Shown piece after piece: positions 1 through 52,308 of a stretch of DNA of 52,308 bases. A program made the translations under genes and the position numbers. The number at the start of each line of letters is the position of its first letter. Within the stretch, counting starts at the first letter, position 1. Below the pieces are notes generated by a model. That model was not told the DNA's origin and did not search any database. It worked only from the letters and a program-made list of their open reading frames with translations. Source of the DNA: Brevibacillus massiliensis (lineage in GTDB: Bacteria > Bacillota > Bacilli > Brevibacillales > Brevibacillaceae). The stretch covers positions 1 through 52,308 of the forward strand of contig NZ_HE978536.1 of NCBI RefSeq assembly GCF_000311785.1, written 5' to 3'.

Positions 1-1583
1 GTTTTTAACCCCAGCGAGCTTTCATGGAACCTGATATCCGGGTATTTATCCTGTGCCATGCGCAGCTGGTATTCGCTTTCGAACAGCATCACCGGCCGCC
101 CGTAGCGATCCCGAACCGTCTGGCTGCGCTTTTGCAAGGTGTCAAGCGTCGCTTTGTCGCCCTCGATCCAGCGGGCGATCTGATACGGCATACGCTGCAG
201 CATGATGTCAACGCCGTATTCCGCCTTCAGACGGTACTCCAGGACTTCAAACTGCAGCACTCCGACTACGCCGATAATCAGCTCTTCCATCGGGTAGGTG
301 CGGAACAATTGTACCGTCCCCTCCTCCGTCAACTGCATGATCCCCTTTTGAAACTGCTTGTGCTTCATCGCGTCCTTCACCGTTATCTTGGAAAAGAACT
401 CCGGCGAGAAGTGCGGCATCTCTTCATACTCGAAAGCGCCGCCGACGCATAGGGTATCACCGATCTGGAAGATGCCGGGATCAAACAGTCCGATCACGTC
501 GCCTGCGTATGACTGCTCGACGATTTCCCGATCCTGGGCCATAAACTGCAGCGGCTGGGCCAGTTTGATGTCCCGCCCCAGGCGGACGTGCCGGACGGTC
601 ATGCCCCGTTCAAAACGCCCCGAGCAAATCCGCAAAAACGCCACCCTGTCCCGATGCGCCGGATTCATGTTGGCCTGGATTTTAAAGATAAATCCGGAGA
701 AGGCCTCCTCATACGGGTCGATCGGACCGATCGTGCTTTTCTTCGCAGACGGCGGCGGAGCCATTTGCAGGAAGTTTTCCAAAAAGGTCTGCACCCCGAA
801 GTTGTTGATCGCGCTGCCGAAAAAGACGGGCGTCAATTCGCCTTTGGCGATCAGCTCGGGATCGAACGGGTCACCTGCCACGTCCAACAGGGACAGCTCA
901 TCGGCAAGCTGCTGTCCCAAAGCACTGCCCACGCGAGTGCTGATCAGCGAGTCGTCCGGACCGCTCACCTGAACAAAGGAAATCTCCTCGTGATCGCTTC
1001 CCTCTGTATACAATTCCACCCTTGACTTCTGCCGGTCGTAAATGCCGCACAGCGAACTGCCCATGCCAATCGGCCAGTTCATCGGATACGAACGAATCCC
1101 CAGCACCCGCTCGATCTCTTCCAAGAGTTCAAACGGATCCTTCCCGTGCCGGTCCAGTTTATTGATAAACGTAAAAATGGGAATTCCCCGCATGCGGCAG
1201 ACTTTAAACAGCTTGATCGTCTGCGCCTCCACCCCCTTGGCTGCGTCGATGATCATGACTGCCGCGTCAGCAGCCGTCAAGGTGCGGTAGGTATCCTCAC
1301 TAAAATCCTGGTGACCAGGCGTGTCGAGAATGTTGATGTGGTGTCCCTTGTACTCAAACTCCATGGCGCTGGAGGTAACGGAAATTCCCCGCTTTTTCTC
1401 AATTTCCATCCAGTCTGAGGTGGCATGCTTGGAGTTTTTTCTGCCTTTGACCACCCCAGCCTCACGGATGGCTCCGCCGTAGTAGAGCAATTTTTCGGTC
1501 ATCGTCGTCTTCCCGGCATCCGGGTGGGAAATAATCGCAAATGTCCTTCGTCTGGCTATCTCTTGTGCAATTGCTTGGTCCAT
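1..1583 (-). CDS. prfC: Peptide chain release factor 3 (3' end cut off by window edge)
   Basis: Class II release factor GTPase that recycles RF1/RF2 from the ribosome after peptide release. The reverse strand reads an EF-G-type G domain: SHPDAGKTT P-loop near residue 15, DTPGHQDF switch II, and NKLD for guanine binding. These are followed by the beta-barrel and RF3 C-terminal domains. 527 codons are visible without a stop; the family is about 525-530 residues, so only a few residues are missing. Two in-frame ATGs lie close together. The one at 1583 is chosen because the AAGGAG at 1592-1597 sits 8 nt ahead of it but only 2 nt ahead of the ATG at 1589. The gene stands alone, back to back with the transposon gene. 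Family assignment is firm. Confidence 0.93.
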   Translation of the reverse strand, partial: MDQAIAQEIARRRTFAIISHPDAGKTTMTEKLLYYGGAIREAGVVKGRKNSKHATSDWMEIEKKRGISVTSSAMEFEYKGHHINILDTPGHQDFSEDTYRTLTAADAAVMIIDAAKGVEAQTIKLFKVCRMRGIPIFTFINKLDRHGKDPFELLEEIERVLGIRSYPMNWPIGMGSSLCGIYDRQKSRVELYTEGSDHEEISFVQVSGPDDSLISTRVGSALGQQLADELSLLDVAGDPFDPELIAKGELTPVFFGSAINNFGVQTFLENFLQMAPPPSAKKSTIGPIDPYEEAFSGFIFKIQANMNPAHRDRVAFLRICSGRFERGMTVRHVRLGRDIKLAQPLQFMAQDREIVEQSYAGDVIGLFDPGIFQIGDTLCVGGAFEYEEMPHFSPEFFSKITVKDAMKHKQFQKGIMQLTEEGTVQLFRTYPMEELIIGVVGVLQFEVLEYRLKAEYGVDIMLQRMPYQIARWIEGDKATLDTLQKRSQTVRDRYGRPVMLFESEYQLRMAQDKYPDIRFHESSLGLK

Positions 1584-1773
1584 ATCCATTTCTCCTTACA
1601 AGTGTGACTAAATCTATCATGCCGAGGCCTCCTTCTTCAAGTGCCTCAAAAAACAAAGGGGGGAGGGCAATCGGTGACATCTTGGGCATATTTTCGAAAT
1701 CCCGGCTTGCTTAGCGATCCGTGCAGATGGTAAAAAGCCCTTCCACTTTCATACAAAATTTGTTAGAATTATA

Positions 1774-1787
1774 GGAACATACGTTTG
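1774..1787 (+). promoter_or_regulatory. LexA (SOS) box-like site ahead of tnpB
   Basis: GGAACATACGTTTG agrees with the Bacillus LexA consensus CGAACRNRYGTTYG at most positions, including the GAAC and GTT half-site cores. It lies 19 nt upstream of the tnpB ATG and just before a strong Shine-Dalgarno (AAGGGAGG, 1792-1799). A TAGAAT hexamer at 1764-1769 could be the -10. Function is inferred; the motif could also be part of the element's left end. Confidence 0.4.
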
Positions 1788-1806
1788 CGAGAAGGGAGGT
1801 GGAATC

Positions 1807-3258
1807 ATGCCGGATCAATATTACAAAACGTTTCAAATCTGCATCAAGAAAGGACATCGCTTATTTCCTTATTGTAAACAGATGTGTCAAAATGCCAAGC
1901 ATTTATATAACACCACCAATTTTTATATCCGTCAAGTATACACCGCATTCCGGCAACAAAAATCTCTGCAACCTCTGCAGCAAGAAGTACTGAATACGAT
2001 GCAACAATATATCGAAGCAATGAACGAACGGCAACGTCAGGCTTATTGGTCGAGAGTTACAAAGGAACAGCAAAAACCCGTGGAACAGCGTAAAGAGATT
2101 CGATGCAACGAATTTGTCCTGCCGTCTGAAGAGAGTCCTTATGTAGACTACCATTTTTTAGACAGCCTATTTAAAATCTCAGAACAAAAGGATTATCGTT
2201 CCCTTCCAACACAAAGCAGCCAATGGGTCATCAAGCGTGTATTTCAAAATTGGAAATCCTTCTTTGCGAGCATCAAAGACTTTCGGCAACATCCCGAAAA
2301 GTATTCCGGAAAACCCCGTATTCCGACATACAGTCGCGCAAAGGAAAAGGAAATCCTGTTTACGAATCAAGATTGTGCCATAAGAGAAGGGAAGTTTCTT
2401 AAATTCCCGAAAACAAGTCAGCGACTTAACATCGGTAAGCTTGGGTACACCGGCGGGAAGTTGAGACAGGTACGAGTTATTCCAAAGTATGGGCAATATG
2501 TCGTCGAATTGATCTTTGCCTGCCCGTTTGAAACCAAGATGACGGAAAAAGACAAGTACATGGCGATTGACTTAGGCATTGATAATCTTGCAACCATCGT
2601 TACCACAACGGGGTCGCGTCCGGTGTTGGTGAAGGGCAAGCATATCAAGTCGATCAATCAGTATTACAACAAAAGGAAAGCTCATTATCTGGGCATCCTC
2701 CGTCAAGGAAAGCAAACGAAAGAAGGGCAGCATACCTCCAAGCGATTGGAGCGATTGCATCACATTCGGTATTTCAAAATCAAAGACCTGTTTCACAAGG
2801 CGAGCTACCAGATTGTCCAACTTGCTGCCCGGCAAAACATCGGGACGATCATCATCGGGCATAATCCGGGCTGGAAACAGGAAGCCAACATCGGCAAAAG
2901 AAACAACCAGTCCTTTTGTCATCTCCCCCATCATATGTTGACCTGTATGATCCAATATAAAGCAGCCCAGCAGGGGATTGACGTGCAATTCACAGAAGAA
3001 GCCTATACCTCAAAAGCTAGTTTTCTGGACCGCGATCCCCTACCCTCCTATGAACAAGGAATTACGCAACGGTTCTCTGGAAAACGGATCAAGCGCGGCC
3101 TATATAAGAGTAGGAAAGGCTTGATCAATGCCGATGTAAACGGTGCAGCCAATATCCTGCGAAAAGTAGTCCCAGCGGCTTCGGCTCATGGGATAGAGGG
3201 GTTGGACGGTAGTCAGTCCGTCAACGTGCGGGCTCCACTGGTGCTTCGCATTTGGTAG
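1807..3258 (+). CDS. tnpB: TnpB-family RNA-guided nuclease, variant active site
   Basis: 483 residues, IS605 OrfB/TnpB family: RuvC-like nucleases guided by an RNA made from the element's right end. RuvC-I is AIDLGID (Asp255) and RuvC-III is NADVNGAANI (Asp443). The usual RuvC-II 'IEDL' glutamate is absent; the matching strand reads IIIGHNPGWKQ with Gly351. Glutamates 397/398 just before YTSKASF are candidates for a displaced catalytic Glu. The usual CxxC...CxxC zinc finger between YTSK and RuvC-III is also missing. The G.N..WKQ and YTSKASFLD motifs recur in one branch of this family, so the change is probably lineage-specific, not decay. The ORF is intact with a good ribosome binding site. 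Whether it is active cannot be read from the sequence. Confidence 0.88.
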   Translation: MPDQYYKTFQICIKKGHRLFPYCKQMCQNAKHLYNTTNFYIRQVYTAFRQQKSLQPLQQEVLNTMQQYIEAMNERQRQAYWSRVTKEQQKPVEQRKEIRCNEFVLPSEESPYVDYHFLDSLFKISEQKDYRSLPTQSSQWVIKRVFQNWKSFFASIKDFRQHPEKYSGKPRIPTYSRAKEKEILFTNQDCAIREGKFLKFPKTSQRLNIGKLGYTGGKLRQVRVIPKYGQYVVELIFACPFETKMTEKDKYMAIDLGIDNLATIVTTTGSRPVLVKGKHIKSINQYYNKRKAHYLGILRQGKQTKEGQHTSKRLERLHHIRYFKIKDLFHKASYQIVQLAARQNIGTIIIGHNPGWKQEANIGKRNNQSFCHLPHHMLTCMIQYKAAQQGIDVQFTEEAYTSKASFLDRDPLPSYEQGITQRFSGKRIKRGLYKSRKGLINADVNGAANILRKVVPAASAHGIEGLDGSQSVNVRAPLVLRIW

Positions 3259-3280
3259 TTTACGATTGATACACCAGAAA

Positions 3281-3320
3281 CCCCCACTTCAACTAGATCC
3301 TAGTGATGGTAAGTGGCGGG
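3281..3320 (+). other. Right-end hairpin of the tnpB element (guide-RNA 3' structure)
   Basis: Nested stems follow the tnpB stop by about 20 nt. The outer stem is CCACTT (3284-3289) with AAGTGG (3311-3316), extended by CCC/GGG across one bulged C. The inner stem is ACTAG/CTAGT around ATC (3292-3304). In TnpB elements this region is both the transposon end and the 3' scaffold of the omega/reRNA, with the guide read from the flanking host DNA beyond about 3322. The role is inferred from family knowledge. Confidence 0.55.
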
Positions 3321-3390
3321 AGTAATCATACAGACAATCCCGTGCATGCGAAAGCAGGAATCCGCGACCCGCCTTAGCTGGTATTTTCTG

Positions 3391-3399
3391 TGTTATAAT
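3391..3399 (+). promoter_or_regulatory. Extended -10 promoter for the M32 carboxypeptidase
   Basis: TGTTATAAT matches the extended -10 motif TGnTATAAT. No convincing -35 lies 17 nt upstream, which fits an extended -10 promoter. It is 43 nt before the start codon of the carboxypeptidase. Confidence 0.5.
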
Positions 3400-3441
3400 A
3401 ACCTTGATCAAAATTTTTTAATAAGGAGGACTCCCCACCTC

Positions 3442-4953
3442 ATGAGTCAGGACAAACTCGTAAGCGATTTTCGCAACTACGTCAAAAAGCTGGTCAGTTA
3501 CAATCAAGCTTTGGCCGTACTGGGTTGGGATTTGCGGACGAAGGCACCGCGCAAGGGAGCACACGCCCGTTCGGAAGTGATCGGCGTTCTCTCCGGCGAG
3601 CAGTTCAAACTGGCCACTTCCCGGGAGTACGAGGAGTACCTCACCGCGCTTAGCGAACCGGACCGGTTGGCCTCGCTTGATCCGGTCACTCGCAAGACCG
3701 TGCTTGAAGGCAAGAAGGAATTTGAGCGCAGCAAAAAACTGCCGCCGGAGAAGTACCAGGAATTCGTCATCACCACGACACAAGCCGAGACAATGTGGGA
3801 GGATGCCCGCAAAAACAACGATTTTGCCAGCTTTCGCCCGTATCTGGAGAAAATCGTCAAGCTGCAGTTGGAATTCATCGACTACTGGGGGCACAGCGGG
3901 GTCAAGTACGACACCTTGCTGGATATGTACGAACCAGGGATGACAACCGCACAGCTGGATGAGATGTTCGGCAAGCTGCGTGAAAAAACCGTTCCACTGG
4001 TGCAGGCGATCGCCGAATCGCCGAACAAGCCAGACACCGGATTTCTCACCAGGCCGTACGATATCGCCCGCCAAGAAGCCTTCAGCCGCTACGTGCTGGA
4101 AAAGATCGGATACGATTTCGCGGCCGGCAGAATCGACATCAGCGCTCATCCGTTTTGCACCAGCTTTGCGCCGGGTGACGTACGGATCACAACCAAGTAC
4201 GATCCAAACGACTTCCGTGTCGCCTTCTTCAGCTGCACGCACGAAGCGGGCCACGCCATCTACGAGCAGAACATCAATCCCGACTTGTTCGGCACCCTGC
4301 TCTGTGACGGCACCTCTATGGGGATTCACGAGTCCCAATCCCGTTTCTGGGAGAATATTGTATGCCGCAGCCTGCCGTTTTGGCAGCACTTCTTCGGCGA
4401 TCTGGCCAAACAGTTTCCGGATCAACTGGCAGGGGTTCAAGCGGAAGACTTCTACCGCGCCGTCAACTACGTTCAGCCCTCGCTCATTCGCATTGAGGCG
4501 GATGAAGTTACATACAACCTGCACATCATGATCCGCTACGAGATTGAGAAAGGATTGATCAACGAGACGATGGAGGTCGGTGACCTGCCCCGCATCTGGA
4601 ACGAAAAAATGAAAGAATACCTCGGCGTGGTGCCGCCAAACGACGCAGACGGGGTCTTGCAGGACGTTCACTGGTCAGGCGGCAGCTTCGGCTACTTCCC
4701 CACCTACTCGCTGGGCAATGTCTACGCCGCACAATTTGCCCACGCCATGAGGCAGCAAATTAGCGGCTTCGACGAGCTGATCGCGGGCGGCGAATTCGCA
4801 CCGATCCGCACCTGGTTGAAGGAGAACATCCATCAGTGGGGCAAAATGAAGAGCCCTTCGGAGTTGGTGCACGACATCACCGGCGAAGCGATGAACGCTG
4901 ACTATCTCGTCCAATACTTGGAGAAAAAGGTGAAAGATGTATATCAATTGTAG
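3442..4953 (+). CDS. M32 family metallocarboxypeptidase
   Basis: Cytosolic zinc carboxypeptidase of the Taq carboxypeptidase 1 family, which removes residues from peptide C-termini with broad specificity. It has 503 residues, normal for the family. The zinc motif HEAGH is at residues 267-271, followed by HESQSR at 296-301, the conserved segment carrying the next ligand, with GTSMG just before it. No signal peptide. The ATG at 3442 is chosen over longer in-frame starts because AAGGAGGA at 3423-3430 precedes it by 11 nt and the homologous region starts here. It is monocistronic, between an extended -10 promoter and a terminator-like hairpin. Confidence 0.92.
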   Translation: MSQDKLVSDFRNYVKKLVSYNQALAVLGWDLRTKAPRKGAHARSEVIGVLSGEQFKLATSREYEEYLTALSEPDRLASLDPVTRKTVLEGKKEFERSKKLPPEKYQEFVITTTQAETMWEDARKNNDFASFRPYLEKIVKLQLEFIDYWGHSGVKYDTLLDMYEPGMTTAQLDEMFGKLREKTVPLVQAIAESPNKPDTGFLTRPYDIARQEAFSRYVLEKIGYDFAAGRIDISAHPFCTSFAPGDVRITTKYDPNDFRVAFFSCTHEAGHAIYEQNINPDLFGTLLCDGTSMGIHESQSRFWENIVCRSLPFWQHFFGDLAKQFPDQLAGVQAEDFYRAVNYVQPSLIRIEADEVTYNLHIMIRYEIEKGLINETMEVGDLPRIWNEKMKEYLGVVPPNDADGVLQDVHWSGGSFGYFPTYSLGNVYAAQFAHAMRQQISGFDELIAGGEFAPIRTWLKENIHQWGKMKSPSELVHDITGEAMNADYLVQYLEKKVKDVYQL

Positions 4954-4971
4954 ATAGGACGTTCGGCTCAA

Positions 4972-5002
4972 AAGGCAAGCCTTCTTTCAAGAGGCTTGCC
5001 TT
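4972..5002 (+). terminator. Hairpin after the carboxypeptidase gene
   Basis: Perfect 10-bp stem AAGGCAAGCC/GGCTTGCCTT with an 11-nt loop, 19 nt past the stop. Only a weak T-run follows, so termination efficiency is uncertain. From here to about 5280 I see no gene. Confidence 0.55.
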
Positions 5003-5280
5003 CATGCTGTAGTGGAAACGATACCCCCAAGCCCCCCTTCGTCATCCCTCTTCATTCTAAGCAGTCACCCTGAGCCGTGATAGAACTCCGCTATCATTCG
5101 AACCGAGCCTTTCAGAGCTTCTCTTGTTGTGACGCTGCATGTCGGCGGTCGCGACCCACATGCGGCCCTAACAGATGGTTATCTGAAGCGATTTTTTGTC
5201 ACCTGGATTTCTATCCGTTTCCTTTTCTTTTCACCTCGCATCTTTTATATGAAATCCTTATCGAAAGCGGGGTGATTGAT

Positions 5281-5511
5281 TTGGCTCGCCTAAGAACGGA
5301 TATCGTCGTGATCGAGTTCAGACGCGTTGTCAGGGCCGGCGTGCGGCTGAGAATTATCCAAGCTGTTCGCGTAATCGGCAGCGCTTTTCCGTGCAGACGA
5401 TTTTTAATGATCGGCAATCGCGTGGGTCCGGCACAGCGCTGTCTGCTTGCTAACGGATTTCGTCTCGTCGTATCTAGCCGAAATGTCCTGATCTTCGTAC
5501 GCAGGAGGTAA
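5281..5511 (+). CDS. Possible small basic protein, unknown
   Basis: A 76-residue reading frame beginning with TTG, 7 nt after a GGGGTGA Shine-Dalgarno-like run, and closed shortly before a strong terminator hairpin. The product is rich in Arg and Val (about 13 Arg), ends in RRR, and has two short hydrophobic stretches. I recognise no domain. Start signal and terminator support a gene, but amino-acid composition is unusual and a chance ORF cannot be excluded. Confidence 0.33.
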   Translation: MARLRTDIVVIEFRRVVRAGVRLRIIQAVRVIGSAFPCRRFLMIGNRVGPAQRCLLANGFRLVVSSRNVLIFVRRR

Positions 5512-5521
5512 ACAAAACGAA

Positions 5522-5545
5522 AGGTGACTCTCTGTGCTCAGAGGG
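5522..5545 (+). terminator. Rho-independent terminator
   Basis: AGGTGAC and CTCTG arms pair with CAGAG and GTCACCT around a short TGCT loop, followed by GTTTT. It ends the unit containing the doubtful 76-residue gene. Confidence 0.65.
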
Positions 5546-5615
5546 TCACCTGTTTTCCTAACAAATTCTTCAGAGGAGGATATCGTTCTCACAACAATCG
5601 AAGGAGGTATAGAGT

Positions 5616-5784
5616 TTGGCCAGATCCACTCGTGTCCTGTTAGGTTCAGTGGTTCGCCCGCATCCTTTCCCACATCCAGCAAGTGATGGAGCAGCAATCG
5701 GTGCTTCTGGCACAGATTGGAGCCAATACAGCTTCAGAGCCCCAGTCGGCGGATGCTTCAATCAGGCCTACAACTCCTCGATGA
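5616..5784 (+). pseudogene. Small frameshifted ORF, unknown
   Basis: A strong AAGGAGGT (5601-5608) precedes a TTG start at 5616 by 7 nt. The first frame gives MARSTRVLLG and then loses coding character. From about 5644 a neighbouring frame gives a plausible amphipathic helix (VQWFARILSHIQQVMEQQ), then a Ser/Ala/Pro-rich tail stopping at 5784. The two frames would join by a one-base frameshift near 5640. The product would be about 55 residues and overlaps the end of the convergent NAD(P)HX repair gene by 17 nt. Either a broken gene or a sequence error; identity unknown. Confidence 0.35.
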
Positions 5785-7303
5785 TATCCCCCGCCAAGAG
5801 CGAACCCTGGGCATGCCGTTTCGCCGCTGCTCTGTCACCAGCCGTCCCGTGCAGCCAGACACCCAGACAAGCGGCCTGGCTCGCCTTGAAGCCCTGTGCC
5901 GACAAACTTCCGATCATTCCAGCCAACACGTCGCCACTGCCCGCTGTGGCCATGCCGGGATTGCCCGTCGGATTGATATAGACCGCTCCATCAGGTGCAG
6001 CCACCACTGTCCCGGCTCCCTTTAACACCACAACTACCTGATGGCGAAGCGCGTAGCTTCTGGCTAACTCGATCCGGTTTTGCTGCACTTCCGCTGTGGT
6101 CACCCCGGCCAGCCTGGACATTTCCCCCGGATGAGGGGTGAGAATCACCCCGCCCCCTCTCCTTGGCCAAGCCGCGAAGTCGGCGTCGGCGAGCATGTTT
6201 AACGCGTCTGCATCCAGCACAAGCGGGCAATCGCTCTTCTCCCAGATCAGGCGCAGCCACTCGGTATCTCCACAGAAGCGGCCCAGTCCGGGACCGATCA
6301 CTGCCGCATCCCTGCCGGACAACAACTGCAGCAGGGTTTGAACGTTATGCCGGTCGTGTCCTGTTCCCGGTATGCCGGACAGCATTACCTCGGGGACTTG
6401 CCCGATAAGAGCGGGAAGCAAATCATCCGGCACCGCCCAGGTGACCAGCCCGCACCCTGCCCGCAGCGCCGCTTTGCTGCAGAGCAGGCCGGCTCCGCTC
6501 ATCTGCCGGCTGCCGGCGCAGACCAGCAGATGGCCATAGGTGCCCTTGTGGCTGTCCGGCTTCCTCGGCAGCGCCGGATCCAGTCCTAATTCCTCCCGAA
6601 ACAGCCGCTCTCCCAGCAAGTATGTATGGATGCCAAACTGTCGGGCAAGATCAGGCCAAATCCCGATCTGTCCCACCGCGATCTGTCCGGCGGCCCCTGT
6701 TCCGGGCTGCTGGACCAACCCCCGTTTGAGAAAAGCGAGCGCCACCGTGCGGGCTGCCCGGATACAAGGATCGTACACCCGTCCTGTATCCGGGTCAAGC
6801 CCGCTGGGAATGTCGACGGAGACGATCGGCAGCCCGCTCTCATTCGCTGCCCGGATCAGTTCGGCATACGAGCCGCGCGGCGCCCCTTTCGACCCTGTTC
6901 CGATCAGGGCGTCAACGATTCCGTCGTAATCGTGCCAATCAATCGGTGCAGTGCCGTACGTCAGGGTTGGCACCCCTAGACGGGATGCCACGTCGCGCTG
7001 AAAGCCGGCATCACCGCTCAACTGATCAGGCGGCACGGCGTAGATCACCGTCACTTCCATGCCGCTCTCGATCAGGTGCCTGGCCGCAACCAGGCCGTCT
7101 CCGCCGTTGTTTCCCTTGCCGGCGAGGACCGCCCAGCGGGGCGGACGGCCTGGACGAGACAGCCCTGACTCGCGGGAAAACCGCTCCACCTCACGGGCTA
7201 CCGCGGCCCCGGCGTTTTCCATCAGCACGATAGCGGGGATGCCAATCGCTTTGATAGCGTGTTCATCCAGCTTGCGCATTTCCTCAGCAGTCAATACGTA
7301 CAT
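5768..7303 (-). CDS. Bifunctional NAD(P)H-hydrate epimerase / ADP-dependent dehydratase
   Basis: Repairs damaged nicotinamide cofactors. The N-terminal YjeF_N domain (about 1-215) epimerises R- and S-NAD(P)HX; the C-terminal ribokinase-like domain (about 225-505) dehydrates S-NAD(P)HX using ADP. Visible motifs are GKGNNGGDG at 62-70, DIPSGLDPDTG, KGTYGHLLV, LDADALN, LTPHPGEM and the GSGD anion hole near the C-terminus. It is 511 residues, full length for the fused form (B. subtilis splits or fuses it as YxkO/Nnr types). The ATG at 7303 follows AAGGGAG by about 10 nt; a TTG 21 nt earlier lacks a good site. It is the third gene after metH and yitJ on the same strand, with a 44-nt gap, so probably co-transcribed. 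Confidence 0.92.
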   Translation of the reverse strand: MYVLTAEEMRKLDEHAIKAIGIPAIVLMENAGAAVAREVERFSRESGLSRPGRPPRWAVLAGKGNNGGDGLVAARHLIESGMEVTVIYAVPPDQLSGDAGFQRDVASRLGVPTLTYGTAPIDWHDYDGIVDALIGTGSKGAPRGSYAELIRAANESGLPIVSVDIPSGLDPDTGRVYDPCIRAARTVALAFLKRGLVQQPGTGAAGQIAVGQIGIWPDLARQFGIHTYLLGERLFREELGLDPALPRKPDSHKGTYGHLLVCAGSRQMSGAGLLCSKAALRAGCGLVTWAVPDDLLPALIGQVPEVMLSGIPGTGHDRHNVQTLLQLLSGRDAAVIGPGLGRFCGDTEWLRLIWEKSDCPLVLDADALNMLADADFAAWPRRGGGVILTPHPGEMSRLAGVTTAEVQQNRIELARSYALRHQVVVVLKGAGTVVAAPDGAVYINPTGNPGMATAGSGDVLAGMIGSLSAQGFKASQAACLGVWLHGTAGDRAAAKRHAQGSLLAGDIIEEL

Positions 7304-7347
7304 CTGAAAACGGCTCCCTTCCAAAAGGAGGTCAAAACAAGGCAGGC

Positions 7348-9225
7348 TTACGTGCCTGCCACTTGCCTGGCGGCATCACCCTGCGCGTTTGAATGATCCA
7401 AGACGTATTTTGTCAGCTCGACCGTCATCTGATAGTAGGAAAACGGCGTGATCAGGTAGATGCCGCGGAAGTATTTCATCGCCGTATCAAGCAGTTCCTT
7501 TGCCATCGCGGTGCCCTCGCGGCGTCCGTCCTCGCCCTGCAGCTCCTTCATCCGCTCAAGCGCTGCCTGGGACAGCTTGATCCCCGGGACTTCGTTGTGC
7601 AGGAACTGCGCGTTGCGCCAGCCTGTAAGCGGCATAATGCCGATAAAGATCGGGATGCCGATATGCTTCGTCGCGTGGTAGATCAGCTCGATCGTTTCCG
7701 CATCGTAGACAGGCTGGGTCATGATGAAATCGGCCCCTGCCTCCACCTTTTTCTCCAGACGCTGCACCGCTGCTTCGATCTTCCGGACGTGCGGATTAAA
7801 GGCGGCTCCGACGACGAACTGCGCCTTTTGCTTCAGCGGCCTGCCGGAGAAAGAGAAGCCTTCATTCAACTGCTTGATCATGCGGATCAAATCAAATGAA
7901 GTCACGTCAAATACGGAACTGGCCCCCGGCAGGTCGCCAAACTTGGACGGGTCTCCCGTGATGACCAGCACTTGATCGATGCCCAGTGCATGCAGGCCCA
8001 TCAGATGGGACTGCTGGCCGATCAGATTGCGGTCACGGCAGGCGATGTGCAGGAGCGGGTCGATACCAAACCGGTGTTTCATCAGTGCGCCCAGGGCCAT
8101 ATTGCTCATCCGCACATTCGCCAGCGAGTTGTCCGCCAAGGTGATCGCATCGGCTCCCGCATTGTGCAGCTCACAGCAGCCGTGCAGAAATTGATCTGCG
8201 TCCAGATCCTTGGGCGGGTCAAATTCCACGATGATCGTATGCCGCTCTTTTACCTGTTCCACGATCGTCGGCTGCTGTCTTTGCTTGACGCTGTAGAGAG
8301 CTGCCGCTTGCCGTTCGTTCTGCCCTGTCGGCGGATTGACTCGCGGCAGCGGCGGCAGATCGGCGAGTGCCTCGGCGATCGCCCGGACGTGTGCCGGAGT
8401 CGTGCCGCAGCATCCCCCGATCAAGCGGACGCCGAGCTCACGCAGGCGAGCCGCGCTTTCCGCGAAGTACTCCGGTGTCGACTTGAACGCGTAGGAGCCG
8501 TCCGCCATCCCGAGCCTACCCGCATTGGGAAAGGCGGAGAGCAATACGCCTTCCGGTACGACGCAGCTTTCAAACGAGCGGATGATCTCGGCCGGCCCTA
8601 ACCGGCAGTTCAGCCCGACCGTATCTGCTCCTGCCTGCTGAAGCTGGCGGAAGGCCTCGCCGAGCGTATAGCCATCCCGCGTGCGCCCTACTTCCATCGT
8701 CGCCAGCTGCGCCAGAATCGGCACGTTCGTCAGCGGACGGATTACTTCGAGGGCCAGCAGCAGTTCCTCCAGGTCGAGGAACGTCTCCAGCAAAATCCCG
8801 TCCACCCCTTCATGGAGCAGAGCGATCGCCTGTTCTTCAAACAAGTCGCGAAAGCCTTCCAACTGCGGCATCCGCACCCGCCCGGCGATGATCGAGCCGA
8901 TGCTGCCGACGACAAAGGCGTCATCCCCTGCCGCCTCCCTGGCGATCTGCACTGCCGCCCGGTTGATCCGGGCTACCCGGTTTTCCAAGCCGTAACGGGA
9001 GAGGCTGTCGCGATTGGCCCCGAAGGTATTGGTCTCCAGCAGCCGCGCACCTGCCGCATAGTAGGCGCTGTGGACATCTTTCACCAACTTGGGATTGGAC
9101 AAACAAAGCTCTTCATAGCTGGTGCGGATCGGAACACCCAGCTGGTAAAGCTGGGTGGCCATCGCGCCGTCCCCGATCAGCAGATGTTCGGTCAGATACC
9201 CTTTTAAATCTCGTTTACTCCCCAT
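7348..9225 (-). CDS. yitJ: Bifunctional homocysteine S-methyltransferase / methylenetetrahydrofolate reductase
   Basis: YitJ-type fusion of 625 residues. The N-terminal Hcy-binding domain (about 1-300) has the zinc cysteines of GGCCGTTP at 272-273, with the third Cys further upstream (GLNCR). The C-terminal MTHFR TIM barrel (about 320-610) has FDPP and TQPVYD motifs and makes 5-methyl-THF. In this operon it would feed methyl groups to MetH encoded directly upstream. The ATG at 9225 follows an AAGGGA site by 7 nt. The gap to metH is 45 nt and to the downstream NAD(P)HX repair gene 44 nt. Regulation is by the S-box ahead of metH. Confidence 0.93.
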   Translation of the reverse strand: MGSKRDLKGYLTEHLLIGDGAMATQLYQLGVPIRTSYEELCLSNPKLVKDVHSAYYAAGARLLETNTFGANRDSLSRYGLENRVARINRAAVQIAREAAGDDAFVVGSIGSIIAGRVRMPQLEGFRDLFEEQAIALLHEGVDGILLETFLDLEELLLALEVIRPLTNVPILAQLATMEVGRTRDGYTLGEAFRQLQQAGADTVGLNCRLGPAEIIRSFESCVVPEGVLLSAFPNAGRLGMADGSYAFKSTPEYFAESAARLRELGVRLIGGCCGTTPAHVRAIAEALADLPPLPRVNPPTGQNERQAAALYSVKQRQQPTIVEQVKERHTIIVEFDPPKDLDADQFLHGCCELHNAGADAITLADNSLANVRMSNMALGALMKHRFGIDPLLHIACRDRNLIGQQSHLMGLHALGIDQVLVITGDPSKFGDLPGASSVFDVTSFDLIRMIKQLNEGFSFSGRPLKQKAQFVVGAAFNPHVRKIEAAVQRLEKKVEAGADFIMTQPVYDAETIELIYHATKHIGIPIFIGIMPLTGWRNAQFLHNEVPGIKLSQAALERMKELQGEDGRREGTAMAKELLDTAMKYFRGIYLITPFSYYQMTVELTKYVLDHSNAQGDAARQVAGT

Positions 9226-9270
9226 AATACGTCCCTTCTCTCACTTCTTCGTTTCCGCGCTTCCCTATGC

Positions 9271-12200
9271 TCAAACCTCAAAGACGGACGGTCCGGCGTT
9301 AAAGTAACGAGCTTCAGGGTGAGCGAACACCATCGCCGATACGGAAGCTTCCGGTTCCATCATGAAGCCCTCTGTCAAATGAATGCCGATATCTTCCGGA
9401 CGCAGCAAGCGGAACAGCTTCTCCTGATCTTCCAAATTCGGGCAGGCCGGGTAGCCGAACGAAACGCGTATCCCTTGATACCGCGCACCAAAGCGCTCGG
9501 CCATCGTCATCTCCGCAGGGTCAGGGAAGCCCCAGACGTCCCGCATCACGTGGTGAATCCGCTCTGCAAAGGCTTCCGCCGTCTCCAGGGCGACGGCCTG
9601 CAGCGCGTGTGAACGCAGGTAATCGCCGCTCTCCTTCCACTTGGTCGACTGCTCGCGAATGTTGTGGCCGCAGGTGACAGCCAGGAACCCAACGTAATCC
9701 ATCTCGCCGCTTTCGACGGGCCGGAGAAAATCGGACAGGCAGAGATGCGGCTCGTCCGGCTGCCGCGGGAAGGTGAAGCGTTCCACCAGCCGGGTCTGAT
9801 CGGCAGGATCGTAGATCAGAATGTCGTCGCCGTCGGCTTGCGCCGGGAAAAACTGATACATGCCATGGGCCCGGATCAAGCCTTCCTCACGCGCTTCGCG
9901 CAGCAGTTCCTCCACGACGCCGTACAATTGGACGGTTTTCTCGTCCCCTTCAGCCAGCAGCTTGTCGACGTTGCCGCGAACCCCCAGGTGCTTTCCGAGC
10001 AGCATCCGCAGGTTGATATACGGCTGCAGATGGCCGATCGGATAGTCGCGCAGAACGTGCCTTTCCAAATCCTGCGGCACGAATATCGGGGCGGTTCGGC
10101 TGATCGCGGACCGCTTCACACCCGTTTTGCCTGATCCCGTGGTCGCCTGCTCACCCGCTTGGGCAGCAGCCGCAGCAGCTTCCTTGGCCTTTGCCTGTTC
10201 TTCACGAATCGCCTCTACAGCCGCGGGATCCAGCAGTTTGTTCGCCAGGTCGAGACCGTCCATGGCATCCTTGGCATACAGCACCAGACCGTCGTATTCG
10301 GCCGCGATCCGGTTCTGGGTAAATTTACGGGTCAGGGCGGCTCCGCCTACCAGCAGCGGCACATTGATCCCCGCTGAACGCATGTCCTGGGCCGTCACCA
10401 CCATCTGCTGCGCTGACTTGACAAGCAAGCCGGACAGTCCGACGATATCCGGTTTTTCGCTGCGGCAAGCGGCAATCAGCTGTTCCGGCGGCACTTTGAT
10501 TCCTAAGTTCACCACGTTGTATCCGTTGTTGGACAGGATGATCTCGACCAGATTTTTGCCGATGTCGTGGACGTCCCCCTTCACGGTGGCGAGCAGAACC
10601 TTCCCTTTGGTGGCCGATTCCGTCTTTTCCATCAACGGTTCGAGAAACGCCACGGCCGCCTTCATGACTTCGGCACTCTGGAGAACTTCCGCGACAATCA
10701 GCTGATTGGCGTTAAACAGCCGTCCGACCTCTTCCATTCCAGCCATCAGCGGCCCGTTAATGATATCGAGCGGAGCGTATTTCTTCAGCGCTTCCTCCAG
10801 GTCGGGGATCAGGCCCTCTTTCGATCCTTCTACGACATAATTGGCCAACCGCTCTTCCAGGGACAGCGTCGAGGCCTCTTTTTTTACGACGACTTTCTTC
10901 TGCCGGTAAAAATCCGTAAAGGCTGCCAGCGTCTCGTCATTGGTTCTGAACAGCAGCGCTTCCGCCAGCTCCCGCTCCTCCTGCGGAATCGAAGCGTATC
11001 GTTCGAGCTTCTCCGTATTGACGATCGCATAATCCAATCCGGCCAGGGTCGTGTGGTACAGGAAGACCGCATTCAGCACTTCCCTTCCCGCCGGCGGCAG
11101 GCCAAAAGAGACGTTGCTGATGCCGAGAATCGTCTTGCACTCCGGCATCTCCTGCTTGATCAAGCGAATTCCTTCCACGGTTTCCAACGCGGACCCGATG
11201 TACTGTTCATCCCCTGTCCCGACCGGGAAGACCAGCGGGTCGAAGATGATGTCCTGCGGCTTCACCCCGTACTGGTTGACCAAGAGGTCGTAGGAGCGCT
11301 TCGCCACCTCCAGCTTGCGTTCACGGGTGACCGCCATCCCGGACTCTTCGATCGTCCCCACGACGACCGCCGCGCCGTAGCGATGGATGAGCGGCACCAC
11401 TTCTTCAAAGCGCTTCAATCCGTCCTCCAGGTTGATCGAGTTGATGATCGCCTTTCCCTGCGAGAATTTCAACCCCAACTCCAGCACTTCGGCATCGGTC
11501 GAGTCGATCATCAGCGGGGCTTTTACCTTTTTCACCACATAGCTGAGAAAGTTTTCCATGTCCTTCAGTTCGTCCCTGTCGGGGTCAGCCAGGCAGACAT
11601 CGATGACATGGGCTCCCCGCTTGACCTGGGCCCGGGCGATATCGGATGCTTCTTCATACTGTCCGGCGGCGATCAGATCGCGGAACTTTTTCGAACCGAT
11701 GACATTTGTCCGCTCGCCGACCAATAGCGGCCGGTTGTCCTCCTCCACGTAGACGACATCGATTCCCGACACGGCGCTAAGCGGCTTGGATGAAAAGGGA
11801 CGGGGAGCATAGCCGCTGAGTGCCTCCGCGAGCGCCTTGATGTGTTCCGGCGTCGTCCCGCAGCAGCCTCCGGCGATATTGAGCCATCCCCTTTCGGCAA
11901 AGGCGGCCATCTTCGCCGCCAGGGATTGCGGCGATTCATGGTAGTGCCCATTTTCATCCGGCAAGCCGGCATTGGGATAGCAGCTTACACCGCACCCGGA
12001 CAGGTCGGCCAATGTCCGCAGATGGTCGCGCATGAACTCAGGGCCGGTCGCGCAGTTCAAGCCGACCGACACCGGCTTCAGATGCTCGATGGAAACGTAG
12101 AACGCTTCGATATTTTGACCAGCCAGGGTGGTGCCCATCGGTTCGATCGTGCCTGAGATCATCACGGGTACTTCCCGTCCCAATTCGGAAAAGGCCTGGC

Positions 12201-12732
12201 GGATACCAATCCCACCTGCCTTCACATTCAGCGTATCTTGCGACGTCTCCAAGAGCAGCACGTCCACACCGCCAATCATTAATGCCTTGGCCTGGCGGTA
12301 GTAGCTCTCTACCAATCCTTCAAACGTAACTCCGCCCGTCAGTGACAGCGTCTTGGTCGTCGGACCCATCGATCCGGCAACATACCGCGGCCACTCAGGA
12401 GTGGATGCCGCATCCGCCGCAGCGCGCGCGATCCGGGCTGCGGCCACGTTGATTTCTTCGTCCTTCTCCTGCAGGTCGTACTCGGCAAGAACCACCGTGG
12501 TCGCCCCGAATGTATTGGTCTCAATGATGTCGGCTCCCGCTTCCAGGTACTTGTCGTGTATGGAGCGTATCACATCCGGCCGGGTGAGGTTGAGAATTTC
12601 GTTGCAGCCTTCATACTCCTCGCCGCCAAAGTCTTTCGCTGTCAAATCTGCCTGCTGCAGCATCGTTCCCATCGCGCCATCCAATATGAGAATTTTACGA
12701 CACAGTTGCTCTTGAAAACTCGGTTTACTCAT
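9271..12732 (-). CDS. metH: Cobalamin-dependent methionine synthase
   Basis: Transfers a methyl group from 5-methyl-THF to homocysteine through B12. 1153 residues with all four modules: homocysteine domain with zinc cysteines Cys290/Cys291 in GGCCGTTP; pterin-binding domain (about 330-600) with GERTNVIGS; cobalamin domain with DxHxxG at 720-725 (axial His722); and the SAM-binding reactivation domain at the C-terminus with GYPACP and FMMEPEASVSA. A Lys/Ala/Glu-rich linker separates cobalamin and reactivation domains. The ATG at 12732 follows an AAAGAGG site; the preceding TTG codon is less likely. First gene of the S-box operon. Confidence 0.96.
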   Translation of the reverse strand: MSKPSFQEQLCRKILILDGAMGTMLQQADLTAKDFGGEEYEGCNEILNLTRPDVIRSIHDKYLEAGADIIETNTFGATTVVLAEYDLQEKDEEINVAAARIARAAADAASTPEWPRYVAGSMGPTTKTLSLTGGVTFEGLVESYYRQAKALMIGGVDVLLLETSQDTLNVKAGGIGIRQAFSELGREVPVMISGTIEPMGTTLAGQNIEAFYVSIEHLKPVSVGLNCATGPEFMRDHLRTLADLSGCGVSCYPNAGLPDENGHYHESPQSLAAKMAAFAERGWLNIAGGCCGTTPEHIKALAEALSGYAPRPFSSKPLSAVSGIDVVYVEEDNRPLLVGERTNVIGSKKFRDLIAAGQYEEASDIARAQVKRGAHVIDVCLADPDRDELKDMENFLSYVVKKVKAPLMIDSTDAEVLELGLKFSQGKAIINSINLEDGLKRFEEVVPLIHRYGAAVVVGTIEESGMAVTRERKLEVAKRSYDLLVNQYGVKPQDIIFDPLVFPVGTGDEQYIGSALETVEGIRLIKQEMPECKTILGISNVSFGLPPAGREVLNAVFLYHTTLAGLDYAIVNTEKLERYASIPQEERELAEALLFRTNDETLAAFTDFYRQKKVVVKKEASTLSLEERLANYVVEGSKEGLIPDLEEALKKYAPLDIINGPLMAGMEEVGRLFNANQLIVAEVLQSAEVMKAAVAFLEPLMEKTESATKGKVLLATVKGDVHDIGKNLVEIILSNNGYNVVNLGIKVPPEQLIAACRSEKPDIVGLSGLLVKSAQQMVVTAQDMRSAGINVPLLVGGAALTRKFTQNRIAAEYDGLVLYAKDAMDGLDLANKLLDPAAVEAIREEQAKAKEAAAAAAQAGEQATTGSGKTGVKRSAISRTAPIFVPQDLERHVLRDYPIGHLQPYINLRMLLGKHLGVRGNVDKLLAEGDEKTVQLYGVVEELLREAREEGLIRAHGMYQFFPAQADGDDILIYDPADQTRLVERFTFPRQPDEPHLCLSDFLRPVESGEMDYVGFLAVTCGHNIREQSTKWKESGDYLRSHALQAVALETAEAFAERIHHVMRDVWGFPDPAEMTMAERFGARYQGIRVSFGYPACPNLEDQEKLFRLLRPEDIGIHLTEGFMMEPEASVSAMVFAHPEARYFNAGPSVFEV

Positions 12733-12753
12733 CAAAACTAACCTCTTTCTGAC

Positions 12754-12787
12754 ATAAAAATACCTCTTCCCGGCAAATAAGAAGAGG
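12754..12787 (-). terminator. S-box-controlled terminator ahead of metH
   Basis: On the minus strand CCTCTTC (12781-12787) pairs with GAAGAGG (12763-12769) around an 11-nt loop, followed by a T-rich run. It sits between the riboswitch aptamer and the metH start, as expected for SAM-induced termination. Confidence 0.85.
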
Positions 12788-12810
12788 ATTACGCACGAAA
12801 TGACTATGCT

Positions 12811-12914
12811 CCTCTCTTATCTGTCAAAGCGAGCGCGCTTTGCTGGAATTGGCACCAGATACCGGTTGCCGAGGCTTCACAGGGCCAGTCCCTCCACCTC
12901 TCTGGATAAGAGTA
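12811..12914 (-). promoter_or_regulatory. SAM-I (S-box) riboswitch
   Basis: The minus strand carries the full S-box core: P1 strand CTCTTATCCAGAGAGG, then GGTGGAGGGACTGGCCC, GAAGCCTCGGCAACC and the P3/P4 segment GGTGCCAATTCCAGC. The closing P1 strand is GACAGATAAGAGAG. High SAM would favour the downstream terminator and shut off metH and the two genes behind it. Confidence 0.96.
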
Positions 12915-12941
12915 CTTGTCATGCAATTTTTTATTCATTAT

Positions 12942-12970
12942 ATATTAGCATTTGCTTGCTGCTTCGTCAA
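12942..12970 (-). promoter_or_regulatory. Sigma-A promoter of the metH operon
   Basis: The minus strand has -35 TTGACG (12965-12970), a 17-nt spacer and -10 TAATAT (12942-12947) preceded by TGC (extended -10). Transcription would start roughly 20 nt before the riboswitch P1 strand. Confidence 0.8.
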
Positions 12971-13104
12971 TGAGCGGTCTTACGGATGAATACGTGCCGA
13001 TCCAGGTGAACAGCCCATTTTCCCGGGCACCAAGATACCTGCCCACAACAAACTAGTCAAAAGTGTATACACTAGAGCATAATCGAAAGGAGGAGGAACA
13101 AGAA

Positions 13105-13200
13105 ATGAGCACATCGTTCTGTGGAGGGTTTTTCGAAAATTTCGCCGTCGTGCTGGTGCTGTTTATACTACTCGTAATCGTGGGAAGCACAGACAACTAA
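13105..13200 (+). CDS. YjcZ-family sporulation peptide
   Basis: 31-residue hydrophobic peptide: a short polar start (MSTSFCGGFF), one transmembrane-like segment (about 14-26, Val/Leu/Ile rich) and a small polar tail (GSTDN). This is the layout of the YjcZ family of tiny Bacillales spore-associated membrane peptides. The ATG follows AAAGGAGGAGG, and a strong terminator follows the stop. The 60 nt upstream contains an imperfect palindrome (ACTAGTC...GTATACACTAG) and a CATAAT element that could belong to a sporulation promoter; the sigma factor is not certain. Confidence 0.8.
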   Translation: MSTSFCGGFFENFAVVLVLFILLVIVGSTDN

Positions 13201-13207
13201 TCGGTGT

Positions 13208-13256
13208 CAAACAAATGGCAGAGGAGCCCGGTCATTGCCGCGGCTCTTTTTGTTTG
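13208..13256 (+). terminator. Terminator after the YjcZ-like gene
   Basis: GAGCC (13224-13228) pairs with GGCTC (13242-13246), followed by TTTTT; an outer CAAACAAA/TTTGTTTG pairing can extend the structure. Confidence 0.75.
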
Positions 13257-13362
13257 GAACTGCCGGCTTCCCGAATTTTTTGCCGTTCGGATTTGTCAGC
13301 GGGATCGCTTTTTGCTACCATGAAGCTAAACCTGTACGATGGATGACAAAGGGGTTACACGG

Positions 13363-13842
13363 ATGAACGAGCATGCCCGATTTTTTCTGAGAGATGCTTT
13401 TATGGCCAAACTGGACACGGTAAACAAACTGGAAGAAAACGATTTTGAACGGTACCAGATTGTCAAAGACCTGGAAACAGGACAGCATTACCTGCATTAT
13501 ACGCTCGAAATACTCCGCCTGTCCGAGGGCGGTTACAAAGACCAGTACGATTATTTTCTTCCGCTCCAATCAGATGATGTGCTGGGAATCGTACTCGGCG
13601 AGCAGCCTTATTCGTTTCCGGATCACTGGAAGGAAACGTATCTGCGCAGCGGGTTGGACAATCGGCTGATGTGGTTCGACCCGAAGGAGAACTTCGAGTC
13701 ATTTGCCGATGCCGAGGAGGAACAATCTCTTATAGAATCGCTGCGCCGCTTTAAATCGGAATGGGAACACGCCGCAGACAAGGAGGCCCTGACCAAAAAA
13801 CTGTTCGACGAGCTGGGAGCACAGCGCAAGAAGCCGTCATGA
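13363..13842 (+). CDS. Unknown cytosolic protein, 159 residues
   Basis: Acidic, soluble, no signal peptide or membrane segment. The N-terminal half has alternating hydrophobic strands (FERYQIVKDLETGQHYLHYT, 20 residues) suggesting a beta-rich domain. The C-terminal third is helical and charged (SLIESLRRFKSEWEHAADK). I recognise no family. The ATG at 13363 follows AAAGGGG by about 9 nt and is preferred to an in-frame ATG at 13339 that lacks a site. Single-gene unit closed by a strong hairpin shared with the convergent gene. Confidence 0.75.
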   Translation: MNEHARFFLRDAFMAKLDTVNKLEENDFERYQIVKDLETGQHYLHYTLEILRLSEGGYKDQYDYFLPLQSDDVLGIVLGEQPYSFPDHWKETYLRSGLDNRLMWFDPKENFESFADAEEEQSLIESLRRFKSEWEHAADKEALTKKLFDELGAQRKKPS

Positions 13843-13860
13843 TTGGACGATTGGACGAAA

Positions 13861-13896
13861 CACAGCAGCAGGTGCGGCACCTGCTGCTGTGTTTTT
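13861..13896 (+). terminator. Strong hairpin terminator between convergent genes
   Basis: Perfect 14-bp stem (CACAGCAGCAGGTG and its complement) around a CGG loop, followed by TTTTT on the plus strand. On the minus strand the T-run is poor, so it mainly serves the plus-strand gene. Confidence 0.85.
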
Positions 13897-14281
13897 ACTT
13901 TCCGCTGCCAAACCAGGTTTTAGCCAGCTGCGATACCACCTGCTTGGGCAGCGACTGAGCTCTTTGCACCTCGCGGCCGTCAGCGTCCACCCCGCGGTAA
14001 AGCAGGTTCTTGTCGTCCTCAGGGTCAGATTTGGTTTCGAGGGTGAGCTCTCCCAGCTTTCCCGCCACTGTCCAATCTTCGATCATGATCTGGTATTCGC
14101 CGGGAGCCAGTTCGATGTAATCTTCATCGCTCACGTCGACAACCGCATAGCCGTCTGGCTCAATTTCGGCTTCGTATGTACGCCCGTTTGCCGATTCGTA
14201 AAGGGCCAGTTCGCCCGGGTCATTCAGGTTTTCGGCAATCGCGGAAAAATCCCGGATTGTTACTTTTACTGTTCGCTTCAC
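13895..14281 (-). CDS. Unknown protein, 128 residues
   Basis: Small, strongly acidic protein, predicted mostly beta: repeated short hydrophobic strands separated by Asp/Glu-rich turns (ALYESANGRTYEAEI, YQIMIEDWTVAGKL). It ends with an amphipathic LPKQVVSQLAKTWFG segment. No signal peptide. The GTG at 14281 is chosen because GGAGG lies 10 nt upstream; the longer in-frame ATG has no site. No family recognised. It lies directly downstream of, and in the same direction as, the endonuclease IV gene. Confidence 0.7.
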   Translation of the reverse strand: MKRTVKVTIRDFSAIAENLNDPGELALYESANGRTYEAEIEPDGYAVVDVSDEDYIELAPGEYQIMIEDWTVAGKLGELTLETKSDPEDDKNLLYRGVDADGREVQRAQSLPKQVVSQLAKTWFGSGK

Positions 14282-14321
14282 TTCGCTATCGCCTCCACAC
14301 CTTACTTTAGCACGAAGCACG

Positions 14322-15170
14322 TCAAGGATACCAGCGATCGAAAAAACTGTTTACCAAGGCGATCTCTTCCCGATGAGATCCCGACGCGGGAGTCGGCGTT
14401 TCCAGGATGACGGGAAGCTCGTTCAACTCTGGGGTTTGCAGTAGTTCAACCAGTGCCTCGACCCCGATCTCGCCGTGCCCGATGTTGGCATGGCGGTCAC
14501 GGCGCGAAGCGGACGGGTAGCGGGAATCGTTGAGATGCACCGCCCGCAAATGGGGCAGGTAGCCCATGCCCCTTGCTTTCTCAGCCACTTGCGGCCAATT
14601 TTTGCCCGTCCACATGCCGCTGGCGAAAGCATGGCAGGTATCGAGGCAAAAGCCGATTTTCTCCGGATGGGCGAGGAGACTCCGCACTTCGCTCAACTCT
14701 TCCAGGGTCGTCCCCATCCTCCCTCCCTGCCCCGCATTGTTCTCCAGCAGGATCAGGGCCTGCCCCTCCCATCTGCCCAGGATCTCGTTCAGCATGCTGA
14801 TCATCCGTTGGTAGCCGTAGAGCGGATCTGTGCTGGCCCCCTTGTACTGGCCGAAGTGGACGACGATCCCTGCGGAGCCGCAGGCATCCGCGATCTCCAG
14901 ATCGTTGAGGAGCGAATGAATCGTTGCCGTATACAGCTCTGGCGCATCCACCGACAAATTCGTCGGATACGGGGTATGGACGATCGAGAGGAGCTGATGT
15001 TCCTCGCAATACGCCCGGCACATCGCAGCATCCCGATGGTCAAACCGCTTGACCGACAAGCTGCGCGGATTTTTGGGGAAGTACTGAAACGAACGGGCCC
15101 CCAGCGCCAGGGCGGTCTTTGCCGCGGCCAAATAGCCCGATCTGATGCTGACGTGGCAGCCAAATTTCAT
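14322..15170 (-). CDS. nfo: Endonuclease IV (AP endonuclease, family 2)
   Basis: Cleaves DNA 5' of abasic sites in base excision repair; three-metal TIM barrel. 282 residues, usual size. Zinc-ligand motifs: GCHVSI at the start, VHFGQYKG with the first His, LLENNAGQG with the Glu, CLDTCHAFASG, HLNDSR, HANIGHGEIG and the final ETP motif. ATG at 15170 is used because GAAGGG lies 9 nt upstream; the ATG at 15179 would abut that site. In spore formers this enzyme repairs abasic sites at outgrowth. Confidence 0.93.
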   Translation of the reverse strand: MKFGCHVSIRSGYLAAAKTALALGARSFQYFPKNPRSLSVKRFDHRDAAMCRAYCEEHQLLSIVHTPYPTNLSVDAPELYTATIHSLLNDLEIADACGSAGIVVHFGQYKGASTDPLYGYQRMISMLNEILGRWEGQALILLENNAGQGGRMGTTLEELSEVRSLLAHPEKIGFCLDTCHAFASGMWTGKNWPQVAEKARGMGYLPHLRAVHLNDSRYPSASRRDRHANIGHGEIGVEALVELLQTPELNELPVILETPTPASGSHREEIALVNSFFDRWYP

Positions 15171-15346
15171 GTACGCCATCCCTTCTGCTGCGTTTTCGTG
15201 ATGAATGGAACGCTGGCTTGTTGGTACTTAGAATCAACTTTTGTGATGCTTCGAATACACGGCCTGCCGGCTCATGTCTCGTGCGGCTACAGGCTGCAAG
15301 GGTAAGCAGGATCTTCCATCTCAGATACACGCGCCCTTTATACAGA

Positions 15347-15389
15347 AAACCGGCCCTCCGCCAAGCAGGAGTTCCGGTTTCCCTTTTTC
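15347..15389 (+). terminator. Terminator-like hairpin in a gene-poor stretch
   Basis: AAACCGG and CTCC arms pair with GGAG and CCGGTTT, followed by CCCTTTTTC. The surrounding 15171-15611 holds no gene I can support. The hairpin could end a minus-strand transcript from the phosphoesterase (CCGGTTTTC in that direction) or a short plus-strand RNA. Confidence 0.45.
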
Positions 15390-15611
15390 ATCCTTGTTTC
15401 CTGTTCAGCCGCGCTATCAGATGCCCCCGGCCGCCGCCTGTACGCCAAAACAAACATGACCCCGTTGTCGGTCGGAAGTGCAGGAAAGTCCAGCAAGCGC
15501 TTCGCCGGCATGCATGGTGAAAAATTCCCTTTCGAGGTTCTTTCACCTCCCGCTGCATACAGTCTTTTGGATGGCGAAGTATAGTTCCATCGTTCCCGCG
15601 AGGGTTTTTCT

Positions 15612-16346
15612 TTATTTTCCAAACGGACTGGTCGCGGTGCGAATAACGCGCATCATCGTTTCCGCGTTGGGGTATTCCAACCGCCTATATTGCGCCGCAA
15701 CCTGTTCTACATCATAAGCCACCCGTTCGATCGAGATCCGGTACCGATCTCCTTGTACCTCCACTACAGCGTAAGAAGCACGGGCCAGCCCGTCAAAGGG
15801 AAGACCGACGCTGCCGGTATTGACCAGGCATTTCCCTCCGATGAAGCGGACATATGGCAGATGGATATGAGAATAGATGTAAATCGACGCGTCACGGCCG
15901 GACATCAGCTTGCCGCTCAGCTCATCCGTTTTTTGGTCGGGCAGGACCACTTCGAACAGACTGTCCGGGGTCGCGTGGAAGGCGTGAATCGATAGCGCCT
16001 CGGAAACAGGGACAGCCAGTTCGGTCGGCAAGGAATCCAGCCAGGACAAGTCTGCTTCCGTCAGCCTGGAGCTCGTCCACTCTTGCTCGCAATTCATCAT
16101 CTCCAGCATGCTGTCAGGCACTTCCCCCTTCCGTACACCTCTCACCGTCCATTCGTCGGCATTGCCCTTGATCACCTGCGCCCCGAGTGAGCGAACCATG
16201 TCCAGTGCCCGCTTGGGTTCCGGTCCCCGGTAGGCAATGTCACCCAGGACGAAAACGCGGTCCACTTTTTGCGCTTTCACATCGCTGAGCACTGCCTCCA
16301 GCGCGACCGCATTGCCGTGAATGTCAGACAGAAAAGCTAGCTTCAT
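15612..16346 (-). CDS. Metallophosphoesterase, YfcE/PP2A-like
   Basis: Calcineurin-like phosphoesterase of 244 residues. Metal motifs appear in order: SDIHGN (residues 6-11), VLGDIAYRGPEP, KGNADEW (N of GNH-type motif), and the late SHIHLPYVR and NTGSVGLPFDG elements of the YfcE/serine-threonine phosphatase-like group. Soluble; substrate unknown. The ATG at 16346 follows AAGGTGG by 10 nt; the track of in-frame codons upstream has no better site. Confidence 0.85.
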   Translation of the reverse strand: MKLAFLSDIHGNAVALEAVLSDVKAQKVDRVFVLGDIAYRGPEPKRALDMVRSLGAQVIKGNADEWTVRGVRKGEVPDSMLEMMNCEQEWTSSRLTEADLSWLDSLPTELAVPVSEALSIHAFHATPDSLFEVVLPDQKTDELSGKLMSGRDASIYIYSHIHLPYVRFIGGKCLVNTGSVGLPFDGLARASYAVVEVQGDRYRISIERVAYDVEQVAAQYRRLEYPNAETMMRVIRTATSPFGK

Positions 16347-16611
16347 CTCTGATCTACCACCTTGCAAGGAACGTATTTCCCACATCATACCATACCCGGG
16401 CTTTCCTAATGGAAAAATCGGAACGGACCATGAATAAAGTTGTGTTATATGGATGATTATTTACAATGAAATTTTCCATATGTATTGTCTTTCCCATATT
16501 ATTTAGAGGGTCTCCCTTTTGGACACTCCTATTTCTTTCGTCGTTCTGGCATAAAATAAGCCGGTTTTTACCACGTCAAGGGGTATTGCCGGCCGCTTTT
16601 TCCATTAAACC

Positions 16612-17742
16612 TCAGACTTTATCAATCGGTAAAATGACTTCGACGGTCGTCCCTTTCTGTTCCTCGCTCTCAACGTGTATCCTGCCGCCATGGTCTTCAA
16701 TAATTTTATAACTCACCATGAATCCAAGTCCGGTCCCTCTCTCCTTTGTCGTATAAAACGGTTCACCCAGCCTGTCAAGAGAGGCCAGTGGAATGCCGGA
16801 TCCTTGATCGATGAACCGCACACTTACATGCCTGTCGTCAAACCATCCCGCTATGACGGTTACCGTCCCGCCGTGCGGCATCGCCTCGATGGCGTTCTTC
16901 AGCAGGTTGATAAACACTTGCTTTAATTGGTACTCGACACACTTCAACAGGGGCATGCCGGTATCAAATTCTGCGACAAGCTGTACGTTATGGATAATTG
17001 CCTGCATCTCCAGAAGGGTGTTCACTTTTTCCAGGATGGTCAGCAGGTTGTGTTCCCGCTGCAGGGTGACTTGCGGTTTAGCCAAGAGGAGCAGTTCGCT
17101 GACGATGGAATTGATCCGCTCCAGTTCAGACAGCATGATGTCGGTGTACAATCTGTTGTCCTGCCCGTCCAATTGCAGCAGTTGGGTAAATCCTTTCAGT
17201 GCTGTCAAAGGATTGCGGATTTCGCGGGCGACTCCTGCCGCCAGCTGGCCAATGACGGATAATTTGTCGGAATTTCGGATAAGATCTTCCGTTTTTTTCG
17301 TTCGGTGATATCGCGCGTGATCGCCGCAACACCGATGACCTCTCCCTTTGCATTGCGAATCGGAGGCAAGGTGATGCTGGCATCAAGCATTTGCCATCCT
17401 TGCGGCGGCGGTGCGTCTCGCGGCCGATTACCATCCCGCCCAGCCCTACCTTCGCAAACATCTCCACAGCTTTACCGAACAGACGTCCCGTTCCGACTCC
17501 CCCGCCAGATTCATGCACATCACATCACCGTCTGCAGAAAGCGCCACAAGAATCTCTGACGTTTGTTCAAACAGGGTCTTGCACCACGGCTCCAAAACCA
17601 GCTTTCGCCTTCCACTTCTCATGACTCGTTCATGAATCGTCTGGGCCACAACTGTTTTGTCACTGCCAAAATGATCGTGCATCCGGCTCGTTTTCCCCTT
17701 TTTACTTTCAGCATAGGTGAAAAGCGTATGGTGAACAAGCAA
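16612..17742 (-). pseudogene. PAS-domain sensor histidine kinase, frameshifted and lacking the catalytic His
   Basis: Remains of a KinA/KinE-like sporulation or stress kinase. Order: PAS domain (LFEQTSEILVALSADGDV ... AAITRDITERKK), dimerisation box, then a complete HATPase with N box (LLKNAIEAMPHGG), G1 (DQGSGIP) and G2 (GTGLGF). The coding frame changes three times, each equal to one lost base: near 17480-17505, at a three-T run 17390-17392, and at a seven-T run 17293-17299. The H box reads VAREIRNPLTALKGF: codon 17224-17226 is CGC (Arg) where the phosphoacceptor His belongs. No response regulator is adjacent. Homopolymer sequencing errors could explain frameshifts but not the His change. 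Confidence 0.82.
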
Positions 17743-17784
17743 AAGGTTGCGACACGCTTCGACAGAAACATCTTAGCATCAACA

Positions 17785-17826
17785 GAAAAAGAGGCATGTC
17801 CGCCAAATTGGCAGAAATGCCTCTCT
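17785..17826 (-). terminator. Terminator of rnpB
   Basis: On the minus strand AGAGGCAT pairs with ATGCCTCT, with an internal TGCCAA/TTGGC stem, followed by TTTTTC. It starts about 23 nt beyond the RNase P RNA 3' helix. Confidence 0.8.
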
Positions 17827-17848
17827 TTGCAAGTTCAAATAGGATACC

Positions 17849-18246
17849 GTCAAGAAATGCTGTAAGCCAGGTTCTGTCTCTTCTGTGCTGCAAACGGGTC
17901 TCCCCTCGCACAAGAAGCGGTAGTCATCTATCTATGGCAGCTCGAACTGCCATCTGTCCGTCCGTTCATTTCCTTCGGGACAGTTCCCCTACCAAAATTT
18001 GGGTTTCTCGCTCGCAGGGTTTACCTCGTTCCATCCTCCCTGTCGCCAGGGAAGCTGCGTTTCTGTGGCACTTTCAGCGTACTCGGGTCTACGTGAGAAC
18101 CCTTTTCGCGCCGTCAGCGAGATCGCTGTCTCGCTGCCCTAGTTTGCACTAGGTACGAACACTCCAGGCATCTCAGCCTGGGCGAGCCTGGACTTTCCTC
18201 TGCCGCCGATCGTGATGACCGCGACAGCGACTACCCGCATTTCTTG
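17849..18246 (-). ncRNA. rnpB: RNase P RNA, bacterial class B
   Basis: Catalytic RNA that matures tRNA 5' ends. The minus strand carries the universal GAGGAAAGTCCAGGCTC near the 5' end, and the 3' ACAGAACCTGGCTTACAG. P1 closes by CAAGAAATGC (5') with GCATTTCTTG (3'), which fixes the ends at about 18246 and 17849. Size near 400 nt and the Bacillus-style layout indicate class B. Open reading frames across it are spurious. Confidence 0.96.
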
Positions 18247-18272
18247 CTGTATCGTAACAGTAGCAAAAGTAA

Positions 18273-18301
18273 ATGTAACACATCTTGAAACGATTGGTCA
18301 A
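18273..18301 (-). promoter_or_regulatory. Promoter of rnpB
   Basis: Minus strand: -35 TTGACC (18296-18301), 17-nt spacer, -10 TTACAT (18273-18278), about 27 nt ahead of the P1 helix. Confidence 0.6.
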
Positions 18302-18405
18302 CTGATTTTTATTGGCAGCAGATGATAATTTTTCCTTGTCTCTGTTTGCTCAACCATTTATAATAGAATATCCGAATTTTTCATCACAGATACAGGGGGC
18401 ACGTG

Positions 18406-19020
18406 ATGGATCTCTTTCGCTTGAGAATAAACGGCAGCAAGGTATCCCTTCGGCTGCTTTCTGCCGGGGATGCACCTGCGTTTCTAGACTACCTCATTCG
18501 AAATAAAACGGCACACCAACCCTTCATGCCGCTGCGCGAAGCTGACTACTTCACCCTTGAGACGGCAGCGCGCGTGACAGACCAAAGAAGGCTGGTAGAG
18601 GCAGACCAGCAGTACATGTTCGGCGTTTTTTCCCGGGAGACGGGGCAGTTGATCGGAAAAGCCAATTTATCCAAGATTATACGAGCTGCCTTTCAAAACG
18701 CCTTTCTCGGCTACGACATCGACCATACCGTCCAAAACAGGGGATACATGACCGAAGCGATTCGGATGGTCACCGCCTTCGGATTAAACGCTTTGGACCT
18801 GCATCGCATTCAGGCCTCGATCATGCCGCGCAATCTGGCATCTCAGCGCGTCGTCGAAAATGCCGGCTACATCCGGGAAGGCTACAGCGAAAACTACGTA
18901 AAGATCAACGGTGTCTGGGAGGACCACTTCATCTACGCCATCACCTGTGAACGATATCATCGGCTGCCGCCATCGCTCAAATACGCCGGAAGCATCGAGG
19001 GGGCTATGACGGCAACATGA
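18406..19020 (+). CDS. GNAT acetyltransferase, RimJ/RimL type
   Basis: Soluble N-acetyltransferase of 204 residues. The fold elements are visible: an N-terminal substrate strand (VSLRLLSAGDAPAFLDYL), GYDIDHTVQNRGYMTEAIRMV containing the acetyl-CoA binding loop (QNRGYMTEA), then RIQASIMPRNLASQRVVENAGY typical of RimJ-type enzymes. It probably acetylates a protein N-terminus or small molecule; the substrate is unknown. ATG at 18406 follows AGGGGG by 6 nt. The stop overlaps the next gene's start (ATGA), implying translational coupling to the HesB-like protein. Confidence 0.88.
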   Translation: MDLFRLRINGSKVSLRLLSAGDAPAFLDYLIRNKTAHQPFMPLREADYFTLETAARVTDQRRLVEADQQYMFGVFSRETGQLIGKANLSKIIRAAFQNAFLGYDIDHTVQNRGYMTEAIRMVTAFGLNALDLHRIQASIMPRNLASQRVVENAGYIREGYSENYVKINGVWEDHFIYAITCERYHRLPPSLKYAGSIEGAMTAT

Positions 19021-19319
19021 TGACGATCACTCCACTCGCTGCCGCCTGCCTGGCGCTGATGATCGCAGACGAACCTGATGCCGAGCGTTTAGGCATCCGG
19101 ATCGTGATGACGACGACAGGCTGCAGCAGTATCTCCTACAGTATCGCCATTACCGAGCGTTCGGCAGGCGAACAGACTGCACTGCTTTCAGGAATTCGGG
19201 TATTTTACCGCGAGGAGGACTTGCCCCGCATCACCGGACTCGTCATCGATCTCAATCGCACGAATGGCCGCCTGCAGTTATTTCATCCGAACCAGCCAAA
19301 CAACTGTCCGCTATCTTAA
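19017..19319 (+). CDS. HesB/IscA-like fold protein
   Basis: 100 residues. The central RIVMTTTGCSSISYSIAI and the C-terminal VIDLNRTNGRLQLFHPNQPNNC match the pattern of the HesB/YadR/YfhF-like group, small Bacillales relatives of the Fe-S carrier IscA. One Cys (TGC) lies in the place of the first IscA cysteine and one lies near the end (NNCP), so an Fe-S or metal role is possible but unproven. Start overlaps the acetyltransferase stop by 4 nt; no separate promoter seen. Confidence 0.6.
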   Translation: MMTITPLAAACLALMIADEPDAERLGIRIVMTTTGCSSISYSIAITERSAGEQTALLSGIRVFYREEDLPRITGLVIDLNRTNGRLQLFHPNQPNNCPLS

Positions 19320-19351
19320 CGCTATCTTAATCGAACAAGGAGGCTTCACTC

Positions 19352-19882
19352 ATGCTGATACTGCCCTTCAACGGAAAAATGCCAAAAATCGATGACTCCG
19401 TCTTCCTTGCCCGCGGTGTCCTGATCTCCGGGGACGTTACCATCGGCGCCGATACGTCTGTCTGGTACAATACCGTCATCCGCGGCGACATCTCTCCGAC
19501 GATCATCGGCTGCCGGGTCAGCATCCAGGACAACAGCACCCTGCACCAAAGCCCGGGTACCCCGCTGGTGATCGAAGACGAGGTGACGATTGGACACAAT
19601 GCCGTACTGCACAGCTGCCACGTCCGCAAAGGCGCACTGATCGGCATGGGCGCGATCGTTCTTGACGGTGCGGAGATTGGGGAAGAGGCGATGGTAGGGG
19701 CAGGTGCCCTGGTGCCCCCGCGAATGAAGATTCCGCCTCGCACCCTGGTCGTCGGCTCGCCCGCAAAGGTCAAGCGGGAGCTGACCGAAGCGGATTTCCA
19801 GGAACTGATCCGCGTTCGGCAGTCCTATGTCGAGAAAGGAAAGATCTACAAGCAGTTGGAAGCGGAGGCTGCACGCAAATAG
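19352..19882 (+). CDS. ytoA: Gamma-carbonic-anhydrase-like left-handed beta-helix protein
   Basis: 176 residues, homologous in layout to YtoA of B. subtilis. Hexapeptide repeats run from about 20 to 140 (VLISGDVTIGADTSVW, VIRGDISPTIIG, LVIEDEVTIGHNAVLHSC), followed by a C-terminal helix. Metal-binding histidines are visible in STLHQS, TIGHNAVLHSC. Members bind a metal at trimer interfaces; whether this one hydrates CO2 is not known. ATG follows AAGGAGG by 9 nt; 32 nt after the HesB-like gene, so possibly the third gene of that unit. Confidence 0.9.
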   Translation: MLILPFNGKMPKIDDSVFLARGVLISGDVTIGADTSVWYNTVIRGDISPTIIGCRVSIQDNSTLHQSPGTPLVIEDEVTIGHNAVLHSCHVRKGALIGMGAIVLDGAEIGEEAMVGAGALVPPRMKIPPRTLVVGSPAKVKRELTEADFQELIRVRQSYVEKGKIYKQLEAEAARK

Positions 19883-19965
19883 ACGCCAGGCAGGCAAATC
19901 AGCCCAACCGGCGTGCAGAAAATAAAGAGGGGGAGCGGCTGCTGTTGGCCTGTTCCCCTTTTTCC

Positions 19966-20622
19966 TCACGCGCTTTTTCCGCGATAGTGTTCAAACATCT
20001 GATAAGAGCGAATCGCCGTTTCCAAGTGGATCTGGTCCGGCTCCATCGTCGTTACATGCCGCTGCAAGAAGCCGGAAAGGCGAAAAAACGGCTTCATCCA
20101 CCCCGGCCGATACGTCTGGCCGAGGGAGCCCGCGACAACGCCAAGCGCGCCGCACAAGACACTCCATCCCAAGGGCAAAAACAGCAGGGCAAGCAGAAAG
20201 GACACAAAAAAATAGGTGACGTAATTCGTCGAACATCCGCTGTTCACGATCGATGCCTGCTTGATTTCCTGGATCGCTTCCAGCCGTTTTGTCCCGTTGT
20301 AGCTGAACACTTTATGCTCCGCCCCGTGGAATTGTTTCAAACGGCGGGGAAAGATAAAGTGAAAGCCTGCAGCGTAGAGCACCAGCCACAATGGATTCAA
20401 TTCCCCGTATACAGGAAAAAACAGATACAGCAAAACGGCAAGGTGAAACAGTTGATACGGCCAGGGAAGCGAAAGCAGTACCCTCCACCAGATTTTCCCA
20501 AGTGTTTTTGGGGTGATCGGCTCTGCCCAAACGTGGATGACCCCTCGCTTCACTTCGGCACAGGCGAGTACCCGGCGATTGTGAAAAAACACGCCGCGCC
20601 CGAAAGAAACACCCATGATCAA
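19966..20622 (-). CDS. DUF1385 membrane protein (YqhQ-like)
   Basis: 218 residues. An N-terminal soluble strand-rich piece (FHNRRVLACAEVKRGVIHV) is followed by two or three hydrophobic segments, then the conserved RLKQFHGAEHKVFSYNG motif, which marks the DUF1385/YqhQ family. A second hydrophobic pair (YFFVSFLLALLFLPLGW) and a conserved C-terminal PDQIHLETAI segment follow. The TTG at 20622 is chosen because AGGAGGTG lies 8 nt upstream; the ATG two codons later is 14 nt away. Cellular function unknown. Confidence 0.82.
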   Translation of the reverse strand: MIMGVSFGRGVFFHNRRVLACAEVKRGVIHVWAEPITPKTLGKIWWRVLLSLPWPYQLFHLAVLLYLFFPVYGELNPLWLVLYAAGFHFIFPRRLKQFHGAEHKVFSYNGTKRLEAIQEIKQASIVNSGCSTNYVTYFFVSFLLALLFLPLGWSVLCGALGVVAGSLGQTYRPGWMKPFFRLSGFLQRHVTTMEPDQIHLETAIRSYQMFEHYRGKSA

Positions 20623-20755
20623 TATCCGGCCACCTCCTCTGCAGAAACCCGGTTGTATGTGTAATTCCAGTATAACACGCTGCCAACAGGAAAGGACTGC
20701 TGAAACAACTTCTTCTCCTCTGGGTATCCTAAAGGAAAGACGGAGGTGAAGATCG

Positions 20756-21037
20756 ATGAGTCGAAACAGAAGACCCATGGTTCCGGCTTCCCGGGAAGCC
20801 CTTGACCTGTTGAAAGCCCGGTTGCAGAACGTAGACAAGCCGGATCAGGCGAAGTATAAAGTTGCCGATTCCCTCAACATTCCCCTCTCCCACGGTTACA
20901 ATGGACAGCTTACCGCGCACGACGCCGGGAAAATCGGCGGAGAGCTTGGCGGCAGTATGGTGAAAGAGCTGATCCGCTCCGCTCAAATGGCGCTGACGGC
21001 AAATGAACAAACTGGCGAAAACAAGCGGACAACGTAA
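20756..21037 (+). CDS. Small acid-soluble spore protein, alpha/beta type
   Basis: 93-residue SASP that would coat spore DNA and protect it from UV and heat. The two conserved blocks are present: an N-terminal EALDLLKARL helix region and C-terminal GKIGGELGGSMVKELIRSAQ, the counterpart of the GGxxxKRLV helix. The N-terminus is longer and more basic than in SspA-like members and the GPR cleavage site is not clear-cut. ATG follows GGAGGTGA by 7 nt. TGAAAC (20701-20706) and TATCCTA (20725-20731) are spaced like a forespore sigma-G promoter. Confidence 0.82.
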   Translation: MSRNRRPMVPASREALDLLKARLQNVDKPDQAKYKVADSLNIPLSHGYNGQLTAHDAGKIGGELGGSMVKELIRSAQMALTANEQTGENKRTT

Positions 21038-21078
21038 AAGGAACCGCTCTGCAAGCCGGTTCCCCGTCAGTTGGAACA

Positions 21079-21297
21079 TCAGGTTTTCAGCCGGCGTTTC
21101 CGCCGCTGGTCAAAATCCAGTTCTTCTGCCACTCTGCGGGATCGCGGCTGACCCAACATGGATTTGCCGATTTCATTCACCTGATGGAAGGAATCAAACA
21201 TCGTGTCCAGAACCTCAACCAGTTGCCGTATTTGCCCCATTTTTCCGCGAACTCCCCCAAAATGATAGCGCAGATCATTTCCATTTAGACGGATCAT
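21079..21297 (-). CDS. Unknown small protein, 72 residues
   Basis: Basic protein with a central predicted helix (QIRQLVEVLDTMFDSFHQV) and a charged tail (DQRRKRRLKT). No domain recognised. A strong GGAGGTGG lies 5 nt before the ATG, the main support for a real gene. It is convergent with the SASP gene and follows the amidase gene on the same strand. Confidence 0.55.
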   Translation of the reverse strand: MIRLNGNDLRYHFGGVRGKMGQIRQLVEVLDTMFDSFHQVNEIGKSMLGQPRSRRVAEELDFDQRRKRRLKT

Positions 21298-21397
21298 GCT
21301 CCCACCTCCTCAACGTCAATCCCCTGGTATCACCCTATGCAGGAAACCTCCTGGTGGATAAAAGGAGGAAGAGCCGGATCCGCCCATTTTTGCTTGG

Positions 21398-22195
21398 CTA
21401 CTTCAGATCATAGAGGGACGTTCGCCGATCCGTAAACACCGGAATGCGGCTCCGAACCTCATCGACCAACGCCAAGTCGATTTGCGCTTGGACCACTTCT
21501 TCCTGCTCAGACCCTTCAGCAATGACTTCCCCCCACGGGTCGATCACCAGTGAATGTCCGAAGAACTCCGAACCTCCGCCGAACCCTACGCGATTGCAGG
21601 CGACGACGTACATCTGATTTTCGATCGCTCTGGCGATCAGCAGCTGGCGCCAATGCTGCAGGCGGGGATTGGGCCACTGTGCGGGGACAAACAAAACTTT
21701 CATCCCTTGCAGCGCATACGTGCGAATCCACTCCGGGAAGCGGATATCGTAGCAGATGACCGAACCTGTCGTCTGACCATCCATCTCATACAGTCCCAAG
21801 CGGTTTCCCGCGGTGAGGTGTTTTTCCTCTTCCATCAGTCGGAACAGGTGGACCTTGGCGTACTCGCCAATCAGATTGCCTTTGCGGTCAAACACAAAGC
21901 TGGTGTTTGTCACCTGATCCCCGGCCCTCTTGGCTACCGACCCGCCGATGACGTAGCTGTTCAACCGTCTTGCGGCCCAGCTGAGCAGTTCAATCGCCCG
22001 CTCCCCTTGCTCATCGGCAATCTCGTCCAAGCGCGGCAAATCATAAGCCGTATCCCACAGTTCCGGCAGTAAGAGAACATCCGTCTGGCTGCCGGAAACA
22101 GCCAGGGAATCCACCAGTGAACGTACCTTTTCCCGATTTTGTTCAGGCTGGCCGAAAGCCACGTCCATCTGCAGCAGCGCAACATTCCATTTCAT
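21398..22195 (-). CDS. Carbon-nitrogen hydrolase (omega-amidase/nitrilase superfamily)
   Basis: Soluble amidase of 265 residues with the complete catalytic triad: Glu45 (LLLPELWD), Lys114 (YAKVHLF) and Cys148 (VICYDIRFPE). The closest familiar relatives are MtnU/YafV-type omega-amidases, which hydrolyse 2-oxoglutaramate or 2-oxosuccinamate in methionine salvage and amino-acid metabolism; substrate here is inferred only. ATG 22195 has GGAGA six nt upstream; the longer frame begins outside the conserved domain. Confidence 0.9.
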   Translation of the reverse strand: MKWNVALLQMDVAFGQPEQNREKVRSLVDSLAVSGSQTDVLLLPELWDTAYDLPRLDEIADEQGERAIELLSWAARRLNSYVIGGSVAKRAGDQVTNTSFVFDRKGNLIGEYAKVHLFRLMEEEKHLTAGNRLGLYEMDGQTTGSVICYDIRFPEWIRTYALQGMKVLFVPAQWPNPRLQHWRQLLIARAIENQMYVVACNRVGFGGGSEFFGHSLVIDPWGEVIAEGSEQEEVVQAQIDLALVDEVRSRIPVFTDRRTSLYDLK

Positions 22196-22382
22196 TTGAT
22201 TTCTCCGACTCCCTTTCATCTGTTTGACTCTATCGTATCCTCCCCGACTGCTCTTGGGCAAGCAAAAGAATAGAAAGGCTCCGCCAAAAAGTGTGGCGAA
22301 GCCATCGCTGCAGGCCGACAAGGCAAAATCGGGTCGCTTAGGGAGAAACTTCGGAGACTGGCATTCCCGGTTGAAATGCCGG

Positions 22383-22661
22383 CTATCGCTGCATCAGTCG
22401 GTTTACCCGCCGTTCCAGCCGGTCTACCCTCCTGTCCAGATCATCGGTCCGCTGCTCCAGGTTGTCGACGCGTCTATCCAGATCTTCAAGCGTGATCCCG
22501 CCTGGACCGGGTGGACGTGTCGTCGGAATGTACAGCGTTTGACCTGCGTACAGGATGTACGGCGGCTGCAAGCGGTTCTGGCGGATGATCACATCCGTCG
22601 GCACACCAAACCGGCGGGAAATGGAATATAATGTATCACCGGGTCTCACTACATAGTTCAC
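22383..22661 (-). CDS. LysM-domain protein with coiled-coil tail
   Basis: 92 residues. The N-terminal LysM (about 2-46: YVVRPGDTLYSISRRFGV ... YAGQTLYIP) binds glycan chains of peptidoglycan. After a PPGPGG hinge comes a heptad coiled coil made of LDRRVDNLEQRTDDLDRR-type repeats. No signal peptide is present, so it may act in the mother cell or spore cortex/coat, as SafA-like LysM proteins do. GTG start 6-8 nt after GAGGAGGG. Confidence 0.85.
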   Translation of the reverse strand: MNYVVRPGDTLYSISRRFGVPTDVIIRQNRLQPPYILYAGQTLYIPTTRPPGPGGITLEDLDRRVDNLEQRTDDLDRRVDRLERRVNRLMQR

Positions 22662-22875
22662 ATGTATCCCTCCTCATGTTATACGCTACTAGGGTATGTT
22701 CCCGGGAGGGCGGGTGAAATAGACTTGCACCCATTTTCGGGCAGTTTGGTCACGGACCTATTGGCAAGCCTGAAATCGCTTTCTTGGATGGACTTTCCAT
22801 CAGGTTATGTTATGATATCAGTATAGGGTCCCTTGATATCCCAAGGGGCTTATTATTTTATCAGGGGGGAACATT

Positions 22876-22953
22876 ATGCAGTTATGGGCCAAACCTTATT
22901 ACGTCAAGACGGGCAAGATGTGCTGCAAAGGAGAGGAATATTATGAGCCTTAG
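22876..22953 (+). CDS. Small ORF (25 residues) overlapping the GreA-like gene
   Basis: MQLWAKPYYV... with a MCCKGEEYYEP end; an AGGGGGGA site lies 4-6 nt before its ATG. The last 11 nt overlap the GreA-like gene, whose own ribosome site lies inside this ORF. It could be a real micropeptide (note the Cys-Cys pair) or a leader that couples translation. A hairpin (CCCTTG/CAAGGG) lies just upstream at about 22829-22847. Confidence 0.45.
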   Translation: MQLWAKPYYVKTGKMCCKGEEYYEP

Positions 22954-23401
22954 TCACCAGCAGGCGTACAAAGACAGTCTGGTCAAGCAGCTCAGGTACT
23001 TCGACGAGCAGAAGTCCGCATTTTTGGACCAGCATTTTCCATACTCCAGCGAGGGCCTGAGGGAACGGCAAAAAATTGACCGATTGTTGGTCCGGTACGT
23101 GTCTGAGGTTGAGCGGATGGTCTCGGCGTCCGACGAAACAACGCTTCAATCTACGGTTTTGATCGGCAGCAGGGTGACCATCAAATATACAAATGACAAC
23201 GAAACCGAAACGCTGACCATTTGCTTTCCCGACCAGACCGACCCCGACGCCGGGCACATTTCCTTCCTCTCCCCGTTCGGCATGCAGCTGCTGCTCGCTT
23301 CCAAAAATGAGCGGATCCAGATTGATACGCCCGCAGGTTCACTGGAGGTATCGATAGAGGAGATAGAGTATAGCGAATGGGAAGGACTTACATCCGAATG
23401 A
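22943..23401 (+). CDS. GreA/GreB C-terminal-domain protein
   Basis: 152 residues. The N-terminal third is helical (YKDSLVKQLRYFDEQKSAFL, QKIDRLLVRYVSEVERMV) and resembles a short coiled coil. The C-terminal half (TVLIGSRVTIKYTNDNETET ... ISFLSPFGMQLLLASKNE) is the GreA/GreB FKBP-like domain. Members bind RNA polymerase secondary channel or regulate it (Gre, Rnk, GfhI types). The acidic tip loop of GreA is not clear, so cleavage-stimulating activity is uncertain. ATG 22943 follows AAGGAGA by 8 nt. Confidence 0.82.
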   Translation: MSLSHQQAYKDSLVKQLRYFDEQKSAFLDQHFPYSSEGLRERQKIDRLLVRYVSEVERMVSASDETTLQSTVLIGSRVTIKYTNDNETETLTICFPDQTDPDAGHISFLSPFGMQLLLASKNERIQIDTPAGSLEVSIEEIEYSEWEGLTSE

Positions 23402-23456
23402 ACGCCGAAATGGCTGCATCACATCCCCAGGAGGTTCATCTCCCGGGGATGCGCTT

Positions 23457-23837
23457 TTACCGGTCCTTCAGCAGCGACCCCAGCAGCCTGAGGTTGCGGC
23501 TGGGGAACAGGATATAATTGACCACCAGAGCGATGGGCAAGATCAGCCCGATAATCGATTCGATCACCGCGACCAATCGGGACAAGCCAAAGGGAGTGAT
23601 ATCGCCGTACCCGCCGGCGGCCAGCGTCATGCCGCTAAAGTACATGGTACGGGTCAAACCGCTGTACCAATGTCGGGTTTCGGCCGGCGGGCTGAAGTGA
23701 TCTTTCAAGTACCCAAGTCCGCTGATCTCCAGGACGAAGTAGATGCAGGAAAAGAACACAATGATATTGAAGTAGAGCAGGACTAAAGCGATCAGATTGT
23801 ACAGTAGGATGTACAGGTTTTTCCGTTTGGCCGCCAT
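23457..23837 (-). CDS. Two-helix potassium channel-like protein
   Basis: 126 residues with the M1-pore-M2 layout of the Ion_trans_2 family. M1 is about 8-37 (LYNLIALVLLYFNIIVFFSCIYFVL), the pore helix about 60-75, the filter AGGYGDITP, and M2 about 88-112 (SIIGLILPIALVVNYILF). The filter departs from the canonical TVGYGD at its first two positions (AGGYGD), which may alter selectivity. No cytoplasmic RCK domain. ATG follows AAAGGA. Confidence 0.82.
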   Translation of the reverse strand: MAAKRKNLYILLYNLIALVLLYFNIIVFFSCIYFVLEISGLGYLKDHFSPPAETRHWYSGLTRTMYFSGMTLAAGGYGDITPFGLSRLVAVIESIIGLILPIALVVNYILFPSRNLRLLGSLLKDR

Positions 23838-23903
23838 ACCCAGCGATTCCTTTCAATGAACGATTACTATAACTTTATTTGGGAAACGGACAAGTATGAA
23901 TGA

Positions 23904-23943
23904 AAAAAACCTTTGGAGACTTTTTCAACCTCCAAAGGTTTTT
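23904..23943 (-). terminator. Bidirectional terminator
   Basis: AAACCTTTGGAG pairs with CTCCAAAGGTTT, with A- and T-runs on both sides. It ends fumarase transcription on the minus strand before the channel gene. Confidence 0.85.
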
Positions 23944-23948
23944 GAACA

Positions 23949-25478
23949 TTATTGAAAGACCGGCTCGGCGAATTGGGCTAACTTTTCCTTCGAGCTCTTG
24001 TCGACATCAGCGTGCAGGCTGTTGCCGTGGGCGTCCATTGTGACGATGGCAGCAAAGCCTTTCACCCGCAGATGCCACATCGCTTCCGGGATCCCGAATT
24101 CCATCAGGTCGACGCCTTCCACTTTTTCAATGCAGTCCGCGTAATACTGGGCGGCACCGCCGATCGCGTTGAGGTAGACGGCTCCGTGCTCTTCCAATGC
24201 CTTCAGCGTCTTCGGCCCCATGCCGCCCTTGCCGATGACGGCGCGGATGCCAAATTTCTTGATGATATCGCCCTGATACGGCTCCTCGCGGATGCTCGTT
24301 GTCGGTCCGGCTGCCTTCACATGCCACTCTCCCGCCTCGTCTTTCAGCATGACAGGACCGCAGTGGTAGATGACGCCGCCGTTCAGATCGACCGGGCTGT
24401 CGTGATCCATCAAATACTTGTGCAGCGCATCGCGTCCGGTGTGCATCAATCCGTTGATGATGACGACATCACCCACCTTCAGGCTGCGGATCTGCTCTTC
24501 GGAAATCGGCGCCTGCAGCACGACTTCGCGCCGCTCTTGTGTGCTGGCTGGTTCCGCTGCACTGGTGTCCATCGGAACGACTTCGTCTTTGTACAGATAC
24601 TGCTTGATTTCCCCTGTTTTCGCGTCGAGGCGCACACCCTGGCGGCGGAAAGCCCAGCAGTTGTAAGCGACAGAGACGAAGAAGCTGGCCGGCAGTCGGT
24701 TTTCTACGCCAATCTTGCAGCCGAGCAGGGTGGTGTTGCCGCCAAAGCCCATGGTGCCAATGCCCAATTCGTTTGCCTTGTCCATGATGTACGCTTCCAG
24801 TTCAGCCAACTTCGGATTCGGATTTACGTCGTCTACCCGGCGGAACAACTGGTGCTTGGCCAAGGCATAACCGGATGTCCGGTCGCCGCCGATCCCTACT
24901 CCGATAAAACCGGCGCTGCAGCCCTGGCCTTGCGCCTGGTAGACCGCGTGCAGGATGCACTTGCGAATTCCATCCAGATCGCGCCCTGCTTTGCCAAGCC
25001 CCTCCAGCTCGCAGGGAAGCGAGTATTGAATGTTCTTGTTCTCGCAGCCGCCTCCTTTTAGAATCAGGCGGATCTCGATATCCTCTTCTTCCCACTGTTC
25101 AAAGTGAATCACCGGAGTACCCGGACCCAGGTTGTCCCCGGTGTTTTCACCCGTCAGCGAATCGACGGAATTCGTCCGCAGTTTGCCCAATTTGGTCGCT
25201 TTGGCCACTGCTTCATGGATCGCTTTTTTAATCGTAATCTGGTTGACGCCCACCGGTGTCTTGATTTCAAAAGTAGGCATCCCGGTGTCCTGGCAAATCG
25301 GCGAGACGTTTTCCTCCGCCATGGTAATATTGGTTGCTATGGTGGAGAGAGACAGGGCGGAACGCGTACCTGCGTCTTCCTTGCGCTTCGCTTCATTTAT
25401 CGCGCGGCGCACATCAGGCGGCAGATTGGTTGACGTTTCCGTAATCAATTCGAGCAGACTCTCATTCAACTTTTCCAT
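23949..25478 (-). CDS. Class I fumarate hydratase (4Fe-4S, alpha-beta fusion)
   Basis: TCA-cycle enzyme hydrating fumarate to malate with an oxygen-sensitive 4Fe-4S cluster. 509 residues, single chain joining the alpha part (about 1-285; cluster cysteines in ICQDTGMP, GGCENKN and TTLLGCKIG) and the beta part (about 330-505; GDVVIINGLMHTGRDALHK, IGKGGMG). Fusion resembles FumA/FumB of E. coli, whereas B. subtilis relies on the unrelated class II enzyme. ATG at 25478 follows AAGGAG by 4 nt. Single-gene unit between its own promoter and a strong terminator. Confidence 0.94.
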   Translation of the reverse strand: MEKLNESLLELITETSTNLPPDVRRAINEAKRKEDAGTRSALSLSTIATNITMAEENVSPICQDTGMPTFEIKTPVGVNQITIKKAIHEAVAKATKLGKLRTNSVDSLTGENTGDNLGPGTPVIHFEQWEEEDIEIRLILKGGGCENKNIQYSLPCELEGLGKAGRDLDGIRKCILHAVYQAQGQGCSAGFIGVGIGGDRTSGYALAKHQLFRRVDDVNPNPKLAELEAYIMDKANELGIGTMGFGGNTTLLGCKIGVENRLPASFFVSVAYNCWAFRRQGVRLDAKTGEIKQYLYKDEVVPMDTSAAEPASTQERREVVLQAPISEEQIRSLKVGDVVIINGLMHTGRDALHKYLMDHDSPVDLNGGVIYHCGPVMLKDEAGEWHVKAAGPTTSIREEPYQGDIIKKFGIRAVIGKGGMGPKTLKALEEHGAVYLNAIGGAAQYYADCIEKVEGVDLMEFGIPEAMWHLRVKGFAAIVTMDAHGNSLHADVDKSSKEKLAQFAEPVFQ

Positions 25479-25518
25479 CCATGACGCTCCTTATAAGTAG
25501 AATCAGTACATAACTTCT

Positions 25519-25546
25519 ATTATACCATATCGGGCAGTATCTTGAA
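25519..25546 (-). promoter_or_regulatory. Promoter of the fumarase gene
   Basis: Minus strand: TTCAAG (25541-25546), 16-nt spacer, TATAAT (25519-25524) preceded by TGG, an extended -10. It is about 40 nt ahead of the start codon. Nothing else recognised in 25547-25746. Confidence 0.65.
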
Positions 25547-25746
25547 CTGCTCCCTGAAACGTTTTCCGCGTTTCCACGTCTCGTCAAATAAGGACAATTT
25601 CTTCTACTACAGCAAAACTCCCATCTGTGTTAAGATGGATTATGTCCCTCTACCTGTACTTGGCCCAGCCAGGCATACTGTGACCATCTCCCGCCCGGCG
25701 GGTACGAAATAGAATTCCCTCGACTGGAAAGGATGTGCGCACCCTT

Positions 25747-26439
25747 ATGGGATTGCTGGATTTTAATGCCGTTTCGGTTTTGAGCGGTGTTGCGGCTGTA
25801 CTGCTTGTCGCATTTTTGCGCTTACACTGGCCTTTTCGCTTTCAATACATGGGCCTTTTGTGGAAAAAGAACCCTGACCGCCTGATGCGGTGGCTGGAAA
25901 AGTCTTACCAAAAAAACCGTTCCCGTACCGTCGCAATGCTGGATAAGTCGACGTGCGAAATAATGGCAGGCAATTATGAAGGGGCGGAAAAATTCATCGT
26001 TGAGGGGTTGACTGCTTGCAAGGAGACTCCCACTTTGTTTAATCAAGCGATGGTTCACTACTTGTTCTACAATCTGGCCACTGTCTACTTCTACTCCGGA
26101 AAATACGAAGAGGCGCTGGATGTAGCCTTTCGCGTATTTGAACGGGACCGCAGACTGATGGGCGCGCTGGGTGTTGTCATCTGCGCCCATGCCCGGCTCG
26201 GCGATGTGCAAGGCGCGATTGAAGCACTGCGCATTTTGCCGGAAAAAAGGGGGCAAAAAGAGCTGCGACTGTTCTGTCAGGCAGAAATCTCCGCCGCCAA
26301 AGGGGATTACCAGCAGGCGGTCTGGCAGATTAAACAAATCTTTGCCCTTCCCTACTCTCGGACGATGCATTTGCACCGGGGCCAGTTGGAGAAGCGGCTG
26401 GAAGAATGGACGAAACAGGCCTCATCCCATGCAGGGTGA
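25747..26439 (+). CDS. Membrane-anchored TPR-like protein
   Basis: 230 residues. An N-terminal hydrophobic segment (about 8-25, VSVLSGVAAVLLVAFLRL) anchors a cytosolic helical repeat domain. Helix pairs resembling tetratricopeptide repeats run from about 60 to 225 (AGNYEGAEKFIVEGL, SGKYEEALDVAFRVF, LGDVQGAIEALRIL, KGDYQQAVWQIKQIF). It probably scaffolds protein contacts; partner unknown. ATG at 25747 chosen; an upstream GTG in frame sits only 2 nt after AAAGGA, and either start is possible. Confidence 0.75.
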   Translation: MGLLDFNAVSVLSGVAAVLLVAFLRLHWPFRFQYMGLLWKKNPDRLMRWLEKSYQKNRSRTVAMLDKSTCEIMAGNYEGAEKFIVEGLTACKETPTLFNQAMVHYLFYNLATVYFYSGKYEEALDVAFRVFERDRRLMGALGVVICAHARLGDVQGAIEALRILPEKRGQKELRLFCQAEISAAKGDYQQAVWQIKQIFALPYSRTMHLHRGQLEKRLEEWTKQASSHAG

Positions 26440-26448
26440 GGTCTCTTT

Positions 26449-27138
26449 CTATGTAGTTACCACTTGCAGCACTTGCCGCAAAAATTCCTGGATCTCCCCT
26501 TTCAGCACAGTGCCGTGTCCAGTCGCCAAGTACTCGCTCGGCCAGAGGGAAAGCAGCCGGATGCCCTCGGCAAATCCTTTCACTTTATCCGGATGCTTGA
26601 TTTTCCATTTTTTAACAAATTTAAGAAAGGCACTTCGTCTTTCCGCTTCGTAACCGATGCCCGCTCCGAGCGGTTCCCCGTAAAAGCTGAGGTGATCCCC
26701 TGTAAAACAAACTTTGCTCTCCGGGTCAAAAAAGGCAACGGAACCTGCCGTATGTGAAGGGAGCTGATGGAAAAACAAGTGCGGCACCTTTCCCTTGCTC
26801 CCGGTAAAGGTATGGCCAAACAGAGTCTGGGAGAAATCGTCCAGTTCAAAAAAATCGTCCAGGTGTATCCAATTGTTTCGGGATGGAAAGATCTCGACGT
26901 TTCCGATGTGATCGGGGTGCCGATGGGTGCAGTACACGCATTCAATGGCGTCGTTTACCGCGCCGATCTCTTGCAAGGCCTGTTGGACATAGGAACGGTG
27001 TTTGCGCAAATTAGTGTCGATCAGTACAAAACGGTTGCCTTTTGCGATCACATAGTTGTTAATATAGCTGTTCCAGGCATCCTCGTAAGTGAGGATCGCC
27101 CAGACGTTTGTGGTGATTTGAAACGTGGTGTGAGTCAA
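26449..27138 (-). CDS. Metallo-beta-lactamase-fold hydrolase
   Basis: 229 residues. Metal motif THRHPDHIG (HxHxDH variant: H-R-H-P-D-H), later SHTAGSVAFF (His), CFTGDHLS (Asp) and ATGHGTVL (His) complete the binuclear site. N-terminal WNSYINNYVI strand pattern is typical of glyoxalase II/YqjP-like groups. Substrate unknown. The start is TTG at 27138, 6-8 nt after GAGGAG. Convergent with the TPR gene with a 9-nt gap. Confidence 0.88.
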   Translation of the reverse strand: MTHTTFQITTNVWAILTYEDAWNSYINNYVIAKGNRFVLIDTNLRKHRSYVQQALQEIGAVNDAIECVYCTHRHPDHIGNVEIFPSRNNWIHLDDFFELDDFSQTLFGHTFTGSKGKVPHLFFHQLPSHTAGSVAFFDPESKVCFTGDHLSFYGEPLGAGIGYEAERRSAFLKFVKKWKIKHPDKVKGFAEGIRLLSLWPSEYLATGHGTVLKGEIQEFLRQVLQVVTT

Positions 27139-27331
27139 GTTCAGCTCCTCTCCTCTCCCTTATATTCAGTCCCTCCGCTTCCGCAATCATTGTTTATCTC
27201 TCCTATTATACATGATCTGGTGAAAAAAGGCTTCACGAATTGCCGATCGATTCACAGTGGACGACTCCGGTACTTCAATTATCTGTAAAAATTCAGGATT
27301 CATTCAGACGTTTCCCTGCCAAAGCCAAAAA

Positions 27332-27370
27332 GAAAAAAGGACGCCAACTCGGTAAAAAGAGCGGCGTCTT
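27332..27370 (-). terminator. Terminator of the Pro/His-rich gene
   Basis: Minus strand GACGCC (27363-27368) pairs with GGCGTC (27340-27345), followed by CTTTTTTC. Immediately downstream of the coat-like gene. Confidence 0.8.
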
Positions 27371-27376
27371 GACCTG

Positions 27377-27874
27377 CTATCCACGGCTGCTTGACGACGA
27401 GGAACAGGCGCAGCGGCCCCAGCGGTGCCCGGAGTAGTGCGAACTGCTGTCCATGCCGTAGCACTTCGAGTAGTAATGATACATGCGGTCCCGATGGTGC
27501 ATGTAGTGTTTGTAGTACATCCGGTATTTTTTCGGATGGTGGCGGTGTTTGTGGCATTTGTATTCGTAGTACTGCATTTGGTCCATATGGAAGTAATACT
27601 TGTAAATGTGGATGTCTACCTCCACTTTCGGTTTCGGCATGACCGGCTTCTCGTGTTTGGGCGGTTTCATCGGCGGCGGCGGTGGCGGCGGATTGATCGG
27701 CCGCATCGGTTCTTTGAGATGTTTGGGCGGCGGGTTGGGAGGCAGATTGGGCGGTATGTTAGGTGGAATGTTAGGCGGTATATTGGGCGGCACCTTATGA
27801 TGTTTGGGCGGTGGCGGAGGCGTTACGGACTCCGGCGGCGGTACCGGTTTTTTATGTTCCACGCGATAACACAT
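27377..27874 (-). CDS. Pro-, His- and Tyr-rich low-complexity protein, probable spore coat
   Basis: 165 residues of extreme composition. The first half is proline-rich with the tandem unit PPNI (PPNIPPNIPPNIPPNLPPNP) and poly-Pro runs (NPPPPPPPMKPP). The second half is packed with Tyr, His, Lys and Met (HIYKYYFHMDQMQYYEY, YYKHYMHHRDRMYHYY) and ends with ACSSSSSSRG. Such Tyr/His/Lys-rich proteins are frequent among cross-linked Bacillales coat proteins, which suggests this role. No signal peptide. Start uncertain: ATG at 27874 abuts an AGAAAGG site, and GTG at 27862 sits 11 nt from it. Confidence 0.72.
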   Translation of the reverse strand: MCYRVEHKKPVPPPESVTPPPPPKHHKVPPNIPPNIPPNIPPNLPPNPPPKHLKEPMRPINPPPPPPPMKPPKHEKPVMPKPKVEVDIHIYKYYFHMDQMQYYEYKCHKHRHHPKKYRMYYKHYMHHRDRMYHYYSKCYGMDSSSHYSGHRWGRCACSSSSSSRG

Positions 27875-28081
27875 CCTTTCTGGTTATTAACACAGTACAT
27901 GGTATGACATTTACCCCTTGCAAGAAACGACACTTGCCTATTTATCACGAAATGCCTGTGCCCTTTTTTTTCGTTGAAGCAAATTCTGCATTTTATCCTA
28001 TCGACAAAAGGAAAACCAAGGCCGCCGCCTTCAACGACACCCGCCGTTCGAGAAAAACGGGCCGGACATCGCAAAAGGCCA

Positions 28082-28109
28082 TTGACGTCTGGAAAAGGTG
28101 TATTACAAT
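28082..28109 (+). promoter_or_regulatory. Sigma-A-like promoter ahead of hutH leader
   Basis: -35 TTGACG (28082-28087), 16-nt spacer, -10 TACAAT (28104-28109). The transcript would begin near 28116, about 217 nt before the hutH start. Confidence 0.6.
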
Positions 28110-28142
28110 GAAGGGTAAGATCTGAAAAGCGGGGAAGGAAAA

Positions 28143-28217
28143 ATGCATAGGAAGCGGCATACCATTGGTAAAAACCGCATATTGGCCCATGTTGAGAGGT
28201 TAGGAATTCGTTCCTAA
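28143..28217 (+). CDS. Leader ORF upstream of hutH (24 residues)
   Basis: MHRKRHTIGKNRILAHVERL... with four extra residues to a TAA at 28217. Its start lies close behind GGGGAAGGA. Composition is basic with three histidines. Its stop codon lies inside the 3' arm of the downstream terminator, so a ribosome finishing it would prevent the hairpin from forming. Whether it is translated is unknown. Confidence 0.4.
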   Translation: MHRKRHTIGKNRILAHVERLGIRS

Positions 28218-28230
28218 CCTCTTCTTTTTT
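28194..28230 (+). terminator. Attenuator-like terminator between promoter and hutH
   Basis: Perfect 11-bp stem (GAGGTTAGGAA with its complement) around TTCG, followed by CTTCTTTTTT. It lies about 80 nt after the putative start and 100 nt before hutH, so it would end leader transcripts unless overridden. Confidence 0.85.
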
Positions 28231-28332
28231 GGGTTCTCTGCTCTGCTAAAGCAATCAAGCCGCTTATAGACGCGGTACGGCGGACAAGTTTCCCTGCCGT
28301 TTAAGACAAGATAATGATGAGGAGGAATCAAG

Positions 28333-29826
28333 ATGATTACCTTGCAAGGAGATCGATTGACAATTGAGGAGGTCACCGCAGTCGCTCGGCAGCATGCGCA
28401 AATTGCGCTGACGAACACGGCGATCGCCCGTATCCAGCGTTCGCGCCGGATGGTGGAGAACATGGTAGATGAACAAAAGGTGGTCTACGGAATCACGACC
28501 GGCTTCGGCAAATTTTCCGATGTCCTCATCTCCCGTGATGATGTCAGCCGCCTGCAGGAAAACCTGATCATGAGCCATGCATGCGGAATGGGCGATCCTT
28601 ATCCGGAGGAAGTCGTCCGCGCCATGATGGTGCTGCGGGTGAACGCTCTGGCCAAAGGTTTCTCCGGCATCCGGCTGGAGACGATTCAACTGCTGGTGGA
28701 GATGTGCAATCGCGGGGTGCACCCGGTCATCCCGCAGCAAGGCTCGCTTGGCGCCAGCGGAGATTTGGCTCCGCTCGCCCACCTCGTCCTGGTCATGCTG
28801 GGAAAAGGTGCGGCAGTCCACAAAGGGAAACGCTTGCCCGGAGCCGATGCCATGCGTGCCGCCGGGCTGTCGCCCATTCGGCTCGAAGCCAAGGAGGGGC
28901 TCGCCTTGATCAACGGAACGCAGGCGATGACCGCGCTGCTCAGCCTGGCCCTGTACGACGCCAGGATCGCCGTGGAAAGCGCGGAAGTGATCGCCGCGAT
29001 GACCGTGGAGGCGCTGCGGGGAATCCCGAAGGCGTTTGATCCGCAGCTGCAGTCCGTCCGTTCCCATCCCGGCCAGCAAACGACCGCCAGCCGGCTGCTC
29101 TCACATCTGGAGGGAAGCACGCGGACCAGCGGACAGGGAGAGCTGCGCGTACAGGACGCCTACAGTCTGCGCTGCATCCCGCAGGTTCACGGTGCCGTCC
29201 GGGATACGCTGGAGCACGTCTGGCAAACCGTACAGCGTGAATGCAACAGTGTGACAGACAATCCCATTCTGTTTCCGGATACGGGTGACGTGATTTCAGG
29301 AGGCAATTTCCACGGTCAGCCGATGGCCTTCGCCGCTGATTTTCTGGCCATTGCCACAGCGGAGCTGGCCAATATTTCCGAGCGGCGGACGGAAAGACTG
29401 GTCAACCCGCAGCTAAGCGGACTGCCCGCCTTTCTGACAGAAAGAGGCGGCCTTCATTCCGGATTCATGATCGCACAGTACGCGGCTGCCTCGATCGTCT
29501 CCGAGAACAAGGTGCTGTGCCACCCCGCCTCGGTAGACTCCATCCCGTCTTCGGCCAATCAGGAGGATCACGTCAGCATGGGCACCACAGCCGCCCGCAA
29601 ACTGAGAACCGTGGTGGACAATGTATTCCGTGTACTGGCGATTGAGTATCTGGCAGCGGCACAGGCACTCGATTTCGGCGAGGGAACAATGGGTCGTGGC
29701 ACAGAGCGCGCCTACAAGGAACTGCGCCAGGTGATCAGCCGCCTCGACCACGACAGGGAAATGCATCCGGACTTAGCCAGGGCGGAAGAGCTGCTCAAGG
29801 CAGGGAAGCTGGCCTGGATGTTGTGA
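28333..29826 (+). CDS. hutH: Histidine ammonia-lyase
   Basis: First enzyme of histidine degradation, removing ammonia to give urocanate; cytosolic tetramer. 497 residues. The self-forming MIO cofactor triad Ala141-Ser142-Gly143 lies in GSLGASGDLAPL. Other active-site motifs are YGITTGFGKF near 54, GNFHGQPMAF and SANQEDHVSMG. ATG follows GAGGAGGAA. No other hut gene (hutU, hutI, hutG, hutP) is in the window. Expression may be controlled by the leader terminator upstream. Identity is firm, though PAL/TAL relatives share the fold. Confidence 0.94.
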   Translation: MITLQGDRLTIEEVTAVARQHAQIALTNTAIARIQRSRRMVENMVDEQKVVYGITTGFGKFSDVLISRDDVSRLQENLIMSHACGMGDPYPEEVVRAMMVLRVNALAKGFSGIRLETIQLLVEMCNRGVHPVIPQQGSLGASGDLAPLAHLVLVMLGKGAAVHKGKRLPGADAMRAAGLSPIRLEAKEGLALINGTQAMTALLSLALYDARIAVESAEVIAAMTVEALRGIPKAFDPQLQSVRSHPGQQTTASRLLSHLEGSTRTSGQGELRVQDAYSLRCIPQVHGAVRDTLEHVWQTVQRECNSVTDNPILFPDTGDVISGGNFHGQPMAFAADFLAIATAELANISERRTERLVNPQLSGLPAFLTERGGLHSGFMIAQYAAASIVSENKVLCHPASVDSIPSSANQEDHVSMGTTAARKLRTVVDNVFRVLAIEYLAAAQALDFGEGTMGRGTERAYKELRQVISRLDHDREMHPDLARAEELLKAGKLAWML

Positions 29827-29903
29827 AACCGGGCAGAGTTGGGTAGAATAGGATCGTCCTGGAAAGAGAAAACCGAGATTATGAAAGAGGATTGGAGAGA
29901 ATC

Positions 29904-30413
29904 ATGCAAGCAAAACCGATAAGTGGTTCCCGGACCTACATGACCGACATCGTCTTTCCCCCGGATACCAACTTTCACGGCACCATCTTTGGCGGCAAAG
30001 TGATGGCCTACATCGACAGGATTTCCAGCATCGCCGCCATGCGCCACTGCCGCCAAGGTGTCGTCACCGCATCGACGGACAGCCTGGACTTTTTAAACCC
30101 GATCCGCGTCGGGCAAGCGATCAGTTTGGAAGCTTTTGTCACGTGGACACACAAAACGTCGATGGAAATTTTTGTGAAAGTTGAGTCCGAAGACCTGTTA
30201 ACCGGCGAGCGGCTGTTAACAGCCACCTCATACCTGACCTTTGTCGCCGTCGACAAGGACGGGAAGGCGATCCCCGTCCCGCCCGTCTACCCGGAAACGG
30301 AAGAAGAGAAGTTCCACTTTAACAGCGCTCCCGAACGCTTCAAGCTTCGCCAACAGCGGCGCGCCCACCGCAAGGAACACCAGCAGTTCTACGCTCCGAG
30401 CCAGGTGAGATAA
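29904..30413 (+). CDS. Acyl-CoA thioesterase, hotdog fold
   Basis: 169 residues of the YkhA/BFIT-like acyl-CoA hydrolase group, which release free fatty acids from acyl-CoA. Conserved FPPDTNFHGTIFGGKVMAYID (split here as FPPDTNFHG and GGKVMAYID) holds the hotdog helix; VTASTDSLDFLNPI and TSYLTFVAVD complete the fold. C-terminal RQQRRAHRKEHQ is basic. ATG 29904 has GGAGA five nt before; an upstream TTG is possible. 77 nt after hutH with the same orientation, perhaps partly co-transcribed. Confidence 0.9.
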   Translation: MQAKPISGSRTYMTDIVFPPDTNFHGTIFGGKVMAYIDRISSIAAMRHCRQGVVTASTDSLDFLNPIRVGQAISLEAFVTWTHKTSMEIFVKVESEDLLTGERLLTATSYLTFVAVDKDGKAIPVPPVYPETEEEKFHFNSAPERFKLRQQRRAHRKEHQQFYAPSQVR

Positions 30414-30422
30414 AGGCAAAAG

Positions 30423-30456
30423 GAAGACCGTCCGACTTCATATCGGAACGGTCTTC
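30423..30456 (+). terminator. Hairpin after the thioesterase gene
   Basis: GAAGACCGT pairs with ACGGTCTTC with an inner CGA/CGG-type loop. T-run is weak. Confidence 0.65.
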
Positions 30457-30509
30457 GTCTGTTCGGCCGGTACTTAACAGCCGTTTTCCTTTCATTTGTT
30501 TTCGAGAAA

Positions 30510-30719
30510 TTACTTTGCCCGCGGAATCTCCGCCTCATCCAGGTGCTCAATGACAAGCGGAATATGCGGATGAATCTTCGCCAAACTTTGCAGATAAGGA
30601 TCGTAATTAAGTTTCCCCAATCCCGGAGCAGGCAGTTCAACAGCACCTGCGCCCCTGAACGCAAAGATCTGGAGGCATTCATGCTCGGTCGGGCCGGCGA
30701 TCCGGCACCTGAACTGCAA
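30510..30719 (-). pseudogene. C-terminal remnant of a sugar phosphate isomerase/epimerase
   Basis: About 55 recognisable residues: GAVELPAPGLGKLNYDPYLQ, then SLAKIHPHIPLVIEHLDEAE and a stop. This matches the closing strand and helix of xylose-isomerase-like TIM barrels (pattern GxGxLDYxxYLxxL...PLIIEHL). The rest of the barrel (about 200 residues) is absent. The coding similarity stops close to the IS3-like inverted ends at 30710-30756, which probably mark how the front was lost. Confidence 0.6.
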
Positions 30720-30756
30720 CTCCCATTGTTGTGTCTAACAATTGGGGTGCAGTTCA
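30710..30756. repeat. Head-to-head IS3-like terminal inverted repeats
   Basis: TGTCTAACAATTGGGGTGCAG at 30732-30752 continues TTCA and looks like a left end of an IS3-family element (TGTC..AA...GGGGT.AGT pattern). Directly to its left, 30710-30731 (TGAACTGCAACTCCCATTGTTG) is a near-complementary copy in opposite orientation. No transposase remains on either side. Confidence 0.55.
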
Positions 30757-30791
30757 ACCATGAAATCGACGGTTCTTGATGACTTGTTTCG

Positions 30792-31109
30792 CTATTCGAT
30801 CACAAGCTCCGCTTCGGTGCCGAAGATGCGCAGCTGTCCGCCATCCAGCACCCCCAGATCCTCTTCCTCCGCAGGGATTTCCATCAAAAGTTCGAGCACT
30901 TGCTCTCCCTCTGCCTCAAAGAGCAGAAACAGATCCTTTCCCGCAAAATCCCCCTCTGTCAAGGACACCTGTTTAAGCACCGCCTGAAATTCCGTCACGG
31001 TTTCGTCTTCCTCTTCACCCTCCCACTGGGTAAAGGTGATTTGTGCGGGCCTGTCTGTAAATTGCTCCTGCAGCGTATGCAGCAGCTGCTGATGCGTCTG
31101 GATTTCCAT
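30792..31109 (-). CDS. Unknown acidic protein, 105 residues
   Basis: Highly acidic (Glu/Asp-rich, e.g. EGEEEDETVTEF and EIPAEEEDLG), soluble, predicted alpha/beta. The strand-like segments (AQITFTQW, DLFLLFEAEGEQVLELLMEI, QLRIFGTEAELVIE) suggest a compact beta domain resembling DUF1292-type proteins, but I cannot confirm a family. ATG follows GAGGAGG by 6 nt. It lies 12 nt downstream of the methyltransferase gene on the same strand, so likely the same operon. Confidence 0.68.
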   Translation of the reverse strand: MEIQTHQQLLHTLQEQFTDRPAQITFTQWEGEEEDETVTEFQAVLKQVSLTEGDFAGKDLFLLFEAEGEQVLELLMEIPAEEEDLGVLDGGQLRIFGTEAELVIE

Positions 31110-31121
31110 CGGCGTCCTCCT

Positions 31122-31730
31122 CTATTTGACTGCCAAAATGCACACGTACTTGTTTCCGCTGGTCTCTAGTGACTGGTCGAACGTCTTGAATCCGGCTTCC
31201 CGGTAGTACTGTTCCAATTCTTCAGGGCGGTAGCAGCGGTGGTAGAGCGAATTGCGGTAGAATTCATCTTCCCCCTGCAGATAGGAAGCGAAGAACACAC
31301 CGCCTGTTTTCAAAATGCGCCGCACCTCCTGCAGCGTTTGCCGCAGATCGGCCGTCGTCACGTAGAAGAGCGAGCCATTCGCCCATACTCCGTCGAAACT
31401 GTCCGGCTCAAACGGCAGCGCGCGAAAATCTCCTTGCCAAAAGGGAACGCCGGCCACGAGCCGCTTGGCCTCCGCCAGCATCACTTCGCTGATATCCAAT
31501 CCCTGCACATCCAACATGTGCCGCTTCAACCGCAGGGAATCAATCCCGACTCCGCAGCCTACATCGAGCACACGTCCGCCGGCCAATAACATTTGAAATC
31601 CTGGCAGCGCCAGCTTCGCCATATGATCCAACTCTTCCACTTCAGTGGCAGACGTTCCTAGCCGATCAAATGTCTCTTTATTTTGGTTGACGTAGTCGCC
31701 CATATCCTCCAAGGGGATGGTACTTGCCAC
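31122..31730 (-). CDS. Class I SAM-dependent methyltransferase
   Basis: 202 residues. SAM motif I is VLDVGCGVGIDSLRL (about 54-68), motif II DVQGLDISEVML, then GDFRALPFEPDSFDGVWANGS and the late VRRILKTGGVFFAS. This is the Methyltransf_11/25 layout with a small-molecule-type core and no extra domain, so the substrate is unknown. GTG start at 31730 sits in a purine-rich GGGGGAAGAGGG run; an internal ATG ten codons later has GGAGG too close. Confidence 0.88.
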   Translation of the reverse strand: MASTIPLEDMGDYVNQNKETFDRLGTSATEVEELDHMAKLALPGFQMLLAGGRVLDVGCGVGIDSLRLKRHMLDVQGLDISEVMLAEAKRLVAGVPFWQGDFRALPFEPDSFDGVWANGSLFYVTTADLRQTLQEVRRILKTGGVFFASYLQGEDEFYRNSLYHRCYRPEELEQYYREAGFKTFDQSLETSGNKYVCILAVK

Positions 31731-31821
31731 CCCTCTTCCCCCTTCCCAACGGTACTTCTCTTATCTTACCATCTTTTTGCTGATTTGTTACCGGCATGCT
31801 GCGCTTTTTGCCCGAAGGCGC

Positions 31822-31848
31822 AAAAAAAGCACCAAGACCGGTGCTTTA
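31822..31848 (-). terminator. Terminator of the pterin dehydratase gene
   Basis: Minus strand AAGCACC pairs with GGTGCTT, followed by a run of seven T. It overlaps the stop codon of the gene. Confidence 0.85.
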
Positions 31849-32151
31849 TACTGCGTCTGTGACCGCTTGTGTCAGTCGGTTTATCTTTTGCGCCAGGGCA
31901 AAATCCTTTCCCGTCAATCCGTTTGCGTGGCCGGTGGACAGCGTAAAGGTAATGTCCGAACCCTTGACGTTGACCTCCGGGAGATGATCCTCCCCTTCCA
32001 TATGGTCGGCAAGCCTGTTGACCATTCGGAGAGCCGACGGAAAGTCGGGAAATGAAAACGTTCGAACCAGTGCCTGCTTGTTCTCCGTTAAGCGCCATCC
32101 CGGAACTTTATACAAGTAACACGAAATCTGTTCGATCGACAGTTTCGCCAT
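31846..32151 (-). CDS. 4a-hydroxytetrahydrobiopterin dehydratase (PCD/DCoH)
   Basis: 101 residues, normal length. Conserved VPGWRLTENKQALVRTF start, FPDFPSALRMVNRLAD helix, EDHLPEVNV (active-site His-Pro region, here H-L-P instead of the usual H-H-P) and the closing LSTGHANGLTGKDFALA with the second His. It recycles the pterin product of aromatic amino-acid hydroxylases. No hydroxylase is in the window, so the partner is unknown. ATG follows AGGGGGGA. Confidence 0.85.
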   Translation of the reverse strand: MAKLSIEQISCYLYKVPGWRLTENKQALVRTFSFPDFPSALRMVNRLADHMEGEDHLPEVNVKGSDITFTLSTGHANGLTGKDFALAQKINRLTQAVTDAV

Positions 32152-32246
32152 ACCATGCCATCCCCCCTACGGTCGGACGTAAAGATAATTCTATCCTATT
32201 CAGCGACCGCAGCGGTTAGTCACAACAATTGAACGATCGAGGACGC

Positions 32247-32984
32247 CTATTCTTTGACGGCGAAAAAAATCATCCGCGGCGATTGTTCACGTTCGTAAGG
32301 GGCGTATGTATAGTCACCGTACAGCTGCATCAGGCGAAGGCCAGCCTGCTCCAGCATACCGCTGATCTCTGCCGCTTCAAACAAGCGGACCTGCTCCATA
32401 TAGCGGCGCGGCTCCGCTGACTCCGGATCCCGTATGACGATCTCCTTCCTGACATAGCCAGCATCGATCCAGCGTTTTTCTTCGATCAGCAAGCCGTTGA
32501 TTTCCCGCTCTGAAGCAGGGACCAGATGTGCCCGTACATAAGCAGGGTTCAAATAATCGATCAAGACTTCTCCGCCGACCTTCAGCGCCCTGGCCATATT
32601 TCTCACCACGATGCAGCTTTCTTCATCGGTGTCGAAGTAACCAAAGCTGGTAAACAAATTGACGACGATATCAAATTCATTCTCGAACGGGATCTCCCGC
32701 ATGTCGCATTGTACGTAACGAAGATTGGGGTATGGATTGTGTTCTTCCGCCAGGGCCAAGAGCACCGGCGACAGATCTACGCCAACCACTTCGTAGCCGC
32801 GGCGTGCCAAGGCCCGCGAGTGACGCCCGCTGCCGCAGCACAGGTCGAGCACCCTGCCAGTAGGTTTTATCGGCAAATTTTCCAGTAAATTTCCAATTTC
32901 TCGATCCGCTGAGGCTTCGTCGCGATGTTGGTACACCAGCAGGTAATCCTCGCGAAAACTCCGTTCAAACCAAGCATCTCCCAT
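32247..32984 (-). CDS. Class I SAM-dependent methyltransferase
   Basis: 245 residues. Motif I VLDLCCGSGRHSRALA (about 46-61), motif II YEVVGVDLSPVLL, QCDMREIPFENEFDIVVNLF (DxxxxPF..EFD pattern) and ALKVGGEVLIDYLNP. C-terminal beta-rich part (KRWIDAGYVRKEIVIRD, YMEQVRLFEAAE) is typical of YodJ/CgeB-neighbour type methyltransferases that act on small molecules. Substrate unknown. Start ATG after AAGGAGCGA; divergent from the PAP2 gene. Confidence 0.88.
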   Translation of the reverse strand: MGDAWFERSFREDYLLVYQHRDEASADREIGNLLENLPIKPTGRVLDLCCGSGRHSRALARRGYEVVGVDLSPVLLALAEEHNPYPNLRYVQCDMREIPFENEFDIVVNLFTSFGYFDTDEESCIVVRNMARALKVGGEVLIDYLNPAYVRAHLVPASEREINGLLIEEKRWIDAGYVRKEIVIRDPESAEPRRYMEQVRLFEAAEISGMLEQAGLRLMQLYGDYTYAPYEREQSPRMIFFAVKE

Positions 32985-33170
32985 TACCTATCTCGCTCCT
33001 TGGGTTCAGGTTCATTTTTCCATTATACCATACCTCTCCAGCATGTCCTTCGCTCGCTGCAGCAAGCGCGAATGAGGGCGGCCGCTCTCGTGCAAACTGT
33101 TGGGGGAGCAGTCGTTTCCCGCTTTGCCGTACTCGGCTGCTCTGCCATTAACTCCGACGAGAGGATTGCG

Positions 33171-34151
33171 ATGAGAGCTATCTGGCACGGTCTGAAAAAG
33201 GTGGAACTGTATGAGTGTGTAGGGCTTCTTTTCTCTTTATTCGCACTCGCTGTCTTTTTTTTGTACGCCGATCTGGCAGACCTGAAGCAGCAAAAACAAA
33301 ACTGGCATTGGCACCCGGTTCGCTGGGTTTGGGATGTCTACCGCGCCTTTTTGCCGAAAGCTTTCGGGGCTGGTTTGGCGCTGCTTCTAGCCGTGGGCTG
33401 GTGGAAACATCGGGACCTGCGGTGGGGGATGCGCCACACGCTTATCCTGACGCGGCTCGTACTGCCATTCTGTCTGCTCTTGTTCATCTACCGCGTGCTC
33501 AATTTTTACGTTCCGCTCTTCTCGCCCCTTGACCGAGATGACTGGCTGCTTCATGCCGACCGCTGGCTCTTCGGGGTACAGCCAACCATCTGGCTGCAGC
33601 AGTTCGTTCACCCGCTGCTCACAGATTGCTTCAGTTTTGCGTACATGGCCTGGTTCCCGCTGATCTTCGTGACAATGGTGCTGCTGCATTTTTTGTCGAA
33701 AAAAGCAGTTACCGAATATACAGCGAGTGTGCTGTTTACGTTTTATCTCGGGTACTTCTGCTATTTGCTCATTCCTGCGGTCGGCCCTTACTATACCCTG
33801 CAGCAAACCTACAGCATCTCGCTGGCCGGCGGGCTGGTCACGGCAGCCCAGCAGAATCTGGTACTGCCGGGCGACCTCAACATCCCCCGCGATGCCTTCC
33901 CCTCCCTGCATACAGCCGTCTCGCTTGTCATGCTTTACTTTATCGCAGTCTATCGGCCCCGCTGGCTTTGGTTGTACGTTCCGCTTGTCGCCAGCATTTT
34001 GCTGTCAACTGTCTATTTGCGCTACCATTACGTCATTGACGTCATTGCCGGGATTGCGTTGGGGTTGTTCACCAGCGTATACAGCGGCAGATGGTGCCGG
34101 AAGTGGCGAGAGCTGCTCGGCCCGCAAAAAAAGCACCGGGCAAAGGGCTAG
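33171..34151 (+). CDS. PAP2-family membrane phosphatase / inositolphosphotransferase-like
   Basis: 326 residues, about six membrane segments. The PAP2 active-site motifs are PSLHTAVS and, after the next segment, RYHYVIDVIAG (catalytic His near each). The first motif (KxxxxxxRP) is not clear, as in the PAP2_3/Aur1-like branch that works on inositol or other phospholipid head groups. ATG at 33171 follows GAGAGGA; the longer reading frame to the left has no site and no membrane character. It overlaps the convergent deoxynucleoside kinase stop by 4 nt. Confidence 0.85.
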   Translation: MRAIWHGLKKVELYECVGLLFSLFALAVFFLYADLADLKQQKQNWHWHPVRWVWDVYRAFLPKAFGAGLALLLAVGWWKHRDLRWGMRHTLILTRLVLPFCLLLFIYRVLNFYVPLFSPLDRDDWLLHADRWLFGVQPTIWLQQFVHPLLTDCFSFAYMAWFPLIFVTMVLLHFLSKKAVTEYTASVLFTFYLGYFCYLLIPAVGPYYTLQQTYSISLAGGLVTAAQQNLVLPGDLNIPRDAFPSLHTAVSLVMLYFIAVYRPRWLWLYVPLVASILLSTVYLRYHYVIDVIAGIALGLFTSVYSGRWCRKWRELLGPQKKHRAKG

Positions 34152-34834
34152 CGGCGCAGTTCCCGAAACGTCCTGAACTTGTCCGCCACCCGTGACAGGA
34201 CCACCTCCATGGAGCTGCCGGAGCCGAGAGCATCGTATTCGTTGATGTTGATCCGCAAAATCGGGCAGGCGGAAAAACTGTCAATCCACCGCTCGTAATG
34301 ATGATACAAATCCTCCCAGTAAGCAATCGGGGTCTGCTGTTCCGCCGGCCGTCCCCGTTCTCTGACACGCTGAACGACTTCCTCGAAGCTCCCCTCCAGA
34401 TAGATCAGCAGATCCGGGTGGGGAAAGTAAGGCGTCATCACCATCGCTTCGAACAGCCTGGTGTATGTATCGTAATCTTCATCCGTCATATGGCCCTGTT
34501 CGTGCAGCATTTTGGCAAAAATCCCCGTGTCTTCATAAATGGAGCGATCCTGCACGAATCCGCCTCCGTAGTCAAACATCCGCTTTTGTTCTTTGAAGCG
34601 TTCAGCCAGGAAGAAGGTCTGCAAATGGAAGCTCCAACGGCTTAAATCCTCGTAAAACCGGTTTAAATACGGGTTGTTGTCTACTTTTTCAAGCGAAACG
34701 CGAAAGCCCAGCTGATTGGCCAGCGCCCGCGTAAAAGTAGACTTGCCCACGCCGACGGTTCCGCTGACCGTAATCACGGCGTTGGCCGGAATCCCGTACT
34801 TCTCGTATAGTTGGCTGCCTGAGTACCTCGACAT
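34148..34834 (-). CDS. Deoxynucleoside kinase (dGK/dAK family)
   Basis: Phosphorylates deoxynucleosides in salvage. 228 residues. P-loop GTVGVGKST near residue 24; VSLEKVDNNPYLNRFYED with the substrate Glu; DRSIYED (DRS motif); LIYLEGSFEEVVQRVRERGRP (ERS/lid-type RxRxRxRP arginines). The family in Bacillus is the Dgk/Dck pair; only one member is here. ATG 34834 follows AAGGAG by 10 nt, while the longer frame has no site. Confidence 0.9.
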   Translation of the reverse strand: MSRYSGSQLYEKYGIPANAVITVSGTVGVGKSTFTRALANQLGFRVSLEKVDNNPYLNRFYEDLSRWSFHLQTFFLAERFKEQKRMFDYGGGFVQDRSIYEDTGIFAKMLHEQGHMTDEDYDTYTRLFEAMVMTPYFPHPDLLIYLEGSFEEVVQRVRERGRPAEQQTPIAYWEDLYHHYERWIDSFSACPILRININEYDALGSGSSMEVVLSRVADKFRTFRELRR

Positions 34835-35000
34835 CGCTGCATAACTCCTTATGGATCGCTTGTGATCTCGATCATTTTTCCAAATCTCCCACAATTCCGG
34901 CAGCCGGGATAACGGCTTGCATGCTGCCGGTCAAACGACTTTCATTTTACCATGCTGGCGGTGGATTTGTCGAAGAAGCTAGAATCCGTAAATTCCGATA

Positions 35001-35009
35001 TGTTATAAT
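35001..35009 (+). promoter_or_regulatory. Extended -10 promoter of cysK-like gene
   Basis: TGTTATAAT matches TGnTATAAT, 38 nt ahead of the start. No good -35 was seen. Same layout as the promoter at 3391. Confidence 0.5.
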
Positions 35010-35047
35010 GGATTAACACATCATCTCTTACAAAGGTGCGATTAACT

Positions 35048-35968
35048 ATGAAAATAGCAGCCCACATGGGTGAACTGATCGGCCAGACACCCGTTGTTCG
35101 ATTGCGTCGGCTGGTGAGCGCCGAAATGGCTGATGTCTATGTAAAGTTGGAGAAGTTCAATCCCAGCGGCAGCGTGAAAGACCGTGCGGCATACAACATG
35201 ATCGTCACTGCAGAAGCCAGCGGCCAATTGAAGCCTGGGGCGACGATCATCGAGCCGACCAGCGGCAATACGGGAATCGGATTGGCGATGGCCGCAGCCG
35301 TCAAAGGCTACAAGGCGATCATCGTCATGCCCGACACGATGACCCGTGAACGCATCCAGCTGCTGCAGGCTTACGGAGCAGAGGTCGTGCTCACGCCGGG
35401 CGATGAAAAAATGCCCGGAGCGATTCGCAAGGCAGAGCAATTGCTGCGTGAAGTCCCGAACAGCTTCATGCCGATGCAATTTGAAAATGAAGCGAATCCC
35501 GACATCCACCGCTTGACGACTGCGCGGGAGATCCTTCAGCAAATGGATGGCTCCCTTGACGGGTTTGTGGCTACAGCCGGGACTGGCGGCACCATCACCG
35601 GGACAGGCGAAGTCCTGCGTCAGCATCTGCCGCACCTGCACATCGCGGTCGTAGAACCGGCCGGTTCGCCCGTCTTATCCGGAGGCAAGCCAGGGCCGCA
35701 CAAAGTGGTCGGGACCAGCCCGGGATTTATTCCCCAAACCTTGAATACGCAGATTTACGACGAGATCGTCCAGATTACGGATGAACAGGCGCTGGAGATG
35801 ACGAGGGCATTAGCCAGACAAGAAGCCATCCTCGTCGGCCCGTCATCCGGGGCAGCCGTCTTTGCTGCGCTGAAAGTAGCAAAGCAGTTGGGACCGCATA
35901 AAAAAGTGCTCGCCATCTGTGCAGACAGCGGCGAGCGGTATTTGTCGATGAGCGAGTTGTTCGGCTAG
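35048..35968 (+). CDS. cysK: Cysteine synthase (O-acetylserine sulfhydrylase)
   Basis: PLP enzyme making cysteine from O-acetylserine and sulfide. 306 residues. PLP lysine is Lys44 in NPSGSVKDRAA; TSGNTGIGLA binds the substrate carboxylate; GTGGTITGTGE binds PLP phosphate; VGPSSGAAVFA holds the ring-nitrogen Ser. Full length for the CysK group. ATG 35048 follows AAAGGTG by 9 nt. Its end lies 5 nt from the convergent splB end. CysM or cystathionine beta-synthase-like roles cannot be fully excluded. Confidence 0.92.
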   Translation: MKIAAHMGELIGQTPVVRLRRLVSAEMADVYVKLEKFNPSGSVKDRAAYNMIVTAEASGQLKPGATIIEPTSGNTGIGLAMAAAVKGYKAIIVMPDTMTRERIQLLQAYGAEVVLTPGDEKMPGAIRKAEQLLREVPNSFMPMQFENEANPDIHRLTTAREILQQMDGSLDGFVATAGTGGTITGTGEVLRQHLPHLHIAVVEPAGSPVLSGGKPGPHKVVGTSPGFIPQTLNTQIYDEIVQITDEQALEMTRALARQEAILVGPSSGAAVFAALKVAKQLGPHKKVLAICADSGERYLSMSELFG

Positions 35969-35973
35969 GCACC

Positions 35974-37053
35974 CTAGGTGAAGTACTCGATTCGGGCTTG
36001 GGGAAAAAGTCGATGGATCTCCCCTTCCAGGTGAGACTTCAGCGCGAAGGCCTGGACATCGGGGTAGACGTATTTTGCCTTGCCGTACTTTCCCCATTTC
36101 ATCTTCCGTTCCGCCTCTTCCATCCGCAGCTTGGTCTTGGGGTAACGCTGCAAGATCAAGCTTTTTGCGATTTTGGTAAAGCGGTGCTGGATCAATTCAA
36201 AGGTCAAGTCCTGCCTTGCTTCCGGGCCGAGATGTTGATTCAAGGCTTCCAACAGATGCGTATAGCCTTCCTGCCATCCGTCAAACCAATAGAGCGGGGC
36301 GATGATAAATCCGAGCGGGTAGCCGGCTGCCGCCACCTTGTCGGCTGCTTCCAGCCGTTCCTGAAACGACGACGTGCCCGGTTCAAAATGCTTGATCACG
36401 TAGTCGGCGTTCACGCTGAAGCGAAAGCGGGTATGCTTGTTGTGCCTGGCGTCCAGCAGCGAATCGACATGGTGAAACTTGGTCACAAAGCGAAGGCGCC
36501 CATTTGGCTGATCGGCCATAAATTCGATTGCCCTCTTCAGATTGCCGGTAATGTGTTCGATCCCGACAGGATCTGACGTACAAGCGGCCTCGAAGCTGGT
36601 AATCTCCGGCTCCCGCTCACGTATATACCTGGCCGCCCTCTCCAGGATCTCGTCCATATTTACATATACCCGGATGTAGGGCTTCGTGCCGACATTCGTA
36701 TTGAGGTAACAGTAGTGGCAGTGGCCTGCGCAGCCTGTTGCGAGGGGGATCGCGTATTCCGCGGAGGGTTTTGACTGTTCAAAGGTGAGTGTTTTGCGCA
36801 CCCCGACTACCAGTGTGCGTTTGGCGTTGCGGTATTTCTCCAAGTCCGTTTCGCCTGGTATTCCTCTTACCTGATTATGGCTTGTCGTCATCTTGATCGG
36901 TATGCCTTCCCGCTTGTAACGGCGAAACAGTTCCTCACCCAGCGGATATTCCAAGGCCCGCGGTTCAAAGAACACCAGATCCGGCACGAACTGCTTGGTC
37001 TGGCGTTGATGCTGTACCCGAACATCTGCTTGATCAACCAGTGTCGTGACCAT
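35974..37053 (-). CDS. splB: Spore photoproduct lyase
   Basis: Radical-SAM DNA repair enzyme that directly reverses spore photoproduct (5-thyminyl-5,6-dihydrothymine) during germination. 359 residues. The cluster motif CAGHCHYC gives Cys108, Cys112, Cys115 (CX3CX2C). Family signatures FEPRALEYPLG, SFEAACTSDPVGIEH, and the tail KAKYVYPDVQ are present. ATG at 37053. The substrate is made when SASP-coated spore DNA is UV-irradiated, matching the SASP gene in this window. Upstream lies a small unknown gene, not an obvious splA. Confidence 0.94.
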   Translation of the reverse strand: MVTTLVDQADVRVQHQRQTKQFVPDLVFFEPRALEYPLGEELFRRYKREGIPIKMTTSHNQVRGIPGETDLEKYRNAKRTLVVGVRKTLTFEQSKPSAEYAIPLATGCAGHCHYCYLNTNVGTKPYIRVYVNMDEILERAARYIREREPEITSFEAACTSDPVGIEHITGNLKRAIEFMADQPNGRLRFVTKFHHVDSLLDARHNKHTRFRFSVNADYVIKHFEPGTSSFQERLEAADKVAAAGYPLGFIIAPLYWFDGWQEGYTHLLEALNQHLGPEARQDLTFELIQHRFTKIAKSLILQRYPKTKLRMEEAERKMKWGKYGKAKYVYPDVQAFALKSHLEGEIHRLFPQARIEYFT

Positions 37054-37128
37054 ATTGCAATCCCTCCCCTGGGGGATAGTATTCCCATTCCAACTGCGGG
37101 AGCGGAGGTGAAATATGGTCGGTTGGCT

Positions 37129-37338
37129 TTATTTAATCGTCTTTTTGTAATGGCCCAGCAGCCGCAGCGCAGTTTCCTTCTGATGGATCGGTACCTGCAG
37201 GGCGTACGAACGCAGCGTTCCTTGTTTTTGGTTGGAAAGCCGAACGCGAATTCCATTCAATTCTAAATATTGACGCAAATCGTTGGCCGCCCGCGGCAGG
37301 CCGTATGATTCATGGATCGTTGTCCAAGTCGTCCACAT
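37129..37338 (-). CDS. Unknown 69-residue protein upstream of splB
   Basis: Basic protein with an apparent beta-alpha-beta core: LRQYLELNGIRVRLSNQK, then SYALQVPIHQKETALRLLGH. The layout (short helix, strand, strand, helix) looks like DUF2007-type small signal-transducing proteins, but this is only a resemblance. It does not resemble B. subtilis SplA to my eye. ATG follows GGTGAGGTGA. It lies 75 nt before splB in the same direction, so it may be co-transcribed. Confidence 0.65.
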   Translation of the reverse strand: MWTTWTTIHESYGLPRAANDLRQYLELNGIRVRLSNQKQGTLRSYALQVPIHQKETALRLLGHYKKTIK

Positions 37339-37495
37339 GATTCACCTCACCAAACCCTTCTATTCATTCCTTACCATACTGTAAGCGGTTTGCACGCATT
37401 TGGTACTTCGTCACTATAAATTGCCGATGAAAATATACGGATCACATGGGCAAAATACCGGGAAAGAAAGACACGGAGATGGCGGAGGCGGCCGT

Positions 37496-37998
37496 ATGTA
37501 CAAAACATTCAAAACAAAACTGCCTGTGCAGCGAACATCTGACTCTTTTGGCAAAATGCTGTTTACGCGCAAAAGTCTGGCTTATCTCGGCCCGGCGTTC
37601 CTGGTCAGTGTCGGCTACATCGACCCCGGAAACTGGGCGACGAACATCAGCGGCGGGGCTTTCATCCTCGTTGACCGGGACAATGGCCGGCCAGTATATT
37701 TTGGAGGGCTTTCTGGACATTCGCTTCCCCATCTGGCTGCGCCGTCTGATCACGATGGTTCCCGCTCTGGCCGTCATCGGTTTTGGATTCAACACACTGA
37801 CGGCGCTGCTGGTGAGTCAGGTCATTTTAAGCGTCCAACTGCCCTTTACGATCATTCCCCTGCTTCTGTTCACCAGGAACATTCATGGGGCGCTACGCCA
37901 ACAGGCCGTTGACCAACTGCTTGGCCGTGCTTGTCGCGTTCATCATCATTGCGCTGAATGTACTCCTATTATATCAGGCGTTCGGCAGAGAATATTAG
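37496..37998 (+). pseudogene. mntH: Nramp divalent metal transporter with large internal deletion
   Basis: The start is intact: ATG with GGCGGAGG seven nt before, then the Nramp hallmark [20 protein letters not shown]. At the GGCGGGGCT stretch (about 37645-37660) the sequence jumps to the late part of the protein, in another frame: [47 protein letters not shown] further frameshift near 37880 leads to the C-terminus [11 protein letters not shown] ... ALNVLLLYQAFGREY and a stop at 37998. Roughly 270 residues of the ~430 usual are gone. The product of the first frame would stop at 37912 and cannot transport. Confidence 0.9.
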
Positions 37999-38004
37999 AC
38001 GAAA

Positions 38005-38044
38005 AAGAAGCGTATGCCCGGACAGCTCCGGACGTACGCTTCTT
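38005..38044. terminator. Bidirectional hairpin between mntH remnant and acsA
   Basis: AAGAAGCGTA pairs with TACGCTTCTT, with an inner CCGGA/TCCGG stem. A-run on the left and T-rich flank on the right. It serves acsA on the minus strand. Confidence 0.8.
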
Positions 38045-38063
38045 ATCATACTGCGATTCGGGA

Positions 38064-39779
<1,716 letters not shown>

Positions 39780-39892
39780 ATGCTCACGCTCCTTATCAAA
39801 ATCAAACATCTCTCTTTTGGGATAAGTCTGAGTATTCGACAAACCGCAAGCGTTTTCCTGCCGAAATCAGCGGAATCTTTTGGCAGTGAATG

Positions 39893-41533
39893 TTACTCCT
39901 CCAGAGTGGATAAGTCACCGGTCGGCAGTTCCAATTCCCAGGCTTTCAATACGCGGCGCATGATCTTGCCGCTGCGGGTCTTGGGCAGCGAATCCCGAAA
40001 AGCGATCTCGCGCGGAGCGGCATGCGCGGCCAGATTCTTGCGGACAAACTCCCTGATCTCCTCGCCCAGCTGCTCGCTGGCCTCGTATCCCTGGCGCAGC
40101 ACCACAAACGCTTTGATCACTTCGCCGCGCACCGGATCGGGAATGCCAATCACCCCGGCTTCTGCAACGGCAGGGTGCTCTACCAGCTTGCTCTCCACCT
40201 CAAACGGGCCTACCCTCTCTCCGGAGGTATTGATGACGTCATCGATCCGCCCCTGAAACCAAAAGTACCCGTCTTCATCCTTGTAGGCCGAGTCCCCTGA
40301 TATGTACCAGCCATGTTGAAAATACGAGTGGTATTTGGCTTCGTTGCCCCAGATGGTCCGCATCATCGCCGGCCATGGCGGCTTGATCGCCAAATTTCCC
40401 ATCACCCCGGCCGGCAGTTCTCTGCCTTCCCCATCCACGATAGCGAGATGAATCCCCGGAAGCGGCATGCCCATCGAACCGGGCCGGACAGGCAAGCCGG
40501 GCCGGTTGGCGCAGATGGTGGAGCCTGTCTCCGTCATCCACCAATTATCGTATATCTGCTTGCCCAGCACCTGTTCTCCCCAGCGGATCACCTCCGGATT
40601 GAGCGGCTCGCCCGCCGACAGGATGTGGCGCAGACGGCTGAGGTCAAACTGCCGCGGCAGATCGTTCCCTGCCGCCATCAACATCCGGAATGCCGTCGGC
40701 GCGCTGAACCAGACATTTACCCCATACTTTTCCAAAGTAGCATACCAATCCTCCGGACGAAACCGGCCGCCGCGAACGACGATTGTCACCCCGTGCAGCC
40801 AGGGGGCGAACAGTCCGGCCGAGGTTCCCGTGATCCAGCCCGGGTCCGCCGTACACCAGTACACATCCCCCGGGCGAAAGTCGTAGACGACCGCTCCTGA
40901 CACGTACTGGTGAACCAGTCCCGCATGCACGTGCAGCACACCCTTTGGCTTGCCTGTCGAACCCGACGTGTAGTGGAGGTACAAGCCGGACTCGCCATCC
41001 ACCCGTTCGATGAGCGGTTCGTCGGAGGTGGCCATGAGCTGATCGTAGGAGACGGCTCGCTGGCTGGCCGTCCGGGGGATCTCGCCGACGACGATGACGT
41101 GGCGAAGCTGCGGCAGCTCTTCGATGGGAATGCGCGGCAGCAGCGAAGGAGTCGTCACGATCGCCGCGGCGCCGCTGTCTTGCAAGCGGTCATGCACAGC
41201 CGCTTCCATAAACGCCTCGAACAAGGGACCTGCGATCCCGCCAACCCGTACGATTCCTATCAGCGCGATATACAGCTCCGGACACCTCGGCATGAACAGG
41301 AATACGCGCTCTCCTTTTTTGATGCCAAGCGATTTGAGGCCCCGTCCAAAACGAGACGAGAGCCGCTGGATCTGCTCGAAGGTATACGATTCCTCTCGCT
41401 GGCCGTCGGTAAAGAAGAGAGCCGTCTGCTCTCCTTTTCCCTCGTCCACATGCCGATCCACTGCTTCATAGACAATATTACCCACACCATGTAGCGTCCA
41501 AGGAAACCGACGCCGTGCCTCTTCAAAGTTCAT
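39893..41533 (-). CDS. Acetyl-CoA synthetase paralog / acyl-CoA synthetase
   Basis: 546 residues, about two-thirds identical by eye to the neighbouring acsA, with the same signature motifs (LHYTSGSTGKPKG, WCTADPGWITG, NWWMTETGST, FWFQGRIDDVI, PKTRSGKIMRR) and end GDLSTLEE. It is shorter at the N-terminus by about 25 residues. It may use acetate or a related short acid; specificity cannot be read. ATG 41533 follows AGGAGGGG. The 113-nt gap to acsA has no clear terminator, so co-transcription is likely. Confidence 0.9.
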   Translation of the reverse strand: MNFEEARRRFPWTLHGVGNIVYEAVDRHVDEGKGEQTALFFTDGQREESYTFEQIQRLSSRFGRGLKSLGIKKGERVFLFMPRCPELYIALIGIVRVGGIAGPLFEAFMEAAVHDRLQDSGAAAIVTTPSLLPRIPIEELPQLRHVIVVGEIPRTASQRAVSYDQLMATSDEPLIERVDGESGLYLHYTSGSTGKPKGVLHVHAGLVHQYVSGAVVYDFRPGDVYWCTADPGWITGTSAGLFAPWLHGVTIVVRGGRFRPEDWYATLEKYGVNVWFSAPTAFRMLMAAGNDLPRQFDLSRLRHILSAGEPLNPEVIRWGEQVLGKQIYDNWWMTETGSTICANRPGLPVRPGSMGMPLPGIHLAIVDGEGRELPAGVMGNLAIKPPWPAMMRTIWGNEAKYHSYFQHGWYISGDSAYKDEDGYFWFQGRIDDVINTSGERVGPFEVESKLVEHPAVAEAGVIGIPDPVRGEVIKAFVVLRQGYEASEQLGEEIREFVRKNLAAHAAPREIAFRDSLPKTRSGKIMRRVLKAWELELPTGDLSTLEE

Positions 41534-41699
41534 CGGATCACCCCTCCTGTCTTCCAGGTACAGTATATTCGGCTTATCTCGTAAGAATATTTCTACTCTT
41601 TTCACTGCATTTCCTTCCAGTATATACTTCCGCAGCCTTTCGGTATGTGTAGTATAATCATAAAGTATGTACTCTACCGATAGATGAGGTGATAGACCA

Positions 41700-42608
41700 A
41701 TGTTATGGCCAATTGCCTTGCTTGCTTTTGCCGGCCTTGGCTTTAAGGCGTACCGCAACACCTTCCATCCGACAATCAACCGCATCTCGATCGACATCGC
41801 GCGAGAGAAGCGTCACATAAACGGAGCTTTTCCGCCTATTCGCATTCTTCACTTATCCGATTTGCACATGGAAAATATTTCGATCAAACCGGAGGGACTC
41901 GTAGCCGATCTGGCTGATGAAGCGCTGGATTTGATCGCGATCACCGGTGATTTTCTGGACCGCGCGTACAATATCCCCAAAGCCATTTCGTTTGTGGAAC
42001 AGCTGCAGCAGCTCTCCCCCCGGCTCGGCACGTTTGTCGTTTTCGGCAACCACGACTACCTGCTGCCCGCTGCCAAGCTGGACTTGCTGCAAAGAGAGCT
42101 GGAAGGGGTCGGCTGCCGCGTGCTGCGCAATGAAACCGTTACGCTCGATGCGGCGGATGTGAAGCTGCACGTCATCGGCGTCGATGACTACGCCACGCGC
42201 CAAAGCGACTTGGCCAAATCGTTTCAGCAGGTTCCCGGCGACGGGCTGCGCCTCGTGCTGACACATGATCCCAATGTCGTGCTTGAAATGCAGGAATACG
42301 ACTACGACTACCTGTTGTCCGGTCACTTCCACGGCGGACAGATCCACTGGCCGAAGCCATTTCACCTGGCCAAGATGGGGCAGCTCCCGCGGATGAATAT
42401 CGTCAAGGGACTGCACTACCTAAACGGGCGTCCCTTCTACATCAGTGAAGGCTTGGGGCAAACCGGGCTGAACGTCAGGCTTCGTTCCCGTCCGGAGATC
42501 ACCGTACACACCTTGCAGAGCCAGCCTGCCCCGCAGAAACAAAAATCCGGGGTGTCCGTCTCGCCTTCCCGGGAGAAGGCTTCCGTGCTGGCCGCAAGCG
42601 AAATATAA
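41700..42608 (+). CDS. Membrane-anchored metallophosphoesterase (YkuE-like)
   Basis: 302 residues. One N-terminal hydrophobic anchor (about 3-20), then a calcineurin-like phosphoesterase core: LHLSDLHME (DxH), ITGDFLDR (GDxxDR), FGNHDYL (GNHD), and the late LSGHFHGGQIHWP (GHxHGGQ). YkuE-like members act on the outer face or near the cell wall; UDP-DAG-type lipid hydrolase or wall-associated roles are reported for relatives, not established here. The C-terminal 30 residues are a Ser/Gln-rich tail. ATG follows GAGGTGA. A TATAAT (41653-41658) lies upstream. Confidence 0.88.
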   Translation: MLWPIALLAFAGLGFKAYRNTFHPTINRISIDIAREKRHINGAFPPIRILHLSDLHMENISIKPEGLVADLADEALDLIAITGDFLDRAYNIPKAISFVEQLQQLSPRLGTFVVFGNHDYLLPAAKLDLLQRELEGVGCRVLRNETVTLDAADVKLHVIGVDDYATRQSDLAKSFQQVPGDGLRLVLTHDPNVVLEMQEYDYDYLLSGHFHGGQIHWPKPFHLAKMGQLPRMNIVKGLHYLNGRPFYISEGLGQTGLNVRLRSRPEITVHTLQSQPAPQKQKSGVSVSPSREKASVLAASEI

Positions 42609-42611
42609 AAC

Positions 42612-42649
42612 GCAAAACGCTTCCGTTGCCAACGATGGAGGCGTTCTTT
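42612..42649 (+). terminator. Terminator after the YkuE-like gene
   Basis: AACGCTTCC pairs with GGAGGCGTT (one G-U pair), followed by CTTTG. The next promoter element follows at once: TGCTATAAT (42649-42657), an extended -10 for the PucR-type gene. Confidence 0.65.
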
Positions 42650-42717
42650 GCTATAATCATAAGTAGTATCTCGTCATTGCCAATATTCTTTTTTCTTGTT
42701 CGGAACGGAGGTAGCAT

Positions 42718-43749
42718 GTGATCGCTAGATGGCGCCGAGAAATCGAGCGGATACGTCAGACGACCAGCCTGCCAATCGAATTGGTTCGTTGTTCCCCGAG
42801 TGAGTGGGAGGCGGAGAGGCAGCAGTACGAACGTGCGGGCGGAAAAATCGTTATAAGCGAAGTCACTAAGGCGGAGGTCTGGTTCGTCGGCGTCAGCCCG
42901 GAGGCATGGCCAAAGCCTGCCCTGGCGTTGTTGAATCTGCTGTTACATCATGAGCCGGATCAGGCTGAGCCCGATAAGGAAAGTGTTCAAGCCTGGCTGA
43001 AGGCCTGTTACATGGGGCAAACCCCGGCTGTTCCCATCCAGCTGCAAACGCCGTGGAACTGGGTTGACGAGCGGGCCTGTTTTCTCCTGGAGCGGACCAT
43101 GCCGGAGAGAAGCGGCCATGCCGCAGCGTGGCTGGCGCTGCTGACCGATTTTTTTGACGCGGGACAAAAGCTGGAGCTGTATCCCCTGACCGACACCGCT
43201 GCCCTTCTGCTGCTGCCGCTCTCCCTGCTGTCTGAAGTCAGGACGGATACGGACACAGGAGAACCGCCCGGGCAGTCCCTGCTGGAGTGGGCCGCCGGCA
43301 TACACGATCTGATTTCGACGGAGGCGATGGAGAACGCGAGAGTCTTTGTAGCGCCGCCGATCGGGCAGCCTGAGCAGCTTGCCGCAGCGCTACGCGAGCT
43401 GGCTTCCCTGTCGCGTGCCGTAAAACGCTTCCTGCCCAAAACGATGGTCGCCGCGACCTGGCAGTACCGCCTGGAGATGTGGGCTGCCGAGCTGCCGGAT
43501 CAGGCCGCCATGATGATCAGCCAAACACTGCCGTGGTCGATGCGGCTGTCGGCGGAACAGCGGGAAACGCTAGCGGCGCTCTGCTCCCACAACTTAAATA
43601 TAAGTGAGACGGCCCGCGCGTTATACATTCACCGCAATACGCTGCTCTACCGCCTGGACAAACTGAAAGAGACGACCGGATTGGATCCGCGCCAATTCTC
43701 CGACGCGCTGCTGCTGCGCCTGGCCTTGCTGTTTAGTCAAAACCGCTAA
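42718..43749 (+). CDS. PucR/CdaR-type transcription regulator
   Basis: 343 residues. The C-terminal 70 residues carry the PucR helix-turn-helix (HTH_30): LCSHNLNISETARALYIHRN then TLLYRLDKLKETTGL. The N-terminal 270 residues form an unclassified sensor region; no GAF or PAS motif is plain, and two Leu-rich helices (ALLLLPLSLL) look buried, not membrane-spanning. It probably controls neighbouring transport genes, since it lies 105 nt ahead of the MsmX-type ATPase gene. Effector unknown. GTG start five nt after GGAGGT. Confidence 0.85.
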   Translation: MIARWRREIERIRQTTSLPIELVRCSPSEWEAERQQYERAGGKIVISEVTKAEVWFVGVSPEAWPKPALALLNLLLHHEPDQAEPDKESVQAWLKACYMGQTPAVPIQLQTPWNWVDERACFLLERTMPERSGHAAAWLALLTDFFDAGQKLELYPLTDTAALLLLPLSLLSEVRTDTDTGEPPGQSLLEWAAGIHDLISTEAMENARVFVAPPIGQPEQLAAALRELASLSRAVKRFLPKTMVAATWQYRLEMWAAELPDQAAMMISQTLPWSMRLSAEQRETLAALCSHNLNISETARALYIHRNTLLYRLDKLKETTGLDPRQFSDALLLRLALLFSQNR

Positions 43750-43854
43750 GCAAATTTGTGCAGAATCGCCATAGAGACCGCCGCCCGTATTTCGCTATAG
43801 TAAGAGTGAGAAAATTCGGACGGGTCCGTACCTATCCGTGGGGAGGGAGCATAC

Positions 43855-44967
43855 ATGGCAGAAGTACGCCTGCATCACGTGTTTAAGCGTTATGGAAACG
43901 TCACGGCTGTAAATGACTTTCATCTGGACATAAAGGATCGGGAATTCCTCGTTTTAGTCGGCCCGTCCGGCTGCGGCAAATCGACCACGCTGCGGATGGT
44001 CGCCGGATTGGAGGATATTTCCGAAGGCGATCTGTACATTGGCAATCGCCGCGTCAATGACGTGGCACCAAAGGACCGCGACATTGCGATGGTATTCCAG
44101 AGCTATGCGCTCTACCCGCACATGAACGTCTATGAGAACATGGCCTTCGGCTTAAAACTGCGCAAGTTCTCCAAAACTGAGATCGACAGCCGGATCAAAG
44201 AGACGGCGCGGATCCTCGACATCGCGCATTTGCTGGACCGCAAGCCAAAAGCGCTCTCCGGCGGCCAGCGGCAGCGGGTGGCGCTCGGTCGGGCAATCGT
44301 TCGCGAGCCGCAGGTCTTTTTGATGGACGAACCGCTTTCCAACCTCGACGCCAAGCTGCGCGTACAGATGCGTACGGAGATTGCCAAGCTTCATCAGCGC
44401 CTGGAGACGACCGTCATCTACGTCACCCACGATCAGACGGAAGCGATGACGATGGGCGACCGGATCGTCGTCATGGAGGACGGACTGATTCAACAGGTAG
44501 CGACGACAAACGATATCTACAACCACCCCGTCAACCAGTTTGTCGCCAGCTTCATCGGTTCGCCCAACATGAACTTCATCACGGGACGGACGCGCGAGGA
44601 AGCAGGCAAGGTCTGGTTTGCGGCGAGAGGGATCGACATTCAATTTCCGGACGATCAGGCTCAGCTGCTCAGGAAAAACGGGTATGTCGGAAAAGAAATA
44701 ACCTTCGGCATCCGCCCGGAGGACATTTACCGCGACAACCAGTTTATTACAGCCAACCCGTTTCAAAGCGTCTTCCAAGCAGAAGTCGATGTCGTGGAGA
44801 ACATGGGCTCCGAGCTGTACGTCTACTTCAACAACATCGGCAATTCGCAGATGGTGGCCCGCGTAGACGCCCGCGAAGGACTGCGCCCGAAGATGACCGT
44901 CACACTCGGGATGGACCTGTCCAAATGCCACGTGTTTGACGCCGAATCAGAGATCGCTCTTTTTTAA
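43855..44967 (+). CDS. msmX: Multi-sugar ABC transporter ATPase (MsmX/UgpC type)
   Basis: Energises one or more carbohydrate importers; in B. subtilis one MsmX serves several. 370 residues. Walker A GPSGCGKST (about 38-46), Q-loop, signature LSGGQRQR, Walker B VFLMDEPLSNLD, H-loop YVTHDQTEA. The last third (about 235-370) is the OB/TOBE regulatory domain of the MalK/UgpC group. No cognate binding protein or permease genes lie nearby, supporting a shared role. ATG after GGGGAGGGA. Confidence 0.93.
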   Translation: MAEVRLHHVFKRYGNVTAVNDFHLDIKDREFLVLVGPSGCGKSTTLRMVAGLEDISEGDLYIGNRRVNDVAPKDRDIAMVFQSYALYPHMNVYENMAFGLKLRKFSKTEIDSRIKETARILDIAHLLDRKPKALSGGQRQRVALGRAIVREPQVFLMDEPLSNLDAKLRVQMRTEIAKLHQRLETTVIYVTHDQTEAMTMGDRIVVMEDGLIQQVATTNDIYNHPVNQFVASFIGSPNMNFITGRTREEAGKVWFAARGIDIQFPDDQAQLLRKNGYVGKEITFGIRPEDIYRDNQFITANPFQSVFQAEVDVVENMGSELYVYFNNIGNSQMVARVDAREGLRPKMTVTLGMDLSKCHVFDAESEIALF

Positions 44968-45127
44968 AGGAAAACCTTCCTCTCCAGTATTCCCCGCCAG
45001 GTAATCGTTATCCACGCGGTTCCGGCCCGCTCCCGCCTCTTTGGCGATGTTCAGCGCCTCCAGAACGTCCTGGTTCGACCCGGAATGGGATATGCCGCCG
45101 AACAGCCCGGTCCGTAAAACTCACTCC
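44947..45127 (-). pseudogene. Tail fragment of a GGDEF (diguanylate cyclase) domain
   Basis: The minus strand reads LRTGLFGGISHSGSNQDVLE, then ALNIAKEAGAGRNRVDNDY, before a stop at 44947-44949. This resembles the end of GGDEF domains (SxGIS...LLxxADxALYxAKxxGRNRV) with a small insertion or slip at AGAG. No catalytic GG(D/E)EF part is present. It overlaps the end of the MsmX-type gene by 21 nt on the opposite strand. Confidence 0.45.
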
Positions 45128-45201
45128 CCTGTTTTTTCCTTCATAAACTCTTTGCCGGCGTAGCAGGATATACCTACTTAAGAGTGTAGGGAGTGAGTCT
45201 G

Positions 45202-46614
45202 GTGAGAGCAATCGCCGCCGTTTTGGTGGCTGCTGTGCTGGTCGTACTTGTTGCGATTCCCGTTCAGCGCTACCGCGTGCAAGAGTACAATGAACCCCAT
45301 CCATCCGTCACCTCCATTCGTTCCGATATTCCCCGGATCAACTACATCGAACAAGTGCGGGACATTAGACGGCAGGTTGAGAGCAGGCCTCATATTAAAA
45401 AGATCCACCACAACGAACGGGACCGCAGTCACTACGTGGAACACGAGATTGTCGTCCGCTTCTCTCCGCGGCCCGATCAGGCGACCATCAAAAAGATCCT
45501 GGGGAAGGTAGACGGCAAAATCAAGCGCGATTACGGAGAAGCGATGATCATCAAGTCGAATTCGAAGACCACAAAAGAGATGATGAAGGTGTTTGCCGAG
45601 CATCCCGATTCCGTATACGCCGAGCCCAACTACTTGCTGTTGCCCAACGTGGTTCCGAACGACACCTACTATCCGCGTTACCAATGGAATTTGCCAATGA
45701 TCGGCATGGAGGAAGGCTGGAACATAACGGAAGGAAGCACAGACGTCATCATCGCCGTGGTCGACACCGGCATCGACTTGAAGCACCCGGAATTCAAGGG
45801 CAAGCTGGTCCCCGGCTACAACTTCATAGACGATAACGACGTGCCGATGGACGACAACGGACACGGGACCCACGTCTCCGGCATCATCGCTGCCCGCACC
45901 AACAACAACGCCGGGATTGCCGGCATGTCGTGGAAGAGCAAAATCATGCCGGTCAAAGCAATTGGCGCGGACGGTTCCGGTTCGGCGTTTGACATTGCCC
46001 AGGGCATACGCTTTGCAACAGACAACGGCGCCGACGTCATCAATCTGAGCGTCGGCAACTACACCTCATCCGCGGCATTGCGGGAAGCCTGCCGATACGC
46101 TTTCGACAACAATGTCATCCTCGTTGCCGCCTCCGGCAACGACGACTCCGACCAGCCGGGTTATCCAGCCGCTTATCCGGAAGTGATGGGCGTGGCGGCA
46201 GTCGATCACCTCAAAGCCCGGGCCGATTTCTCCAACTACGGCGATTACGTCGATGTGGCCGCTCCCGGCGTCGACATACCCAGTACCTATATCGAGAGCG
46301 ATTACGCTGCCTTGTCTGGCACATCGATGGCATGTCCGCACGTATCCGCCTTTGCTTCCCTGATCCGATCTGTCAGCCCCGGGATGAAAAACAGCGAAGT
46401 CATGCGCCTGATCCGGGAGACGGCCACCGATCTTGGCAGGCCGGGCAAGGATCCGGAGTACGGATACGGACTGATCAACGTCAATGCCGCACTCTCTCAA
46501 CTGCAGGCAGTGGAAGCGCCGCCCGTTCAGCAGTCGACTGATGAAAGACAGTATAACGGCGGCATCGGCGGGTTTATCAGCCGTTTTTTACACCGGCTTG
46601 GTTTTGGGCTGTAG
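45202..46614 (+). CDS. Subtilisin-like serine protease (S8), membrane-anchored or secreted
   Basis: 470 residues. An N-terminal hydrophobic segment (about 3-20) is a signal/anchor. A propeptide-like region follows (about 80-145, VVRFSPRPDQATIKKILGKV). The S8 catalytic triad is Asp188 (VVDTGID), His221 (GHGTHVSG) and Ser375 (GTSMACPH). The C-terminus has a glycine-rich amphipathic end (GGIGGFISRFLHRLGFGL). Resembles Bacillus thermitase/Vpr-like cell-associated proteases. The GTG at 45202 has AGGGAG eight nt upstream; the earlier GTG at 45193 overlaps that site. Confidence 0.92.
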   Translation: MRAIAAVLVAAVLVVLVAIPVQRYRVQEYNEPHPSVTSIRSDIPRINYIEQVRDIRRQVESRPHIKKIHHNERDRSHYVEHEIVVRFSPRPDQATIKKILGKVDGKIKRDYGEAMIIKSNSKTTKEMMKVFAEHPDSVYAEPNYLLLPNVVPNDTYYPRYQWNLPMIGMEEGWNITEGSTDVIIAVVDTGIDLKHPEFKGKLVPGYNFIDDNDVPMDDNGHGTHVSGIIAARTNNNAGIAGMSWKSKIMPVKAIGADGSGSAFDIAQGIRFATDNGADVINLSVGNYTSSAALREACRYAFDNNVILVAASGNDDSDQPGYPAAYPEVMGVAAVDHLKARADFSNYGDYVDVAAPGVDIPSTYIESDYAALSGTSMACPHVSAFASLIRSVSPGMKNSEVMRLIRETATDLGRPGKDPEYGYGLINVNAALSQLQAVEAPPVQQSTDERQYNGGIGGFISRFLHRLGFGL

Positions 46615-46625
46615 CGAAAAAACGG

Positions 46626-46657
46626 GCAGGTTCATGTTTTGCATGAGCCTGCTTTTT
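46626..46657 (+). terminator. Terminator of the S8 protease gene
   Basis: GCAGGTTCATG pairs with CATGAGCCTGC around TTTTG, followed by TTTTT. Confidence 0.88.
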
Positions 46658-46754
46658 ACGAACCCGGAAAATGTCGTGAAAAATTTTCTGAATATTTATA
46701 AAAAGATGTTGTGTTCCGACCCGGCAAAATTGTATACTATTACTGCTGGCATAC

Positions 46755-46779
46755 AAAAAAGCAGCTCCATGGGAGCTGC
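46755..46779 (-). terminator. Terminator of the YpuI-like gene
   Basis: Minus strand: GCAGCTCC and GGAGCTGC around a 3-nt loop, followed by TTTTTT. Stem is perfect. Confidence 0.88.
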
Positions 46780-46792
46780 GGTTTACTGATGA

Positions 46793-47299
46793 TCAAACGG
46801 ATGAGATCATTTGATTCGAAGGAATAGTATTATCACTCTCAAAGTAGTGCAGTTCATTGCGCATTTGCTCGAACGTCCTGGAAAGGTAAAGCGTTAAATG
46901 GCGAAGCTCAGGCGTTACCTCTTTGGAGAAAACAATCGGATCTTCTCCCGTATAGCCCATCCGGCTGTTCTCGTCGTACACTTCCCCTTTGGGATAGTAG
47001 AAGCAGTTGATGCAGGTGTGGTAAACGTTGTACAGCACTTCTTGAGCGAACTCCTCGCTAAAGCGGGCCCGCCGGAGACAGACACCCACTTTTTCGTAGG
47101 CATTCTCCGAATTGACGAGCAGATGGCGCAAGTCGGAAAGGTAGCTCCGATAATAAGCTTCGTACTCCTCCGGATCGCCGCTTTGCTTGACCAACTCCGA
47201 CAGCGTCACCTGGTTGAGAAAGCGCTCCAACTCCATGCTTACCTTTTTTAACCGCCGAAAAGTCTCTTCACACAGCAATTTCAAGTGAGTTCCAGACAT
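46793..47299 (-). CDS. YpuI-family (DUF3907) protein
   Basis: 168 residues, soluble and mostly helical (LCEETFRRLKKVSMELERFL, LSDLRHLLVNSENAYEKVGV). Conserved-looking CINCFYYPKGEVYDENSR with two cysteines in the middle and FEQMRNELHYFE at the end. I match this to DUF3907/YpuI, a Bacillales protein of unknown function that is transcribed with spore-related loci; the assignment is from memory of the family pattern. ATG follows AAGGAGG. Single-gene unit. Confidence 0.6.
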   Translation of the reverse strand: MSGTHLKLLCEETFRRLKKVSMELERFLNQVTLSELVKQSGDPEEYEAYYRSYLSDLRHLLVNSENAYEKVGVCLRRARFSEEFAQEVLYNVYHTCINCFYYPKGEVYDENSRMGYTGEDPIVFSKEVTPELRHLTLYLSRTFEQMRNELHYFESDNTIPSNQMISSV

Positions 47300-47383
47300 G
47301 GGTACCTCCTTGGGAAGAGAAATGTTAAATTAGTTCCTTTTCTATTTTATGAAACCCCTTTCAAAGATACAAGGCTTTTCTTT

Positions 47384-48571
47384 TTACAAGTTTTGCATGG
47401 TCGACAGGTTTTCCACCGGCTCGATTGCCCGCTTACGATTCCATAAATACGCGAGAAATGCGGAAAATATGCCGATCATCGCCATGAGACAAAGCACGAG
47501 CAGATCTTGTCGAATATAGTCGAATCCGTGCCCTTTCGTCAAAATTTCCCGAACGGCGTGCAAAAAATACGTAAGCGGAAGCGATTTGCTGATTCCGGCA
47601 ATCACCGGCGTCATGGACATGGTCGGCCAGGTGTAGCCGGAAAGCATGAACGACGGGACGGCGATCAGCATGGCTACCTGCGTCGCCTGCAGTTGATTGG
47701 GCGAGAAGAAGGAAATCGCGAGGCCCAATGCCAAAACCGCCGCGTTAAAGACGATACCCGCCAGTATCAGCCAGAGCGGATTGCCGTAGAAGGGAATCTG
47801 AAATCCCTTTAACAGCAAGGTGTACGTGATCAACAGGCTGAAGGTGGACAAGATCAGGTAGGGAAGCATTTTTCCTGCCAGCAATTGACCAAAGCTGTGT
47901 TCCCGAATCGTTTGCTGCCAGGTTCCCGCTTCCTTCTCCCGCGTCACAGCGATGGCGATGCCAAGGAAGACGACCTGCTGCAGCACCGTCCCGCCGAGCC
48001 CGAATACCATGAACGACAAATAGCTGAACGTCGGATTGTACAGGACGCGGTAGCGATAATCAATTCCGGTTAGAAAGCTCTTCCCCTGCTCGCCCCACTC
48101 CCCTTTGGCCTCAAGCTGCTTCAGCGTGACGCTGGCAGATACCGTCTTGACGATCGTGCTCGCGGCGCGGACAGCCGTATTGGAGATCATCAGATTGCTG
48201 CCGTCGATGATCGTCAATACTTCCGTTTGCTGCCCCCGCTTCAACTTGTCTGACAGGCCGGCCGGGATGATGATTCCGACGTAATCCTCCCCCGCATCAA
48301 TCCGCCGGTTCAATTCTGCCTCACTGTTTACCATGTCTGAGACGGCAAAAGTCTGATCCTGGTCAAAAGCGCGAATCAACTCCCTGCTCAGCTCCGACTG
48401 GTCGGCATCAAGGACGACCGTCGGCAGTTCCATCACCCTTCGTTCGCTGTAGAGGAATCCGAACAGCGTCGTATAGAGCAGTGGGACGATAAGCATCACC
48501 AGTACGATCGTCCGGTTGGCAAATATGGACCGCCACTCGTTTAGAAAGAGTTGGGAAAGTTTGCTATTCAC
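47384..48571 (-). CDS. ABC-2 type transporter permease
   Basis: 395 residues: one N-terminal membrane helix (about 18-40), a large external loop (about 40-170), then five helices from 185 to 385. This is the YhgE/YbhR-type ABC-2 permease layout used for drug or cell-surface export. GTG start overlaps the end of the HlyD gene by 8 nt, implying coupled translation. No ATPase gene is present beside it; the ABC ATPase must be elsewhere or the pair works with another partner. Confidence 0.88.
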   Translation of the reverse strand: MNSKLSQLFLNEWRSIFANRTIVLVMLIVPLLYTTLFGFLYSERRVMELPTVVLDADQSELSRELIRAFDQDQTFAVSDMVNSEAELNRRIDAGEDYVGIIIPAGLSDKLKRGQQTEVLTIIDGSNLMISNTAVRAASTIVKTVSASVTLKQLEAKGEWGEQGKSFLTGIDYRYRVLYNPTFSYLSFMVFGLGGTVLQQVVFLGIAIAVTREKEAGTWQQTIREHSFGQLLAGKMLPYLILSTFSLLITYTLLLKGFQIPFYGNPLWLILAGIVFNAAVLALGLAISFFSPNQLQATQVAMLIAVPSFMLSGYTWPTMSMTPVIAGISKSLPLTYFLHAVREILTKGHGFDYIRQDLLVLCLMAMIGIFSAFLAYLWNRKRAIEPVENLSTMQNL

Positions 48572-49751
48572 CGCTTCTCTCCCCTTCTAACCGCCATTCA
48601 ACCGTAAGTCCTGGCCGAAGTCCCGTCCCGGCGACGTCAAACTTGACCTGGAAGGCGCGAATATCGCGATCTCCCAACTCCTGCGTCGCCCTTTTTACGG
48701 CGAAATCAGCAGCCGGCGATATCGCCAAAACCTTGGCCTGCACCTCTTTTTGCAGCGCCGGCACATACAGTGTCTGCTGATCTCCTGCTTGCAAATGGCC
48801 CAGTTGATTTTCATCGACGTACAATTTGACGAACAGGTCCGCGTCAGACTGAATCGTCACGATCGCCGCACCTTGGGCGACGAGCTCGCCGCGTTCCGCC
48901 ATCACCGATTTGACGGTTCCCGCTATGGGTGAGGTCAACTTCGTATTGCGCAAGTAGGCCTCCATTTCGTCCAGCACTCCTTTGGCCTGTTTTACGCCTG
49001 CATCCGCCGATTTGACGTCCGATTCCCGCACACCCACCTGGCCGCGTCCCGCAACAGCCTGTTCGTAGGCGGCTTGTGCCTGCTCCCATTGCGCCTTGGC
49101 TGCATTCACCTGCTCCTGGCGGGCACCGCTCTGTGCCATTGCCAGCTGCTCCTGGGTTGCCGCAAGTTCAGCCGCTGCTTTTTCGTACCCGGCCTGCGCT
49201 TCCTCTACCTGAACCAGGGGAACCGCACCCTCGGCCAGCAGAGTCTGCATCCGTTTCAAGTTGTTCTCGGCTGTTTCCTTCGCCGTTTGCGCCGCCTTCA
49301 GTTTGGCCTGAAGCTGCGAGATTTCCTCAGGGCGGGCGCCGTTTTTATTCGCTTCATACTGTGCTTTGGCTGCAGCGACAGCGGCTTTTGCCTGGGCGAT
49401 TTGCGCATCAGACGTCTGGGCTGTGACGCTTACCCCTTGTTTGGCTTGCTCCCACTTTGCCAAAGCCAGCTCGTAAGCCGCCTTCGCCTGGTCCCGTTTT
49501 GCGAGCAGTTCGTCACTTGTCAGCTTCGCCACAAGCTGCCCCTCGGTTACGTGGTCGCCTTCCTTCACCGTGATCTCCTCGATCTGTCCGCTCATTTTAA
49601 AGGCCAGATTCACTTCCGTTCCTTCCACGACCCCGGTCACCTGTTGGTTCAACTGACCTACTGCGCTGCCGGGCGCCAGCAAATAGAACGTCAGCACGGC
49701 AATACACACCAAAAAAGCAGCCACACCGATCCACGCTTTTCGTTTGTTCAT
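48564..49751 (-). CDS. HlyD/membrane-fusion protein
   Basis: 395 residues. One N-terminal membrane anchor (about 7-27), biotinyl-lipoyl-like domain (GVVEGTEVNLAFKMSGQIEE), then a long Ala/Gln-rich coiled coil (about 85-245, AQAKAAVAAAKAQYEANK repeats) and a C-terminal beta-barrel domain (AGTVKSVMAERGELVAQGAA). In Gram-positives these proteins link an export permease to the cell surface. ATG 49751 follows GGGAGAAG. Middle gene of the TetR-HlyD-permease unit. Confidence 0.9.
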   Translation of the reverse strand: MNKRKAWIGVAAFLVCIAVLTFYLLAPGSAVGQLNQQVTGVVEGTEVNLAFKMSGQIEEITVKEGDHVTEGQLVAKLTSDELLAKRDQAKAAYELALAKWEQAKQGVSVTAQTSDAQIAQAKAAVAAAKAQYEANKNGARPEEISQLQAKLKAAQTAKETAENNLKRMQTLLAEGAVPLVQVEEAQAGYEKAAAELAATQEQLAMAQSGARQEQVNAAKAQWEQAQAAYEQAVAGRGQVGVRESDVKSADAGVKQAKGVLDEMEAYLRNTKLTSPIAGTVKSVMAERGELVAQGAAIVTIQSDADLFVKLYVDENQLGHLQAGDQQTLYVPALQKEVQAKVLAISPAADFAVKRATQELGDRDIRAFQVKFDVAGTGLRPGLTVEWRLEGERSGE

Positions 49752-49788
49752 GTTTCTTCTCCCTCTCCCTCTTGTTCCTGTCTCTCGT

Positions 49789-50364
49789 TTACAGCCCCAA
49801 AGCCCCTTTGCACAGGGCAATCAACGTGGAGCGCGTCTCATCTGTGTACAGCGGTTCGCCCAAAAACAACCTGCGAAGCGCCGTAAACCCGATCATGCCA
49901 AACAGCGCCGATGTCAATGTCTGTGCATCCAGCTTGGGGTTTAGCATCCCTTCATCCTGCAGTTTGCGAAAATACGCTTCCATCGTGCCGAAGTAGTCGG
50001 CGAGAATCGAACGGACAAGCTCATCCCGCTCGCGGTCTCCGGAGCTGATATTTAACAGCAGCAAACACAGTTCCCGCTCGTTGTCGAAAAAGCGAAGATG
50101 CTCATCCATCAAGTGAAGCAGCCGCTCTTGAAGGGGGCGGGAAGTGTCTTTCATCGCCTCCGTAGCAGCGGCGATCAGCTTTTCCACCCCTTTGCGATTG
50201 ACGTAGACAAACAGCTCTTCCTTTGTTTTGAAGTGGTAATACAAGGTTCCTTTGGCCACCTGGGCGATATCGGCGATCGCATCCATGGAGGTTTCGCTGT
50301 ACCCGTTGGCAGCAAATGCCTGCAGGGCCCCTTGAGAGATCTGGTCTTTTTTTGTTCTGGCCAT
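49789..50364 (-). CDS. TetR-family regulator
   Basis: 191 residues. The N-terminal helix-turn-helix (about 8-52: ISQGALQAFAANGYSETSMD, AIADIAQVAKGTLYYHFKTK) is typical. The C-terminal ligand domain is of the QacR/FadR-like type, unclassified. It heads the export unit and 16 nt upstream of its start is a perfect 30-bp palindrome, the likely operator. It probably represses its own unit until an exported compound binds. Start ATG; ribosome site (GGTGA) is weak. Confidence 0.9.
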   Translation of the reverse strand: MARTKKDQISQGALQAFAANGYSETSMDAIADIAQVAKGTLYYHFKTKEELFVYVNRKGVEKLIAAATEAMKDTSRPLQERLLHLMDEHLRFFDNERELCLLLLNISSGDRERDELVRSILADYFGTMEAYFRKLQDEGMLNPKLDAQTLTSALFGMIGFTALRRLFLGEPLYTDETRSTLIALCKGALGL

Positions 50365-50380
50365 CCATTCACCAACTTTC

Positions 50381-50410
50381 GTTTTTGAACTGACTAGTCA
50401 GTTCAAAAAC
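50381..50410. promoter_or_regulatory. Perfect 30-bp palindrome, probable TetR operator
   Basis: The 15-bp half GTTTTTGAACTGACT is exactly repeated in reverse complement. It lies 16 nt upstream of the TetR start. The inner core TGACTAGTCA matches the TGACnnGTCA-like pattern of many TetR-family sites. No rho-independent run of T follows, so a terminator is unlikely. Confidence 0.75.
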
Positions 50411-50540
50411 CAGTATATCCAGATTCATCCTGTTCGTCAACACGACATCTTCGGGTGGAAGAGCAGTTCGGCACCTATTTCATCGTGCTGCCCAATCCGC
50501 TCTGCGGAGACTGGGAAACCTCCGAAATTCATTTTCTACG

Positions 50541-50589
50541 AAAAAAAAGAAAGCAAGATTAGAACAGAACTTCTTCTAACCTTGCTTTC
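50541..50589 (-). terminator. Terminator of the glycoside-hydrolase-like gene
   Basis: Minus strand: GAAAGCAAG and TTAGAA stems pair with TTCTAA and CTTGCTTTC, followed by eight T. The stretch 50411-50540 contains nothing else I can support. Confidence 0.88.
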
Positions 50590-50620
50590 CTTTGCTTTTT
50601 TGCTGCCGCATGAGACGTCT

Positions 50621-52213
50621 TTAGCGGCGATAGTATTCGGTAAGGGCTTGCACCAACCCCAGCGGATTTTTCCGCAGATCCTTGGCGCTGAAGAACACGT
50701 CCCCGGCTATCTCCGGGTACTGTGTATTGTACTGCAGCTGGTTGATGATTTCCTGGGCGGTCTGCCAGCCGGCTTCCGTCGTCCCCAGCTTGTACGGGGC
50801 GTGTCCGATGTACAGCTTGACGTTCGTTCCTTTCACTTCGTTTGCCCACCATGCCACCAGCTTGTCGTACTGGGCTGGAGCAAAGGAGAAACTCCAGTAG
50901 ATTTGCGGCATGACGTAATCGATCCACTCCTGCCTGATCCAGGTCCGTACGTCCGCATGCATGTTGTCGTAGGCGCTCACACCGGCCTTGGTATCGGAGC
51001 CGGTAGGGTCTGCCGACTTGTTGCGCCAGACGCCGAAGGGGCTGATTCCGAAGGGAAGGCCAGGCTTGGCGCTGTGAATCGACTGTCCCAGGTCCTTGAC
51101 GAACTGGTTGATGTTGTCGCGGCGCCATTCGGCTTTGGTGGCAAATTTTTTGGCGTTGTACGCTTTGAACGCGGCATCGTCGGGAAAATCTCCGCCGGAG
51201 GGATAAAAATAGTCATCGAGATGGACTCCGTCAATCTCGTAGCGATTCACAACCTCCATAATTTCCGCAATAATTTGCTGACGCGCCTGGGGAATTCCCG
51301 GATTGATGTACAGTTTGTCCTGCGCCTTCACAATCCAGTCCGGATGCTGCTTGGCGATGTGATTGGGCGCCAATTGGTCCGTTTTTGCATCGGTGCTGGC
51401 CCGAAACGGATTGAACCAGGCGTGAAATTCCATCCCGCGTTTATGCGTCTCCTCAATCATAAAAGCAAGCGGGTCGTACCCCGGATCCTTCCCTTGCGTT
51501 CCGGTCAAGAAGCGCGACCAGGGAACCATTGTCGACGGGTACAAGGCATCCGCGGCAGGACGGACCTGTACGAACACGGTATTTAACCCCATCCCTTGCA
51601 GCTCGTCCAACAGCTGCACGTATTCCTGCTGCTGCTTGGCTTTATTTCCATACGAGCCGCTGGACGGCCAGTCCAGATTGAATACGGTGGAAATCCAGGC
51701 GCCGCGCATCGAATCGCCGGCCTTGGCCTGCTCCCTGCTGGGCGCTTGCCCGGGCAGAGCCGGAACCTCTGCATTTTCCGAATGCAGGGAAATCGTTTGG
51801 GTCGCCTGGTTCCAGTTCACCTGCAGACCGAGCTGTTCACTGACAAACCGGATCGGCACCATGACCCGTCCCTGCCTGTTCTCGACGGAAGCATCCAGGG
51901 CGACGCTCGCGCCGTTCACCCGGGCGGACTTCTGATTGACGGTCATCGCAATCTCCGTCCCCGCCTTGTTGATCGTCGCTGTCTGTGCGCTTTGCGACCA
52001 GGAGACCTGCGCCCCAAGACTCTCGCTGATGACCCGCAGCGGGACCATCGTGACGCCCACACTTGGAAGAATGTACGGAGCCACGTCACTTTCTACTTTT
52101 TGCCCGTCCAGATAGATGCTGATCCCCTGCGCCTGGGCATGGACCGGCAGGCTCATCGCCGGGACGCACAGCGCCAGCATGAGCAGCAGGATAAACCACT
52201 TGCGAAGTACCAT
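50621..52213 (-). CDS. Secreted glycoside-hydrolase-like protein (GHL10/DUF187) with copper-amine-oxidase-N-type domains
   Basis: 530 residues. Signal peptide at about 1-27 (KWFILLLMLALCVPAMS, then HAQA cleavage site). Two copies of the stalk domain common in cell-wall proteins follow (about 30-145): VTMVPLRVISESLGAQVSW and VMVPIRFVSEQLGLQVNW. The catalytic TIM barrel (about 165-520) begins MRGAWISTVFNLDWPSS, with DGVHLDDYFYP and FGISPFGVWRN motifs, as in YngK. It probably hydrolyses a polysaccharide or wall glycan. ATG at 52213 has GGAGG nine nt before; an earlier ATG at 52234 has a poorer site. Confidence 0.92.
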   Translation of the reverse strand: MVLRKWFILLLMLALCVPAMSLPVHAQAQGISIYLDGQKVESDVAPYILPSVGVTMVPLRVISESLGAQVSWSQSAQTATINKAGTEIAMTVNQKSARVNGASVALDASVENRQGRVMVPIRFVSEQLGLQVNWNQATQTISLHSENAEVPALPGQAPSREQAKAGDSMRGAWISTVFNLDWPSSGSYGNKAKQQQEYVQLLDELQGMGLNTVFVQVRPAADALYPSTMVPWSRFLTGTQGKDPGYDPLAFMIEETHKRGMEFHAWFNPFRASTDAKTDQLAPNHIAKQHPDWIVKAQDKLYINPGIPQARQQIIAEIMEVVNRYEIDGVHLDDYFYPSGGDFPDDAAFKAYNAKKFATKAEWRRDNINQFVKDLGQSIHSAKPGLPFGISPFGVWRNKSADPTGSDTKAGVSAYDNMHADVRTWIRQEWIDYVMPQIYWSFSFAPAQYDKLVAWWANEVKGTNVKLYIGHAPYKLGTTEAGWQTAQEIINQLQYNTQYPEIAGDVFFSAKDLRKNPLGLVQALTEYYRR

Positions 52214-52308
52214 TCTCCAAATCCTCCAAACCATTGTAATCGTAGTTTTCTATCAATCTCCCTAGGGTTAGACGTCTGTTTCCGCCGTTTGTTTCGGCAA
52301 AGGGACAG

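Follow-up and report, generated by a model that had tools for sequence, protein, structure and literature searches.

A histidine-containing leader ORF that runs into the terminator ahead of hutH in Brevibacillus massiliensis and its relatives: a putative ribosome-mediated attenuator of reversed polarity

The window analyzed in this study is a stretch of 52,308 nucleotides from Brevibacillus massiliensis. Its plus strand carries hutH (positions 28333 to 29826), which encodes histidine ammonia-lyase (TIGR01225, 718.6 bits against a cut-off of 539) and is presumed to be the controlled gene; the Shine-Dalgarno (SD) sequence of hutH lies at positions 28320 to 28326 of the same strand. A sequence-only reading had claimed a consensus-like promoter upstream of hutH, a 24-residue ORF with three histidines and its own ribosome site, and a terminator in whose downstream arm this ORF ends. 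All of these elements were found. The sigma-A-type promoter TTGACG-16-TACAAT (positions 28082 to 28109, plus strand) matches the consensus at 10 of 12 positions, and we infer that the leader transcript starts near position 28116. The SD sequence of the leader ORF, AGCGGGGAA (positions 28128 to 28136, plus strand), corresponds to the family consensus AAGYGRGGA, of which the core columns are at least 90% conserved. The leader ORF (positions 28143 to 28217, plus strand) encodes the 24-residue peptide MHRKRHTIGKNRILAHVERLGIRS, with His codons at the second, sixth and 16th positions. The intrinsic terminator (positions 28194 to 28230, plus strand) consists of a 13-bp stem (positions 28194 to 28223) with a UUCG loop, followed by the U tract CTTTTTT; its ΔG is -18.8, with a z-score of -4.6 against shuffled sequences. 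The UAA stop codon of the leader ORF (positions 28215 to 28217) falls in the 3′ arm of this stem. An automatic rule based on the SD sequence alone selected another start, the ATG at position 28108, whose frame stops 71 nt before the stem. This start was rejected, because its overlap with the -10 box excludes it from the leader transcript.

Downstream of the terminator, the element TTCTCTGCTCTGCTAAAG (positions 28234 to 28251, plus strand) is kept in Brevibacillaceae leaders. Elsewhere this element abuts the SD sequence of hutH; the window retains it even though about 70 nt lie between the two. No covariation links the element to the leader SD sequence, and sequences resembling (U)GCUAAAG are seen repeatedly in other families. 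The intervening region of about 70 nt (positions 28252 to 28319) is lineage-specific, is missing in most relatives and contains the small inverted repeats CCGC..GCGG and ACGGC..GCCGT. On the other side of the hutH promoter, a conserved block beginning with ACACAGTACATGGTATGACATTTACCC (positions 27885 to 27990) is present in many relatives. This block may be the promoter of a divergently oriented gene for a Pro/His/Tyr-rich protein (positions 27377 to 27874, minus strand). The Rfam search of the window detected a SAM riboswitch (positions 12814 to 12912) and a class B RNase P RNA (positions 17858 to 18242), both on the minus strand. At the hutH leader, no match to a known riboswitch, T-box or other RNA family was obtained in this search.

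In the B. subtilis hut operon, a terminator before the hut coding sequence is opened when histidine is present, and the sensor is HutP, a protein that binds NAG clusters. The gene is the same in B. massiliensis, whereas the leader here has a translated ORF (translation being inferred), no HutP and no NAG clusters. The sequence-only reading had noted the lack of hutP and of spaced NAG triplets at this locus. hutP was absent from the whole B. massiliensis genome in a search that detected the B. subtilis HutP control, and the window leader contains only one NAG-N4-NAG pair. Among 39 Brevibacillaceae genomes, Brevibacillus species included, hutP was absent from 38. The exception, G004, has two hutH genes, one (L003) with a putatively translated leader and the other (L039) near hutP; the leader of the latter contains many UAG repeats.

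The nearest named relatives of the window hutH are approximately 75 to 78% identical to it. The leader was found upstream of hutH in every examined Brevibacillaceae hutH locus of the same type. When whole genomes were searched with a covariance model built from 20 Brevibacillaceae leaders, high scores were obtained solely at hutH leaders, with one full-length high-scoring copy per genome in 38 of the 39 genomes. The only genome without the leader (G062) gave no hutH match. Elsewhere in the B. massiliensis genome, on other contigs, hutU and hutI occur together at two separate loci; hutH is unlinked to both, and no such leader lies directly upstream of hutU at either of them.

Comparison of the leader and its ORF across related species, proposed in the sequence-only reading, was performed with 32 distinct Brevibacillaceae leaders, in which the conserved AUG was picked by SD pairing alone. 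In all 32 leaders the ORF frame is uninterrupted up to the terminator, and its stop codon lies inside the hairpin or beyond; this does not hold for the other frames. The stop falls in the loop or the 3′ arm in 24 of the 32 leaders for the ORF frame, against one and two of the 32 in the other frames. The start of one leader (L003) was later moved because the resulting peptide aligns with the L019 peptide (GC.RH). This shift brings its stop from +17 to +3 and the count from 24/32 to 23/32, and the frame is still open to the terminator. Where the hairpin contains no stop, the frame continues through it, so that the terminator would be entered by a ribosome in every leader. After collapsing, 13 independent leaders with less than 75% identity remained, and in 12 of these the frame remains open as far as +6 or beyond, where a random-frame null predicts 5.7 (P about 2e-4). 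With a nucleotide-shuffle null, the product of the chances of openness over the 13 leaders is 5e-7. Both nulls assume independence of the leaders and use mononucleotide shuffles; the P values are therefore indicative only. The SD sequence, the AUG, the terminator and the downstream element are conserved, and the stretch between the AUG and the terminator drifts. The peptide sequence likewise drifts, while the ORF, its SD sequence and its extension into the terminator are maintained. The arrangement of the leader ORF is not due to chance. The comparison gives good support to translation into the terminator, although translation itself is inferred.

In the 13 independent leaders, 25 of the 231 residues in the ORF frame are His, against 7.9 expected from the composition. 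The other two frames hold seven and nine His (3 to 4%). None of 4000 shuffles reached the observed count, and the Fisher p-value is 2e-4. His alone is strongly enriched in these leaders; no other residue approaches its excess. Most of the His codons (23 of 25) sit 22 to 52 nt upstream of the terminator stem. Examples of His-rich peptides are MVHIHRHCHDNQIYIWPRG (L048, B. dissolubilis) and MHLTCRVIHVHHSIELLKGLGNHS (L051, B. migulae). Some Brevibacillus leaders, for example L047 and L027, have no His codon. Thus, gating by His codons is not universal, and His sensing may have been lost in such leaders. The link between the leader ORF and histidine, as originally proposed from three codons, is strengthened by the frame-specific enrichment; its basis is codon content and not a measurement.

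The earlier proposal to look for covariation in both stems was answered in part. Seven predicted pairs have changes on both sides among the 32 leaders, and all of them, except possibly weak end pairs, are in the terminator stem, which accordingly covaries; a competing stem was not detected. The consensus fold of the family leaders contains no helix upstream of the terminator. An antiterminator was not detected, as the 5′ arm of the terminator pairs with upstream sequence worse than with shuffled sequence (mean z +0.72). A helix sequestering the leader SD sequence looked attractive by eye and by minimum free energy in the brevis group and in families f18 and f36. Family-wide, this pairing was no better than in shuffled sequences (mean z +0.18), and the candidate was rejected. 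Pairing of the leader SD sequence with the downstream CUCUGCU element, seen by eye in the window, was also rejected, being broken in relatives without compensation.

We also analyzed hutH leaders from other families of Bacilli. The terminator and the start were assigned by a fixed rule, in which the start with the strongest SD energy was taken without regard to frame. Of the HutP-less outgroup leaders, 20 of 22 are open to the terminator, against 8.7 expected; in the other frames four and 11 are open. The HutP search covered most, but not all, genomes of the first outgroup set, and the unsearched genomes were counted as HutP-less for lack of a record. The enrichment of His was borderline in this set (P 0.05). 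A held-out outgroup set was then fetched and scored by the same rule. Here 12 of 15 leaders are open, against 5.3 expected, and 21 of 284 residues are His, against 9.5 expected (P below 1/3000). Among the control genomes that carry HutP, only one of nine leaders is open (Fisher p 4e-5). No such ORF was found in a few HutP-less leaders (e.g., L151 and L155).

Some individual outgroup leaders are striking. In the leader MMKNNTQPNNHCHLHRRFKEVR (G046/L160), the stop lies in the terminator loop. Leaders of families f36 and f48 with His-rich or QPHI-containing ORFs are L223 (G168, peptide MRNCIGSHLHGHRHLNTGQPHTRFFFQRD), L224 (G138), L228 (G327), L229 (G351) and L231 (G295). The nucleotide motif CAANCNCAUA recurs approximately 19 to 28 nt upstream of the stem in families f1, f18, f36 and f48. 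It contains CAU, and the majority of the frames, though not every one, translate it as Q[S/P]HI. On sequence grounds, this recurrence suggests common descent.

Taken together, the leader possesses the general elements of a ribosome-mediated attenuator, namely a leader ORF whose translation is inferred, an intrinsic terminator and, though not in every leader, enrichment in His. We consider it probable, in the absence of expression data, that the hutH leader acts as a transcription attenuator that is ribosome-mediated, gated by His codons and reversed in polarity. When charged tRNAHis is plentiful, the leading ribosome would cross the His codons and reach the terminator. There it would keep the hairpin from closing, and RNA polymerase would continue into hutH. 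Under histidine shortage, the ribosome would stall at the His codons, mostly 22 to 52 nt upstream of the stem, and leave the hairpin free; transcription would end, hutH would be off and the limiting amino acid would be spared. The leader would then do the job of HutP in B. subtilis. The blockage of the terminator, the gating by His and the direction of control are all inferred, the gating from codon enrichment. The original suggestion that a ribosome finishing the ORF would block the terminator, giving a switch linked to histidine use, thus has comparative support from the conserved run of the ORF into the terminator and from the frame-specific His codons.

Because no antiterminator was detected and the stop lies inside the hairpin, and because there are precedents, direct blockage by the ribosome is the simplest reading. 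In E. coli, when a stop codon was moved to 5 bp before a terminator, termination fell from about 90% to below 10% (PMC4824070). The terminator of B. subtilis tlrB (yxjB) is blocked by a ribosome that has nearly completed the leader ORF, and NusG pausing gives the time for this (PMC6851288). Without a pause, a terminator that lies in the first 100 bp of an ORF is repressed only poorly (PMC4824070), and B. subtilis RNA polymerase outruns ribosomes in runaway transcription (cited in PMC9226507). Since transcription is fast in Bacilli, the model needs a polymerase pause, and no pause site was identified at the leader.

Several other explanations have to be weighed. The ribosome might prevent termination without any sensing of histidine, in which case the ORF would couple hutH to general translation or growth rate, comparable to E. 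coli pyrBI and ampC, and the His codons would be incidental or inherited with the motif. Such a reading is compatible with the finding that an open frame up to the terminator is much more widespread among leaders than His codons are, with the several leaders that lack His and with the CAU in the recurrent motif CAANCNCAUA. Nevertheless, His is about three-fold enriched in the family set, in the ORF frame only, and is enriched in the held-out set too; moreover, 17 of the 25 His codons of the family set are not in a CATA or CACAT context. We therefore regard control without sensing as unlikely, but not negligible. The features of an ordinary his-type attenuator, in which ribosome stalling at His codons lets an antiterminator form and so prevents termination, are less well matched. 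An antiterminator was not detected, and the polarity would turn histidine breakdown on during histidine starvation. The leader gene and the downstream terminator of known biosynthetic attenuators are separated by more than 20 bp, which prevents a ribosome completing the leader from repressing termination (PMC4824070); here the stop is inside the terminator. Neither of the two marks of the his/trp type, an antiterminator helix and a stop well upstream of the terminator, is met by the hutH leader. A His-rich leader ORF and a terminator are present, and in Firmicutes comparable leaders occur at hisS/hisZ and his genes (PMC2965389 and PMC9413887), but this explanation is scarcely tenable.

An arrest peptide would act in the same direction as direct blockage: free histidine or urocanate would stall the ribosome at the stop codon, and the terminator would be kept open. 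The leaders with a 24-residue ORF (the window, L002, L016, L020, L031 and L051) share their end point, as this reading would have it. E. coli tnaC, a case of ligand-induced arrest that acts on Rho, has a conserved arrest peptide, whereas the hutH leader does not. The peptide sequences are poorly conserved, the C-terminal codons are in different frames among leaders (GLG..S versus GVRI), and the residues close to the stop codon do not show the conservation among leaders that would identify such a peptide. An arrest peptide is consequently very doubtful. We assign a similarly low likelihood to a structured RNA, either a riboswitch or the target of an unknown RNA-binding protein, that gates the leader SD sequence and uses the ORF to relay its signal to the terminator. 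The lack of an Rfam match, of an upstream helix in the consensus fold and of better-than-shuffled SD pairing all weigh against it, even though hairpins in the start region are predicted in families f18, f36 and f14 and in the brevis group (z down to -3) and the elements around the SD sequence and downstream of the terminator are conserved.

Direct blockage gated by His codons can be placed among the known leader-peptide systems. With the his/trp-type attenuators of E. coli and the His leaders of Firmicutes (PMC9413887 and PMC2965389), the hutH leader shares a short ORF with codons for the regulated amino acid, an intrinsic terminator and charged tRNA as the presumed signal. It differs from them in the stop inside the terminator, the lack of an antiterminator, the catabolic gene and the opposite polarity. 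E. coli pyrBI is similar in geometry: its leader ORF overlaps the terminator, a nearby ribosome prevents the hairpin, and the hutH leader shares the mark of this type, an ORF that enters the terminator or extends past it. pyrBI, however, senses UTP via polymerase pausing, whereas the hutH leader is enriched in His codons. In Bacilli, tlrB and bmrB also act through leader translation (PMC6851288 and PMC4191407). Their signal is an antibiotic-stalled ribosome and they control resistance genes, in contrast to the amino-acid supply and catabolism proposed here. Leader-peptide attenuation is known for histidine biosynthesis in Firmicutes, and the accessible parts of the two sources describing it (PMC9413887 and PMC2965389) do not describe a leader peptide at hut genes; our literature search found no paper on a leader peptide at hutH. 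The hutH leader therefore looks like a new variant of known ribosome-mediated attenuation, polarity-reversed, antiterminator-free and catabolic, that replaces HutP.

More broadly, the leader may represent a class of catabolic leader-peptide attenuators, in which the tRNA charged with the substrate drives the ribosome into the terminator and turns the degradation gene on. Such a class would take the place of HutP in many Bacilli families and might also act at other amino-acid-degrading genes; we see the case for it as evenly balanced. If this is true, it would explain how histidine is sensed in Bacilli without HutP, and the textbook attenuator could run backwards without any antiterminator. It would also offer a natural test of whether ribosomes keep pace with RNA polymerase in Gram-positive bacteria.
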